Below are positions 1-64,000 of a stretch of DNA of 64,000 nt, piece after piece; position 1 is the stretch's first letter; every line of letters starts with the position of its first letter. The DNA is from Argopecten irradians (Eukaryota; Mollusca; Bivalvia; Pectinida; Pectinidae). The position numbers were made by a program, and so were the translations under genes. Location of the stretch: assembly GCF_041381155.1 (NCBI RefSeq), contig NC_091144.1, positions 18,299,544 through 18,363,543 of the forward strand, read 5' to 3'. The notes below the pieces were generated by a model. That model searched no databases, was not told where the DNA came from, and worked only from the letters and a program-made list of their open reading frames with translations.

Positions 1-1500
1 ATTAAAGAATACAACAGCTGAACTTATTGGTATATAATTGTAATGTGTTATATATCTAATACGTAAACACATCCACCATCACCACACATGATAAAATACG
101 ATATATGCGATATATACTCAATGGCTAGAACCCCTCCAAATTTCTGGAGAAATCCCTCCGCTAGAAATATCCCAGATATATTGATAAATCAATGCCAAGA
201 ACCATTTCAAACCATTAGATTAGATAAATAAATGCCGATAACCATCTCAAAAATATGGATAAACCAATTTCTAGACCAATCCCAATAGACTAGATAAATC
301 AATGTCTAGAACCATCTCAATAGAATGGTCAGGATAAATCATTGTCTAGAACCGTCCAAATAGACTAGATAAACCAATGTCTAGAACAATCCCAATAGAC
401 TAGATAAATCAATGCCTAGAACCATCTCAATAGACTGGTTGGGATAAATCAATGTCTAGAACCGTCCAAATAGACTAGATAAATCAATGTCTAGAACAAT
501 CCCAATAGACTAGATAAATCAATGTCTAGAGCCGTCCAAATAGACTAGATAAATCAATGACTAGAACAATCCCTATGGACTGGATAAATCAAAGCATATA
601 ACCATCACAATAGACTAGATAAATCAATGTCTAGAGCCGTCCAAATAGACTAGATAAACCAATGTCTAGAACAATCCCAATAGACTAGATGAATCAATGC
701 CTAGAACCATCTCAATAGACTAGTCAGGATAAATCAATGTCTAGAACCGTCCAAATAGACTAGATAAATCAATGCCTAGAACCATCATAAAGGACTAGAT
801 AAATCAATGACTAGAACAATTCCTATGGACTGGATAAATCAATGTCTAGAACCGTCCAAATAGACTAGATAAATCAATGTCTAGAGCCATCATAAAGGAC
901 TAGATAAATCAATGTCTAGAGCCGTCCAAATAGACTAGATAAATCAATGTCTAGAGCCGTCCAAATAGACTAGATAAATCAATGTCTAGAGCCGTCCAAA
1001 TAGACTAGATAAATCAATGTCTAGAGCCGTACAAATAGACTAGATAAATCAATGCCTCGAACTATCCCAATGGACTAGATAAATCAATGCCTAGAACCAT
1101 CATAAAGGACTAGATAAATCAATGTCTAGAGCCGTCCAAATAGACTAGATAAATTAATGACTATAACAATCCAAATGGACTAGATAAATCAATGCGTATA
1201 ACCATCCAAATGGACTAGTTGAATCAATGCCTAGATCCACCCGAATGGACAAGATAAATCAATGCCTAGATCCACCCCAATGGACTAGATAAATCAATGT
1301 CTCGAATCATCCCAATGGACTGGATAATTCAATGTCTTGAACCATCCAAACGAACTTGTTAAATCATTGCCTAGAAATACCCCAATGAACTGGATAAATC
1401 AATGCTTAGAACCATTCCAATAGACTAGATAAATCAATGTCTAGAGCCGTCCAAATAGACTAGACAAATCAATGACTAGAACAATCCCAATGGACTGGAT

Positions 1501-2064
1501 AGCCCGAGATACTCTGGCCCTGACACCAGACTTAGACATTATGACAGATAGATGTCTGGTTTAGGGCCAGAGCGCAGTAGTACTCGAAAACCTGGAATAA
1601 GCCGACACCGTTTGGTATCGGGCCAGGTACTCTCCGATTCAGACTGACCACCGAGAAGCACCACTAACCTTAGTCTATTCAACGAATGAATATCATATCT
1701 ACCCAAATATAGCAATCCGTCGAGATTAAAGATGATTTGCTTACTACGAGAAAATGGCGACGATGGCGAGGGATATTTAAAGTTGCGGAAAAGAAACTAC
1801 TGTGTTGACACAATAGATCGTGCATGCGTGATGAAATGGATGGGTATGAGTAGATAAATTATTCATTTGTTGAAAAGACCAAGGTAATTGGCGATTCTCG
1901 GAGGTAATATTTTGTAAGTAGTCTGAATCGGAGAGTACCTGGCCCGATACCAAACGGTGTCGACTTATTCCAGGTTTTCGAGTACTACTGCGCTCTGGCC
2001 CTAAACCAGACATCTATCTGTCATAATGTCTAAGTCTGGTGTCAGGGCCAGAGTATCTCGGGCT
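1501..2064. mobile_element. Non-autonomous DNA transposon with 145-bp terminal inverted repeats
   Basis: Positions 1501-1645 and 1920-2064 are inverted copies of each other with one visible mismatch. The ends read AGCCCGAGATACTC and GAGTATCTCGGGCT. The element interrupts the satellite array, and the flanking ATGGACTGGAT appears on both sides, compatible with a target duplication of 7, 9 or 11 bp depending on where the ends are drawn. The core of about 274 bp has no convincing ORF. Each terminal repeat also contains an internal hairpin built on CTCTGGCCCT/AGGGCCAGAG and ACCAGAC/GTCTGGT. Long inverted ends with a 9-11 bp duplication fit a Mutator-like (MULE) derivative, but other families are possible. 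Confidence 0.8.
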
Positions 2065-3430
2065 ATGGACTGGATAAATCAATGCGTATAACTATCCCAA
2101 AGGACTAGATAAATCAATGCCTAGAACCACCCCAATGAACTAGATAAATCAATGTCTAGAACCACCCCAATGGACTAGATAAATCAATGCCTAGATCAAA
2201 CCCAATGGACTAGATAAATCAATGTCTCGAATCATCCCAATGGACTGAATAATTCAATGTCTTGAACCATCCCAATGAACTTGTTAAATCATTGCCTAGA
2301 AATACCCCAATGAACTGGATAAATCAATGCTTAGAACCATTCCAATAGACTAGATAAATCAATGTCTAGAGCCGTCCAAATAGACTAAATAAATCAATTA
2401 TTAGAACTACCCAAATGAAGTGGATGAATCAATGCCTAGAACCATTCCACTAGACTAGATAAATCAATGTCTAGAACCATCCTAATAGACTATATAAAGC
2501 AATGTCTAGAACCACCCCAATGGACTAAATAAATCAATGTCTCGAATCATCCTAATGGACTATATTATATAAATCAATGCCTAGAACCATTCCAATAGAC
2601 TAGATAAATCAATGTCTAGAACCACCCCAATATACTAGATAAATCAATGCCTAGAACTATCCCAATAGACTAGATAAATCAATGTCTAGAGCCATTCCAC
2701 TAGACTAGATAAATCAATGTCTCTAATCATCCTAATGGACTATATTATATAAAGCAATGTCTAGAGCCGTCCAAATAGACTAAATAAATCAATTATTAGA
2801 ACTACCCAAATGAACTGGATAAATCAATGCTTAGAACCATTCCAATAGACTAGATAAATCAATGTCTAGAGCCGTCCAAATAGACTAAATAAATCAATTA
2901 TTAGAACTACCCAAATGAACTGGATGAATCAATGCCTAGAACCATTCCACTAGACTAAATAAATCAATGTCTAGAACCATCCTAATAGACTAGATAAATC
3001 AATGTCTAGAACCACCCCAATAGACTAGATAAATCAATGCCTAGAACTATCCCAATAGACTAGATAAATCAATGTCTAGAGCCATTCCACTAGACTAGAT
3101 AAATCAATGTCTCTAATCATCCTAATGGACTATATTATATAAAGCAATATCTAGAACCACCCCAATGGACTAAATAAATCAATGTCTAGAGCCATTCCAA
3201 TAGACTAGATAAATCAATGTCTAGAGTCATTCCAATAGACTAGATAAATCAATGTCTAGAACCACAACCATCCCAATGGACTAGATAAATCAATGCCTAG
3301 AGCCATTCCAATAGACTAGATAAATCGATGTCTAGAACTATTCCAATAGACTTGATAAATCAAAGTCTAGAGCCATTCCAATAGACTAGATAAATCAATG
3401 TCTAGAACCATTCCAATAGACTAGTTAAAT

Positions 3431-3800
3431 CAATGTCTAGAACGTACCATCCCAAAGGATTAGATAAATCAATGTCTAGAACCATTCCAATAGACTAGAT
3501 AAATCAATGTCTAGAACCATTCCAATAGACTAGTTAAATCAATGTCTAGAACGTACCATCCCAAAGGATTAGATAAATCAATGTCTAGAACCATTCCAAT
3601 AGACTAGATAAATCAATGTCTAGAACCATTCCAATAGACTAGTTAAATCAATGTCTAGAACGTACCATCCCAAAGGATTAGATAAATCAATGTCTAGAAC
3701 CATTCCAATAGACTAGTTAAATCAATGTCTAGAACCATTCCAATAGACTAGTTAAATCAATGTCTAGAACGTACCATCCCAAAAGGATTAGATAAATCAA
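3431..3800. repeat. 109-bp higher-order repeat inside the satellite
   Basis: The landmark AACGTACCATCCCAAAGG occurs at 3441, 3550, 3659 and 3768 (the last copy has one extra A), exactly 109 bp apart. Each block consists of three satellite monomers, one of them a variant carrying the extra ACGTA. This is recent local homogenisation at the right edge of the array. Confidence 0.85.
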
Positions 3801-3855
3801 TGTCTGTCTAAAACTATCCCAATGGACTAGATACAATGACTAGAACCATGATATC

Positions 3856-4940
3856 TGAGAATACTGCATAAATGATCATGCTGACGCCTTATTTTCATAC
3901 GGTATCTTAAATTGGAAATACATGCAATTTATACTATCCCAAAAATGAAAAGAAAGCATTTCAAAATATGTTTGTGCTGCTCGTGAGATCTTGTAAGTTG
4001 TTCTTTCCTTTTATTTAGTGAAATTACACAAAGCTTCCGTTTATGTGCGGAACGGTGTTTTAGCGAACATAATACTGTTAATTAACTTGAAAATAAACTT
4101 TTTGTTTAGTTATTTCTTGGGAATATACTCATTATCATTCCTTGTTGCAAATATAACAATAAGAAAATACATTAGGTGATCCGATCGTAAGAGACAAGTT
4201 GAAGTACTTACCTACAACTGTATTACTTCTGTCGGTCGGTTCATCTTGCGTTAGACTAAAAGTAATCTTTAAAGCAATCATGCTTTCAGGATCTGTCTGT
4301 CTTTTTGTTGGGCGATATTGTTTAGCAGCACTTTTCTGTTGGGAACAGACTCTACTTCTAAGATGTTCATATTTTGGTTTACTAATTTCAAAATCAGTAC
4401 ATATGATGAATACAATGCGATATCCTCCACTGTGAAACTTTGTCCATCTTGGTTAGATACGACCCCAATTTTTAAGGGCAAGATATTATCTTATGAAGAG
4501 GAACACAGGGACCTGACACGATTTTTTTAACCAACACTATACATATATACATTATAGTATACTATAATATATAAATGTGCCAGTTCCCTGTGAAGAGAAA
4601 TGAATGGTTGAGAAATTTGTTTTGTTTGTTGGATTTTTTATATGGGGTGGGGTGTCGAGGTTTCAGAAAACTATTTATACCCTATACATTTTCTTTGAAA
4701 TCACAAAGTTTCACCACTTTCCTAAACTCTCAGTCTTGGAAACATCTCTGCCAAGTATTTATCTGAAAACCCCTGTATAGATCTCTGGATCTTTCACTGT
4801 AACCTTAATTGGAACAAGTCATAATGTACAGTTGGTGGATACATTGTAAGCCACATATATTACATATATAACATAAAGCACCAATCAATCACATATGTGA
4901 CTGTATATCAGTTTTGTGAAATGGTAGTACCATACTCTTA
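3856..4940. other. Spacer, no recognised gene
   Basis: This is AT-rich sequence between the satellite and the dispersed repeat at 4940. I recognise no gene. On the minus strand about 4212-4450 is open in one frame and ends at a good donor (GTAAGT, the complement of 4206-4211). This might be an isolated exon and is discussed in the findings. Confidence 0.5.
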
Positions 4941-4949
4941 TTTATGAAG

Positions 4950-5515
4950 ACAAACAAGAGGCCCAAAGGGACTGTGGCGCTCACCAGATATGTTAATCTA
5001 AGCAAGGTTAATGCACAAACAAAGAGTTTATTTCTATGTGACTTTTAAAAATTACCTCTGATTTCTAACAACCTATAGCTAACTCCTACTAGCCCGGGGC
5101 CAAAATGTACACAAACACTGTTCCATTTCACCCAAAGATGTTTCGGCCAGATTTGGCTATAATCCATGCAGAATTAGTGGCAATTTAGAGAAATTACCAC
5201 TATTTCACCTATTGGGTCCCATTCCTCCTACCCCAGGGTTGTCAAAAGATTTATATCAACTCTGTTCCAAAGATATTTCTGGCCAAATTTGGTTACAATC
5301 CATGTAGAACTCTGTGACTAATAGCGATTTAAAGAATTTGCCTCTATTGCTCTTGGGACCGGCTCCTCCTGCTTCCAGGGAATCAGAGACAAAATATATA
5401 CAAATTCTGTTGCCCTTCCCCCAATGATATTTCATACCAAATTTGGATACAATCCATGTGGAACTCTATGACTATTAGCGACTTAAATGAAATGTTAATG
5501 GACAGGTGATCTAAA
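4950..5515. repeat. Dispersed CAAGAGGCCC-type repeat with internal tandem units
   Basis: It begins near ACAAGAGGCCCAAAGGG and CGCTCACC, a head common in bivalve genomes. It then shows three diverged internal units of about 140 bp, each with a form of CCAAAGATATTTC, AAATTTGG and ACAATCCATGT followed by GACTATTAGCGA. No coding capacity is evident. The family name is unknown to me. Confidence 0.65.
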
Positions 5516-5968
5516 AATTGTAGACATACCCTAGAAATGATTTTGTATCTAGAACAATTAGTTTTGTAGATTCTTCATTATGGTGAGTTATATATCTCCC
5601 TTAAACATAGGTTTATAAAACAAGTTCTGATTTATCAATTTGTTCACAAACAACTTAACTTTTGATCATAAAACAAAAAGCTTGTGGTATCAGAAGGAAA
5701 ACAAATAGTGCACTATAGATCTGGGTATTTTCTACTGATAATAAACAATTCACAAATGGCAATTATTAAGCAATGAAAGATGATCAGTATCTTTTTTACT
5801 ATCCAAGGGAATTAACTCTGGATAGATCAAGATAAGACATGTTGTTATTCAGTATTGTTTGATAATTAAAAGTTACTGATAGTACAATATCGAAAGGAAT
5901 CATACAAATTAAGAAAAATACTAATGGAAGGACACTAAAGACTTATGACTAGAAAGGATATACACACT

Positions 5969-6316
5969 TTTAAAGTGAACAGTCGGGCAAGGATGGCTAA
6001 AGTCGGTAAAAATGGTGTGAATGTATCCAGTATAATTTCTTATGAAATAGAAAAATAAAATCTCTCGCCAAAATCTGTCTGCGTTCGAAGAAATTAATTT
6101 AAAGTATAGGAATCCTAAAACGTCCTCCCGGCTGACTATGTCCGTGGTTACATTTACACGCAGCCTCGCTTTCAATGCTTTCAACTTTCCTTTACTTTAA
6201 TGGTCAGAACTGGGAAACGTAAGCAGAACTTGGCCGTTGCATTAATATGCAAGAACTTTTGGAAGGCCAATGAACACATTTAGACTGGTTTTCTTTGCCC
6301 GACAATTCACTTTAAA
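5969..6316. mobile_element. MITE, family with TTTAAAGTGAA..TTCACTTTAAA ends (copy 1)
   Basis: This 348-bp element has imperfect terminal inverted repeats of about 22 bp, TTTAAAGTGAACAGTCGGGC on the left and GCCCGACAATTCACTTTAAA on the right. It contains no transposase. Closely related sequence recurs at 14082-14424, and a more diverged copy follows directly at 14420-14784, so the family is dispersed. It lies just downstream of the PSMD4 3' end. Confidence 0.8.
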
Positions 6317-6470
6317 TAAATTTATTATCAATTCATAATATCAAGACGACCCTAGTGCTCCTGTACATTCCAAAAAGAAGTGTGTCAAGCCAGCCAACTA
6401 CAGCAATGTTAAGTGACAAAATTATGCAGCATGTTTTATGTGGGGTAAGTCAGTAAATTTGGACAAAGAA

Positions 6471-6555
6471 GTACCGTATTTTTGCGTGTATAGTGCGCAC
6501 TTTTTTTTCATAAATTTATAAGTGAAAAGTTGGGGTGCAAACTATACGCAAGTAC
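6471..6555. mobile_element. Short foldback MITE
   Basis: An 85-bp imperfect palindrome runs from GTACCGTATTTTTGCGTGTA to TATACGCAAGTAC, with GCGCAC and GGGTGC as inner arms. Similar elements with CGTATTTTTGCGTGTA ends are widespread in marine invertebrates (general knowledge). No ORF is present. Confidence 0.65.
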
Positions 6556-6776
6556 AAGGCATATATGCATGGCCCTGGGTCATGAGCACCGACAGGCAGT
6601 TGTAGTTGTTGTGACAGGATAGGGTTGTGATTAAATATTTGGGTCTTTGAGGCAATGTTCTGTACAAGTCTTTTTAGAAAACATTGACAGTTTACTATCA
6701 AAGCTACGTAGGCAAATAGTGAAGAAGAATAGATATTAGATAACATTAACACAACAAAATATCTCTAATGATATAT

Positions 6777-6782
6777 TTTATT
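6777..6782 (-). promoter_or_regulatory. Poly(A) signal AATAAA of PSMD4
   Basis: The plus strand reads TTTATT here, which is AATAAA on the gene strand, about 360 nt past the PSMD4 stop codon. It is the closest clean signal, so the 3' UTR probably ends around 6750-6765. Confidence 0.55.
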
Positions 6783-7137
6783 AAACACCTACACATTCAC
6801 ACTTTCAATCATTTGTTACATTGTATGGCTTCAAGGCCATCTTTCTGGTTTTTAACACATTTCTGTCCTTGGTGAAATCACTTTTCATTTTAAATGCTTT
6901 CCTTTGAATTCAAATAACAACAGAAACACAAAAACATGTATATATTTAAACATTTCAGAGTTTTTTTGATGATTCAATTCACAGAAAATTGTATCCCTAT
7001 TAATATTCCTTCTTCCAACACAACACCCCTTATATTCCTCCATCTCTCTCTTTCTTGAGAATAAAATTGGCAGCGCTTTCTGTAGCAAACATCAGTCCAT
7101 TCATTCACAGATACATTACAATCACAATTTAGAGATC

Positions 7138-10100
7138 CTATTTACTATCCTTGTCTTTATCCTTTTTTCCATCTTCTTTTTTCCCAGAATCTTTTTGCAT
7201 TATAGAACTCATAGCATTCTGTATTGTTTCACTTTGAGGGTCTACACCAGGTAAATTTTCCAATACATTTTGTAGAAATTCTGGATCATTCATAACTTCA
7301 GAGTAATCTTCGTCGCTCTGAAAAATAGAAATTAAATGTAGCTTTGAGACAGATGAATATTGTGTTTAAATGCTCAGGTTGACACGTTATAACCAGAGAC
7401 TATGTGTTTCTATTTAATAATATTAAATGCCATAAAAATTAGTGCAAGATATTCACACACTGGATATAGAAGTATTTATTTACTCTACCAAGTCAGCAAC
7501 AAATTATTGTAGTAAACAAATACCAGTTACAGCATTTCACAATTCTTCCACTTTCTTTTGAAAGGAGACAAATCCTTATGACACATTACCTAAATGCTCA
7601 ATGAATATATCCAATGAATAAGAGGATGAAATTACACATAACCAAGACAAAGTTAAGAATGTTCAATATCACATACAAAATAGCTGATAAAAAAGTCTGG
7701 TTAGTAATAATTCACGCAAAAACTTTTTCATAAATTGTCATAATAAATTGAGAACTAGGGGCGATAAATTACAGATTTCCTCTATCACAGTTTTACATGA
7801 GTCTCTAATTTCGGTAATTACTTACAGGTTTTTTCTCCCCCTGTTCCGCTGCTCCAGCTTTGGCATCGTCGTCTACATCCATGGGTGCTGGAGTGTTCTG
7901 AGTGGTATTGGCAGCTAGTACAGAAACAACGGTAAATTCTAAATACAAACTGTATATTAACACAGTAAACAAGACTATCCATTAAAATTTAACTGACATT
8001 TATTACCTGACAATATAATTCATCTAAATATTATCTAAATGAACTAGAACTGTAACTTCAGCAAGCCAATTGCTAACTTATACCCTCCCTTAACCCCTAA
8101 TTTCAGACCAAGGCAAACAAATGTTTCTTCATCATGTGGCCATGAATGCCCATTACTGAAGCATGTGAAGTGTCAAACAATAGATATTCAGATGTTACAC
8201 CAATTGACAAAGTTTGAACAAAATTGATCAAAAAACTTATAAATAACATTTATATTGGCTATATTTCAAAACCTGTGCATAGTGACCTGGTTGCCATGGC
8301 AACCAAAACTTTTGGCAAAAACACCCTGCATACACATCTAAACATGGTTCCCAACATCGCTGTGAAGTGCCATATATAACTAGCTAACAACATACCAGAA
8401 TTTGCTAATGACATCTGCATGGCGTAAGCTATCTGCTCTTCCTCAGACATGGAGCCAAAGTCAGGTACACTAGGTGTTGGGGCCTGCTGCTCGGCATCTG
8501 GCTGCATGGACATGGCCAGGGCCTGTTCCAACATCGCCTCGTCTGAGGTACCTGTCATAAATATAGTACAGGGAATTGATAGAAGCCTGGATTAATAAAA
8601 GTGAAAAAAAAAATCAAGATGATATCCAAAATCTATCTATGACTACCGTCAACAAAACAATCTTTTTTTCTTCTTCATTTTTTTTTTTTTTTTAATTTTT
8701 GTCTGACATTCTCGCTTGTACATGAATATAATAAAAAACTAGAAATATGTCTGTTAGACATTAAGTGCTCGCTAACTACTTCCTAACCTTAATTTCCAGT
8801 ATGAAATAATCCTCGGTAACAGGTGTCCCCGTGTACATAGCACTTTCGCTCATTATCTCTGGGACTATTGCAAGGAGATGGTTTACACCCTTGGTGTATT
8901 ATAATAGATACATTCCTTTACTTCATCAGAACTTTGAATGTGAAATACCTTTGAACTTTGTTAAGTGTGTTCTTTGTTACATAGAAGCGTGTTTATTATT
9001 ATATAGATATTGATACGATAGACTCAAGACTTGATTCGCTGTTCAAAATAGTCGTCCGCTAGAACACTGTCTAGTCTCTGTGCACATGGTGACTCACCTG
9101 TGCCACGCTTGAACGCCTTTCTGGGGTACATTAGATCTAGAGCTCAGACACCCAGACTGATATTTTATATTGTCTTTTTTTGTTTCACTCGTATGATAAT
9201 GCGCTTCACAATGCGTCTATATTTATCGACTATTTGAACCTTTTTAATACATCATCGGTGAGGTGCTTGGATTTCTTGAGCGATACAAGCGTTTGTATGT
9301 TTATACGCTTCCAGTTCCATAATCCTTTATCGACTATTTAACCTTAATGCACATTGGTGTACAAAATCGGCGAGGTGCTTGAATATATAGAGAGTTGCAA
9401 GCGTTTTTATGATTATACGCTTCCAGTTCCAAACGTATTTTTGTGATAAGTGTTTAATCCAGGTACGTTCTTGATTACTGACAATTGCATATGTAAATCG
9501 TTGCAAAAGAGTTAATATTTAATTTATGTTTATGAAATCATAAGCTGTGTATGTAACCATAAGCCAAAGACCAACAGAATATAGTTATTCAATACGTAGA
9601 TCTCACTTCCGGTATTTCATGCGCACTAGGCATAACGGATGTACACAGACTCTACACACGACAAGGAAAACAATAGGGCGAGCGTACTCTGCTCGCCCTA
9701 AAAACAGGCAAATAAGCATTTGATGGATTTGAAATGAGTGACATTTACTGATTATCTGCTTCTCCATCAACTGTTTGTTTTATAAGATCCATTACCTCCA
9801 GCTGCAGTTGTTTCCATGCTCTGTACTTGTCCTTCCTCTGGGGCTGGAGCTGTTTTCTTTGCCTCATCTTCTTGTCTTGCTCTCTGCTCTTCCATAGACA
9901 CTCTCAAAGCCTAGGGTGATAAAGAAATAGTGTCTATGTGAATAGTAAAACATTAAAAGGACAATTCACAATAAAAATAATTAACGTTTTGTTTGCAAAA
10001 AATAATACAATGTATTTTATAAATATTTTCTTATGATATGTTGTGATTTATCATCTGACTAACCCATGGTATATATTGATTCAGAATCTCTAAAACAATT

Positions 10101-13100
10101 AAACTTATAGTATTGTGTGTAATGTATTTTTTCAAACCCCTATCTGATAAATTGCGAGTAGGTAGTATCAATTGTGACGTCATTATTTTGTGAGCAAAAC
10201 TCGCATCATTTTCCCAGAAAAGTATGACTAAAACAATACGCTCATAAACATATGACTTTCCAATCAATACCTAACCAAAAGGACAGATAACTCTGTAATA
10301 TGCAAATACAGAATATATACTAACCAGAGCTAATTCAGGATCTTCGTTGGGATCAACACCAAACTCAAATCCAACAGCTTGCATGGCCGCTCCTGATCCA
10401 TCCTCACCAACAACAACGGGCGAGTTCATTAGAGCCTCTGACAACATGGGGCCTGGTGGTATGGTCACTAGGTGTGATCTGTAATGGTACAGGTAAAATA
10501 CAAACGTAAAAAATAATATCAAACATTGCTTTATCAATGAGCATTTTCTCTCATAGCTTCATGTGAAGATCTTTTATTGTCTATTTTTTTTTTCATTATG
10601 ATTAATTTCAAATAAAGACCTTTGACAAAAGCAATTTTAATAAATGTCCACCATTTTAGGTTAATAGGAATTTATTCAACCCCAACTGTTCATGTGTTAA
10701 CTTTCAAATATATAGGTCACTGGATTTTCTAATTCAAGTACAAAAGGTTAACATTTCATATTTGTTTGACAAATATTGAGGTTGTTAACTTAAATTTGAT
10801 TTGGAAACACTACTGCTCTGTCACTGATTATTTCATGATTAGAAAATACAGTCAAATTTATGACATATGGAATACAAACTTCTAATACAAGCCAAACTTA
10901 AAACGAAAATCTCAGAAATCATGTGTACAGTACATACCCAGTTCCATCTTTTCCATTCAGAGCATTTACCATGGCAGTCAACTTTTCTGTATTAAAGCCC
11001 TTTAAGAAAACACCAATATATACATCAAACATGCATGTTATATTAAAATGTAATTAATGACATTTGGTATTCTCAATCACAGGAGACATACATATGTATG
11101 TGCAGATTCTTCTTTTCCCTTTGCAGCTATGTCATACTGCAATTGAACATATTCTATAAGTGGAAAGTTTGAAATTCTTCATGAAAGCAAAGTGTTGAAT
11201 TGTGATTAATAGAGACATGTACCAGTACATATTCTAAAAATATTATGTCTGTAGCAAGAAACATTTCATTTGACCAAATGGTCCCTTCCATAATTATTAA
11301 CATATCACAAAACAACAATGTGAAAAATCTGATTGCAAAAATTGTATTTATAATTACTTTCCTCGTACCTATTTGATTATACTTCTACATGTGGATTTTG
11401 TTTTAATAAAATTTTGATGGTTACCTCTTCACCAAAGTTGATGACATCCATGTTTACTTTCTCTTTCTTCAGTTTTTTGGCCATTTTCACCAACTGTAAA
11501 GAATACATCAAAATAAGTAATATAAATTTATACATTGCAGTAACATAAATGAAAACACACATCAGAAAATAATGTGTTTCAGAAGACAAGATATCCTCAA
11601 GATAATAATACAGCATGAACAAAACTCAAATTTGTTGTATAATCCACAAATCATGACTGAGATAGTTGGTTAAGGCTTACCATTCTAATAAAAAAATAAG
11701 TATCATTTAAGGATGGTCTCCCTATATTCAGCCTGTATGCAACGTGTTGCATGTGTGAGTGTCTGTATGCTTTGGGAGACTGGGATATATTTACACTGTG
11801 TCTTCTTGTAATGGTGTTATTTTGACTCTTACCCTTTTTACAGTGCTATCTCAGTGAACTTACTGCCAAAACTGCCACTCCCTTTATGCGGAGCAGCAGA
11901 AACTACCACTTTCATACAGTCTTATTAGAATATGGTGTGTCTTAGCCAGGGTAAAGAACCCAGAACCTTCCTAACAGGGGTGATGGTACAACTCAAAGCC
12001 AGAACTGTCAAATAGTACTGGAGCAGTGTCTATGGAAACATGATGAGGAGGAAGAAAGTCAGTATTTTAATTTAAAGATGAAGAGAAAAGATGAAGATCC
12101 CAAATTGAATTTGCCCTGCAGATATAGCGTTAGAATTCTTCCTGCTGCTGAAATGGAATGTTTTATGAGATAGTTTTGCAGGACCAAGACAAAATGTCAT
12201 ATCTAATCCATATTCGATATCAAAACTATACTGTAGTAGCCCTTGTCTTTGCTTCTATGCCACTTATGAATGCATTGTTTCTCTTAGTACAATGATTAAT
12301 GTATGTCTTTGTTCCATTTGTGATATACTAATAATAAGCTTCCTTTATTCCAATCCATACGCTGATAATGTTAAAGTTTTAGATATAGTACTTACATCTT
12401 TCTCATCCTCGGCGATTGGACTTCCCACAAACAGTACAATTCTCATCTTGTGGTTACGTCCTTGTCTATGTTTCAGGGACAACTACAAAATCATAAATTC
12501 AAGGAATTAGACATTGTATAAATTAAATAATCTTACAGTGTTAGGAAATATTTTCATAATCAGACTCCTGATTTCTTATCTTATTAGATCATAATTATTA
12601 CATAATGACATAAACTGACTAACACAAATACTTCATGAAAATGAATTGTATTCATTTTTGATCATGAGCTAATAACTTATTGATATCAAAGCCTTAAAGC
12701 CCAACACAATATCAAGTATCATTCAAAGCACTTAAATATAGTACATTTATTTTCATTTGTAAGATGACAAAATCTTCAAAGCAATCAATAACTTACATGA
12801 GCCACTTTTAGTGCTGTTCCAAATCTGATGTCTCCTTTTGGCTGAACTTGGTGGAGTTTGCTAAGTATGCGGCCAACATCAGTTGTGAGGGTAGCCAGAA
12901 CCTCAACACTGAAAGAGAAATTTAGAATTTATCAATTTTAAGTAAACATTGATGATAGTAACAATGGTAAATCTTACAAAACCATTTATTTTGTCTTATT
13001 ACTTGTAAAACCTATACCCAAAACCCAGTCTGTGACTTAAAGCACTAGTCCGATGCCAACGACTAGTAATTTTACAGCTGGACTAGTGTTAATTGTAATG

Positions 13101-13801
13101 AACTAGTACCTAAGTAACTTAATTTGAAAATTTTAAAATAACTATATGATTATTAAAACTTCCGAATTAAAATAATATTGCCAATTGCTTATGATGCATT
13201 TAGTGTTTCTTCGTTTCGATTCAGTGGTGAATGTCCGCGAGACTCTTGCAAAAAATGTGTTGTCAAAACAAAGTCTGTTTCGAATTCCCTTTCAGAATTA
13301 CAACTGCCCTGGTATTGTTTATATTTTAATTTGTCATAACATTGACATTTAATTTAATTTTACACATACATCTTCATTATTATTTTCAATACTTGAACAT
13401 CTTACTATTACCCATCTGTCATACGACTGTTACAACAATGATCATGACAAGACATCGAAAAATCCAAGATGGCGACCTCATAGATCGATGTTATTAGGCC
13501 AGTTATCTGCAAATAAGACCCACCACCACTTTTGACCTTTACTTCTTCTTTGGGTGGGGGTCTTGAGCTTATTAGCAGTGAAATACGGTATGATGATCAC
13601 ATACAACAATACAAGGTATTCAAAATTTCAAACCACACTCAGTCATTTCTGCACTCAGTTTCATCAGCATAAATATTCCTTAACATTAAGCAATCCATTT
13701 ACTTAAATTTAAAATTCTTCATATGAAGGCAAATAATTCTGGACAACTGACAAACAATTTTTGACATACAGCCACGTGCACTGTTGTATTGAAAACAGAA
13801 T

Positions 13802-13833
<32 letters not shown>

Positions 13834-15693
13834 TAAGATAAATTCTATCACAGCAACTGAATTATCATACCTTGACATGGTCAATAGACCAACATTATTT
13901 TCTGGATTTGCTCGTGTCTTTGAGTGGCAAACAAGGTTGACTGCATCCTGCTGTGCCTGTAGTCGTGTTGGAACAAAATCACCATTTCTCATGTAATCGC
14001 TGTTGTCAACACTGCAAATGAAATAACATCATTTTATTATAGTGGAATAGTCACACAAAGGAAGGCTATAGCTAAAGTCGGTTAAAGTGAACAGTCGGGC
14101 AAGGATGGCTAAAGTCGGTAAAAATGGTGTGAATGTATCCAGTATAATTTCTTATGAAATGGAAAAATAAAATCTCTCGCCAAAATCTGTCTGCGTACGA
14201 AGAAAGTAATTTAAAGTATAGGAATCCTAATACGTCCTCCCGGCTGACTATGTACGTGGTTACATTTACACGCAGCCTCGCTTTCAATACTTTCAACTTT
14301 CCTTTACTTTAATGGTCAGAACTGGGAAACATAGAACTTGGCCGTTGTATTAATATGTGAGAACTTTTGGAAGGCCAATGAACGCATTTAGACTGGTTTT
14401 CTTTGCCCGACTATTCACCTTAAAGTGGTGCGAATACATTGTATGTGTGTGTATATCCAGTATAATTCCTTATGAAATTGAAAAATAAAACATCCCCCAA
14501 AATCACTCTGTATGCGAATAAATTCATTTATAATATATGAATCCTAAAATGTTTTCCGGTCTGGATATGACCATGGTACTGCCTACTGGTTACATTTCCA
14601 CGCAGCCTGGCTTTCAGAGAGTTAGGCAAATTTATATTTAGAACTGTGCTAAATTTACACTAGGCTTTTCCATTATTTCAATGGTCAAAACTGAACAATA
14701 AACCGTCGTTTTGATGTGTAAGGACTTTTGGAAGGCCGATGAATGCATTTAGACAGGTTTCTTTGCCCGACCATTCATTTTAAAGATGCATGCTCAGACA
14801 GAGCATAAAGGAATAAAACGATACCCATGGTCTAACTAACAAAAAAATGCATAAAAAATAATTCATTTGCTTCTATGCTTAAGCAATAAGTACTTAATTA
14901 ATTCCATATCAGTCCATTCATACAGTAACAAAGGCCAAGGCCAATTAAGCTCTGCCCACTGGTGGTGTAACTTTGGTGGTTTGAATTAGCTTTGTATTAC
15001 TGTACATTAATCTTTTAATCTTTAATAAATGATTTCTTCCTAATTTTCTGACCTATCCTTAGATGTCATACACCAAAATCACTAGGAAATAGGATAGTTT
15101 CAGAGGGTCCCGGGTTCGAATCCCGGTCTGGCCGCTACATTTTCTCCTCTCCTGTTACATCTCAAAGGAAATAAAGTTTTAAGTTCACAGCTAAAAAGCT
15201 CATTAATAATCTCATTGAAAGACTTAAGTCGAGGAATAAAAAGACAAAGACTCGCTGCAGTCCGTCTCAGGGAGAATGGATCCTGTATACGTATCATCAG
15301 ACTTTATCCATTCTGGAAATTTAGTCAAAATGTAATTTTAATATTATTTATCAGTTTTGACCATGCATATTGGTATACAGATACACGTATAACTGTCACA
15401 TAGCCCTACATTTGAGAGATAAATATGTGCATTTAAATTCAATATAAGATATGTATAAATACGAAAATTCAAACGATTTTCTAATGTCAAAATTTGTCTA
15501 TTTCGCTTTGTCATCACACAAAATGTGAACTTATTTGTAGTTCGCTGAAAACATTTAGAAATTTTGACTCAAAATAACATCTTCCGTAAAATACACCGAA
15601 AAAACTGATTGGAAGAATTATTGTTTCAACCAAATTGTGCTATTAGAAATATTTTAATTTTGCTTACCACACAATCGTACTTTCAAGCACCAT
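7138..15693 (-). CDS. PSMD4: 26S proteasome non-ATPase regulatory subunit 4 (Rpn10), 11 coding exons
   Basis: This is a ubiquitin receptor of the 19S particle that captures polyubiquitinated substrates. Exons on the minus strand are 15693-15668, 14011-13871, 12908-12797, 12482-12396, 11493-11425, 10999-10938, 10478-10325, 9910-9796, 8551-8396, 7914-7826 and 7317-7138. All introns are GT-AG, and the exons sum to 1191 nt in one frame, giving 396 residues (human about 377). The N-terminus [20 protein letters not shown] starts a VWA domain running to about residue 190. Ubiquitin-interacting motifs are near 212-231 ([14 protein letters not shown]) and 290-306 ([13 protein letters not shown]). A further UIM-like stretch with LEQALAMS lies near 258-273. 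The tail is lysine/aspartate-rich (KKDKDKDSK), as in the family. The start matches the family exactly. It is transcribed divergently from RCCD1. Introns contain MITEs, a SINE-like repeat and an (AT)n run. Confidence 0.96.
9214..9435. repeat. Tandem duplication of about 110 bp in PSMD4 intron 8
   Basis: Two diverged direct copies share TTATCGACTATTT, CGGCGAGGTGCTTG (CGGTGAGGTGCTTGG in the first), CAAGCGTTT and TTATACGCTTCCAGTTCCA. They lie in the intron between the exons at 9910-9796 and 8551-8396. The rest of this 1.2-kb intron shows no gene. Confidence 0.75.
9674..9700. repeat. Perfect 10-bp-stem hairpin
   Basis: TAGGGCGAGC and GCTCGCCCTA are exact inverted copies separated by a 7-nt loop, inside PSMD4 intron 8. 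It could be a remnant of a small palindromic element. No function can be assigned. Confidence 0.7.
11705..12010 (-). mobile_element. SINE-like dispersed repeat, inverted and partial copy
   Basis: Read on the minus strand, this stretch aligns by eye with 31785-32335. Shared landmarks on the plus strand here include TTTGGGAGACTG, CAGAAACTACCACTTT, GTGTGTCTTAGCCAGGG and AACCCAGA. It lies within PSMD4 intron 4, opposite to the other copy, and lacks the head. No protein is encoded. Confidence 0.65.
13500..13595. mobile_element. Small inverted-repeat element in PSMD4 intron 2
   Basis: AAGACCCACCACC and GGTGGGGGTCTT form inverted arms, flanked by TGCAAATAAGA and GAGCTTATTAGCAG. The short palindromic structure and lack of an ORF suggest a MITE. 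The boundaries are approximate. Confidence 0.4.
13799..13828. repeat. (AT)n microsatellite
   Basis: About 14 TA dinucleotides in PSMD4 intron 2, about 45 bp downstream of the exon 2 donor on the gene strand. Confidence 0.9.
14082..14424. mobile_element. MITE, TTTAAAGTGAA family (copy 2)
   Basis: This is nearly identical to the element at 5969-6316 in sequence and orientation, with left end TTAAAGTGAACAGTCGGGC and right end GCCCGACTATTCACCTTAA. It sits in PSMD4 intron 1, about 70 bp upstream of the exon 2 acceptor. The high similarity to copy 1 suggests fairly recent activity. Confidence 0.8.
14420..14784. mobile_element. MITE, TTTAAAGTGAA family (copy 3, diverged, abutting copy 2)
   Basis: Directly after copy 2 the same body recurs (TATATCCAGTATAATTCC, ACTTTTGGAAGGCCGATGAA) with more substitutions and an extra stretch around 14610-14660. 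It ends in TTTGCCCGACCATTCATTTTAAA. Its left terminal repeat is reduced, so copies 2 and 3 form a head-to-tail dimer sharing one boundary. Confidence 0.75.
15100..15140 (+). other. tRNA-like T-arm (B box), probable SINE remnant
   Basis: CCGGGTTCGAATCCCGG forms a perfect 5-bp stem with a 7-nt T loop, followed by a 7-nt acceptor-like strand TCTGGCC. No matching 5' acceptor strand, D arm or anticodon arm is seen upstream, so this is not a tRNA gene. It is probably the B box of a decayed tRNA-derived SINE in PSMD4 intron 1. Confidence 0.45.
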
Positions 15694-15934
15694 CTTGGAA
15701 CGATTTGGTGATCTGACAACACTGGTTTTTGATTGGCTATTAAATTCGTGAGAAAAAAAATATTTTGCTGTTGAATCAATAAATGATATAATAGTGTTAT
15801 TTTGTTACAGTTTTGAACTTTGTTTATTATTTCCATGGGTAATTTAATTAAAAGGATAAAAGAAAAATGTATTTTATGCGTTCCTGAATTTTTGGATAAA
15901 CTAAAATTAAAAACGACGAGTTGGATTTCCGACA
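15694..15934. promoter_or_regulatory. Shared divergent promoter region of PSMD4 and RCCD1
   Basis: Only 241 bp separate the two start codons, so this stretch must hold both 5' UTRs and promoters, unless further 5' exons exist. GATTGGCT at 15731-15738 is an inverted CCAAT box relative to RCCD1 and a forward one (AGCCAATC) for PSMD4. No clear TATA box is present. The arrangement suits a bidirectional housekeeping promoter; this is inference from spacing and one motif. Confidence 0.6.
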
Positions 15935-18900
15935 ATGGATGTTGATGTGTGGGGCGCTGGATTTAATGGATTCAAACAAATTTCAGAACAATATAGGCAT
16001 GGCAGTGTTGTTTCGGAACCACAAATGATACAAACAACTTGCTGCATTTTAAACATCACCCTGTCTTGGTCGCAACTGGCACTTATTGATGGTAACATAA
16101 CATGTAACAACAACTATGTAGTCTTGCTCATGTCCCTACATTGGTTGAAAAAGTAAATTAACAGTGATAATCCCTTTAGTCAGTTTTATAAATGAAGGAG
16201 AAAAAAAAAGTGATTGACAGAAAAAAAAATACAAAAATATTTTCCGAACAAATAAATAAATTAGATGAAGTATCAATTTATCTATTTTTTGTTTAATGTT
16301 TTAACTATTAAATTTGCATAAAAGTTTTACATATACAGTACAGTAATCAATGACTGATCGCCAGGTGTAATATAGCCACGCCTTGTGCTCACAAACGCAT
16401 GTGTTTCTATTCAATGTCGGAGCAAACATCGTGGCACACACAATACAAAATACAAAGTCACGTGCGGTTTGATTGACAGCTAGCGATCCGTCAATTTGTT
16501 TAGTGGTGTGAAGTGTGATTATTATGTCATTTGTATAAATGAGTATATGGACTATGATCTGAATATAGAGGCACGCATATATATATATAGTGCCTACAAT
16601 TTCAGAATAATCTAAATTAAACTAAATATGTAATTACCCTTGAAGGACCAATATTCGTCAGGGTAATCAAATTTTCCGTATATCAACAAACCAGCAAGAA
16701 ATAAAATGTACCAATTTATAATTAATTACTTTGTACTTTAATTTGTTAATTTGTAAAAGTATGAAATTTTGACCAAATTATATTTCATTTAATTGAGTGC
16801 ATGCCACCTTCAATTTTCTCAATTTAAATTTTCAAAGCATTTTAAATTACTACGTATATCAACAAACCAGCAAGAAATAAAATGTACCAATTTATAATTA
16901 ATTACTTTGTACTTTAATTTGTTAATTTGTAAAAGTATGAAATTTTGACCAAATTATATTTCATTTAATTGAGTGCATGCCACCTTCAATTTTCTCAATT
17001 TAAATTTTCAAAGCATTTTAAATTACTACTTATACTTCAGGTATACTTACATTTTATTGAAAATTATTTTTTATTGAAGGGAATGGGAAAATCATCACTT
17101 CACCATTTAAAGCAGAAAAAAATGAGACTTTAAAAAGCGGAGAAAATCAGCACAATGAACATTTTACTTGTAGGAGTTTAACATGTTTAAATGACCAGAT
17201 ATTGGCTCTACTCAGTGACGGAAGTGTCCAGATACTAACAGAGTCACACAGTATGAAGACTGTGAAGTATACTGAAAGAGATGTCAATCAAAGGAATGAT
17301 GTAGATAATAAACACCAGACAAGTCCAGCTTCAAGTGTAAAGAGTATCCATGGTACAGATAAAGAATTATTTTTCCTTGAAGGTTTGTGACAATTACTAC
17401 TGTAACAAATATTTATCATTGATCTTCAACTGATGCCAAAGTCTAAACTCATGAGAGCTAGATTGTATTATTTTATTTTAAGATATAAATCAGTTCTTGC
17501 TTTAATAATTTGTAATGATATGTTAGGGGTGAGTGTTTGATTGGCATGGAGTTATTATTTAAGTATGGCACAGTTTGTGTGGACTAGCTGAAATATGTTA
17601 AAGCATTGATGTCACTATATTCTTATTTCATGGGGGTATGAAAGAAATTTTGTTTGCAAACTATGCACGAATCAGCAATAAACATGCAAGTCTTTTTGTT
17701 ATAACATAGTACATTTTAACCAAAAGGTAATATTGTTTTATTATAAATAATAAATAAATGTATTAAAATAAATATTATAATAGTAAGATATTATGTTATG
17801 TAGTTTCAGGAACACTCAGCAGTTGCATTCTCACACACCTTGATACTGAGACCTGGATTATGTCCCCTTTAATGCCTGTGTTATGTGCTGAACCAATTGT
17901 ATCAGTGAGCTGTGGAAAGGAGCATGTGCTTCTACTAGGCAAGAACAGACAGATTTACTCCTTTGGTGGAGGCAGGTACGTACAACTTCTCACAGATCAG
18001 GCAGTAACAGTAATGGGGGGAGGTAGGTAAGTACAACTTCTCACAGATCAGACAGTAACAGTAATGGGGGGAGGTAGGTAAGTACAACTTCTCACAGATC
18101 AGGCAGTAACAGTAATGGGGGGAGGTAGGTAAGTACAACTTCTCACAGATCAGGCAGTAACAGTAATGGTTGGAGGTAGGTAAGTACAACTTCTCACAGA
18201 TCAGACAGTAACAGTAATGGGGAGGTAGGTAAGTACAACTACTCACAGATCAGGCGGTAACAGTAATGGTTGGAGGTAGGTAAGTACAACTTCTCACAGA
18301 TCAGACAGTAACAGTAATGGGGGAGGTAGGTAAGTACAACTACTCACAGATCAGGCAGTAACGTAACAGTAATGGTTGGAGGTAGGTAAGTACAACTTCT
18401 CACAGATCAGACAGTAACAGTAATGGGGGAGGTAGGTAAGTACAACTTCTCAAAGATCAGGCAGTAACAGTAATGGGGAGAGGTAGGTAAGTACAACTTC
18501 TCACAGATCAGACAGTAACAGTGATGGGGAGGTTGGTAAGTACAACTTTTTACAGATCAGACAGCAACAGTAATGGGGAGGGGAGGTAGGTAAGTACAAC
18601 TTCACACAGATCAGGCAGTAACAGTAATGGGGAGGGGTAGGTAAGTACAACTTCTCACAGATCAGGCAGTAACAGTAATGGGGGAGGTAGGTAAGTATAA
18701 CTTCTAACAGATCAGACAGTAACAGTAATGGGGAGAGGTAGGTAAACTTCTCACAGATCAGACAGTAACAGTTATGGGGGGAGGTAGGTAAGTACAACTC
18801 TCACAGATCAGACAGTAACAGTAGTTGGGAGGTATAGGTAAGTACAACTTCTCACAGATCAGGCAGTAACAGTAATTGGGAGAGGTAGGTAAACTTCTCA

Positions 18901-21900
18901 CAGATCAGACAGTAACAGTTATGGGGGGAGGTAGGTAAGTGCAACTTCTCACAGATCAGACAGTAACAGTAGTTGGGAGGTATAGGTGAAGTACAACTTC
19001 TCACAGATCAGACAGCAACAGTAATAAAGAGGGAAGGTAGGTAAGTACAATTTCGCACAGATCAGACAGTAACAGTGATGGGGAGGTTGGTAAGTACAAC
19101 TTCTCACAATCAGACAGTAACAGTAGTTGGGAGGTATAGGTAAGTACAACTTCTCACAGATCAGGCAGTAACAGTATGGGGGGTAGGTAAACTTCTCACA
19201 GATCAGACAGTAACAGTTATGGGGGGAGGTAGGTAAGTACAACTTCTCACAGATCAGACAGTAACAGTAGTTGGGAGGTATAGGTAAGTACAACTTCTCA
19301 CAGATCAGGCAGTAACAGTAATGGGGAGAGGTAGGTAAGTACAACTTCTCACAGATCAGACAGTAACAGTGATGGGGAGGTAGGTAAGTACAACTTCTCA
19401 CAGATCAGACAGTAACAGTAATGGGGAGGGGAGGTAGGTAAGTACAACTTCTCACAGATCAGGCAGTAACAGTAATGGGGAGAGGTAGGTAAGTACAACT
19501 TCTCACAGATCAGACAGTAACAGTAATGGGGGGAGGTAGGTAAGTACAACTTCTCACAGATCAGACAGTAACAGTAATGGGGAGGGGTAGGTAAGTACAA
19601 CTTCTCACAGATCAGGCAGAAACAGTAATGGGGAGAGGTAGGTAAGTACAACTTCTCACAGATCAGACAGTAACAGTGATGGGGAGGTTGGTAAGTACAA
19701 CTTTTTACAGATCAGACAGCAACAGTAATGGGGAGGGGAGGTAGGTAAGTACAACTTCTCACAGATCAGGCAGTAACAGTAATGGGGAGGGGTAGGTAAG
19801 TACAACTTCTCACAGATCAGACAGTAACAGTGATGGGGAGGTTGGTAAGTACAACTTCTCACAGATCAGACAGCAACAGTAATAAAGAGGGGAGGTAGGT
19901 AAGTACAATTTCGCACAGATCAGACAGTAACAGTGATGGGGAGGTTGGTAAGTACAACTTCTCACGATCAGACAGTAACAGTAGTTGGGAGGTATAGGTA
20001 AGTACAACTTCTCACAGATCAGGCAGTAACAGTTATGGGGGGAGGTAGGTAAACTTCTCACAGATCAGACAGTAACAGTAGTTGGGAGGTATAGGTAAGT
20101 ACAACTTCTCACAGATCAGGCAGTAACAGTAATGGGGAGAGGTAGGTAAGTACAACTTCTCACAGATCAGACAGTAACAGTGATGGGGAGGTTGGTAAGT
20201 ACAACTTTTTACAGATCAGACAGTAACAGTAGTTGGGAGGTATAGGTAAGTACAACATCTCACAGATCAGGCAGTAACAGTAATGGGGAGAGGTAGGTAA
20301 ACTTCTCACAGATCAGACAGTAATAGTTATGGGGGGAGGTAGGTAAGTACAACTTCTCACAGATCAGACAGTAACAGTAGTTGGGAGGTATAGGTAAGTA
20401 CAACTTCTCACAGATCAGGCAGAAACAGTAATGGGGAGAGGTTGGTAAGTACAACTTTTTACAGATCAGACAGCAACAGTAATGGGGAGGGGAGGTAGAT
20501 AAGTACAACTTCGCACAGATCAGGCAGTAACAGTAATGGGGAGGGGGAGGTAAGTACAACTTCGCACAGATCAGACAGTAACAGTGATGGGGAGGTTGGT
20601 AAGTACAACTTCTCACAGATCAGGCAGTAACAGTGATGGGGAGGTTTGTAAGTACAACTTCTCACAGATCAGACAGTAACAGTAGTTTAGAGGTATAGGT
20701 AAGTACAACTTCTCACAGATCAGACAGCAACAGTAATGGGGAGGGGAGGTAGGTAAGTACAACTTCTCACAGATCAGACAACAACAGTAATGGGGAGAGG
20801 TAGGTAAGTACAACTTCTCACAGATCAGACAGTAACAGTAATGGGAAGGTAGGTAAGTACAACTTCTCACAGACCAGACAGTAACAGTAGTTGAGAGGTA
20901 TAGATAAGTACAACTTCTCACAGATCAGACATTAACAGTAATGGGGGGTAGGTAAGTACAACTTCTCACAGATCAGATAGTAACAGTAATGATGAGGTAG
21001 TTAAGTACAATTTCTCACTGATCAGGCAATAAATTAATGGGGAGGTATGTACACAATTTAAGTACAACTTCTAACAGTTAGAGCAGTAACAGTAATGGGG
21101 AGGTATGTACACAATTTAAGTACAACTTCTAACAGTTAGAGCAGTAACAGTAATGGGAAAGTAGGAAATTATAGTGAAGTAACGTAAATCAAAGTACAAC
21201 TCCTTACATTTATTGGTTTGAGAGGAGGATGGGGGACAGGATGTACAACTTTGAGGCCAAAAGAGGTTATTCTCTGATGAGAAAAACGAGTTTTTGTTTT
21301 TATCCCCTGCCCATCGAAGTTGACGGGGGATATACAAATGGGTTCCGTCCGTCCGTCCGTCTGTCCGTCCGTCTGTCCGTCCGTCTGTCCGTCCGTCTGT
21401 CTGTCCGTACGAAAGGTTTCCGGAGCATAACTCTAAAACCAGTAGAGATATTTCCACGAAACTTCATACACACATTGGTCTTATGGTCTAGTAGTGCCTT
21501 TTGCTATTTTTAGGTTTTCTTTTTTTTGCATTTTTTCCGTAACCATGGAAACATTGCTGAAAATATCATATTTTTGTACCAGGTTCGTTTCCGGAGCATA
21601 ACTCTAAAATCAGAAGAGATATTTCCACGAAACTTCATAGACACATTGGTCTTATGGTCTAGTAGTGTCTTTTGCTATTTTAAGGTTTTCACTTTTTGTA
21701 CTTTTTTCTGTTACCGTGGAAACATTGCTGAAAATGGCAGATTTTTGTGTAAGAATCGTTTCCGGAGCACAACTCTAAAACCAGCAGAGATATTTCCATG
21801 AAACTTCATAGACACATTGTTCTGATGGACTAGTAGTGCTTTTTGCTATTTTTAGGTTTTCATTTTTTGCACTTTTTCCGTAACCATGGAAACATTGCTG

Positions 21901-24624
21901 AAAATATCATATTTTTGTACCAGGTTCGTTTCCGCAGCATAACTGGAAACCGGTTGAGATATATGCACAAAACTCCATAGGCACATTAGTCTTATGGTCT
22001 AGTAGTGCCTTTTGCTATTTTAAGGTTGTCACTTTTTGTACTTTTTTCTGTAACCATGGAAACATTGCTGAAAATGGCAGATTTTTGTGTAAGAATCGTT
22101 TCCGGAGCACAACTCTAAAACCAGCAGAGATATTTCCATGCAACTTCATAGACACATTGTTCTTATGGTCTAGTAGTACCTTTTGCTATTTTTAGCTTTT
22201 CACTTTTTGTGCTTTTTTCTGTAACCATAGAAACATTGCTGAAAATATCATATTTTTGTAGCAGGTTCATTTCCGGAGCATAACTTTAAAACCAGCAGAG
22301 ATATTTCCACGAAACTTCATAGACACATTCTTTTTATGGTCTAGTAGTACCTTTTGCTATTTTTAGGTTTTCATTTTTTGCACTTTTTCCGTTACCATGG
22401 AAACATTGCTGAAAATATCATGGTAAATGGTAAATGTTACTTTGCAAAACTCCACCCATCTTTGTGTATATAGTCTAATATAAATGTCAAGGCTGTATAC
22501 CTGATTCAACAATTGCAGCCCCGCTCTACTTGAATTATACTCCATCTTTCTTTAGCTCAACTTCCTTTTTCCTGTTTTTTTTCATACACATAAGTCTCCA
22601 CAATCAAACTTACTTCAGCTTTGATATCTCCATTGGCGGGGGATCTGAATGACTATGTCCTTGTTGTTTTTTTGTTTAAAGTTTCTTGAACTGACTGTAG
22701 ATAGGAAAACTAATGATTCTTTAATTTGAGAAATATTTTGATTCACAAAAATGTCAGTCAACAATTTATGTAGCTATCTTACCAAGGTATGTACTTAGCA
22801 ATCAGATCAGTTGAAATAAAACTCATGTAATTTTGCATTTAGATGTCAATTTTATGACAGCTAGTATTTTTTCAGTCGTGGACAGTTGGGTCATGGAGAT
22901 GTTGTTAGCCGCAAACAGCCACAGTTGTTGGAGGCACTTGCTGGTGTGGCTTTCACTTCAGTGGCAGCAGGAGGATGGCACTCTGTGGCATTATCAGGTA
23001 GAAAGTTCTTAATGATAATCAGAAAATGAAAACAGCTTTCTAAATTAAATATACCTGTGATATGTACAGAAATATAACTTCAAAATCAATTTTAGTCAAA
23101 TTTAAAGTTAAAATGTTGTCATCATTATATGTAAATTCAATTTCAAATGAGATGATCATGGATTACAATTGGTAATGGCATATGCCGTTGAATGTTGTGC
23201 ACATTGTTGTATTTTTATTTCATTTCAAAATATGTTGTTAAATTCAAAAGATTTTAATTTTGACATTGATTTGGCAGCAGGCAAATCATATATATTTATA
23301 TACGCCGACCCTCTCTATAAATTCTACATTGTTGTATGAATACATGTGTGTGTTTATACTATAGGACTGTATACTCTGAAATGATTTTCCTGGATTTATA
23401 AGGAAATTGTAGAATGTTGTTATTAATTTTCTAACACCATTTTTACAATTTTGTACATGAATGATTTACCCTTTCCCTGCTGTAGATATTGGAGATGTAT
23501 GGGTCTGGGGATGGAACGAGAGTGGTCAACTTGGATTACCATGTGGTGGGAGCAATAAGAAACTCCTCATGGACATGTCTATAGACTCAGCAAACACAGA
23601 TACTGGGGAAAGCACTGATGGAGAAAAAAGTGGAGTGCAAAAAACATTCACTAGTAATCTGAATTCTGAACCCATCAAAGACTCTTCTTCAGCAATAAAT
23701 ATCCATGATTCAGATGAGAACCAATCAGCTCAAAGAACACATACAGACCCCATTTCAGAGACGTCATCAAACACTACAGCAAATTCCATTGGTTCCCCAT
23801 CTCCCCATTCAAAACCATTAGACAGTATGGAGAGCCATGTGTATGTCCAGAATTGTGATGTGTCCCATGTACAAGTCCAGAGTGAACCTTGTGGCCTTGA
23901 CCTTTTAGATGTCACAGCCACTCAGATCAGCTGTGGATCTAGACACACTGCACTTTTAACAGGTGACAAGATCTACTTAATGTTACAGTATTAATTGATA
24001 TTTATTTTAATTTTTTTTTGGGGGGGACAACATCTTTGATATAATTGATGGAAAATTGGATTAATATCAAGTTTGCATGCTAGTGATCTTCTTGATTTCT
24101 CAATCTTTAAGAAGCACTTTCTTTATTATTCTGTATGTAGCACTTTTCTAGGCAAAAGTACATATTGTTTCATATTTTTCAGCTTTTGAAAATCAAACTT
24201 TTGCATGTAGTCTTTAAATCATTTTACAGGGCAATATCGATATATGTGCATAAAGAAAATAGTGTATAATACTCTGCATTAATTTATCAAAACCATTTGT
24301 AGTTACATATACCTGGTATCTGTTTCAGATTAACCTGGTGAAAATATTCCATATCTAAAAGGTGTAACTAATATATAATGATACTTTCCAGGTTCCGGTG
24401 TTGTGTTAACATGTGGATGGAATAAGTATGGACAGTTGTGTCATGGTGATACTCTCAACAGAGACTTTCTCCAGTCTGTCAACCTGTTTGTAAAAGAGAA
24501 ACTTAAAGTGACAGATATTTACTGTGGTCAGTGGAATACAATTATCATCACTGAAAACAAAAGACATGCAATTAATGTGGATACCAGGGAAACATTATCT
24601 CACGGGTGTCTATCTTCACACTGA
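15935..24624 (+). CDS. RCCD1: RCC1 domain-containing protein 1, 6 coding exons
   Basis: Exons are 15935-16091, 17080-17382, 17810-17975, 22876-22997, 23486-23962 and 24392-24624. All are GT-AG with consistent phases and sum to 1458 nt, giving 485 residues (human about 376). The start MDVDVWGAGFNGF resembles the family N-terminus. Propeller signatures follow: CGKEHVLLLG, SFGGG joined across intron 3 to RGQLGHGD, AAGGWHSVAL, VWVWGWNESGQLGLP (about residues 254-268), CGSRHTALLTG and CGWNKYGQLCHGD. The extra length comes from a polar Ser/Thr-rich insert at about 275-370 inside a propeller blade and from part of exon 2. Human RCCD1 partners KDM8/JMJD5 and acts in chromatin and mitotic chromosome stability (established knowledge). 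Intron 3 carries a large minisatellite. It is divergent from PSMD4. Confidence 0.93.
16677..17028. repeat. Exact 176-bp tandem duplication in RCCD1 intron 1
   Basis: 16677-16852 and 16853-17028 appear identical by eye, both starting CGTATATCAACAAACC and ending TTTTAAATTACTA. The duplication ends about 50 bp before the exon 2 acceptor. Such identity indicates a very recent event or an assembly artefact. Confidence 0.9.
17976..21160. repeat. About 50-bp minisatellite starting at the RCCD1 exon 3 splice donor
   Basis: Roughly 60 units of 45-54 bp begin at the exon 3 donor and fill most of intron 3. The consensus is GTAAGTACAACTTCTCACAG, then ATCAGACAGTAACAGTAATG, then GGGGGAGGTAG. Each unit holds a consensus 5' splice site (GTAG|GTAAGT) and a 3'-splice-like CTTCTCACAG. 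Units from about 20940 onward are more diverged. The complement stays open because many units are multiples of 3 long, giving runs of a PHYCYCLICEKLYLPTS-like peptide; those are not genes. Confidence 0.95.
21296..22430. repeat. Dispersed repeat with CCGT-rich head and 170-bp internal tandem units
   Basis: The head reads TTTTTATCCCCTGCCCATCG and TGACGGGGGATATAC, followed by a (CCGT/CTGT)n stretch at about 21345-21410. Then come about six units of 168-172 bp, each containing TTTCCGGAGCATAACTCTAA, GAGATATTTCCACGAAACTT, CTAGTAGTGCCTTTTGCTAT and CCATGGAAACATTGCTGAAA. This head is a common interspersed repeat in molluscs; the ORFs across it are unsupported. It lies in RCCD1 intron 3. Confidence 0.8.
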
Positions 24625-24716
24625 TAATTAAAATATTTTTAATTTAGGTAAAGTGCTATTTTCATTGAAGTAAAAAAAATGCATGGCATTTTATAGAAAT
24701 GCAATGCAATTTATAG

Positions 24717-24722
24717 AATAAA
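24717..24722 (+). promoter_or_regulatory. Poly(A) signal AATAAA of RCCD1
   Basis: AATAAA lies about 93 nt after the RCCD1 stop codon, the first canonical signal downstream. It predicts a short 3' UTR. Confidence 0.6.
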
Positions 24723-24729
24723 ACAGAAA

Positions 24730-25450
24730 TTGCAGGACTTTTGATTGGTTCCCCCAGAATTTTTAAATGGCCAGACATGTTCCACTGTTATTGTATCTTG
24801 ACAGAAAGAGTAAAAAATATAAGGGAATACGGTAGTACTAATAAATATAGAAAATATTCCATATGTTTGTACATTATACGTATAGATTATCCATATTTAA
24901 CAATTAAATTGTCATGGTTTAAGTCAAAAAGATGCTTGAAAAGTTGGGAAATGAATGTCAAGGGACATAACTCTGTAATACCTATGCCTTAGTTTGTACA
25001 TGAACATTGAAGAAAGACATTACCAACATCATGAATTCCATCTGCATCACTGTATTTACGAAAAAAAAAAATAGTTGATGAAAACACCACTTTCTTGTGG
25101 GAGAAATAAACAAAAAGCACAGAATGACTTTATTTTACCATTTACTATATATACTAATTATTTTTCATATTTTTAACTTGAAGTAAAATTAGAAGCTCAA
25201 ACTTCTCAATGGTGGTAATGGTGTAAAGTAAGTAGCTTTTGTAACTGAAGAAAATACTTAATAGTCTGCTCCTGTTTTTGATGATGAAAAAATACCATTT
25301 GTCAGCGGTGGAGCATTTTTAAGAAAAACCTTAGTTTATATTTTATGATATATGACAACTAATCACAGAAAATGTTCTGTGATCATCGAATATGAAATTA
25401 TGATGAAATGGCAAGAAAAGGTACCGTTTTTTGATCGATGAAAAGCTTCT
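24730..25450. other. Spacer, nothing recognised
   Basis: AT-rich sequence downstream of RCCD1. No supported ORF, RNA gene or repeat structure is seen. Confidence 0.6.
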
Positions 25451-25454
25451 TTTT

Positions 25455-25700
25455 TAGGTCATCTGACCTGAAGGGTCAGGATGAGGTATTGTCATCATGC
25501 ACCATCTGTCGTTGTGCACCGTCCGCCGTGCGTAAACTTTTCATTCAAACGACTTCTTCTCAATAACCAAAAGGCCAAGGGTACTGATATTTAGCCTGTA
25601 GCATGCTGGGATGAAGGGCTACCAAGTTTGTTCAAATGAATGATCTTGATCTTCATTCAAGGCCACAGGGGTCAAATATGCTAAAATCTTTTAACGACTA
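25455..25700. repeat. Dispersed repeat with GGTCATCTGACCTGAAGGGTC head
   Basis: The head GGTCATCTGACC and the following stretch (CATCTGTCGTTGTGCACCGT, CTTCTTCTCAATAACCAAAA, GGCCACAGGGGTCAAATATG) match a repeat type common in bivalve genomes. It has no credible ORF, and the boundaries are approximate. Confidence 0.6.
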
Positions 25701-25853
25701 CTGAACGGGATCCATAAGCAGGCATGTATTGATGTAAACAAGTAAAGATTAACACCGCCAGAATTGAGCCAGATCATGTAAGCCTAAAATTGCTCGCAGA
25801 AAAATCATTTCTACGTCATATTGCGGGAGGTACAGAATGAATCTATCATTTTT

Positions 25854-26143
25854 GTGTCGCCTGTAACGCAAGGGCGACACATAGTTATCACTGTCGACGT
25901 CGGCGTCGGCGGCGTCCGGGTAAAGGTTTCTTTGCGATAACTCTTATTTGTTAGTTGTTCGATTTCAACCAAAGGTACATTTGTATATTGCTTTATATCA
26001 AAGAGATCTCGGACGAGTTCGATAATGGTCAAAATTCGTCAATATGAGTTACGGGACTTGATAACTTCACCTAATTATTAACAATATTTTCAACTGTAAA
26101 TAACTATTTTTTGTGATCTTTTAAATTGCTGTGCAGGCGACAC
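25854..26143. mobile_element. MITE-like element with GTGTCGCCTG..CAGGCGACAC ends
   Basis: The two ends are exact 10-bp inverted copies 290 bp apart. The left end is followed by AAGGGCGACAC and a CGTCGGCGTCGG run. The interior lacks a coding region. The CGACAC/CGTCGTC head is frequent in molluscan repeats. No clear target duplication is seen. Confidence 0.6.
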
Positions 26144-28426
26144 GTACATCCACATCTTCCGTGGAATTCTTGATTTATTAGATTTCTTTGTCACACTGTA
26201 ATGACATATGACACTGATACTGTAAATCAACTTGTTTTTGCGAGCGATAAATCTTGGCAGTCAATTAGATAAGTAAAAACTGGTAACCGCAAAACGGAAT
26301 TAGAAAGTTATCTATCAGAAATTGGATATGCAATGGCTAAATTAAGTGGCCGCGAAAAATTCGTTTGACAAGATAACGAGAATTACAATTATTGTCGCAA
26401 AAACGTATGTTTACTGATATTCATATATTTTTATCTTTGCTGTTGAGAAGTACTTCTGCACTCAGAAAGCATGTGGAGTGGCTCTTGGCTAATATAAATG
26501 TTTATACGTTCACTTACGCACGATGTTAATGACTATAGCAAAAACGTGGCACCTTTTCGTCACCCGTGCTTCGTTCCAGATCGTATCTCAATTTAGATTT
26601 GACTTTTAATTTGTTTTGAATGCGTCAGTTCATCACGAAAACCCCAAACTTCGATTCACTATAGGTTATATCACGTTCGCGAACTGCGTGAAGATTTAAA
26701 GACTTCTAGGGGCGTCATACACTCTTCTGGGGGCGTCATCTGGTGATGTCAAGATGCATTTTTTTTTCTTAAATACTAGTTTGTCTCATCGGCAATATAT
26801 GCCCTCGGTATCGCAACTTGTTTTTGTTTTCGTTAGTGAAACACATTTTGATTATGAATTTACTAATAGTCTATACAAGTCAATATGGAAACCCACAAAA
26901 ATGCAACAAAAGCAATTACATGTACTGCTGGATTCACTAGAATATATATACCCTAATAAAGCTTTGGTGTAAAATCGCCCCTCGATATTTAGATAGGATT
27001 TTCATTCTTTATGAAGAGAAACAGAAATAACACAAAAATGTGCATACACTTTCTATGATGAAATGCAGGTATACAAATTAATGTGTAATACGGTAAAAAG
27101 ATAGACCGATACTAATTAAATATCCGTATATGATATTCTAGATAGTTTCCCAGACACCAAGTGATCTTAATTAAGACATATGACTCGTTCTGCGATATTT
27201 TTATTGCGTCGTGACTCTGATAAAATTTCAGTTTTGTAATTATCTGCAGATATATAATACCTAACTAATTAAAAATCGCATATTTATTGATAACATGATC
27301 AGACAGAACAAATGTTTATTCGGAGTCGATGACCATGAACACTGATACCAAAAAAACACAACAACAGATGTTTACAAATTCATTTCCACAGGGGTGCGGC
27401 GATTATTAGGCCCTTTAAAGTTTAATAGCAATGTGAAGATGGTCATCATAGATTCACGGAATGTAATAGAAATATTACTTATGTGATAAATGATCCACTG
27501 GTGTTATTGTGAGGCGTGACGTCATGTTGGAGTAGTCTATCCCCGTATGGATTTGCTTGTTCACTCAGACGTTTATTTTATTGTGATTGTGAAATTAACG
27601 AAAACATACCAATATACAGATACTGTGGTGTAAAGTTACACGACATACTCTCAGACTGGTACACGTATGTTTACTACATGTTCGGACGGGTATCCATCAG
27701 GTTATTTTGAAGATATAATTGACACGTCTCTAACTTTCTGTAGAAAGAATATGTAAATAGTATAAGACTCTTTCTAATTCTTACAAAAGAAAAGATCTGA
27801 CCTGAATATGAGGTTTTCTAAGGAATGGATTTGTATGCCATATAAATATAAACGTAATAGGAAGGAAATGAACGGACTACAAAGGATAGACTTTTTTTAT
27901 CATTTTATTGTTTTTAACAACTCTCTCTTTGCATGCGCAAACCAGAAAGTGAATAATGAACATTTATTAAGGACAGTCATATTAGCTTGAAGCTATCATC
28001 AAGACTGGAAAAACAGTGCGAACAGAAAACTGATTGTATAGGGCAGTCCGGTTTCCACCCACTCTAAGACCCATTGCGCACTTACTTCCGGGCCATCAAA
28101 AGTGATTTTGAGTTGTATAACTTGTTTCGCAATCGATGTTAAACAAAAAAATTAAAAGTGTATATTTGTATTTTTTAGGATCTATTTGAAACCTTGTTAC
28201 AAAATATACAACGTGAAAAGCAATAACACGCTTCAGTGCAAACAATTCATGCACTAGTTGCGGTAATGCTTATTAGAAAATGTTTACCCAAAAATGTGTA
28301 CCTTGACATGTGGACCTCGAACACGTATATTAGAAAAATGTGTACATGAACATATGCATCATCAGAAATCTGATGTAAACTGACAGCTCGTAATCTGGTT
28401 ACTGCCATTGTCGTTATAGCCACAGC
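26144..28426. other. Spacer, nothing recognised
   Basis: AT-rich sequence with short ORFs in several frames but no family resemblance, no consistent splice pattern and no obvious repeat. A fragment AGTATAAGACTCTTTC at about 27759 resembles the end of the element at 29125. Confidence 0.5.
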
Positions 28427-28872
28427 GTGACCATTATCAATACTCCAGGGAATCCCCCACGTCGTTATATAGATCCACTTAAGGACTCTATGTCATACAG
28501 AAACAGAAAGCATTTCAGAACAAAACAAAACCTCATCAATATCATAGATAGGGTCATCCTCGACAATCCATGGGTTCCGATCACCTACGATCTCTACACC
28601 CCTGTTCTATCTCATAGTAAAATTGGAGGAAACAGAACAGGTAATTTAGTCCTTTGATGTACACCAGAAGAGTCGTATAACGGCACACTGTAGTTGAATG
28701 TGTGACTTTGAAGTTGAGCGGCGCTCTCTCTAGTCTTCAAATGATTTTTTGCTGGCCTGTGAATATGGTTCAGATGTTTTCCTCTGGGCTACCTTCAGTT
28801 TTACTTTGAGATAATTCAGGGGTGTAGAAATCGTAATTGATTGGAACCCCTGGAGTATCGAGGATGAAGTAG
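28427..28872. repeat. Inverted pair of a CATCCTCGATACTCCAGGGG repeat
   Basis: The stretch at about 28550-28640 (CATCCTCGACAATCC, GTTCCGATCA, TACACCCCTGTTCTATCTCA) recurs in inverted, diverged form at about 28775-28870. The same end motif occurs in a palindrome at 39340-39405. Together they suggest a small palindromic element family. Confidence 0.6.
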
Positions 28873-29030
28873 GGTAGAATATCCTTCATATCCATATATG
28901 AAAGAGTATATTTTTCTCTCATACCACAATGTTTTATTACAATTTTACAATATGATATCACATTTTTTTTTTTTTTTTTTTTGAAAATTCGAAGAAAACC
29001 GCGACTGCAAGTCAATTCTCCATTCATTAC
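28857..29030 (+). mobile_element. Partial copy of the TATGAAAGAGTAT repeat family
   Basis: GGTAGAATATCCTTCATATC, TATGAAAGAGTATATTTTTC and TCATACCACAATGTTTTATT parallel 29222-29360 in the same orientation, broken by a long T run at about 28963-28982. The 3' part of the element is missing. Confidence 0.65.
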
Positions 29031-29124
29031 AACGGCACGATATGTTTAACGCAAATCACGTTCTTTATCTCTTTTTTTTTAGTGAAATCCACCTTATTGC
29101 TGAAAATAACCTTTTATTTTACCT

Positions 29125-29608
29125 AGAAAATAGTATAAGACTCTTTCATATGTGGATATGAAGGATAGGGATATTCAAAACCCGAGGCTTGCCGAGGGTT
29201 TTGCAACATTTTGTGATCCCGAGGGTAGAATATCCCTATCCTTCATATCCACTTATGAAAGAGTATTTTTCTTTCATACCACGACGTTTTACTGCAATTT
29301 TACAACTATAATATCCCGCCATTTTGAAATAAATTCGAAGAAACCCACGACTGGAAGTCAATTTCCATACATGAAAAATTACGTGATATTTTCAACTCAA
29401 ATTCCGTTGCTTGCATCTTTTATAGTAAAACCAGTCAATTTTGTGAAAAAAATGTTTAAATTTTACCGAGGAAATAGAGATTTTGTCGACGCCGTGACGT
29501 CACGAGGCTTTATTGCATGGGTAGCCATGCAATACAGCTTCAGGCGACATGAGTGTATTGCCCTAGACCAGCCAGTATTACACGTGTAGGTATGAAAGAA
29601 TAATTTTG
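29125..29608 (+). mobile_element. Dispersed element with TATAAGACTCTTTCATA..GTATGAAAGAA ends
   Basis: A near-complete copy has a 5' inverted-repeat head (AACCCGAGGCTTGCCGAGGG, then ATCCCGAGGGTAGAATATCC). Its 3' part has the palindrome TTGCATGGGTAGCCATGCAA and TGACGTCACGAGGC. A second full copy lies at 58766-59226. The 145-codon ORF across it is accidental, because it spans palindromic repeat structure. Confidence 0.75.
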
Positions 29609-31277
29609 TATTGCATGGGAAAAACCGGTATTACACCTGTCATATCTTGATGTAAAAGAGAGTAGGTTTACAGGAACGGCATGGATATCGAAATTTGATT
29701 TTAATCAGATCGACAGTTTTTATCGTTTTTAGTCAGAAAATGACCAAGCAGTAAACCTTATTGTAGGTGAGGTCTCAATGTTTATTTAGAGTCTTGTAAA
29801 CGGCTGTGAAGTTTGATTATCCATGTATGTAAAGTGTGTGAGGTAAATACCATTTGTATTGTTATCATTTGTGGATGCTGCTTTGATGACTTGATCAGTG
29901 AATTTCATTTTGTTGTATTCAGGATTGCTTTAGGTTCTTCTCACTGTTATAAACTATGTTGGTGTCACTGTCCTTGCTATTGGGACTGTAGGCCAAACAC
30001 TTTCTATGTATTTGCATTTATTCTTGTTTAGTTTCATACTAGGCTGTCATTTCGTCGTATCTAAAGAATTACTGTAAACCAACGTATTTTCGTGTGCGAT
30101 AGAATTACGCCTATTTCGCGGATGATGAGAAATCGAAAAAAATCAATCGTCTCCAAAATGTTGCAAAACACAATTTCAAATAGGAAAAGTAGATCGCCAT
30201 TGGTTTAGCGTAATCATGTTCTTTTGTAGCTTTTGGCAGTCTTGTTGAGTTGATACCCTGGATTTGGTGTCATCGATAATTACTTTTGTTACACAGTACA
30301 GAATCTCTTATATATATTGTAGTGAAAGATTCGATCTGAATTCAGAATTCGTCTTTAAAAGAGTTGGTGTCGCAATATGAAAAATGCTTTGGAATAAAGT
30401 TCATAAAGATGCTTTCAATTACACGATATTACTAATACACCCTTCAATTGATGTGTTTTAATGGTAAAGGGTATGATGACGCATGCCATGTTTTCTTGAA
30501 TGTAATCTATGATATATGAACCATGTAAACAAAACCTTTAGAGTAATGGACAGTCGTTTAAATAGGCTTTGTGAGTGTTTTTGAGATCAACACTTCTCAT
30601 ATTTATATATCTCCTTTATATTGCTTTGCAATGGTCTTTAAACACACATAAACACGATATTTATAGTAACAGTAAATATTAATATATTAATCATTTGTCA
30701 GTTGTCCTACTACAAGGTATATACTGGGTAATGGATAGGTCCGTAGTTCATTTGTATGAACAGTAAATGTGCACATCATAGTTATTACCTCTTATGTTAA
30801 TGAACTGGTTTAATTGATATTGGCCTTACTGTTTAGAAGTAATGTCAAATTGTGTGACATTTTGATGTGGTTCATATGCACTTACCGCAATTCATGTACT
30901 TACTGAAAACCATAAAAAAATGAAAAATAACATCTGCAAGAACAGTCATCTAATTTGCATGTCTTTTGTATGATGCTAGTAATAGCAAGTGGTAATCTTT
31001 TAATATTTATTTACACAAAATAACATTTATAGTTTATATTTTGTTTTATGTTTTATTGTTTGATATTCGATATTCGGTGGTTTATATTTATTTGTCATGA
31101 TTGAAGAGGCACATATTGCAGCTCTCATCTCCATTATGCATGTGTTTTTCATCATGTTATTTTTCATTACCTGTCATTCTAATAATTAGTTATAATGAAT
31201 GTCGTCTGATGTCATCCATGTTCAATAGATATATTCAAAACCAATAAATAGATGAAGATCTTTCGAGATTGTCCAAA
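29609..31277. other. Spacer, nothing recognised
   Basis: AT-rich sequence with no supported gene or repeat. Confidence 0.5.
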
Positions 31278-31377
31278 TTAATTAAAATTACACTTGTAAT
31301 CCCGCTCCACTTCGATGCTCTTGTGGAACATATCATAGAGCTTCGAAGTGGAGCGATATTGCAAATCTATTCTTAAT
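31278..31377. repeat. Foldback element, CGCTCCACTTCGA stem
   Basis: CGCTCCACTTCGATGCTCT and AGAGCTTCGAAGTGGAGCG pair with one mismatch around a loop of about 14 nt, and the pairing continues less perfectly into TAATTAA/TTAATTA. The shape is that of a tiny MITE or a structured transcript. Confidence 0.65.
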
Positions 31378-31784
31378 TACATTGGCGAATTTGAAAACAG
31401 ATAAGAAATAATAATGTCAGGATACATTGTACTTCTTAGAATGTGTTGGCTTTGTCATGTACTCTAACATTACACGATATTGTCACCTCATTGTGCGGAA
31501 CGCCAAGACTTAATTATCCCTTTGTCCTTTCAGACATTTTATTTGATGTATATATTTTTATCTAAACCCACCCTTGTTAAAATATCATAAAATTGATCAA
31601 ATTAGATAACGGATATGGTTTAGTAACAGTACCTGTTCATATGCTAATTTAGGCATGTGGGAATAGATGCCAAATTAAAGTAAATAAAATAACATTTAAC
31701 TCCCTACAAAAACGTCAGCGCAGTAGGTGATTATCCAAAATATATTTCTCTTAAAATGTATGGTCTAGATAATCATTGACCGTT

Positions 31785-32335
31785 ACCAGCATACAACGTA
31801 ACCATGCAGGTAGGGCGTTAGAATTGTACCTGCTGCCCCTATTGCATGATCGTAAAAGGCGACTAAATTTAGGATCTTATCTTTTCTTTTCTTCCTAACT
31901 GACTTTATCTTTCCTAATGCCTTCCTTGGCACCGCCTCACTTTTGGCCTTGTGTCGAGCGTTCGCCCCTGTGAGGTAGGCTCTGGGTTCTGTCCCCTGGC
32001 CGAGACACACCAGAGTCTATAAAAGTGGTAGTTTCTGCTCCTGCTTATCGCTCAGCAAATGGGGAGTGGGACGACTGGTTCGCCCGTTGTCAGTATAATG
32101 TGACCGGGTGGGGTGTGTTGCTTGATGTCTTCGGCGGCATGCTTCAGTGATATAGCACTATAAAAAGGGCAATAGTTCCACTATACAAGAAGACATAACA
32201 TGAATTTACCGCAGTCTCCCAAAACACGCACCTCGCACAACATACACGCAACACACCGCATACATGGGAGGCCGTCCTTACATGACCATAGCTGTTAACA
32301 GGACGTTAATTAATCAATCAAACAAACAAACAAAG
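31785..32335 (+). mobile_element. SINE-like dispersed repeat, full-length-looking copy
   Basis: About 550 bp runs from CAACGTAACCATGCAGG through TGTGACCGGGTGGGGTGTGT and TAGCACTATAAAAAGGGC to a tail CAGGACGTTAATTAATCAAT followed by (CAAA)n. The CAAA-type tail and lack of coding suggest a SINE. A copy in opposite orientation lies at 11705-12010. The core resembles repeats common in molluscs; I do not assign a family name. Confidence 0.65.
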
Positions 32336-35300
32336 CATACAACGTCGACAAGCCAAACACCAAGAATGCTGTTTATGTGGAGGCGTATTTATCAATTTGC
32401 AAGGTGACTATTTTTCAATGAATAAGTAATATTGAACAGATAGATCAGTGTGCCAAATATTATGTGTTGTGGTTCTCGCGCCTAGGTGTGAAGTGGGGGC
32501 GTGTTTGAGTGTGGCCAAAAGATTAAGGCTATAGGTTCGAGGTGTGTAGCTAAACCCCAAAACATTGACACACTGCCTACATAACTGGAAGTTCAACAGC
32601 TAGTCGGGGTACAGAACACAATCGGCCAATACCACTGTGTACAAGTTCTATATAAACAACAGACAATGGTCGTTCTGTTACCGATTATTGATACGAATTA
32701 TTAGGAGTGTGTTTTCCTTTTTAGATTTTCACTTCTATTAGAATGTATTGGATTTCAAATCTCAAGTGAATCACAAGCCTGTTTTATAATATTTGTTGAC
32801 ATGGAACAACCAGAAATTAATTACTGGTTTCCTGGCGAAGTTCCTAAAGAACCATTAAACTCTAGTTAGAATTACTCCTTGAATGGTTTGAATGGTTGTA
32901 GGGGAGTTTTCACCAGTTCCGATCACAGAACGTGCTGAAGTAGCCATTTCTCTTATAGTCAATATTTGTTCCTCATGATTCGTTTAATAAAAACTTGTAA
33001 AAGAACTATTTTAATCACACTAATATGGAAAATCGCATTTAGGTACTCGAAAACACTGACGTAATGTCAATAGATGACGTCATAAAGACAGTTTGAATAA
33101 CAAGAGAGAAAAGGTTGAACGTACTTTTAAGATGCACAGAGATGACTCATGCCAAATAAGTCTGATTTGATTGCCGATTACAATCCAAGAAGAACCAAAA
33201 GGTATCTCTTCAAAATAGTTTAATGCTCATTTATTTGTTTTATCATAAATGTGTATAACGCATTAGTGAAATGACAGCTTTTACGGTTACCGGGCGCGTC
33301 CTTTATAACTTCTTTTCAACAACACTTGGTATTTTGACGCTCACAAAATAAGTACAGTGTATCATCATTTGACGTAACGATCTGTTCTGCAGAAAAGTCA
33401 AAATGCTCTATACTAACACTATTCTAACACATAGTTTTCGAGTTCATACCAAAGTTGGAAATGGAATGAAATATCATATGGTAGTGTGGTTGCATTTGAA
33501 CTAGTGTGAAACAAAGATCGTTTTGACTGTTTTGACCATATACAAAGGACCAGTTAAAGCAATATCCAAACATCGATATCAGAAAAAAAGAAATAGTAAA
33601 AAGTTCCCCATGACTATTCAGCAGAGAAGATCATTAAAGACCCCATTGACAACTTTTTGTATATTCGTCAGTGTAGAGAGCTGATCAAAACAGATGGGAT
33701 TGAAACTCATATCATGAACGTGCTATATAATTGAGTCTCTTTAATCGCAAATATTTAAAAGTATCCCCTAGTGTAATGAGAAACAATCTTAACTTTTAAC
33801 GAAATGTGGAAATCAAGAAGAAATACCATACCAAAAATATAACTTTCAACTTATTTGTATCAGTCATGCGATAAAGACATTATAATAATACAGTATCTAG
33901 TTATCTTAGGGTTATTATCTGTTCTCTATAATTTATTTAATTTATCAATAAATCTAATAATTAACTTGTTGTGACCTCCAAAATGTATCAGGAAATTGCG
34001 ATAATGTGAAATATGGCAGTAATTGTTTTTACAAGAAGGAACAAAAATTCAAAATGAAAGAAAAAAAGAAAACAAATGCACATATCAAATTGCAATTTGT
34101 CAAGTTACAAGGTTTATTTATATTAAATGTAGAGAATATTCATCATATTGATTTTTATAAACTACCTTTTCGCGCGATTAAATATCGGAAACATGAGAAA
34201 ACGCCATAAGTAATCGAGACAAATATGGTTTTTTTTTTTTTTTTTGTTTTTTTTGAAAATTCACAGCAGAATCACGATTTTAACTCACCGTGTAAAAAAT
34301 GTTAGACGTGAAAACGCAAAAATGAACTACCGCAAAACAAGTTGGTTTACAGTATTTCAACGCAATCCAGCATTCATGTGAACACTGTTAATACCCACCT
34401 ATTGATCAGTATCATAGACTAGTAGTCTACGTTCAGGCTTGTTTAATTTTCCTTTTTAGTTTTTATAATGATATATATCTCCAGTGACATTGCTTCGTAC
34501 TCCGATAAAAGAATCAATTTGTGATAGTGAATAGAATTTTATTCGGTTTTTATGACATCGACATACATTTAAACTAGGGATAGGGTATATGTTTATCCTA
34601 ACACAATTACGTGTACGATCACGAAAATCTCGTTTGGTCGTTAAAATATTCATTAATTCAAGAGAGAGAAAAAGATATATATTTACGAGAATGACTAGGA
34701 ATGAAAGTGATACAAAGAGGAAGCATGTAGTATGTGGTCAAGTAATATTACACAAACGTGTTAGATTAGCATTTTCTGAGAGTTATCTGCCCTTGCGAGC
34801 AGGTACTGATAGTTACATGTTTTTAAGAGTGTAACGTAATACATCTGATAGAAAACGACATCATTTTTGTCCACAAAGAAATGACATTACAATCGATACC
34901 TACATTGTAAGATATAAAGACGAAATATGGTTTGTTTTCATATTATGTACATGCCCTGGGTTTCATAACTTTGATTGCTTGAGTGAATACTACGGTATCA
35001 TATATATTGCTGGTAATGGTTCAAGCAACAGATAAAGAAAGTTGACAATTATCAGCTTTTCCTTTTAAACATCTCCTCGGATTTGAGAGCATAGTAATTA
35101 TCAAATTACAACATTAGCCAGAAACATTATTATTTCATTTATTTACTCTAAAGAATATATGACTGTTTTATCAACATATTATATTTTATACCATACAATT
35201 TTGTAAATACACTGCCCTCCAAAGGTGTTGTTACGCATGCATTTTCACAAAGATAGATAAAGTACTGAAATATTTAAATCTTGTTATTACAGGCATCAGC

Positions 35301-38300
35301 TGTATACATGTTTATTATTTAACAACTTACTTATCTTCTTCAACTCATTAATTTCATTTTCGAGAGTTTTCTCAAATATAAATTGCCCGCAAATATTAAC
35401 ATATGTAACGTAACTTTTTGGAGGGTAGTGTATGTTACATGTGAAAATTGTTATATTCATATGTAATTTATCTAATACTAGTAAATAAGATATAAAAAAA
35501 GGAATATCTAAGAGTAGTTTAAAGCTAATATATTATGGTGTCGCGTTCATACTACCGGTAATACATCAATTTTGAGATTTTCCACATTATTTACTAATGT
35601 ATTACTTATACACCATTAGTCCTGTTATTAAAATTGTCAACGATTCATTTTCGGAGAGATACTTAATAAACATTTCACATATGACCTGTATCGTACCATT
35701 TACTGAACCTCAGAATTTATCTTAAGTATTACTGATGTACATGTAGCTACAGTTTAATATCATGTACATAAGACTCAGTAGCAAAATATCTTTGTACATA
35801 ATGTCTCATAACTTGAGTATATTTTCAACAAAACATTGCCAATTTATCATAAAAAATAAGTGTACATCACTTTACAACACCCTTTTATGATGAGGTATCG
35901 AAAACACGTTTATACATATATATCAATTTGTCACGTACTACAAGTCATAGAATATACAGACGGGTCGCTAACGACCTTGTAGAATGGATCATAGCCGTCG
36001 TGATGTTATCCTCAATACAGTCTGCCATTCATAGTTCAATTGCCTGCATTTTACGTTGGCACTTACACTCGAGACTTCGTCATTGTATACACTAGACAAA
36101 ATACTAATGAAAAATTGTTGACTATCCCTATCATGTATTCTTTGTGTTTAAAACTGCTTGAAAATATTACCTGTTATTATATATGAACACAACATTTGAA
36201 CTTGAACGCGGTAGACAGTTAACAATAAAGATAATATTCGTAATTGTCTCGGGAAATTTTACACACGCCTTCACCCCATCCCAAAAAGAGATAACGTTCT
36301 TGAGTAAAATTATATGAAAGAAATACTACAGAATGATAGTACAATTTAGATATACAGAGAAGTTCTTCTACATTAAAATTTAAAGGCGGCCTTTCATAGC
36401 AGCATGAAACAAACAAAAAATACCACAATGATACCAGTTGATTGTAAAAAGACAAGTGTTTATCAACAACACCTTTTATAATCTGGGGGTTATGCATATT
36501 TTTTCACGTACTCGGTGTCATTGAACGTACATATGGAGTCGCTAAAGACCTGAGAAATGAGCATACAAAATCGTCCTGTTGTTAAAATTCGTGAAGCTTT
36601 AATAAGTCAAGTCAAATTAATGTCGTTGAATATTTTAGGATTGGCAGGCAGAATCCATTTTAAAAAGAGCTTAATCACGCGAGTACATTGTTGCCCAATG
36701 GGCCACTTGAAATACTCAAAAACCTGTATTTCCTCCCTAAAATATTTGCCCATATCCATAGCGATAAAAGTAATTATATTTCAAGGTAAAAATACAATGT
36801 CGGTTGAAAAGGAAAAGTGAAGCACAAATTGGTCCAATGTGCCTCTAAAAATGATCAAAATCCATCAGTTTCTTCCTTAAAATGAATGTTCAGCCTATAA
36901 CAACTCCCTATATAAATGTTAAAATAAATGGCTGTTCTTAATGATTTAAAGACACCGACGCCATCGCAGATGCCGATTTCACATTTTTTTTCTTATCTTT
37001 ATAACGGATATAATATGACTCTAATTTCTGCCAAAAATCATTTTAGTCTTATTTTCACTTATTTTTCCAGTGTTCCATTTTGACAACAGGTGACCTTGCC
37101 TTGTCAAACGTTCATGACAGTGAATGATTTATACACTGTAGAAGAGAAACAATTACTTTAAAAACTGAAACTACAATGTAACCTTTTTGACTAATGATCG
37201 ACTGAAATGTAGCAGGATTCATCTTAAAGCTCTTGACGATAGGACACAATCATGAAACAAAATCTGACGAGAAATATTACTCTTTGAATTGGTCTTTACG
37301 CGTTTCATTACAGAATGTTTAAAAGCTTACATTTCTTTTTAAGCCATAATATCTTTAAGCTATATTTAATTTATGTCATGCGTGAAAGTTTGATCGTTAT
37401 AGGTAAGAGAGTAAGAACAATCGAAAGTAATTATCAATATCAATTATTGGATTTTGATAACACAAATTGATATAAGTGAAACACGCACATACTTTATAAC
37501 ACCAATTTTGACTCAACTTTTCAACAATAGTACGATGTGTTAAGGAAAGGTAAACATGTTTTTTCACCGTAATTGCCCACTTTGATCACCTTATGTTATT
37601 GTATGTAAAGCATAATATAACCTCCGCTATGAAGTTCTCCGTCAAATAAATAATCACTATGCGTGTGTGCTACTCAAAAGTCTATTCTTACATCAATAAA
37701 CGGTAGTAAACGAATCTTTATATCAGTAGAGTGCCCTAATGTTATTCTGACACATGAAAAAGACACTAATAGGGCATTTGTACAACAGGACAATGACATC
37801 ATTTGGAAAACTTTTCCCTATTTAAATCAGGTTTCAATTATACCTTGTGTATTTATATATACTCAGCGATGGTCTAGGGTCCTACAATAAGGTTTAATCT
37901 TTAAACTCCTGGGTGTATCCTACCGGGTGATATAAACACCTAAGTGATTGGCTAGGTAAGGTTGTCCCATTGGAGGAGTATATCAACTAGAGCTAGATGA
38001 GATATAGTCAAAGATATGACAATAGGCCTACCACAATGGATATGAATAAAGGTATTGGGTAAGTACATCATATGGAATGTTCTTTAAAATCATCTTGTTA
38101 ATGGAATGGTATTCCTTGTATTTTCTTGATATTGTATACCATATTTAAATATGTTATGTTGCAATGTATGTCTATGTCATTTCCTTTCACGTATGTTTGT
38201 AAGGAGACATAACACGATTGATATATGACTATAACTGACCAAAGACTTCATGAGCGAAACTAATGAAGAAATTAAATTAGTGTTAATATCATAATTATCA

Positions 38301-41119
38301 CTTTCTTTTCGCGATATTTTCGATCAACGCTCGAACGCGAAACACGACTATGCAAACTTATGATGATTTGATTGTCTGTAAGAGACTTTTGATGGGGAAC
38401 TCAAAAATTGGTAAATATGTGGAAAATAACAATGACTCGAAATATTGATATTGTATAAATACGCGAAGATAAAGTGGTGTATAGTATTTCGATGTTGAAT
38501 ATAGAAGTCTGATATCAAACCCCTTTCATTATAGAGAATGTCTCTTAGACTATTTGGTTGGGTATTATCGTATTAAAGACGTACACCAACATATTATTGT
38601 TAATCAAAAGGCACAACTGAATCCATTTATATTCAGACAATATATATACAGTGTTCCAATTGATGTGTGATTATTGTATTATAGACTAAGACGTACATTA
38701 AAATACTGTTGTTGATCAGAATCCTATTCTGAATCCATTTAGATTAAGAAGACATGTACGATTTTCCATATGAACGAATCTCTGATACTGAGATATTTTA
38801 CATTACTGTGAACGGTAATTCCCCGTGTAAATATGTACAAGACATACACAATTTATCAATTTGCAATACTACGCTACACTTTAGTAGTTGAATGTTAAGT
38901 GGCCGATATTCATTATCAACAAGTTTCAATCACGGCTCTGGTAAATGTGGCATACAAATCCGTAAAATTAAATACTACAATGGGAAAGTCAATAATGGGT
39001 TGTCGACAAACTGTTAATGTGGTCATCCACTTGACCAGGTAGAGCCACTGACCGCGTTATCATTATATAGACTCATATATTTGAGAATATTGTCTGTGTT
39101 CAGAAATACGTTATCAGTAAACGGCTCTTTAAATTTAATCACCAGACTTATATACAGAACTATGTCGTAGGAGCATCCCTAAGTCATATGTTAAGGTTAT
39201 GCTAGAAGTAAAGGGCCTATCCTAATGGAGTGTCTGGTCAAAACTAAAAGATGATACTAGTTCGTAATTTGTGTAACTGTTTTGATTTGATGCCAATAAT
39301 CAATGTGAAATGTAAGATATGTATGAATAAATCATCCTCAATACGCCAGGGATTACTATCACTGACGTTACGTCAATGAAAATAACCCCTGGAATATCAA
39401 GGATGAGAATTAATAAGATTTCTATGATATGTGTTAAAATACATATAACATTTCTTTTTTGAACTAGATATTGATTCCTAAGTGTCCTGGGATATGGGTT
39501 TCCATTTTCGGATCATATTATGCTATATTATACCGCTGTCAGCTGATGTTAGCAAGTTGAATACTACAGTTTATATTGCCGAGAGGCCAAGGAACTAAGT
39601 CATATCATAAGAGGTTATGCTATAAAGTAGGATCCTACTTTGATGTCACATTCTTTTGAGTTGAAAAGTAATCAGAAAAAGCTGATCAGGTCACATATCG
39701 AAAGTTAAAGGCGCAAAAACACTGCAACTTGTGTGTTTGAATCCAAATTCTTGGACAAATCAGTCAGCGATTTTCCTTAATACCTATAAATAAGTACATT
39801 GTAAGCGAGGATAAAGAATCGTACAATCAGCATCTACGTTTATGTATTCTTTATACATTCCAGAAATATTTTATCAAAATGTTATTTAAATTGAATAAAT
39901 TGACACTTAAATGAGAGTCAGTATTTTAATTTGATTGCAATTCAAATAAAATAAGACAGCATTCATGATTCTCACGTTGATACAACGCTTACGTAATATG
40001 ATAATATTGAATCGTGAGATTTATCATTAATCTGCGTAGTATGTACCAAGAAACATGCGTTATCACATCAATAGGAATGTGTCGGATTAGTTTCGATTGG
40101 ATATCGTGTTTTTATGTCGTATATTTTGCGGATATATGTTGAACAAATACAATCTTGGATATTTGCAATAAAGTGAGCAGAATTACAGCTAGCGATATCT
40201 TGTGCTATATCAAATTAATTACGCTACGTATTTGTGTACAATGATGTTGAAATTTTTACACAATTGTGTATCAGACACAAACGTAACAGAGGCAGCAGTA
40301 CATTCTGTATTATACATATAAAAGCTGACGGAACGCATGTGTTATCATTAATTGCCATATGTAATTGTACACAATTTGTATATTTTATTTCCTGAATTAT
40401 CATTGATAGATAAACAGCTACTACCCTGAATAAGATAAGTTAACAGCATAAATGATGGAATTATATGTTTTCACCAAATTACATCTGTTTAATTACAACC
40501 CGGATATGTACCTACTAGTTCTATCACCTAATCATGAATGTTTACTTTACAGTGGCGATATGATCTCGGGTGAAAAGATTTGACGTGAAAGGGATTTACC
40601 ACAAAAACTGGATATTTTAAAAAGTCAGTATCCGCGGAGCACACCCAGTGTCATTTAAAGGCCTGTTCGAGTGACAACTGGAAGGCTTAGCCGCTATCTC
40701 ATGCCTCGACAACATGCGACACTTTTGACCTTTTCGTGTTGAAGAATATTCCCTAGAGGTTCTCAGACATCCTGGGGTACCAGCACACAGACACCTGTGT
40801 GGAATGCTAATCCCGACTATTGGAATCACGGATGGGTTTTCACATGTTTCCTCCTTTGAAAACCAATAAGGATTGACTGTGTCATATGGAAGCAGTATTT
40901 CGCCATATATCGTACGACGGAATCATGGTCTTACGTAATAGGTCCGGAGGCAAAACGGAATGGAATTAAAAGAAAACAAATTTGTTCTAGAGATCGACTT
41001 CCGTTACATTTGGCTAATGTAGCTAGACTCAACTTTGAATATTGTGATGTTGAAAAACTTCGATAAGTTTTAAGTTAAGGAGTTAATCGAAGTTGTAAGT
41101 CACAAAATAATTTGGAGTC
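32336..41119. other. Long gene-poor spacer
   Basis: AT-rich sequence in which I recognise no coding exon. TATAAAAG at about 40317 and a possible leader around 40340-41119 could belong to the gene starting at 41120. A T-run at about 34229 and the palindrome at 39340 are the only notable structures. Non-coding 5' exons of the 41120 gene cannot be excluded. Confidence 0.5.
39340..39408. repeat. Palindromic CATCCTC..GGGATTA / AACCCCTGG..AGGATGA element
   Basis: TCATCCTCAATACGCCAGGG and CCCCTGGAATATCAAGGATGA are imperfect inverted arms around ACTGACGTTACGTCA, itself palindromic. The arms match the end motif at 28550 and 28850. Probable small foldback MITE. Confidence 0.6.
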
Positions 41120-44100
41120 ATGCCTGAGAGGGATCTCCTTACTCGATCCTGGACGTTTATGTCTCCGCGACGAAAACCGAGAAAAATCCGGATTCCGGAG
41201 GTGAATACCTACTCATCACAGGTAAATGTTGTACATTGTAATTGTTCTGTTTTCGAAACACATACATGTACTCAAGCGCAAAAGTAAAATAAAACTGTAA
41301 AATTCATGTCGAATGCCTACGTTATTAATGCATTGTATGTTGAGTCTAATAAGTTTGTTAATGGTAACAAACAATTGCCGCCGTTTATTCTCATATCTTA
41401 TCCCTATTTTATCAGTCTGTTCTAGTTTAAATTATGACTTCTAACAAATTCCGAAAACTTCTGTCGGTCATTGTCATTTCTCTTTCCAAAATGTACATAC
41501 TTTACATTTCTACAATATATAACCCTTTTGACTATTTTGACGTGGTCAGTATGCAAATTCAAGACACGAAATTGGCAGGATAATACCATACTACTAAATT
41601 TGGAATTTTGCAAAATATTTTGATTTTTTCTCACTTTGTCAAAATGTAGGTCTATGGGTAATAATACTGACAAAAATCCTATGTTAAATCCGATGCGTGT
41701 GATTCTAAAACTCGTTCAAAAACTATTTTGTCTACATCGTTGCAATTATTTTCTCGTCCCACATTTTTTATTTAAAGTAATTCGTGTCCTATAATTATTC
41801 CTTTGTAATGATCCCGCGTTATCGTTGATATTACCTCTTTGACCCATGCCTATATTTATGTATTCTATTTATTTGTTTTGTTTGTTTGTGGATATACGAT
41901 TCTGGAAGTCGACATCTTGTCGTTTTCGTCATGAGAAAAGCTGTACGCAGTAAATTTTTTATTGTCGTACTCCTACATATCGATCAGACAGGGTATGGAT
42001 TGTTGAACCCTAAACACGTTCCCCTGGATTCCTAATTGGCCCATATCCTTGTCATGATAGATTTGCAATGACTGTTTGTATTATTTAGCTAGACTGTCGG
42101 GACAACGTCGCGGAATTCTTCCGTAGAACGGAAACTGAGGGGTATCTCGACTTTCTACTAACCCAGAGCTTATAGGATTAAACTGCCCATCTGGTGAACA
42201 AGAGACAAGGCATTAAAAACGTGTTCATGTATTGATTTAGAGTCGCGTAAAGGATCGTGAAGACGATCAGTCATTTTGTGGTAAATCTCGGTAATCTTTC
42301 GGTGGGCCGGGGTCATGTAGGGTCTAGTGTCTGTTTGGGTTGGATTTAAGGCTGTGGCCAAGATAACAAACTGTCTACGTGATATCACATATGTAAGTTC
42401 ATAGGGGCAGGCTATATCGTGACAAAAACAAGGGGTCGTATCGACACGAATTTTGTTCATCTTCAACACGAAGACCGAAAACGTTTTCAATTCTGGGAAT
42501 AGCCAAAGCATTCTTATTAGAAAGTTAGAGAGTTAAGGGGCAAACTTTCTTTACCATCTGTAATGATTTACTGTGGGGGTAATTTGGAAATAAAAGGCTA
42601 TCTCAAGTTAAAGGATATTGATCAAAATGAGCCATATTGGTTTGAAATATTGAAGACCAATTAGAAAGTCAACCAAATTTAATCCTAGCCTTAACGTTGG
42701 CAAATCTTCCAATGCTAAAGTCATTCAAGTAGCTGACGGATGGATAAGGTTTCTTTGTTAAATTCAGAATAATTTCATTACATTATACACAACGGTGACG
42801 ATAAGTTGCTTATAATTCATTTCAACATATTCAAGTCAAATACAATAATATGCTGCATTCCGAAAATGAGAATTTATTTGTTACTTCACTTGGCAAATTT
42901 GATCAGATGTTTTATATCAGATTTCAATTTCTCATCCGACAATGAAAGGATTGAATTATTTAAATTTCTTTGCAACACGGATTTGACTCGGTTAGTCGTT
43001 TGACAAATGTTCACATTGACATTACATATAGAATTATGGAAAAGGTTTCTTTCTTTAGTTTACTTGGGTAACTTATCGTATTCATATAAAAACGTAACGT
43101 TGCTTCATTATATTGGTATGACGACAATAAGCCTATCAGCACGAAGGGTTATCAATAACACAAAACTTCCAAATTCACGAGTTTAAAGGTACATGTAGGT
43201 GTATCGAGTATTTAAATAATGACTTCTCAAGCTGACAAAACTTTGAGAATTTAGTTTTAATAGACACAGTTAATGCTATGCTTATCAGTTTACTGAGGCA
43301 AATTTCAGCATGACAGTATGAGTGAGAAATGAAAACGATTACTTATAGCGAATACGGAGCTGGATTTAAAATTAATACCCGCTATTTGTTAAAGACGCAT
43401 ATATTTGAATAATAAATAATCATGCTTAACCTATGATATTTTAAACGTGAAGATTTAATTTTCGTACTTTTAACGCCTGAGTCATTTATACACGATATTG
43501 AATTTAAGATATACGAGTTGTCTTTGTTGTGATGAATGTAATATATTCAGTTTAAACCTAATATGAGCAATTTGATTTCAATTCTAATAAATCATGCGTC
43601 GCCCCCGATGACAAAACATTATCTTAATGGCTGTATCATTGCCGACATTGAACAACATATTTGTGCGTATGTGGACTAAATCAAGATATGGAAATTTCAA
43701 CCACAATCAATCGTCAGAAGACTTTATGAGCTTTGCTCTTTATTTTGTCATTTCATTAATCTTTCTTAATTGAATACTGACTTCATAACAAGTAACATAC
43801 ATGTACATGTGAAGCTGCGAAAGTCTCCAGGTATCATTAACCTGGGATTATCGAATAACACACTGCCCATTATCCTACCGTGTAAGAAATGAAAATACTG
43901 TTTATAGTCCGCTCGCGCAATATTGTTATTTTGAAAGCATTAAAGAAAAATTTACCCTAAACGAATGATTTTCAAATGATATACAAACCTTTCTGAGAGT
44001 CTTATTATTACATTACATTACACTAGCTTTTAAAATTAGGATACTATAGAAAAATATAGAATATATAATATAATATAGAAATATAGAAATAAGAGAGTTC

Positions 44101-44939
44101 ATATACATCTAAGGAAAACTATAATCTTATCAGTTGTGTTAATTAATTTATGCATTTTATCTTTTCAGTTTCAGGAATGTAACAGTTTACACTCTCGACT
44201 TGGTCTTCCTTTAAGAGCTGATATTGAAACAAGAACATCCCACTTTCCGGATATCTCATCGTTACCAAGTTTAACATCGTCTCCCCACTTCGCAAGGTCA
44301 GCACCGCCAAATGCTTTTCGTGGGCTACCTGCTAGTCCAAATGGTTCCCCAGCACGAAGTGCATACCACACTGATGTACAAAGCCCAGTAGGGAAAGTGG
44401 ACACTGGTCAAGTAACACTGACCAGCCAATCGTCGGTTTTGACTAGTACTGTAGACAACGAAGTTCATTACGAGGAGGATATTGAGCGCAGGCGTAAACG
44501 CCTAATGACCCCGTTACAGCTGACAGAACAGTTACGTCTCCGTGGATACGGTGAGCCCCGGATGTTAACAACACCTAGTTCCGGTATAAACTCAAAATTT
44601 AATTCTTTCCATGGAAAGTCAAGAGTTCTTCCCAAAAATCCGTCAAAACGAGAAAAAATCAAAGGAAGGGCAAGACTTGATTATGAAATGGCAAATATGA
44701 GAGCTTTAGCGTTTTGTGAACAGCAAACATCCAAAGTGTTCAGGACTGCGTCGGCGAATATGCGAAACAGAGACGTGCAATTTGTCGAAGATGAAATGCG
44801 AGAGAAAATGTACAACGAAGAGGTCGACACACAGGATCAGACCGAAGGTTTAGTTATCATGGCAATTGACAGAGAGGATTTATTCAAACGAGTAAACACA
44901 TGGATTGAAGAAGTAGAATGTGCTTGTGAAGTCACGTAA
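41120..44939 (+). CDS. Unrecognised two-exon protein, 290 residues
   Basis: Exon 1 is 41120-41221 (34 codons, MPERDLLTRSWTFMSPRRKP at the start, ending TYSSQ before GTAAAT). Exon 2 is 44169-44939, joined in phase 0 across a 2.9-kb intron. The second exon is the longest plus-strand ORF in the window, open from before its acceptor to TAA. The product is soluble-looking and has no signal peptide or membrane segment. It has a basic N-terminus, a Ser/Pro-rich stretch at about 60-115, then a charged, probably helical region with EEDIERRRKRLMTPLQLTE and a C-terminal part rich in Glu, Arg and Met. I recognise no domain. Two acceptors 6 nt apart (44169 and 44175) could give isoforms differing by Phe-Gln. 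Exon 1 is supported only by frame, start context and donor. Confidence 0.7.
41222..44168 (+). other. Intron of the two-exon gene, nothing else recognised
   Basis: AT-rich intron with no supported gene or repeat. The short ORFs at 41422-41673 and 42170-42511 (minus) have no family resemblance and no splice support. Confidence 0.5.
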
Positions 44940-46229
44940 AACACAACGTTTCCTTATTGGAGGAGAATAATCTATCCATGATACTGCGTGTACAAATCAA
45001 AAGACATTATGATGAAAAGAATATGCACAGTGCTTTTGATTGAACAGAAGAGAAAGCAGATTGGATGTTAAAATATCAAATAATACTATGCAAATCTATG
45101 TCAATGTGATGTGGCAATATATCTCAATAACACAAGGGAATGTGGATACTAACATTCTAATGAAAGTTTGTATAGCTTACAATCTACTCGCAACACAATC
45201 ATTTAATGTAGAGATAACTTCGTTACACTGTGTACGTAAACGTTTTACTATTACAAAAGGACATTGTTAAGATTGCAGTAAGATTTTCCAGTGTACAACC
45301 TAGGAGATTTTCTCAAAAATGTATATCTGACTATATATTTTAGACATGTATAGGCATTTTGTATAATGTAAACGTGTGTCGTAATCATTATAACGCACAT
45401 CTGATAGGATGCAACAGTGCTTAATACGCGCATTTGTAGCAACCTCTATTAACCATGTCAAGATAAAATGCAATTGGCATACAATTTGTCTGACAAAACA
45501 TATTTAAAATATGACTACCGCTACACTATACACGTTTGCATTATATTAAAATAATTTTCTTCAATTTTAGTGGTAATTTTTTGGCACTTTCCATTCTTTA
45601 ACTTTACTGCTACATTGCTAATTTATTCAAACGCTTTCTACACCGTCGATAGCAACACAATTGTATCTTGTAATGCTTGAGCGCGGATTAACATTGCACA
45701 TGTTTGTAAATATAAAGAAATTTGCACAAACGTAAACTCGCAGTAAAGGATGGAATAGTAGCTATATCGATGAAATGTAATGTAGCAACAGTATATATAT
45801 CTGTAATGGCATTGAATGTCCTTTTCTTTCTTTGAATAAAAAAAGAAAAACCAACACAACTTCTATGATAAATGGAAGTTGGCAACCGTATATGTGTGAT
45901 GCGTTGCTCACAGATATTTAGAAATCGATACTTGATAGCATAATCTATGTCTGACATAAAAAACATAATTACGATAATGATAATTCTCTAGTCAATTTCA
46001 ATCACCCTGCTTGTCTAGAAATGTCATATATCCGGTTATTTTTGCAGCTTCGCAATTCATTTCTATTGCGAAAAATTAAAGAAAAATAGATAACAAAATA
46101 ATAAAGTATAGCCAAATCGCTAAATTTTAAAGCCGTTAATTTTCGTCCAAATTTTGTCTCGTGAAAATAACCAGCTATTCGGAATAAACGTTTTAGGTCC
46201 GGCATATAGCCTCGTGTCTGAGTAAACTA
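44940..46229. other. 3' UTR of the two-exon gene and spacer
   Basis: No further gene is recognised. AATAAA at about 45835, within TTTGAATAAAAAAAG, is a possible poly(A) signal but is far from the stop codon. Confidence 0.4.
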
Positions 46230-46780
46230 TTTGTGACACAACACATACACATGGTATTTAGATAAAAGTTATTTTAATAGTACTTCGCGTTGTGTTTTAC
46301 ATATTGGAACTTTCCTCTTCCTGCCACAGTGACTGGGAATATATCCCTATTCCCAGAGCGTAAGCCTCGCTCTCCGTATTCCAAACGGCATCACACTGGA
46401 TATCCCATTCCGGCTCCTAATATATCAATGACATAAGTAACAGGAACTGTCCTTTCCTTCTGAAGGTTTACACGCCTCCATCAATGACTAATAAACGCTA
46501 CCAAATACAATGTCGACAACATTTACGGGCTAGTGCTACCCTCACACCTACGCCCCCAGCGAAGTCGTTACACATCATCATCTCGATTCCATGAGGTTGG
46601 AGAACTATCCAACAATCTTAATCCAAAATAATCCAAAAGTAAAGTCCACACAATTTCAAAATGTAACCCGTTCTTATCCTGGTCATGAGCAACAATATAA
46701 ATACCGTATGTGACACAACACATGGTATTTAGTTAAAAGTTATTTTAATAGTACTTCGCGTTGTGTATTACATATCGTTT
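46230..46780. repeat. Pair of direct repeats of about 70 bp, 480 bp apart
   Basis: 46230-46305 and 46709-46780 share TGTGACACAACACA, TGGTATTTAG, AAAGTTATTTTAATAGTACT and TCGCGTTGTGT. Sequence between and after them is pyrimidine-rich and unlike the surroundings. It could be a segmental duplication or a remnant of a terminally repeated mobile element. No proteins of such an element are seen, so no family is assigned. Confidence 0.6.
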
Positions 46781-47538
46781 GTATACTCCAGATCCTAACC
46801 CCTCGGATCCCCCGTCCGGCGGATGTTGCCTTGTGGCCTACATGCTTGAGTCTCTCCCTCAACTCTCTAAATTTCCAGTATATACTCCGCCCCGCCCCTT
46901 TGTACATATATTAAAAAGGCACGTGCGGCCCAAAATCTCTAATCTCCATCTTACCTAAACCTTACGCTTTGCTGCGTTATCACGTTGGCCGTACCGCTGA
47001 CCTGTTTGATAAACTGCAAGTCAGGTTCCGCCCTGCTCATCTTGGATATCATCTCCCAAGATGACAGACTACGTGATACCGCGCAAGGCAACACTGCTGC
47101 TTCTGACTATCACATATCTATACCTATACCTATATCAATCTATTGTTTGTTTTACTTTCCCATGTGTACTATATCAAATGTACTTTTAAAGTTACTAAGT
47201 CATTAGATTTATATAGATTTCTTATGGTTTTTGACTTCCTACAAACGTTCTTATACCTGAAATTAGAAAGTTTTCAAAATTACAACATTTAATTTGAACT
47301 ATTGGCAATGTTTATCAACGTTAAAATATCGCCAAACACAACAAGAAATTGTATCTGTCGGCATTGAATGTTTACAACGGAAAGAACCGAGTGCATCTTT
47401 GAGTTCGGAATCGAGGTCGCTGAAAATCTCATCCGGCTAAAGGATATAGATGTAATAACACCACTAAAAGGCAACTTATATTTTATCGGTTACTTTGGCC
47501 TGATTAAGCGTAATAGCCGATACATTTACAGCGTATCT
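46781..47538. other. Spacer, nothing recognised
   Basis: Pyrimidine-rich stretch to about 47130, then AT-rich sequence. No supported gene. Confidence 0.4.
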
Positions 47539-47562
47539 CAGTGGCGTAGAAAGAAACGTAAT

Positions 47563-47605
<43 letters not shown>

Positions 47606-48466
47606 AAGGTCCTCAATATTTGGAACCCCCCCCCCTCCTCGCCCCGCACCCACAGGAGGAGATTGATTCTTTAATTCAACACACAACCATATATACTTTA
47701 TAAACTTTTTTCATATATCGTTGAGTAGAATCCTTGTGTACATTTATAGACAGTGGCGTCGATAAACGGAAACTAATGAATACGCAAATTGCCAAGCTAG
47801 CGCCAAAGGTGCGATATTTTGGTGTGGGGGGGGGGGGGGGCGACACGACACTCTCCTACGAGAAAAAATATTACGATTTAGAATGGCTAAGATGAGTTTA
47901 ACGATGCATTTTGATGAATTTGCGTGCGCCGAAGACGCGAGAATTTGATGTTTGAGGGGAAATACATTACGATTTAGAATTTTATGATGCATTTTGATGA
48001 ATGTGGGAGCGCCTGAAGGCGCGAGATTTGGGTGTTTGAGGAGGTCCGAGGGTCTCCCCCGGGTAAAAATATTAGATTTAGAATGGCTGTGATGAGTTTT
48101 ACGATATATCTTAATGATTTTAAAGCGTTCTTAACATAATACTTTTTTTATTTAAAGTTACCTGCATTAAGAATTGGTAATTGTGAATGCTCTAAACAGA
48201 TGAATCTTTTAAGAGACATTTTTTAAAATAGTACGTAGAATCCCCTGATTGACATTTTAAGTCTAGTTCACGAAAATGTGCAGGAGGACCCTTTTTTCTT
48301 TCAAATGTGCAATTTTAGAACATTTCAGTCGGCGAAAATGGAGGGGGGGGGGGCAACAAGAAATGTTTGCCCTCGTCCTGGGAAACGGGGAGGCAATTGC
48401 CCCCCCCCCCCCTGACCCCCTCCGACCCCCGACCCCCACCTCCCACACCCGCTTCCTACGCCCCTG
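47539..48466. mobile_element. CAGTGGCGTAG..CTACGCCCCTG element, probably hAT-type and non-autonomous
   Basis: The ends CAGTGGCGTAGAAAG and CTTCCTACGCCCCTG are inverted matches, and TATCT flanks both sides (47534-47538 and 48467-48471). The 928-bp body holds 41 consecutive G at 47563-47603, further G and C runs, and about three internal units with ACGATTTAGAATGGCT and GCATTTTGATGAAT. No transposase is seen. CAG..CTG ends suit hAT, and a 5-bp duplication occurs in some hAT subgroups. A nested CAGTGGCGTCG at about 47752 may mark a second, inserted end. Confidence 0.7.
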
Positions 48467-48729
48467 TATCTACATTGCCAAGTAAAACAGCATAGTTCTA
48501 TGAAGCTTTAGAGTATTTGATGGAAATATGACAAGAAGTGAGAGGTATTTTCACCCGTTAATTATGTATATATTATACATGAATACAGGTGTACATGTAC
48601 ATTATTAAGCAAACATATATGTACATAGGTCTACAATGTATATGTAAGGTATATATTTGCTTTGAATACATAAAAGTACAAATAAAATTTAGATATATAG
48701 TTAGGCTGATTTTTTTAAAGTAAATCAGA

Positions 48730-48985
48730 TGTAAAAAAGTATATAACTAGTGACATATAGGGGAATGTCCATTAGACGGATAGAGACTATAACTAGGTAT
48801 ATATAGGGAATGTCCATTAGACGGATAGACACTATAACTAAGGATATATAGGGAATTTCCATTAGACGGATATATATTATAGCTAGGGCTATATAAGGAA
48901 AGTCCATTAGACGAATAAATACTATTACTAGATATACATATATATAGATATTAGACGGTAGACATTATAACTAAGGATATACAAT
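48730..48985. repeat. About 62-bp tandem repeat, five units
   Basis: Each unit contains GTCCATTAGACGGATAGA, CTATAACTA and ATATATAGGGAAT with substitutions. A lone GTCCATTAGACGGAT at 49383 shows further spread. Reverse-strand ORFs here are repeats, not genes. Confidence 0.85.
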
Positions 48986-49032
48986 GTATACGGAATGTCA
49001 AATATTGATATAATGATAAAAGAACTACACGT

Positions 49033-49158
49033 ACTTACTTAGTCCGCTAAACATGCCTATATTATTAGTTTTTCGCCATTTTTTCCTTATTATAAAGTCT
49101 ATATATTAGGCCATTTTTAAAGCCTAATAATATTGGCAGGTTTAGCGGAATAGTACAT
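49033..49158. repeat. Foldback MITE with TCCGCTAAAC arms
   Basis: TCCGCTAAACATGCC followed by TATTATTAG faces CTAATAATATTGGCAGG followed by TTTAGCGGA across about 45 bp. No ORF is present. It is a short palindromic mobile element or a structured element. Confidence 0.65.
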
Positions 49159-50756
49159 AATATCATGACAAATGAAAATAAAATAATGGTAGAAGTAAGT
49201 ATAAAACCATATAATATAATGAAAACCCTTCTTTATGGCTACAAAAACCTGTACAGTATAGGATTATTTACACTTAGAAACTCTTCACAAAACTTTTGCA
49301 TACGTTTCAACGTTTATTAGATTAACACAGTAATCAGGAACATGTAGTCGATAAATTTATGTTTTCAGTCGATAGTAGATATGTCCATTAGACGGATGAG
49401 ATTTCCTTCGATCGGATGTTTGGAATGTTCACGCGTCGCGCATGCACATAGGGGCTGTTTACACTCGCCGAAAGATAATAATATGAAATAGTGACTAGGT
49501 CGGTCCTATTTATTTTCAGTTTTTCTTCATTTTGAACAAAATTGTTATACAAACTTTTAAATATTGCTATTAACACAAAGTACACAACTTTTACAATTAA
49601 TTTTAGTCCTATAATTCTTTTTATCTTTTATTACATGATTTTTTAGCGATTTAGTCCCTTTAAACTTAGTGTTACATGTACATACTAAATATCGACCCAT
49701 TTTGTTACACTATTATACACTATTCATAAAACATCAATAAAATAGTATCTCGACTGACAATTTCGGATATGTCCAAGATCTAACATTCGCTTTTGAGTCC
49801 TCGATAAATTTATGGTATTGTCCCTCTAGATAATTTTGATTAATTTCACATTATTTGTATTTTTATTCTTTTAAACATCGACATATGTGTCCAAATCAAG
49901 TAATTCTAGAATTGTGTTATCTCTTCAAAGGCAAACATCAAGACATATACATGAAGTTTAACTAGAATAGGAAAATACCGACACTGAGCGAGCAGTTTCT
50001 CTCACGGTAATGAAATTAACGAAAAGGGATCGATTACATCAGCATCCGACTAAGTAAAGTTCATAGTACCAAGAAAATCTAGTAAACGATAAAAAATCTA
50101 TGGATAATAAGAAATGGTAACACGTAATCAATAATACTGTTAAGAAACATTATTCTTAACTTTTTTTTAACCTTTTGCAGCACGTTGATCAACTGAAAGT
50201 GAATGATACTTGAATCATGATATATATGTACATTAATTACATTAGACAGCATTTTCTAAATTCCTGTCTAACATTAAACAGATTGCAACCAAAAAAGCAA
50301 ATACGTTATTATACGAATGGACTGTTGAAAACTCACAAGCGTACCGGAGGAGGTGATAAATGGTCGGGTGATGTATGGAATGAAGGAATGGTCAACCAAA
50401 ACTTTTACTGTAAACAAACTTATTTTCGCGGTACTGGATTTTCCACGTTTCTTTGTCCAATACCATTTCCAACATTTCGCCTTTTTAACTCACTTTAAAG
50501 GCCAACAACCTTTCCGAAACGGAATTTTTAAAATGGAAAAACAAACGAGACCGATAACTTTGTTGAGTTGCAAAAGTTATTAACTTACCATTAATGCTAT
50601 CACCACCTTTTAAATAATTTGATTAAAATAGATAAAATGTAAATTTCCATAACGCGGGTCGTCTTCTCGCCGTTGTCCTAAATACCGCGCAGTAGTTGAC
50701 TGTCACTGCGCCAGATGACAAAACGGCGAAAAGACTCTCCATTGTACTATTATATA
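49159..50756. other. Spacer, nothing recognised
   Basis: AT-rich sequence. The short plus-strand ORFs at 50217-50498 and 50353-50583 overlap in different frames and resemble no family. Confidence 0.45.
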
Positions 50757-51078
50757 TATTGCAGGAAATCTTGCATATATTTGGTGTTATAACCTCATCT
50801 TTGGCCATCGGTATATATTTTCTTATGTTATTAATGCTTTTAAGTAACCTTTATGTTTTACTCCGGAAAGGTAGTGGGCTTTTAAGGATCAAATTTTTCA
50901 AAATATAGGTTGTAATCTAAGTGTTTATTTAATATGACTTTTATGAAATTCTTACATATATTATGCAGGAAATCTTGCATTTGTTTGGTGTTTTAACCTC
51001 ATCTTAGGCCATCAGTATCTATTTTATTATGTTCTTAATGTTTATGGTTTTCTCCAGAAAGGTAGTGGGCTTTTAAGT
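50757..51078. repeat. Diverged tandem duplication of about 205 bp
   Basis: GCAGGAAATCTTGCAT, TTTGGTGTT, AACCTCATCTT, GGCCATC and GAAAGGTAGTGGGCTTTTAA occur in the same order from 50760 and from 50966. The second copy runs directly into the 36-bp array. Confidence 0.8.
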
Positions 51079-51079
51079 T

Positions 51080-51912
51080 AATTTAAGTTAAGTTTTACTG
51101 GTATAGATTTATAACATCTCAAGTTATGCTCTACTGGTATAAGTTTATAACATTTTAAGTAAAGTTCTACTGGTATAGATTTATAACTTTTAAAATTAAG
51201 TTCTACTGGTATAGATTTATAAAATTTCAAATTAAGTTCTTCTGGTATAGATTTATAACATTTAATTTTTACTGGTATTAATTTATAACGTTTTAAGTTA
51301 AGTTCTACTGGTATAGGTTTTTAACATTTTAAGTTAGGTTCTACTGGTATAGGTTTATAACACTTTAAGTTAAGTTCTACTGGTATAGGTTTTTAACATT
51401 TTAAGTTAGGTTCTACATAAGTTAGGTTCTAATGGTATAGGTTTATAAAACTTTAAATTAAAGTTCTACTGGTATAGGTTTATTACATTTAAGTTATGTG
51501 CTACTTGTATATATTTATAACATTTTAAGTTAAGTTCTGCTAGTATAGATTTATAACATTTTAAGTTCTACTGGTATAGATTTATAACCTTTCAAGTTAA
51601 GTTCTACTGGTATAGATTTATAACCTTTCAAGTTAAGTTCTACTGGTATAGGTTTTTAACATTTTAAGTAAGGTTCTTCTAGTATAGATTTGTAACATTT
51701 TAAGTTCTACTGGTATAAATTTATAACATTTTAAGTTAGGTTCTACTAGTATAGATTTATAACATTTTAAGTTATGTCCTACTGGTAAAGGTTTATAACA
51801 TTTTTTAAGTTCAGTTCTACTGTTAAAGGCTTATCACATTGTAAGTTAAGTTCTACTGGTATAGATTTATAACATTTTAAGTTAGGTTCTACTGGTATAG
51901 ATTTATAAAATT
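51080..51912. repeat. 36-bp minisatellite downstream of FEM1-like gene 1
   Basis: About 23 units of consensus TTCTACTGGTATAGATTTAT plus AACATTTTAAGTTAAG fill the interval. The last unit ends within about 10 bp of the FEM1-like stop codon (51921-51923), so on the gene strand the 3' UTR starts in the array. Confidence 0.9.
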
Positions 51913-52569
51913 ATCTTTCATCAATGTAGTTCTACAAACGTTTCAAGTAACGAAGGGAGATAACCCCTGTAGGCCACTCCTGCGTCGACTATCACCCTAG
52001 CTGCCATACACTTCAAGGTTGTATACTCAAGTTTACACACTAAGTTTTGTTTTATCAAGAATTCTAACGGAACGCTATTTCCAGAGTTACGGGCATCAAC
52101 GTGCGCGCCATTTTCTATCAGCAACCACGACAAGTTCTTCCATTGGTCTGCTCGCCTTGGGTTTTTTTGTACCCGCCATGATCTTATACAGTAGTGAAGT
52201 GGTGTGTACCTCTTACTGTCTGTGGCATTTACACCAGCGAACGACGTCAATAGATGGAGGATCATCATATGGGCGTGATTTCTTTAAAGTTAAGCGTAGA
52301 AACTGTACATCCCGTTCGTTTGTTGCGTCCAACATTACCGCTCGCCTCACGTGTTCGGCGAATCGCTCATTCTCGGTACCCCGATCTTCTGATAGGAAAA
52401 ACAACTTCATGTATTTAGTTGTGACTTTGAGAAGTGACACATATAGTCCAAATGTATTCTTTTCAAGAGGTCGAATTTTCAAAAGTTCAGTGAATTCGTG
52501 TGATTGTGTTACTGCCATTTCCAAAATGTCTACAACGTCACTTGCCCGTACCTGGAAAATACATGTATC

Positions 52570-54434
52570 CAGGCGCGGATCCAAGGGGGGGCGGACCCGG
52601 CGTACGCCCCCCCCTAAAATAGGAGAGAGAAAAAAAAGAAAAAGGAAAAAGAAGGGAAAAGAAAGAGGGGAAGGAAGGAAAAGAAGGAAGAAAGAAAAAA
52701 AAAGAGGGAGAAAGGGAAAAAAATTAAGGAATTAGATATAGAGTGGGAATTAGACAGAAAGCTCCATTTCCTACCTTTACCGTTTGATGTTATCATTTTA
52801 AAATCTAAATGTATTCAACTTTGTGGTACATACATGCATGAACATACTTGTATCCAGGCGCAATGGAATAATTATATTTTTTTTTCGTGTAAGTTAAGGT
52901 TTTATCTCCATCGCTTAAAAGGTACAATGTAAATCCCTTCAAGTATTTACTTTTTCAAAAAAAAACCCGATAAAATCCCAATATATTGGATAATTTATTG
53001 TCATTAATATTCAATATTGACAGGTTATATCTCGATATCCTTAGCAATAAAAGAAAATGGGGAGGGGTGGGTGGAAGGAATTGTAGCTGGCCATGAGTCT
53101 TCGTTGGTTGACTATATGTCATGCCCTTCGTTTTCCAGGTTGTAAATGATATATTACACATTTTTGAATCAGCATTAAAGTCCTGTATTAAATCCTACTA
53201 TCAATTCATAAATGTGTGCGTACTTTCAAAACGCCAGTTACAAGATCACTACTGACGCCGAATGCTTCTAGAAGCCTTTTATTTGTCCTAAGAAAATGTT
53301 TGTAAAGAAAAAAGTGGAATGCGACAGAGAATGAGAGCTTCTAGGGTCTAGGTGCACCCCATGGCCAGATGCCTTCCTTTTTTGTTTCAATAAAAACATA
53401 TCTTAATGATAATGTTATAAGATAGGCAAACGATGTTACAAAATTAATGCACATGACAAAAGGCTCCCTATTAGAAAACAGGATGATAGCAATGGTTCCT
53501 GGCACCGTATGGCCATAGACAAGACCACTAGCCTTCTTTTCTTCCATTGTCCAATACACGAATTATGAAAATTGTGTAAGTTAGGGAAAATGAATTATCT
53601 AATCTGAGAGATAATGTATAAAAGTAAAAGCTTATATCGTTAAAAAAAGTTCACATACACTTTCATTAGTCCTATAAAAACCTTAAATAGGCGACCCCTA
53701 GCTGCAATATTGTAGCTCAAAAGACTTTTAGACTGAAAATGGTGTCTTCTTTAGAGCTACAATTGTTCCCTATTACTTCAAAACCTTCAAAAAAGTATGA
53801 AAAACTGTGCCCGAGTGATTTTCGGAGGCAGTGCTCCACTACGATACATAGGGACCAATTCGTACCCGGCCTAAAGACATAGTAGGCCGGGTACGTATAT
53901 TCGTTCTAGGCGGCCCCCAGACCCCCATCCTTTTCTTTGCTTCGTGCCTCTATGAATAGATATTCAGATTTTAGGCAGTGCAATTCTGTAACTTTGTATT
54001 CAAAATATGACATTAGACATCAAAAATAATAAACGAACATTTTTACATGGCTTCAATTATTTTTTGGAAAAAGTGTACATTTATTCGAGGGCTTCTGGGG
54101 GCCTAGGCGGCCCCCAGCCTAGGCCCCCAGACCCCCGCCCTTCTTCGCTTTATGTCCATATAAATATTAAGATTTTGATATTGCAATTCTGTAAGTAAAA
54201 AAAAATAAATCAAAACTTCAAATAAAAAATATGACACTTGACACGAAAACCATAAATAAACATCCTTAAATGGTTTCAATTATTTTCTGGAAAATGTGTC
54301 CATGAAATCCTCAGAATGCAGGATTATACACCATTTATTCGAGAGCTTCTGGGGGCCTAGGCGGCCCCTAGACCCCTCGCCTGATTTGCTTTGTCCCACG
54401 CCCCCTCTAACCTCAAAACCTAAATCCGCCCCTG
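52570..54434. mobile_element. CAGG(C/G)GCGGAT..ATCCGCCCCTG element, probably hAT-type, in the FEM1-like intron
   Basis: Ends CAGGCGCGGATCCAAGG and CCTAAATCCGCCCCTG are inverted matches, flanked by GTATC on both sides (52565-52569 and 54435-54439). The 1.87-kb body contains a purine-only stretch at about 52621-52730 and three copies of a GGGGGCCTAGGCGGCCCC block at about 53910, 54090 and 54350. I see no transposase. TGTATCCAGGCGC recurs at 52851, possibly a nested end. It accounts for most of the long intron (2.7 kb against 0.29 kb in the paralogue). Confidence 0.7.
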
Positions 54435-54439
54435 GTATC

Positions 54440-55282
54440 ATTGTTTAACATTTACTTTTCAGATTTATGTAAAGACTTAGTAAACGTTTAAATGATCAAA
54501 GTCTCTTAAGTAAATATCAATAAGGTACTATTTTTATTTTTACTATTTTCAAAGTTAACTTGTCATGCAATACGATAGTTGCCTAATACTGTATGAGAAT
54601 AGAGTATATATATATATAGTTTACGTTGTTATCATAGTGTCATTCATATTTAATAACTATATTTGGTTGAAATTGATTAAGGATATTAGCTTTATCATAT
54701 GATAAGTTTTTCTTCATTTCTTATTTGTTGAAAAACATATCATTCAATATTTATCTATATAAAGTTGTCTAGTATATAAAGAACAGAATACTTTTGTTTT
54801 GCTTTAATATAACCTATTTTATACCGATTTGGAATTTGTTGAACTATGAGTTATCTTATATAGACGTTACACAACGACATGAAACTGAGAAGTTTGGTCA
54901 TAGTTCAGCGTGTCAGTCGATCAGAATGCGTTCAGAGTTCATACCATGTGTGGTATCAACAAATTGTTAATCAACAGCTGCATCGTTTATTTGATACTCT
55001 GAGAGTTGAATAACACCGCCTATTGTGGTAGAAACAGATTTAACCAACTTTTTTCTTCGTTCAACGGATCCAACTATCCTTATATTAAAAAGAGTAATTT
55101 ATAACTTACTTAGCAATTCATGAAATAAAACCGTAGAATAAACAGAAGACGGATTCCTATACGTAAATCAATATAGCGTATCGATATTAATATTTTTTGT
55201 AAATATTGCATCAAAAGTAAATGCATATATATACCACATTTCATCAAACAAGTTATTGTATAAAGATAAAAATGTATCATAC
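54440..55282 (-). other. Remaining intron of FEM1-like gene 1
   Basis: AT-rich intronic sequence between the transposon and the exon 1 donor (GTATGA, complement of 55277-55282). Nothing else is recognised. Confidence 0.55.
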
Positions 55283-56869
55283 ATTCTTGCTGGTTGCACC
55301 AGAGATGAATTCTGTGACCATTTTCCTCATAAAAGTTTCAAGTCTTCTCAGGTCTACAACCGATATTTTGTCCGAAGCTGGTACATACTGTCTACGCATA
55401 CTCATGTTGTACTTCCAAATATCGAGAGCCCGTTGATATTGTTTGGAATCGGCGTATACGTCTCCTCGACGAGTGATCCGATATATTGTATACTTGCAGT
55501 CCGAACCTAGGATCCTTTCGCACGTAAGTAAAGCTTGCATGTAAAGTTTGTCTCTGTCTGTAGCCACCAACGTCTTTATTTGTTCAGGTGTTGCACATTC
55601 TTTTTGAAATAGGTACGCTTTTTTTTGTTGCGTTTGGAATGTCTTTAACAAGCGGCGCCTCTGGATTAGAGTTGTATCGTAGAGCCATGGCCTTTTCCCA
55701 CAGCTCTAATCCTTCCTGTATGTTGTCTTTATCAATCGCAGTCGCACCTAACAGCTCATAACCGTCAATTAACCGCGGCAAATCAATCACAGTATTATCC
55801 CTGATATAGTTGAATATTACCTTGTTCCCTGCAAACGCGGCGACATAAAGAATGTGAACTTTTTTAGGAATGTTCATGAAAGGAGATGCCCCGGCGTGAA
55901 GGAGGAACTTGACAATGTCAAGCCTACCAAGCATTACAGCATCCCAAATAGCTGTGTAGCCATCGATTGTTTTTTCATTGACAGAGGCGCCGTTATTGAC
56001 TAGAAATGTGCAAAGTTCAACAGGCCCCCGAACTGCAGTCATCAAGAGAGTCTTCCTGCTATATTCATTTGGCTGATGGACATTGGCGCCATTTTGAACT
56101 AGATATTTCACAATGCTAACATTGCGAGAATAGCAGGCGCATCTTAATGGCGTTAAACCATATGAAGTGGCGGCGTTCACGTTGGCTGCATGACTAACCA
56201 GAAGTTGAACAACAGGATAATGTTGTTTGGATACCGCGACAAATAACGCCGTAGCCCCTTCATGACTGGAGTCCTGTCTTATGTAATATGAACACCGTAA
56301 TTCAACATCAGCGCTGCAGTCAAGTATCAGGTATTTAACTATATCTACATGACCCTGTCTGCAAGCATTAAAAAGTACACACCAGTCCCCTCCGTCATTG
56401 TTTACAATTTCGGCCCGTTGATCTTCATCAAAGTCATTTAAGTATTCCTTTAAACCTTTTAGATTGTTATCGAAGATGAAGGTGGAAATCTTGCTTTTTG
56501 CATCCCTAATTTTGGCTGTATACTTGTTCATGATGTTCAGAGGCAGTTCATCTATAACGCTGTCCCACAACGATACGACTTTCGTTCAGCACAGTATTTG
56601 GTAAACATCTGTTAAACAAATGGACAAAATGCATTTTAACAAATTATTAGAAGTAATAAAAACCTTCGTATCAACAACACTCATTGCGTATAATGAATAA
56701 TTAAATACAGCAAATCTGTCTTGGTGAGAACCTCTGCTTAAGGAGTCATTTTGTGAGTCTAAACTAACTACATGCATTATGTAATGTGTTAAACATCATT
56801 GGCTATCTAAATACCAGTGTGCTCTAAAGGCCAATTTTGCTTTGTTGATGGGGATGACTTTTATAGACA

Positions 56870-57185
56870 GTACTGGGGCCAGTTGTTCGAACGTTCATTA
56901 AAGTAATCATTAAATAAAGCATCATTAAGTCTTAATGATTCATTAAATCACTAATGAACAATTAGTTAGTCTATCATTAAAACGGCGTTGTTCAAAACGT
57001 AATTTAAATGATCATTAACAAATGAAGGTTTAATGAAGCTTTAATCATTCATTAACGTTAATGAACGTTTGAGCGACGTCATAAATTTCGTAATGACGTC
57101 ATTATAATTAATGACGGTTTAATGAAGATTTAATCCATCATTAACTTTTAAGCTAATGTTAAAAATCCTATAGAAACCGTCCACA
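56870..57185. repeat. TTAATGA-rich foldback repeat
   Basis: It starts GGGGCCAGTTGTTCGAACGT and continues with many inverted and direct TTAATGAT/ATCATTAA motifs and TGACGTCAT. Repeats with such heads are common in marine invertebrates and look like MITE termini. The right boundary is uncertain. Confidence 0.5.
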
Positions 57186-57540
57186 ACCCAATTTTCTTGA
57201 AACTGTGTATATCGAAAGTGCTACTAGTTGTCCCTTTAAAATGACACTACTTTTTTCCCCCTTGTGATTTTAAAAAGGCCCAGAGTGCCTGAATTATTCG
57301 TATTTATTTTCATTAAAACTATCTGCACAAACATACCAAAAAACTTAGCCCTTGTTAAATATTCTCTATTTTTTATTCATAAATCATTTGAGTAGGTCGT
57401 ATCCTTTATATTTAAGTCATTTCTTTTAAGGGTCAAAGAAATAATATCAACAGGATTTCCCAGATGACCCGGGATCCAATCAAACTTAAGTCTGTAGGAT
57501 ACGAATTTCTTCAAATGGTTTATATGGAACAAAGAAGTAA

Positions 57541-57753
57541 TTCCAACCGTTAGACAAAAAAATTGTCAAATTTTCGAGGCGATTATTAAGACACACAAAA
57601 CGAACACGATTACATAATATGATACGAACAGTAATGCGGGACAATGAAAGTGGACAAATATTTAACAGCATAATGGAGCAAGTTGCAGCTGAAGACCGGA
57701 TCTACCAAAATGAAGCCATGTTGACCAGCAGAATGCTAAAAAATGAGCGGTGA
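57541..57753 (+). other. Orphan open reading frame, possible transposon protein remnant
   Basis: Open for 70 codons from just after a stop; the ATG at 57619 gives 44 residues (MIRTVMRDNESGQIF at the start, RMLKNER at the end). The sequence is charged and helix-prone, like the tail of a Myb/SANT-type protein, but no domain can be named. It may be a relic lying beside the GGGGCC foldback repeat. Confidence 0.25.
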
Positions 57754-57940
57754 CTAGAAAGCATGCCACGTGTGACGTCAAATGTGTGGCGAAATTTATA
57801 TAATTATATGTAGTGCTCATTTATATAGGATGCAAATTTTGTCGCCTATCTCCTCGGTGTGTGTGCAAAGGAGCAAAGTCTTAAATTCAAAAAAGCGAGT
57901 GATCAACTGATGTCAATTTGTAATATATATTTATATATAT

Positions 57941-58093
57941 TTAACGTTCGTTAATGTCTTTGGGATAGCGGGTCTTTAGATAGGTAATCAAGAATCTCTC
58001 TCTCAATCGACGCTTGGCTTGTGTCCAGTAGGAACAGTGCTCAATTGTAATCACCTGCATGTCTTTCCAACTTCCAGCAAGTCGTTTCTTTTA
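57941..58093 (-). other. Orphan C-terminal-like reading frame
   Basis: On the minus strand about 50 codons end in TAA and read like a protein tail (SWKDMQVITIEHCSYWTQAK, then RRLRERFLITYLKTRYPKDI). Composition looks coding, but no start, upstream exon or domain is recognised. A relic of a mobile-element gene or an isolated last exon are both possible. Confidence 0.3.
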
Positions 58094-58765
58094 GATATTT
58101 AACAGAAAATTTGTTTGTGTCACAAGGTTTGGAGAACGTAATTTGCCGTCATTGTTTCAACTATTGACAAACACCAAAATAACAAAACTTCGTACATTTA
58201 TTTACAAACGAAACACAACAACACAATCATGAAATGACAACTAACCACTCTACACATGTTTCACTTTCACCCGCCTAAAGATATCTAACCTACATTAAAT
58301 AACATGACTAGCCTAATGTCCAATTCCAAATAATCCTAGATTTACACACGCGAATGTCTTTCACAGCTACAATATTGTCTCTGATCAGATTATACTGGTC
58401 TTCCCAGCATATCCTTTGAAATGTAGACTCATTGTCAAATCAGCTCCTCAAGGTCAAATGAGCTCCTCATGGTCTTTATCTAGGTTACATACAGGTCATG
58501 AAGGTCGTACACCGACTCCTCAAGTTCATATATAAAGGTTACATCAACTCCAATGTTCATTCATACCACAAGCACACCACCACACTTTTTATGGACACCT
58601 CGTCCCCGGAAACCTTCAAAATAGGCACACAGCCGACTGGACACACAGTCCTTCAAACACTGTACAAAGGGTACACAGCCACAGACGTCAAAGCTTCGAA
58701 GCACATAGCTTGGAAAGAACATATTTACAGGCACACAGCCATGATTAGCACCCAGGTAATATTTT
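58094..58765. other. Spacer, nothing recognised
   Basis: No supported gene. The plus-strand ORF at 58498-58767 runs into a repeat and has low-complexity composition. Confidence 0.45.
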
Positions 58766-59226
58766 AAGACTCTTTCATATGTGGCTATGAACGATGGGGA
58801 TACTCTACCCGAGGGTCACAAAATGTAGTAAAACCCGAGGCTTGTCGAGGGTTTTGCTACATTTTGTGATCCCGAGGGTAGAATTTCGATATCCTTCATA
58901 TTTTTCTTTCATGCCTCGACGTTTTATTGCAATTTTACAACTATAATATTCTGCCATTTTGAAATAAATACGAAGTAATCCACGGCTGAAAGTCAAATGT
59001 TCATACATGAAAAAATACGTGATATTTTCAACAAAAAAATCCGTTGTTTGCATCTTTTAAATTAAAACCAGTCAAGTTTGTGAAAAAATGTATAAAATTT
59101 TACCGAGGAAATTGTTGACGCCGTCACGTCACGAGGCTTTATTGCATGGGTAGCCATGCAATACAGACTTGGGCAGCATTGTTGCCCTAGACCGGCCAGT
59201 ATTACACCCGTAGGTATGAAAGAAGA
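58766..59226 (+). mobile_element. Dispersed element with AAGACTCTTTCATA..GTATGAAAGAA ends (second full copy)
   Basis: Same order of landmarks as 29125-29608: AACCCGAGGCTTGTCGAGGG, ATCCCGAGGGTAGAAT, CGACGTTTTATTGCAATTTT, ACGTCACGAGGCTTTATTGC and TGGGTAGCCATGCAATACAG. It is in the same orientation, with modest divergence and small deletions. Confidence 0.75.
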
Positions 59227-62027
59227 TATCATCCTGACAGGCACTGTAGTAGGAATTTAGGCACATAGCCCTCATGTATAGCCCTATAATTGGCACTCAA
59301 CCTCTCTGGTCTGAGTCCTGCCTGGTACTGACCACTCTTACCTTATACGTTGATTCCTACTTTTTGGCTATTTTACAGAAAGCTTTGAAACGATTATAAC
59401 ACGTAAATATGACCACAATTAAATCGAGGTCACATCCTTAATGTAATATTAGTTTACGTATCAACTCACTAAAAAGTGACATGATCTCGTAACAAGAAAT
59501 ATTTCAATGGTTTTACCCCCACCCCTCTTGTCTGTCCTCCTTCCCTACCCCACCCCTCTTGCCCGTCCTCCTTCCCTACCCCATACTACTGTATGTAGCA
59601 TGGTGTATCATAAGTCTTAAGACAGAGAAAAAATCAATATATCTTCGATAAAATAATTAGTTCCGCTGCTAATTGTAACTAGCTAAATTAGGTTCACTAT
59701 ACATGCCTGTTGTAGTACATCTCGTATTCAGTACGTTGATGTACAATACCATAACAGTAGCTACTAAAATGAGGTATTCAAAATAAAGAAATATATAGAG
59801 TACACTTTCTTTTGTGGTACTTACTGATTGAATGAAAACGGTAGTACTTACCTTGCAGACCAGGACCACAGAAATATCGACATTGAATGAAAAGCACCAG
59901 AAGTTGGACCAGGAAGTAGGAAGTACAGGTATACACTTAAGGTTTTTCCATGTCGCTGCATACAATTACACTTATCATGAACTATATGCTTTGTGTCGGT
60001 GTAACGTAAGTCAAACTGCGTATGCAAGATATGTATAAAATTCCTTTAAAAATGAAACTAATTACAAAACAACTACATTATCTTGTCTTTACATGACTAT
60101 AACACTGAATAAAATACATAAGTGTTATTTATTTGTTCTCATCAGATATCATATCAACTTTCATAGTTAGATTCGTAATTTCATTATTCTAAACAGTCTA
60201 CAAAAGACTGTGATTGTCTTTTTGAGCTCACCTTTCTGATACACATCTATTGAAAATACATAACTACAATTATCTTTGAAAAACTCTACATGAATGAAGT
60301 CAACGCATCGTTTCCTGTAAACTGGCAAACAAAACTAGTTATATACGAGGCAAACATACCCGACACATAAACGATAATAGAACAGATCCACAGTTGACTG
60401 CACTAAGCTGTGTGATAAATGTAGCTTAGCGTATGTGGTGTACATTTTCATTTTTATCCACTTTTGGCATATCTGCCAATTAGGTTTAACAAACAAAGTA
60501 TATCAAATACAAATGCAGTACCAAGAATACACATAACATTATACATGTTATCAATTATATGTATATAAAAATGTATTGTTCTAATTGTATTCGCACAAAC
60601 AATATACAAGCTTTGAAGTCCTCCTAAACTATTCAAATACGTTCTTCCCTTAAACCTAATAATTTGGACAGACGATTGAAAAACTGAACTTCGCCGCCAG
60701 TTGATCTATTACGTAGTTATAACAATTCTTAGATGTATGTGCAATTAATAAGCTATAGGTAACATTATCCGTAATATATATAAGCCGCATTTACTAGATA
60801 AATCCAATAGCTAGATTTGTTTGATTAGCTTGGTCCTCAAAACGCTACTTTCTTTCATCTATAACACCCTCGGTTCATCTAAGTTCGCCTTGGTATGAAA
60901 GATAACTCGTAATTAACACGGTGTTGAAATTGTGGGAGAAATGACATAAAACTGTATTAAGTTTTATTTCTGTCGCCAATGAATATACAGTCAAACCTCG
61001 GTCCCTCAAAGTTGACATGAGCATAGCCAAGAAACACCAAACGTAAACCATGCGTGTAAGGCATCACTGCAAAACTAAATATTAATTCATATCACGTTTT
61101 TTTTCAACGAGTACATTATCTGTACACAACAGATACATAAGTACTCTATAACCCCCTTTCAATATTTAAAAGCAAAGAATGAAATAATATTATATCAATT
61201 ATCTGAATCAATTATGTATTGGAAATATTTCAATATTTGTGTAATATCACCTATAAATTCTCGTGCATTGTTTTAAAAAACAGTTCAAACTAAGCAAGTG
61301 ATTTCCACAACGTTTTAATTGGTATAAACTCGCATCGGAATCACTGACTCCAACACATACATATATAGCACTATCTACGTATATTGGCAATAGTAATGCT
61401 AGTGTGTTTTAAAACATTCTTTTACGATTTCCGATATGTATCAGATATAAATCAGATAACATGGATAATTTGCAAAACGAACGAGTACGTATATTGGTAA
61501 TGCTAGTGTGTTTTAAAACATTCTTTTACGATGTCCGATATGTATTGGCTAAACCTCAAAGTGTCAGTACATAACAACACGAATGAAGAAAGGGAAAAAC
61601 ATATTTGTGTAAACAGAAAAAATAAATTTAAACAACAACACTAAATTAATTAAAAGACTAGATACATCAACATGCTAAATAAAGGATAGATACCATACAT
61701 ACTTAATACTTTAGCATACACACAATGCATACATTTGATTGGTATATAATTATTTCAAACACAGTTCAAATATCTTATTCTAATTCACTCGAATTTCATC
61801 AAATTTTTCATAACGTCCACCTTAGTTGACTTTTTCAATGTCTCGATATAGAAACATGTATAACCCCGTGTAAAGAATTAACAAATTGAACAGTATTGAA
61901 AAATGTTTTCTTGGTTGTAGGAAGTACATACTACAAAATTGAACTAGATTGTCTGATATTGCATACAGTTACCACAGCCGCGTACCTGGAATAAGCATGA
62001 TCAACTTCTGTTTGCAGTATTGTTTAC
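59227..62027. other. Spacer between the two FEM1-like genes
   Basis: No gene is recognised. It contains a 40-bp-period pyrimidine duplication at about 59515-59583 (CCCACCCCTCTTG, CCTCCTTCCCTACC) and CAGTCAAACCTCGGTCCCTC at about 60989, which resembles one end of a pogo/Tigger-type element without a visible partner. Confidence 0.45.
61376..61552. repeat. Short direct duplication of about 60 bp
   Basis: CGTATATTGG, TAATGCTAGTGTGTTTTAAA and ACATTCTTTTACGAT followed by TCCGATATGTAT occur twice about 110 bp apart, separated by unique sequence. Confidence 0.8.
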
Positions 62028-64000
62028 TCATTCGTGTAATTCCACGAAAGTTATAAGTGGGAAGGGGAGATAATCCCGGTAGGATATGCCCGCGTCAACT
62101 ATCACCTTAGCTGCCATACACTTCAAGTTTGTATACTCGAATGGAGATATTGAGTCTTTTTCTATCAGGAATTCTAATGGAACCTCCTTGTTAGAGTTCC
62201 GGGCATCAATGTGTGCACCGTTTTCTATCAGCAACCAGGCCAAGTCCTTCCATTGCCTGGTTGTCTTGGATTGTTTCTTTGTTTCCTCCATGATGCTATA
62301 CAGTTGTGAAGTGGTGTGTTCCTCTCCTTGTCTGTGGTATTCACACACGCTCCTGCTCTTATTAGACAGCGAACAAGACCAATAGATGGAACATCGTCGT
62401 CCGTATCATGTGTATCTATTATCAAAGCTAAATGTAGAAGCTGCTCTCCCTCTTCGCTAGATGCGCCGAGCATTACTGCTGTCTTCATGATGTCGGTGAA
62501 ACGATCAGCATGGTCAGTCTGATCCTCTGATCGGTAAAACAATTTCATTAAGTCAATGGCGATAACCAGAAGAGACCTTAAGTTTTGGAATATATGCTTT
62601 TCTAGAGGACGGATTTTCAAAATCTCTATATATTCCTGTAGTTGTGTAACAAGCATGCCAAACACATCCAGTATATCATTTGTTTGTACCTGGAAAAGCA
62701 ATCAGTGGATTAGCAGCATTAATGTACATTTATGATAAAAGACCTCTTTAATAATAGTTCCATTAAGGAAATCAGCGAGGAAAAAATATCTTGAAATATT
62801 TATACTACGTTCAAATAGTTATTTGGAGTTGAATTGGAGAATAACGGTTTGAAATATTACGCACATAAGACTAATTAACACAATTAAGTCGAATATACTA
62901 ATCTCAACAATTTCGATTGAAAACAGCAAGATAAAATACCCAATAAATTATTGTTATGTTTACTTTTTTTTTTACCTTTTCACTGATATTTCCAGAGGAA
63001 GATTTTGTAAATATTTCCTGAAACAGCTCTATGATGGATTGCAGGTTAGATATTAAGTCTTTGTGCGACGATGGTTTCGCCTGGCTGTGCAAAATGTAGG
63101 CATACTTCCACAGATCCACAGCGCGCTGAAAATGATTACAATCGGCGTACACAGCTCCCCTGTACCGTATTCCATAAACTGTTTCCTCATGGCGCATGCC
63201 CAAGATCCTTTCTCGCACAAGCAGTGCATGCATATAAATTTTGTCTTTGTCCGATGTGTCCAGTACTCTAGTTTGCTCAGGCGTTACACATTCTCTGTGA
63301 AATCGATAAGCCTGTTTGGTTTCATCTGGAATGTCCTTTAATAGTGGTGCCTCTGGATTAGAGTATCGTAGGTCCATAGCCGTTTTCCACAAAGATAATC
63401 CCTCGAGAATATCGTCGTGATTATCTATAATAGTGGCGCCCAGTAGTTCATATCCATTCGCCAGTTGTGATAACTTCATCACTGTATTTTCCACCATGTA
63501 ATCGAATATCATTCGATTCCCATGAATTGCCGTCAAATACAAGATGTGGACTTTGGAAGTAGTCGTCACGAAATGAGAAGCGCCGACGTTAAGTAGGAAC
63601 TTAACCAAATCAAGCCTTCCTTCTTCTATGGCATAATAGAGAGCTGTATGTCCATGGATGGTTGTCGCATTTACAGACGCGCCGTTATTGACCAAAAACT
63701 CACAAAGTTCGAGAGATCCATTCACTGCATTCATTAAACACGTACCACCGTACACATTAGGCTGATGAATATTGGCGCCATTTGCAACAAGATATTTTAC
63801 TATGTCTAAATTAGCAAGATAACAGGCGCATCTCACCGGTGTCGAGTAGGTTGAAGAGTTGGCGTTCACATCGGCTCCGTGGCTAACCAGGAGTTTCACG
63901 ACAGACAGATGTTGTTCAGCAACTGTGGCCCATAACGGAGTCACCATGTCTTTAAAGTTTTCCGATTCCAGTTCATATAAACCCCTAAGGTCATTGTCGG
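62028..64000 (-). CDS. FEM1-like ankyrin/TPR protein (copy 2), 5' end outside the window
   Basis: The exon at 64000-62976 is open to the window edge, so the start lies beyond it. A 286-bp intron follows, then the exon 62689-62028 in phase 0, the same intron position as copy 1. Ankyrin repeats (HLSVVKLLVSHGADVNANSS, TPVRCACYLANLDIVKYLVA, LDLVKFLLNVGA) lead to YELLGATIIDNHDDILEGL, then DKIYMHALLVRERILG and RYRGAVYADCNHFQRAVDLW, the FEM1 TPR-like block. The second exon carries more ankyrin sequence (NTPLHNCIASW, AWLLIENGAHIDARN) and the C-terminus TNLKCMAAKVIVDAG, TFVELHE. The frame shifts once, by one missing base relative to copy 1, at about 62251-62260. Otherwise the gene is better preserved than copy 1. 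It is a substrate receptor for CUL2 ligase if functional; the shift may be a base-call error. Confidence 0.82.

What the first reader, a model, noticed from the sequence alone, without database searches (positions are those of the whole stretch)
17976..21160. Minisatellite built from a splice donor: about 60 reiterated 5' and 3' splice-site motifs in RCCD1 intron 3
The array starts exactly at the exon 3 boundary (GGAGGCAG|GTACGT), and its units carry the same junction in improved form (GGAGGTAG|GTAAGT). Each unit also holds a 3'-splice-like CTTCTCACAG 20 nt after its donor. It appears that the exon-intron junction itself was amplified, leaving dozens of consensus donors downstream of a weaker true donor. 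This could sequester U1 snRNP, produce isoforms, or make splicing depend on array length.
Basis: partly seen in the sequence, partly recalled or inferred. Interest (0 to 1): 0.75.

Follow-up and report, generated by a model that had tools for sequence, protein, structure and literature searches.

The report
Splice-donor minisatellite ("mirage") in RCCD1-like gene
The border between one exon and its intron has been copied about 63 times into a repeat array, leaving dozens of copies of the "cut here" signal; several other genes of this animal show the same thing, which offers a natural experiment on how cells choose where to splice.

Summary
The array is real: 17968-21157, 63 copies of a 51-bp unit. 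Its first unit holds the last 8 nt of exon 3 and the true donor (GGAGGCAG|GTACGT) of a 485-aa RCC1-repeat (RCCD1-like) gene. Of 62 downstream donor-like sites, 50 pair better with U1 than the true donor. The unit was found only here in the 846-Mb genome, but the architecture recurs. Of 24 donor-motif arrays examined, this one included, 9 begin inside an exon with protein homology, 8 abut a plausible exon, 6 do not, 1 could not be judged. Triplet-array hits equal about 18% of occurrences for two donor 8-mers, 2-7% for five control words and 0.9% for one acceptor word. The kind is known: amphioxus "mirages" (PMC3087553, PMC3902484), human IFI6, and human minisatellites at exon-intron boundaries (PMC2812944). 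Best reading: a junction duplication, spliced out from the first donor. Its scale and donor bias, in a genome that looks protostome, are the newer part.

The parts
15935..16091 (+). exon 1 (coding part) of the RCC1-repeat (RCCD1-like) gene
   Evidence: joined exons 1-6 give an open 485-aa protein; RCC1 repeats 2.2e-30
17080..17382 (+). exon 2
17810..17975 (+). exon 3; ends GGAGGCAG, whose 8 nt are the start of array unit 1
   Evidence: a Pfam RCC1 repeat (aa 201-248) spans the exon 3/exon 4 junction
17976..17981 (+). true 5' splice site GTACGT (U1 duplex -9.3 kcal/mol)
17968..21157 (+). minisatellite, 63 copies of a 51-bp unit GGAGGTAG|GTAAGTACAACTTCTCACAGATCAGRCAGTAACAGTAATGGGG; least diverged at the exon side (5.1% in the first ten units, 14.5% in the last ten)
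18019..18032 (+). second donor (GGAGGTAG|GTAAGT); its use would add 51 nt = 17 aa in frame (502 aa)
21001..21157 (+). degenerate 58-bp variants at the far end of the array
21344..22421 (+). TCCG tract and 171-bp x 5.9 array in the same intron, no donor motif in its consensus
22876..22997 (+). exon 4, joined to exon 3 across the 4,900-nt intron 3
23486..23962 (+). exon 5
24392..24624 (+). exon 6, coding part to the stop

Best explanation
The array is a mirage-type minisatellite. A local tandem duplication once spanned the end of exon 3 and the first ~43 nt of intron 3, then expanded to 63 copies. The first copy still contains the real exon end and the working donor, so splicing from that donor to 22876 removes the whole array and leaves the protein unchanged; the array is tolerated for that reason. 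The other donors are passive copies. Leakage into them should be small. Donor 2 would give an in-frame 17-aa insertion, and later donors bring an in-frame TAA (AGG TAA) that should send the mRNA to decay. SHOWN: the architecture, the gene model, the position of the true donor in unit 1, the stronger copies, the coding consequences, and the recurrence at other exon ends of this genome. INFERRED: the duplication history, first-donor use, and the fate of leaky transcripts.
For: Array and phase. Unit found only at this locus: 29 of 29 reported matches lie in it (the tool calls such counts lower bounds), so no dispersed element was seen. The same architecture occurs at other exon ends: DENND11, 50 exonic nt in the unit (Pfam 7.6e-14); TSP1, 43 nt (4.3e-16); ANKRD13_C, 16 nt (1.4e-9); ADAMTS-5-like, 14 nt (PDB 5e-8); UreF, 33 nt (5.3e-5); agrin LamG, 26 nt (6.6e-5 for the whole chain); biliverdin reductase A, 28 nt (8.5e-4). 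Exon test over 22 other donor arrays: Fisher p 3.6e-8, against p 0.41 for 21 points 450 nt upstream and p 0.34 for 32 edges of arrays without the donor motif. Amphioxus mirages are reported to splice regularly.
Against: No RNA evidence of any kind. 50 of 62 downstream donors pair better with U1 than the true one, which on affinity alone predicts leakage; in human IFI6 repeat donors are used. Only 8 exonic nt (7 of 8 matching) tie the RCCD1 unit to the exon; at this locus alone, an array that happened to abut the exon is not excluded. 6 of 24 examined donor-motif arrays show no clear exon at their start, 1 could not be judged, and 8 rest on an acceptor and open frame read by eye.
Confidence: 0.7

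Rival explanations
1. Functional multi-donor array: several of the first units are used as alternative donors, as reported for human IFI6, giving a 17-aa insertion isoform (donor 2) and decay-prone transcripts (donors 3 and later) whose share depends on array length.
For: Most downstream donors are stronger by U1 pairing (-11.9 for the commonest form against -9.3). Donor 2 is in frame and open because unit 1 reads TAC where the other units read TAA. IFI6 uses two downstream repeat units as donors (PMC4526556 passage). Human minisatellites at exon-intron boundaries can alter splicing (PMC2812944 passages).
Against: No extra conservation of the donor within the array (rank 25 of 51). Amphioxus mirages are reported not to disturb splicing. 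A 51-nt open stretch is not unlikely by chance.
Confidence: 0.3
2. Chance abutment: an ordinary intronic minisatellite whose unit happens to contain GTAAGT expanded up to the exon, and the splice donor slid into its first unit.
For: The genome is rich in minisatellites. Only 8 exonic nt match at RCCD1. 6 of 24 donor-motif arrays have no clear exon at their start.
Against: Exon signals recur at the starts of donor arrays beyond controls. At six other loci with homology 26-50 nt of coding sequence are in the unit. The exonic GGG of RCCD1 lies inside an RCC1 repeat, so it was there first.
Confidence: 0.12
3. Regulatory decoy: the reiterated donors titrate or park U1 snRNP on the nascent transcript, which protects it from premature polyadenylation or tunes exon 3 definition.
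For: 62 extra donor-like sites in one intron.
Against: No selection signature on the donor. One intron cannot plausibly titrate an abundant snRNP (general knowledge, not tested).
Confidence: 0.06

Closest known systems
Amphioxus 'mirages' (Adh3, globins BflGb6/BflGb9, troponin C, PGBD5)
   Same: Minisatellite-like tandem repeats of an exon-intron boundary; many units keep AG/GT; unit size in the same range (Adh3 10-72 bp). Read as passages in PMC3087553 and PMC3902484; the original Adh3 paper (PMC117041) is not held.
   Different: Here 63 copies, against 6 and 3 in the two BflGb6 haplotypes; arrays recur at several genes; bias to donors over the one acceptor word tested (BflGb6 is an acceptor-side mirage). 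The genome looks protostome rather than cephalochordate, without proof.
Human IFI6 (6-16) splice-donor minisatellite, Turri et al. 1995
   Same: [quoted passage not shown] passage in PMC4526556).
   Different: In IFI6 downstream repeats are used in mRNA; here use is unknown. The paper is not held, so unit and copy number were not compared.
Variable internal tandem repeats at exon-intron boundaries of human segmental-duplication genes (PMC2812944, passages)
   Same: Minisatellites (about 30-bp units) at exon-intron boundaries; 27 intron modifications reported.
   Different: There about 4 copies on average, with repeats kept in or spliced out and novel introns formed; here a long array downstream of a donor that lies in unit 1.
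Intron gain by tandem duplication of AGGT-containing exon sequence
   Same: Local duplication that copies splice signals (PMC4974935, search listing with start of abstract only).
   Different: Here the unit includes intron sequence beyond the donor; no evidence of a new intron.
Introners / intron-generating transposable elements
   Same: Multiply splice signals in a genome (PMC9860276, search listing only).
   Different: No dispersed copies of the unit found; the arrays with exon homology carry their own gene's exon end.

Membership tests
mirage minisatellite (amphioxus type) | tandem repeats span an exon-intron boundary | tested here: met
   array 17968-21157 includes the last 8 nt of exon 3 and the true donor
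mirage minisatellite (amphioxus type) | many repeats keep AG/GT splice signals | tested here: met
   42 of 63 donor-like sites are exact AG|GTAAGT
mirage minisatellite (amphioxus type) | regular splicing of the mRNA is not disturbed | not testable with these tools
   no RNA data; the spliced reading 17975/22876 restores an RCC1 repeat
mirage minisatellite (amphioxus type) | length instability among alleles or somatic cells | not testable with these tools
   one assembled haplotype; a single copy of the locus found
mirage minisatellite (amphioxus type) | occurs in a cephalochordate | tested here: inconclusive
   GC 32-37% in seven stretches; two guanidino-kinase exons (of five fetched and 19 found) were sent to the PDB: nearest are taurocyamine and arginine kinases, creatine kinases far behind in one and absent at the cut-off in the other; species unknown
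IFI6-type multi-donor minisatellite | downstream repeat units are used as donors in mRNA | not testable with these tools
   needs RNA
introner / transposable element | dispersed copies of the unit across the genome | tested here: not met
   29 of 29 reported matches at this locus (the tool says counts are lower bounds)
recursive-splicing (ratchet) site | pyrimidine tract and AG directly before the donor GT (definition recalled) | tested here: not met
   the stretch before TAG|GTAAGT is G-rich in the units listed (by eye)

The most novel reading that the evidence does not exclude
In this genome 5' splice sites are preferred seeds of minisatellites. Hundreds of genes carry arrays of tens of near-identical strong donors that begin inside the exon, while acceptors are rarely amplified. 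Mirages would then be a genome-wide, donor-specific process outside cephalochordates, driven by a mutational bias at donors or by the fact that a first-copy donor makes such arrays harmless.
Probability: 0.5. Interest if true: 0.78.

Novelty: new member of a known kind. Interest (0 to 1): 0.57.

Why it matters
Such an array puts tens of near-identical 5' splice sites in a row behind one exon, here mostly stronger than the true one. RNA from one animal would show directly whether cells take the first, the strongest or the nearest donor, a question usually studied with constructs. The donor-over-acceptor bias, if it holds, links minisatellite birth to splice sites and bears on how introns and isoforms arise. 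Gene-prediction programs may also misplace exon ends at such loci.

Tried and rejected
Selection on donors: donor 8-mer variation within the RCCD1 array is average (rank 25 of 51), so no support. Dispersed repeat: not seen. Structured RNA: no Rfam match at gathering thresholds in 15500-25000. 3'-splice motif as half of a mini-exon: considered; 20-nt spacing, left as incidental. Generic excess of exons at array edges: 32 edges of arrays without the donor motif gave Fisher p 0.34, though 4 of 32 had p below 0.05; two arrays (L041 48-bp, L053) lack the exact motif in their consensus and so appear in both the donor set and the control set. The four flanks of GAAGTATG arrays (L069-L072) were meant as a matched control, but only L072 gave edges, and of other small repeats; so arrays of a control word were not tested for exons. 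Acceptor amplification: TTTTCAGG is in triplet arrays less often than its reversed control (0.93% against 2.2%); only one acceptor word was tried. Species: no COX1 match in the assembly; a paper search by assembly size found nothing. PDB gave no match at E up to 1 for the exons of L049, L064 and L062 and only E 0.1 for L061. NCBIfam, a prokaryote library, gave nothing for the gene. Papers opened on this question without a matching case: PMC4039745 (C. elegans intronic minisatellites, passages), PMC6823432 (passages), PMC12783039 (passages).
Full report
OBSERVATION. Tandem Repeats Finder reports 17968-21157, period 51, 63.0 copies, score 4166. The consensus unit is GGAGGTAG|GTAAGTACAACTTCTCACAGATCAGACAGTAACAGTAATGGGG. 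The array starts 8 nt inside exon 3. The script found 63 donor-like sites: 42 are exact AG|GTAAGT, and 43 exact CTTCTCACAG motifs are present. So about 60 donor motifs is right; the acceptor-like motif is exact in only 43. AGGTAAGT occurs nowhere else on the + strand of the window, and twice on the - strand.

GENE. Six exons on the + strand (15935-16091, 17080-17382, 17810-17975, 22876-22997, 23486-23962, 24392-24624) join into an open 485-aa protein with RCC1 repeats (Pfam PF00415, 2.2e-30; best stretch aa 201-248). The fragment across exons 3-5 matches RCC1-fold structures such as UVR8 and HERC2. The best RCC1 repeat spans the exon 3/exon 4 joint, so 17975/22876 is the natural junction.

DONOR STRENGTH AND CODING CONSEQUENCE. 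U1 duplex energies (ViennaRNA, U1 end recalled) are: exon 1 -5.0, exon 2 -6.8, exon 3 -9.3, exon 4 -8.0, exon 5 -8.1. The array donors range from -12.4 to -5.1; the GGTAG|GTAAGTAC form, found 31 times, scores -11.9; 50 of 62 beat the true donor. Donor 2 adds 51 nt in frame (502 aa). Each of the eight later donors printed stops at 226 aa because AG|GTAAGT reads AGG TAA in this phase; unit 1 reads TAC there. The donor 8-mer is no better conserved among the 63 units than other windows (rank 25 of 51). Divergence from consensus rises from 5.1% in the first ten units to 14.5% in the last ten, so the exon side is the most homogeneous end.

ONLY HERE, BUT NOT ALONE. The unit is found only at this locus (29 of 29 reported matches). 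The own-genome pattern search for three AGGTAAGT copies 30-60 nt apart gave 5038 forward and 4645 reverse hits, against 498 and 559 for the reversed word. I then read the starts of 24 donor-motif arrays: this one; two (L039, L041); 10 of the 11 clusters that I count by eye among the first 100 places of the period-51 search (L048-L057; C10:2239574 not fetched); and 11 of 13 AGGTGAGT clusters on C1 0-41.3 Mb, also counted by eye (L058-L068; a GT-rich cluster at 40521912 and an inverted copy at 30361783 left out before fetching).

EXON EVIDENCE AT THOSE 24. Nine have protein homology at E below 0.05: this one; L048 biliverdin reductase A (8.5e-4); L050 DENND11 (7.6e-14), L052 TSP_1 (4.3e-16) and L054 ANKRD13_C (1.4e-9); L056 ADAMTS-5 (PDB 5e-8; Pfam Reprolysin only 0.066); L059 agrin LamG (6.6e-5 for the whole chain; its best single stretch is not significant, and Pfam gives 0.012); L063 UreF (5.3e-5) and L068 Oscp1 (0.024, below its cut-off). 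Eight have an acceptor and open frame ending at the first donor by eye, with no or only weak homology: L039, L049, L058, L061 (GLUT3, 0.1), L062 (DUF885, 0.18), L064, L065, L066. Six have no clear exon: L041, L051, L053, L055 (a 28-nt candidate, p 0.037), L057, L060. In L067 the array start was not reached. The exonic part of the unit is mostly copied faithfully, for example 43 of 43 nt (L052), 47 of 50 (L050), 43 of 44 (L068), 26 of 26 (L059), but only 26 of 33 (L063) and 7 of 8 here.

STATISTICAL TEST. Acceptor score plus open frame against dinucleotide shuffles: over 22 arrays (all but this one and L067) Fisher p is 3.6e-8; 8 of 23 (this one included) have p below 0.05. Points 450 nt upstream: 1 of 21, Fisher p 0.41. 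Edges of arrays without the donor motif: 4 of 32, Fisher p 0.34. The automatic choice of exon differed from my reading by eye at L050, L058, L064 and L065 at least, so the test supports exons in general rather than each model. The acceptor frequencies are recalled approximations.

PREFERENCE FOR DONORS. Triplet hits over all occurrences: AGGTAAGT 9683/52563 = 18.4%; AGGTGAGT 4982/27765 = 17.9%. Control words: TGAATGGA 1057/45462 = 2.3%; GAAGTATG 1978/28710 = 6.9% and GTATGAAG 2229/36032 = 6.2%; TGAGTGGA 1130/16647 = 6.8%; GGACTTTT 637/29363 = 2.2%, and acceptor TTTTCAGG 433/46538 = 0.93%. Hits are weighted by array size: one array (C2:63613001) makes up 58 of the 100 places listed, and none of the first 100 AGGTGAGT sites listed lies in an array that one search lists. 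Counting clusters by eye: AGGTGAGT 13 in about 1355 occurrences, GAAGTATG 8 in 2297, TTTTCAGG 15 in 12830; donor against GAAGTATG p 0.018 (0.032 without the GT-rich cluster), donor against acceptor p 5e-7; about 266 AGGTGAGT arrays extrapolated. The excess over control words is thus large in hits but modest in cluster counts, and only one acceptor word was tried. Part of it may come from the high minisatellite density and from true donors being a large share of these words.

WHAT IS KNOWN. Amphioxus mirages are minisatellite-like tandem duplications of exon-intron boundaries in Adh3, globins, troponin C and PGBD5, said not to disturb splicing; length and somatic instability is reported for some (passages of PMC3087553; PMC3902484). 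In human IFI6, repeats are used as donors (passage of PMC4526556). In human segmental duplications, minisatellites at exon-intron boundaries account for 27 intron modifications and can form novel introns (passages of PMC2812944). I saw no genome-wide report of donor-seeded arrays in the listings; most of those papers I know only from the listing, and only open-licence papers are held.

WHICH ANIMAL. Unknown. GC is 32-37% in seven stretches and the assembly 846 Mb; Branchiostoma at about 41% GC and 0.5 Gb is recalled, not tested. Of 19 guanidino-kinase matches, five exons were fetched and two searched: the nearest structures are a taurocyamine kinase and arginine kinases, with creatine kinases much weaker in one and below the cut-off in the other. 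This leans to a protostome and away from amphioxus, without proof.

VERDICT. The array is a real and clear mirage-type minisatellite: a new member of a known kind. The functional claims are open. The larger lead is that this genome seems to make such arrays at many donors.

Noticed in passing
window 16677-17034: A 176-bp segment duplicated head to tail at 99% identity just upstream of exon 2, apparently recent.
   Followed up: no
window 212-3849: A 35-bp array of about 102 copies without donor motif (71% matches).
   Followed up: partly
window 21344-22421: TCCG tract followed by a 171-bp x 5.9 array in the same intron; resembles a mobile-element tail (impression only).
   Followed up: no
window 47563-47603: Uninterrupted run of 41 G.
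   Followed up: no
window 17935-20924, - strand: Several overlapping open frames of up to 151 aa across the array on the - strand, probably a by-product of a stop-poor repeat.
   Followed up: no
G000 C1:30128460 and C1:30361783 (L065): The same AGGTGAGT array occurs in opposite orientations 233 kb apart, suggesting an inverted duplication or an assembly artefact.
   Followed up: no
G000 C2:63613001-63619320 (L051): Very homogeneous 51-bp AGGTAAGT array of more than 6 kb with no exon recognised at its start.
   Followed up: partly
L042 (C1:5000000-5009999): This arbitrarily chosen 10-kb stretch consists mostly of five minisatellites, two of which (8173-8934 and 8943-9951) have units that look like reverse complements of each other.
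   Followed up: no
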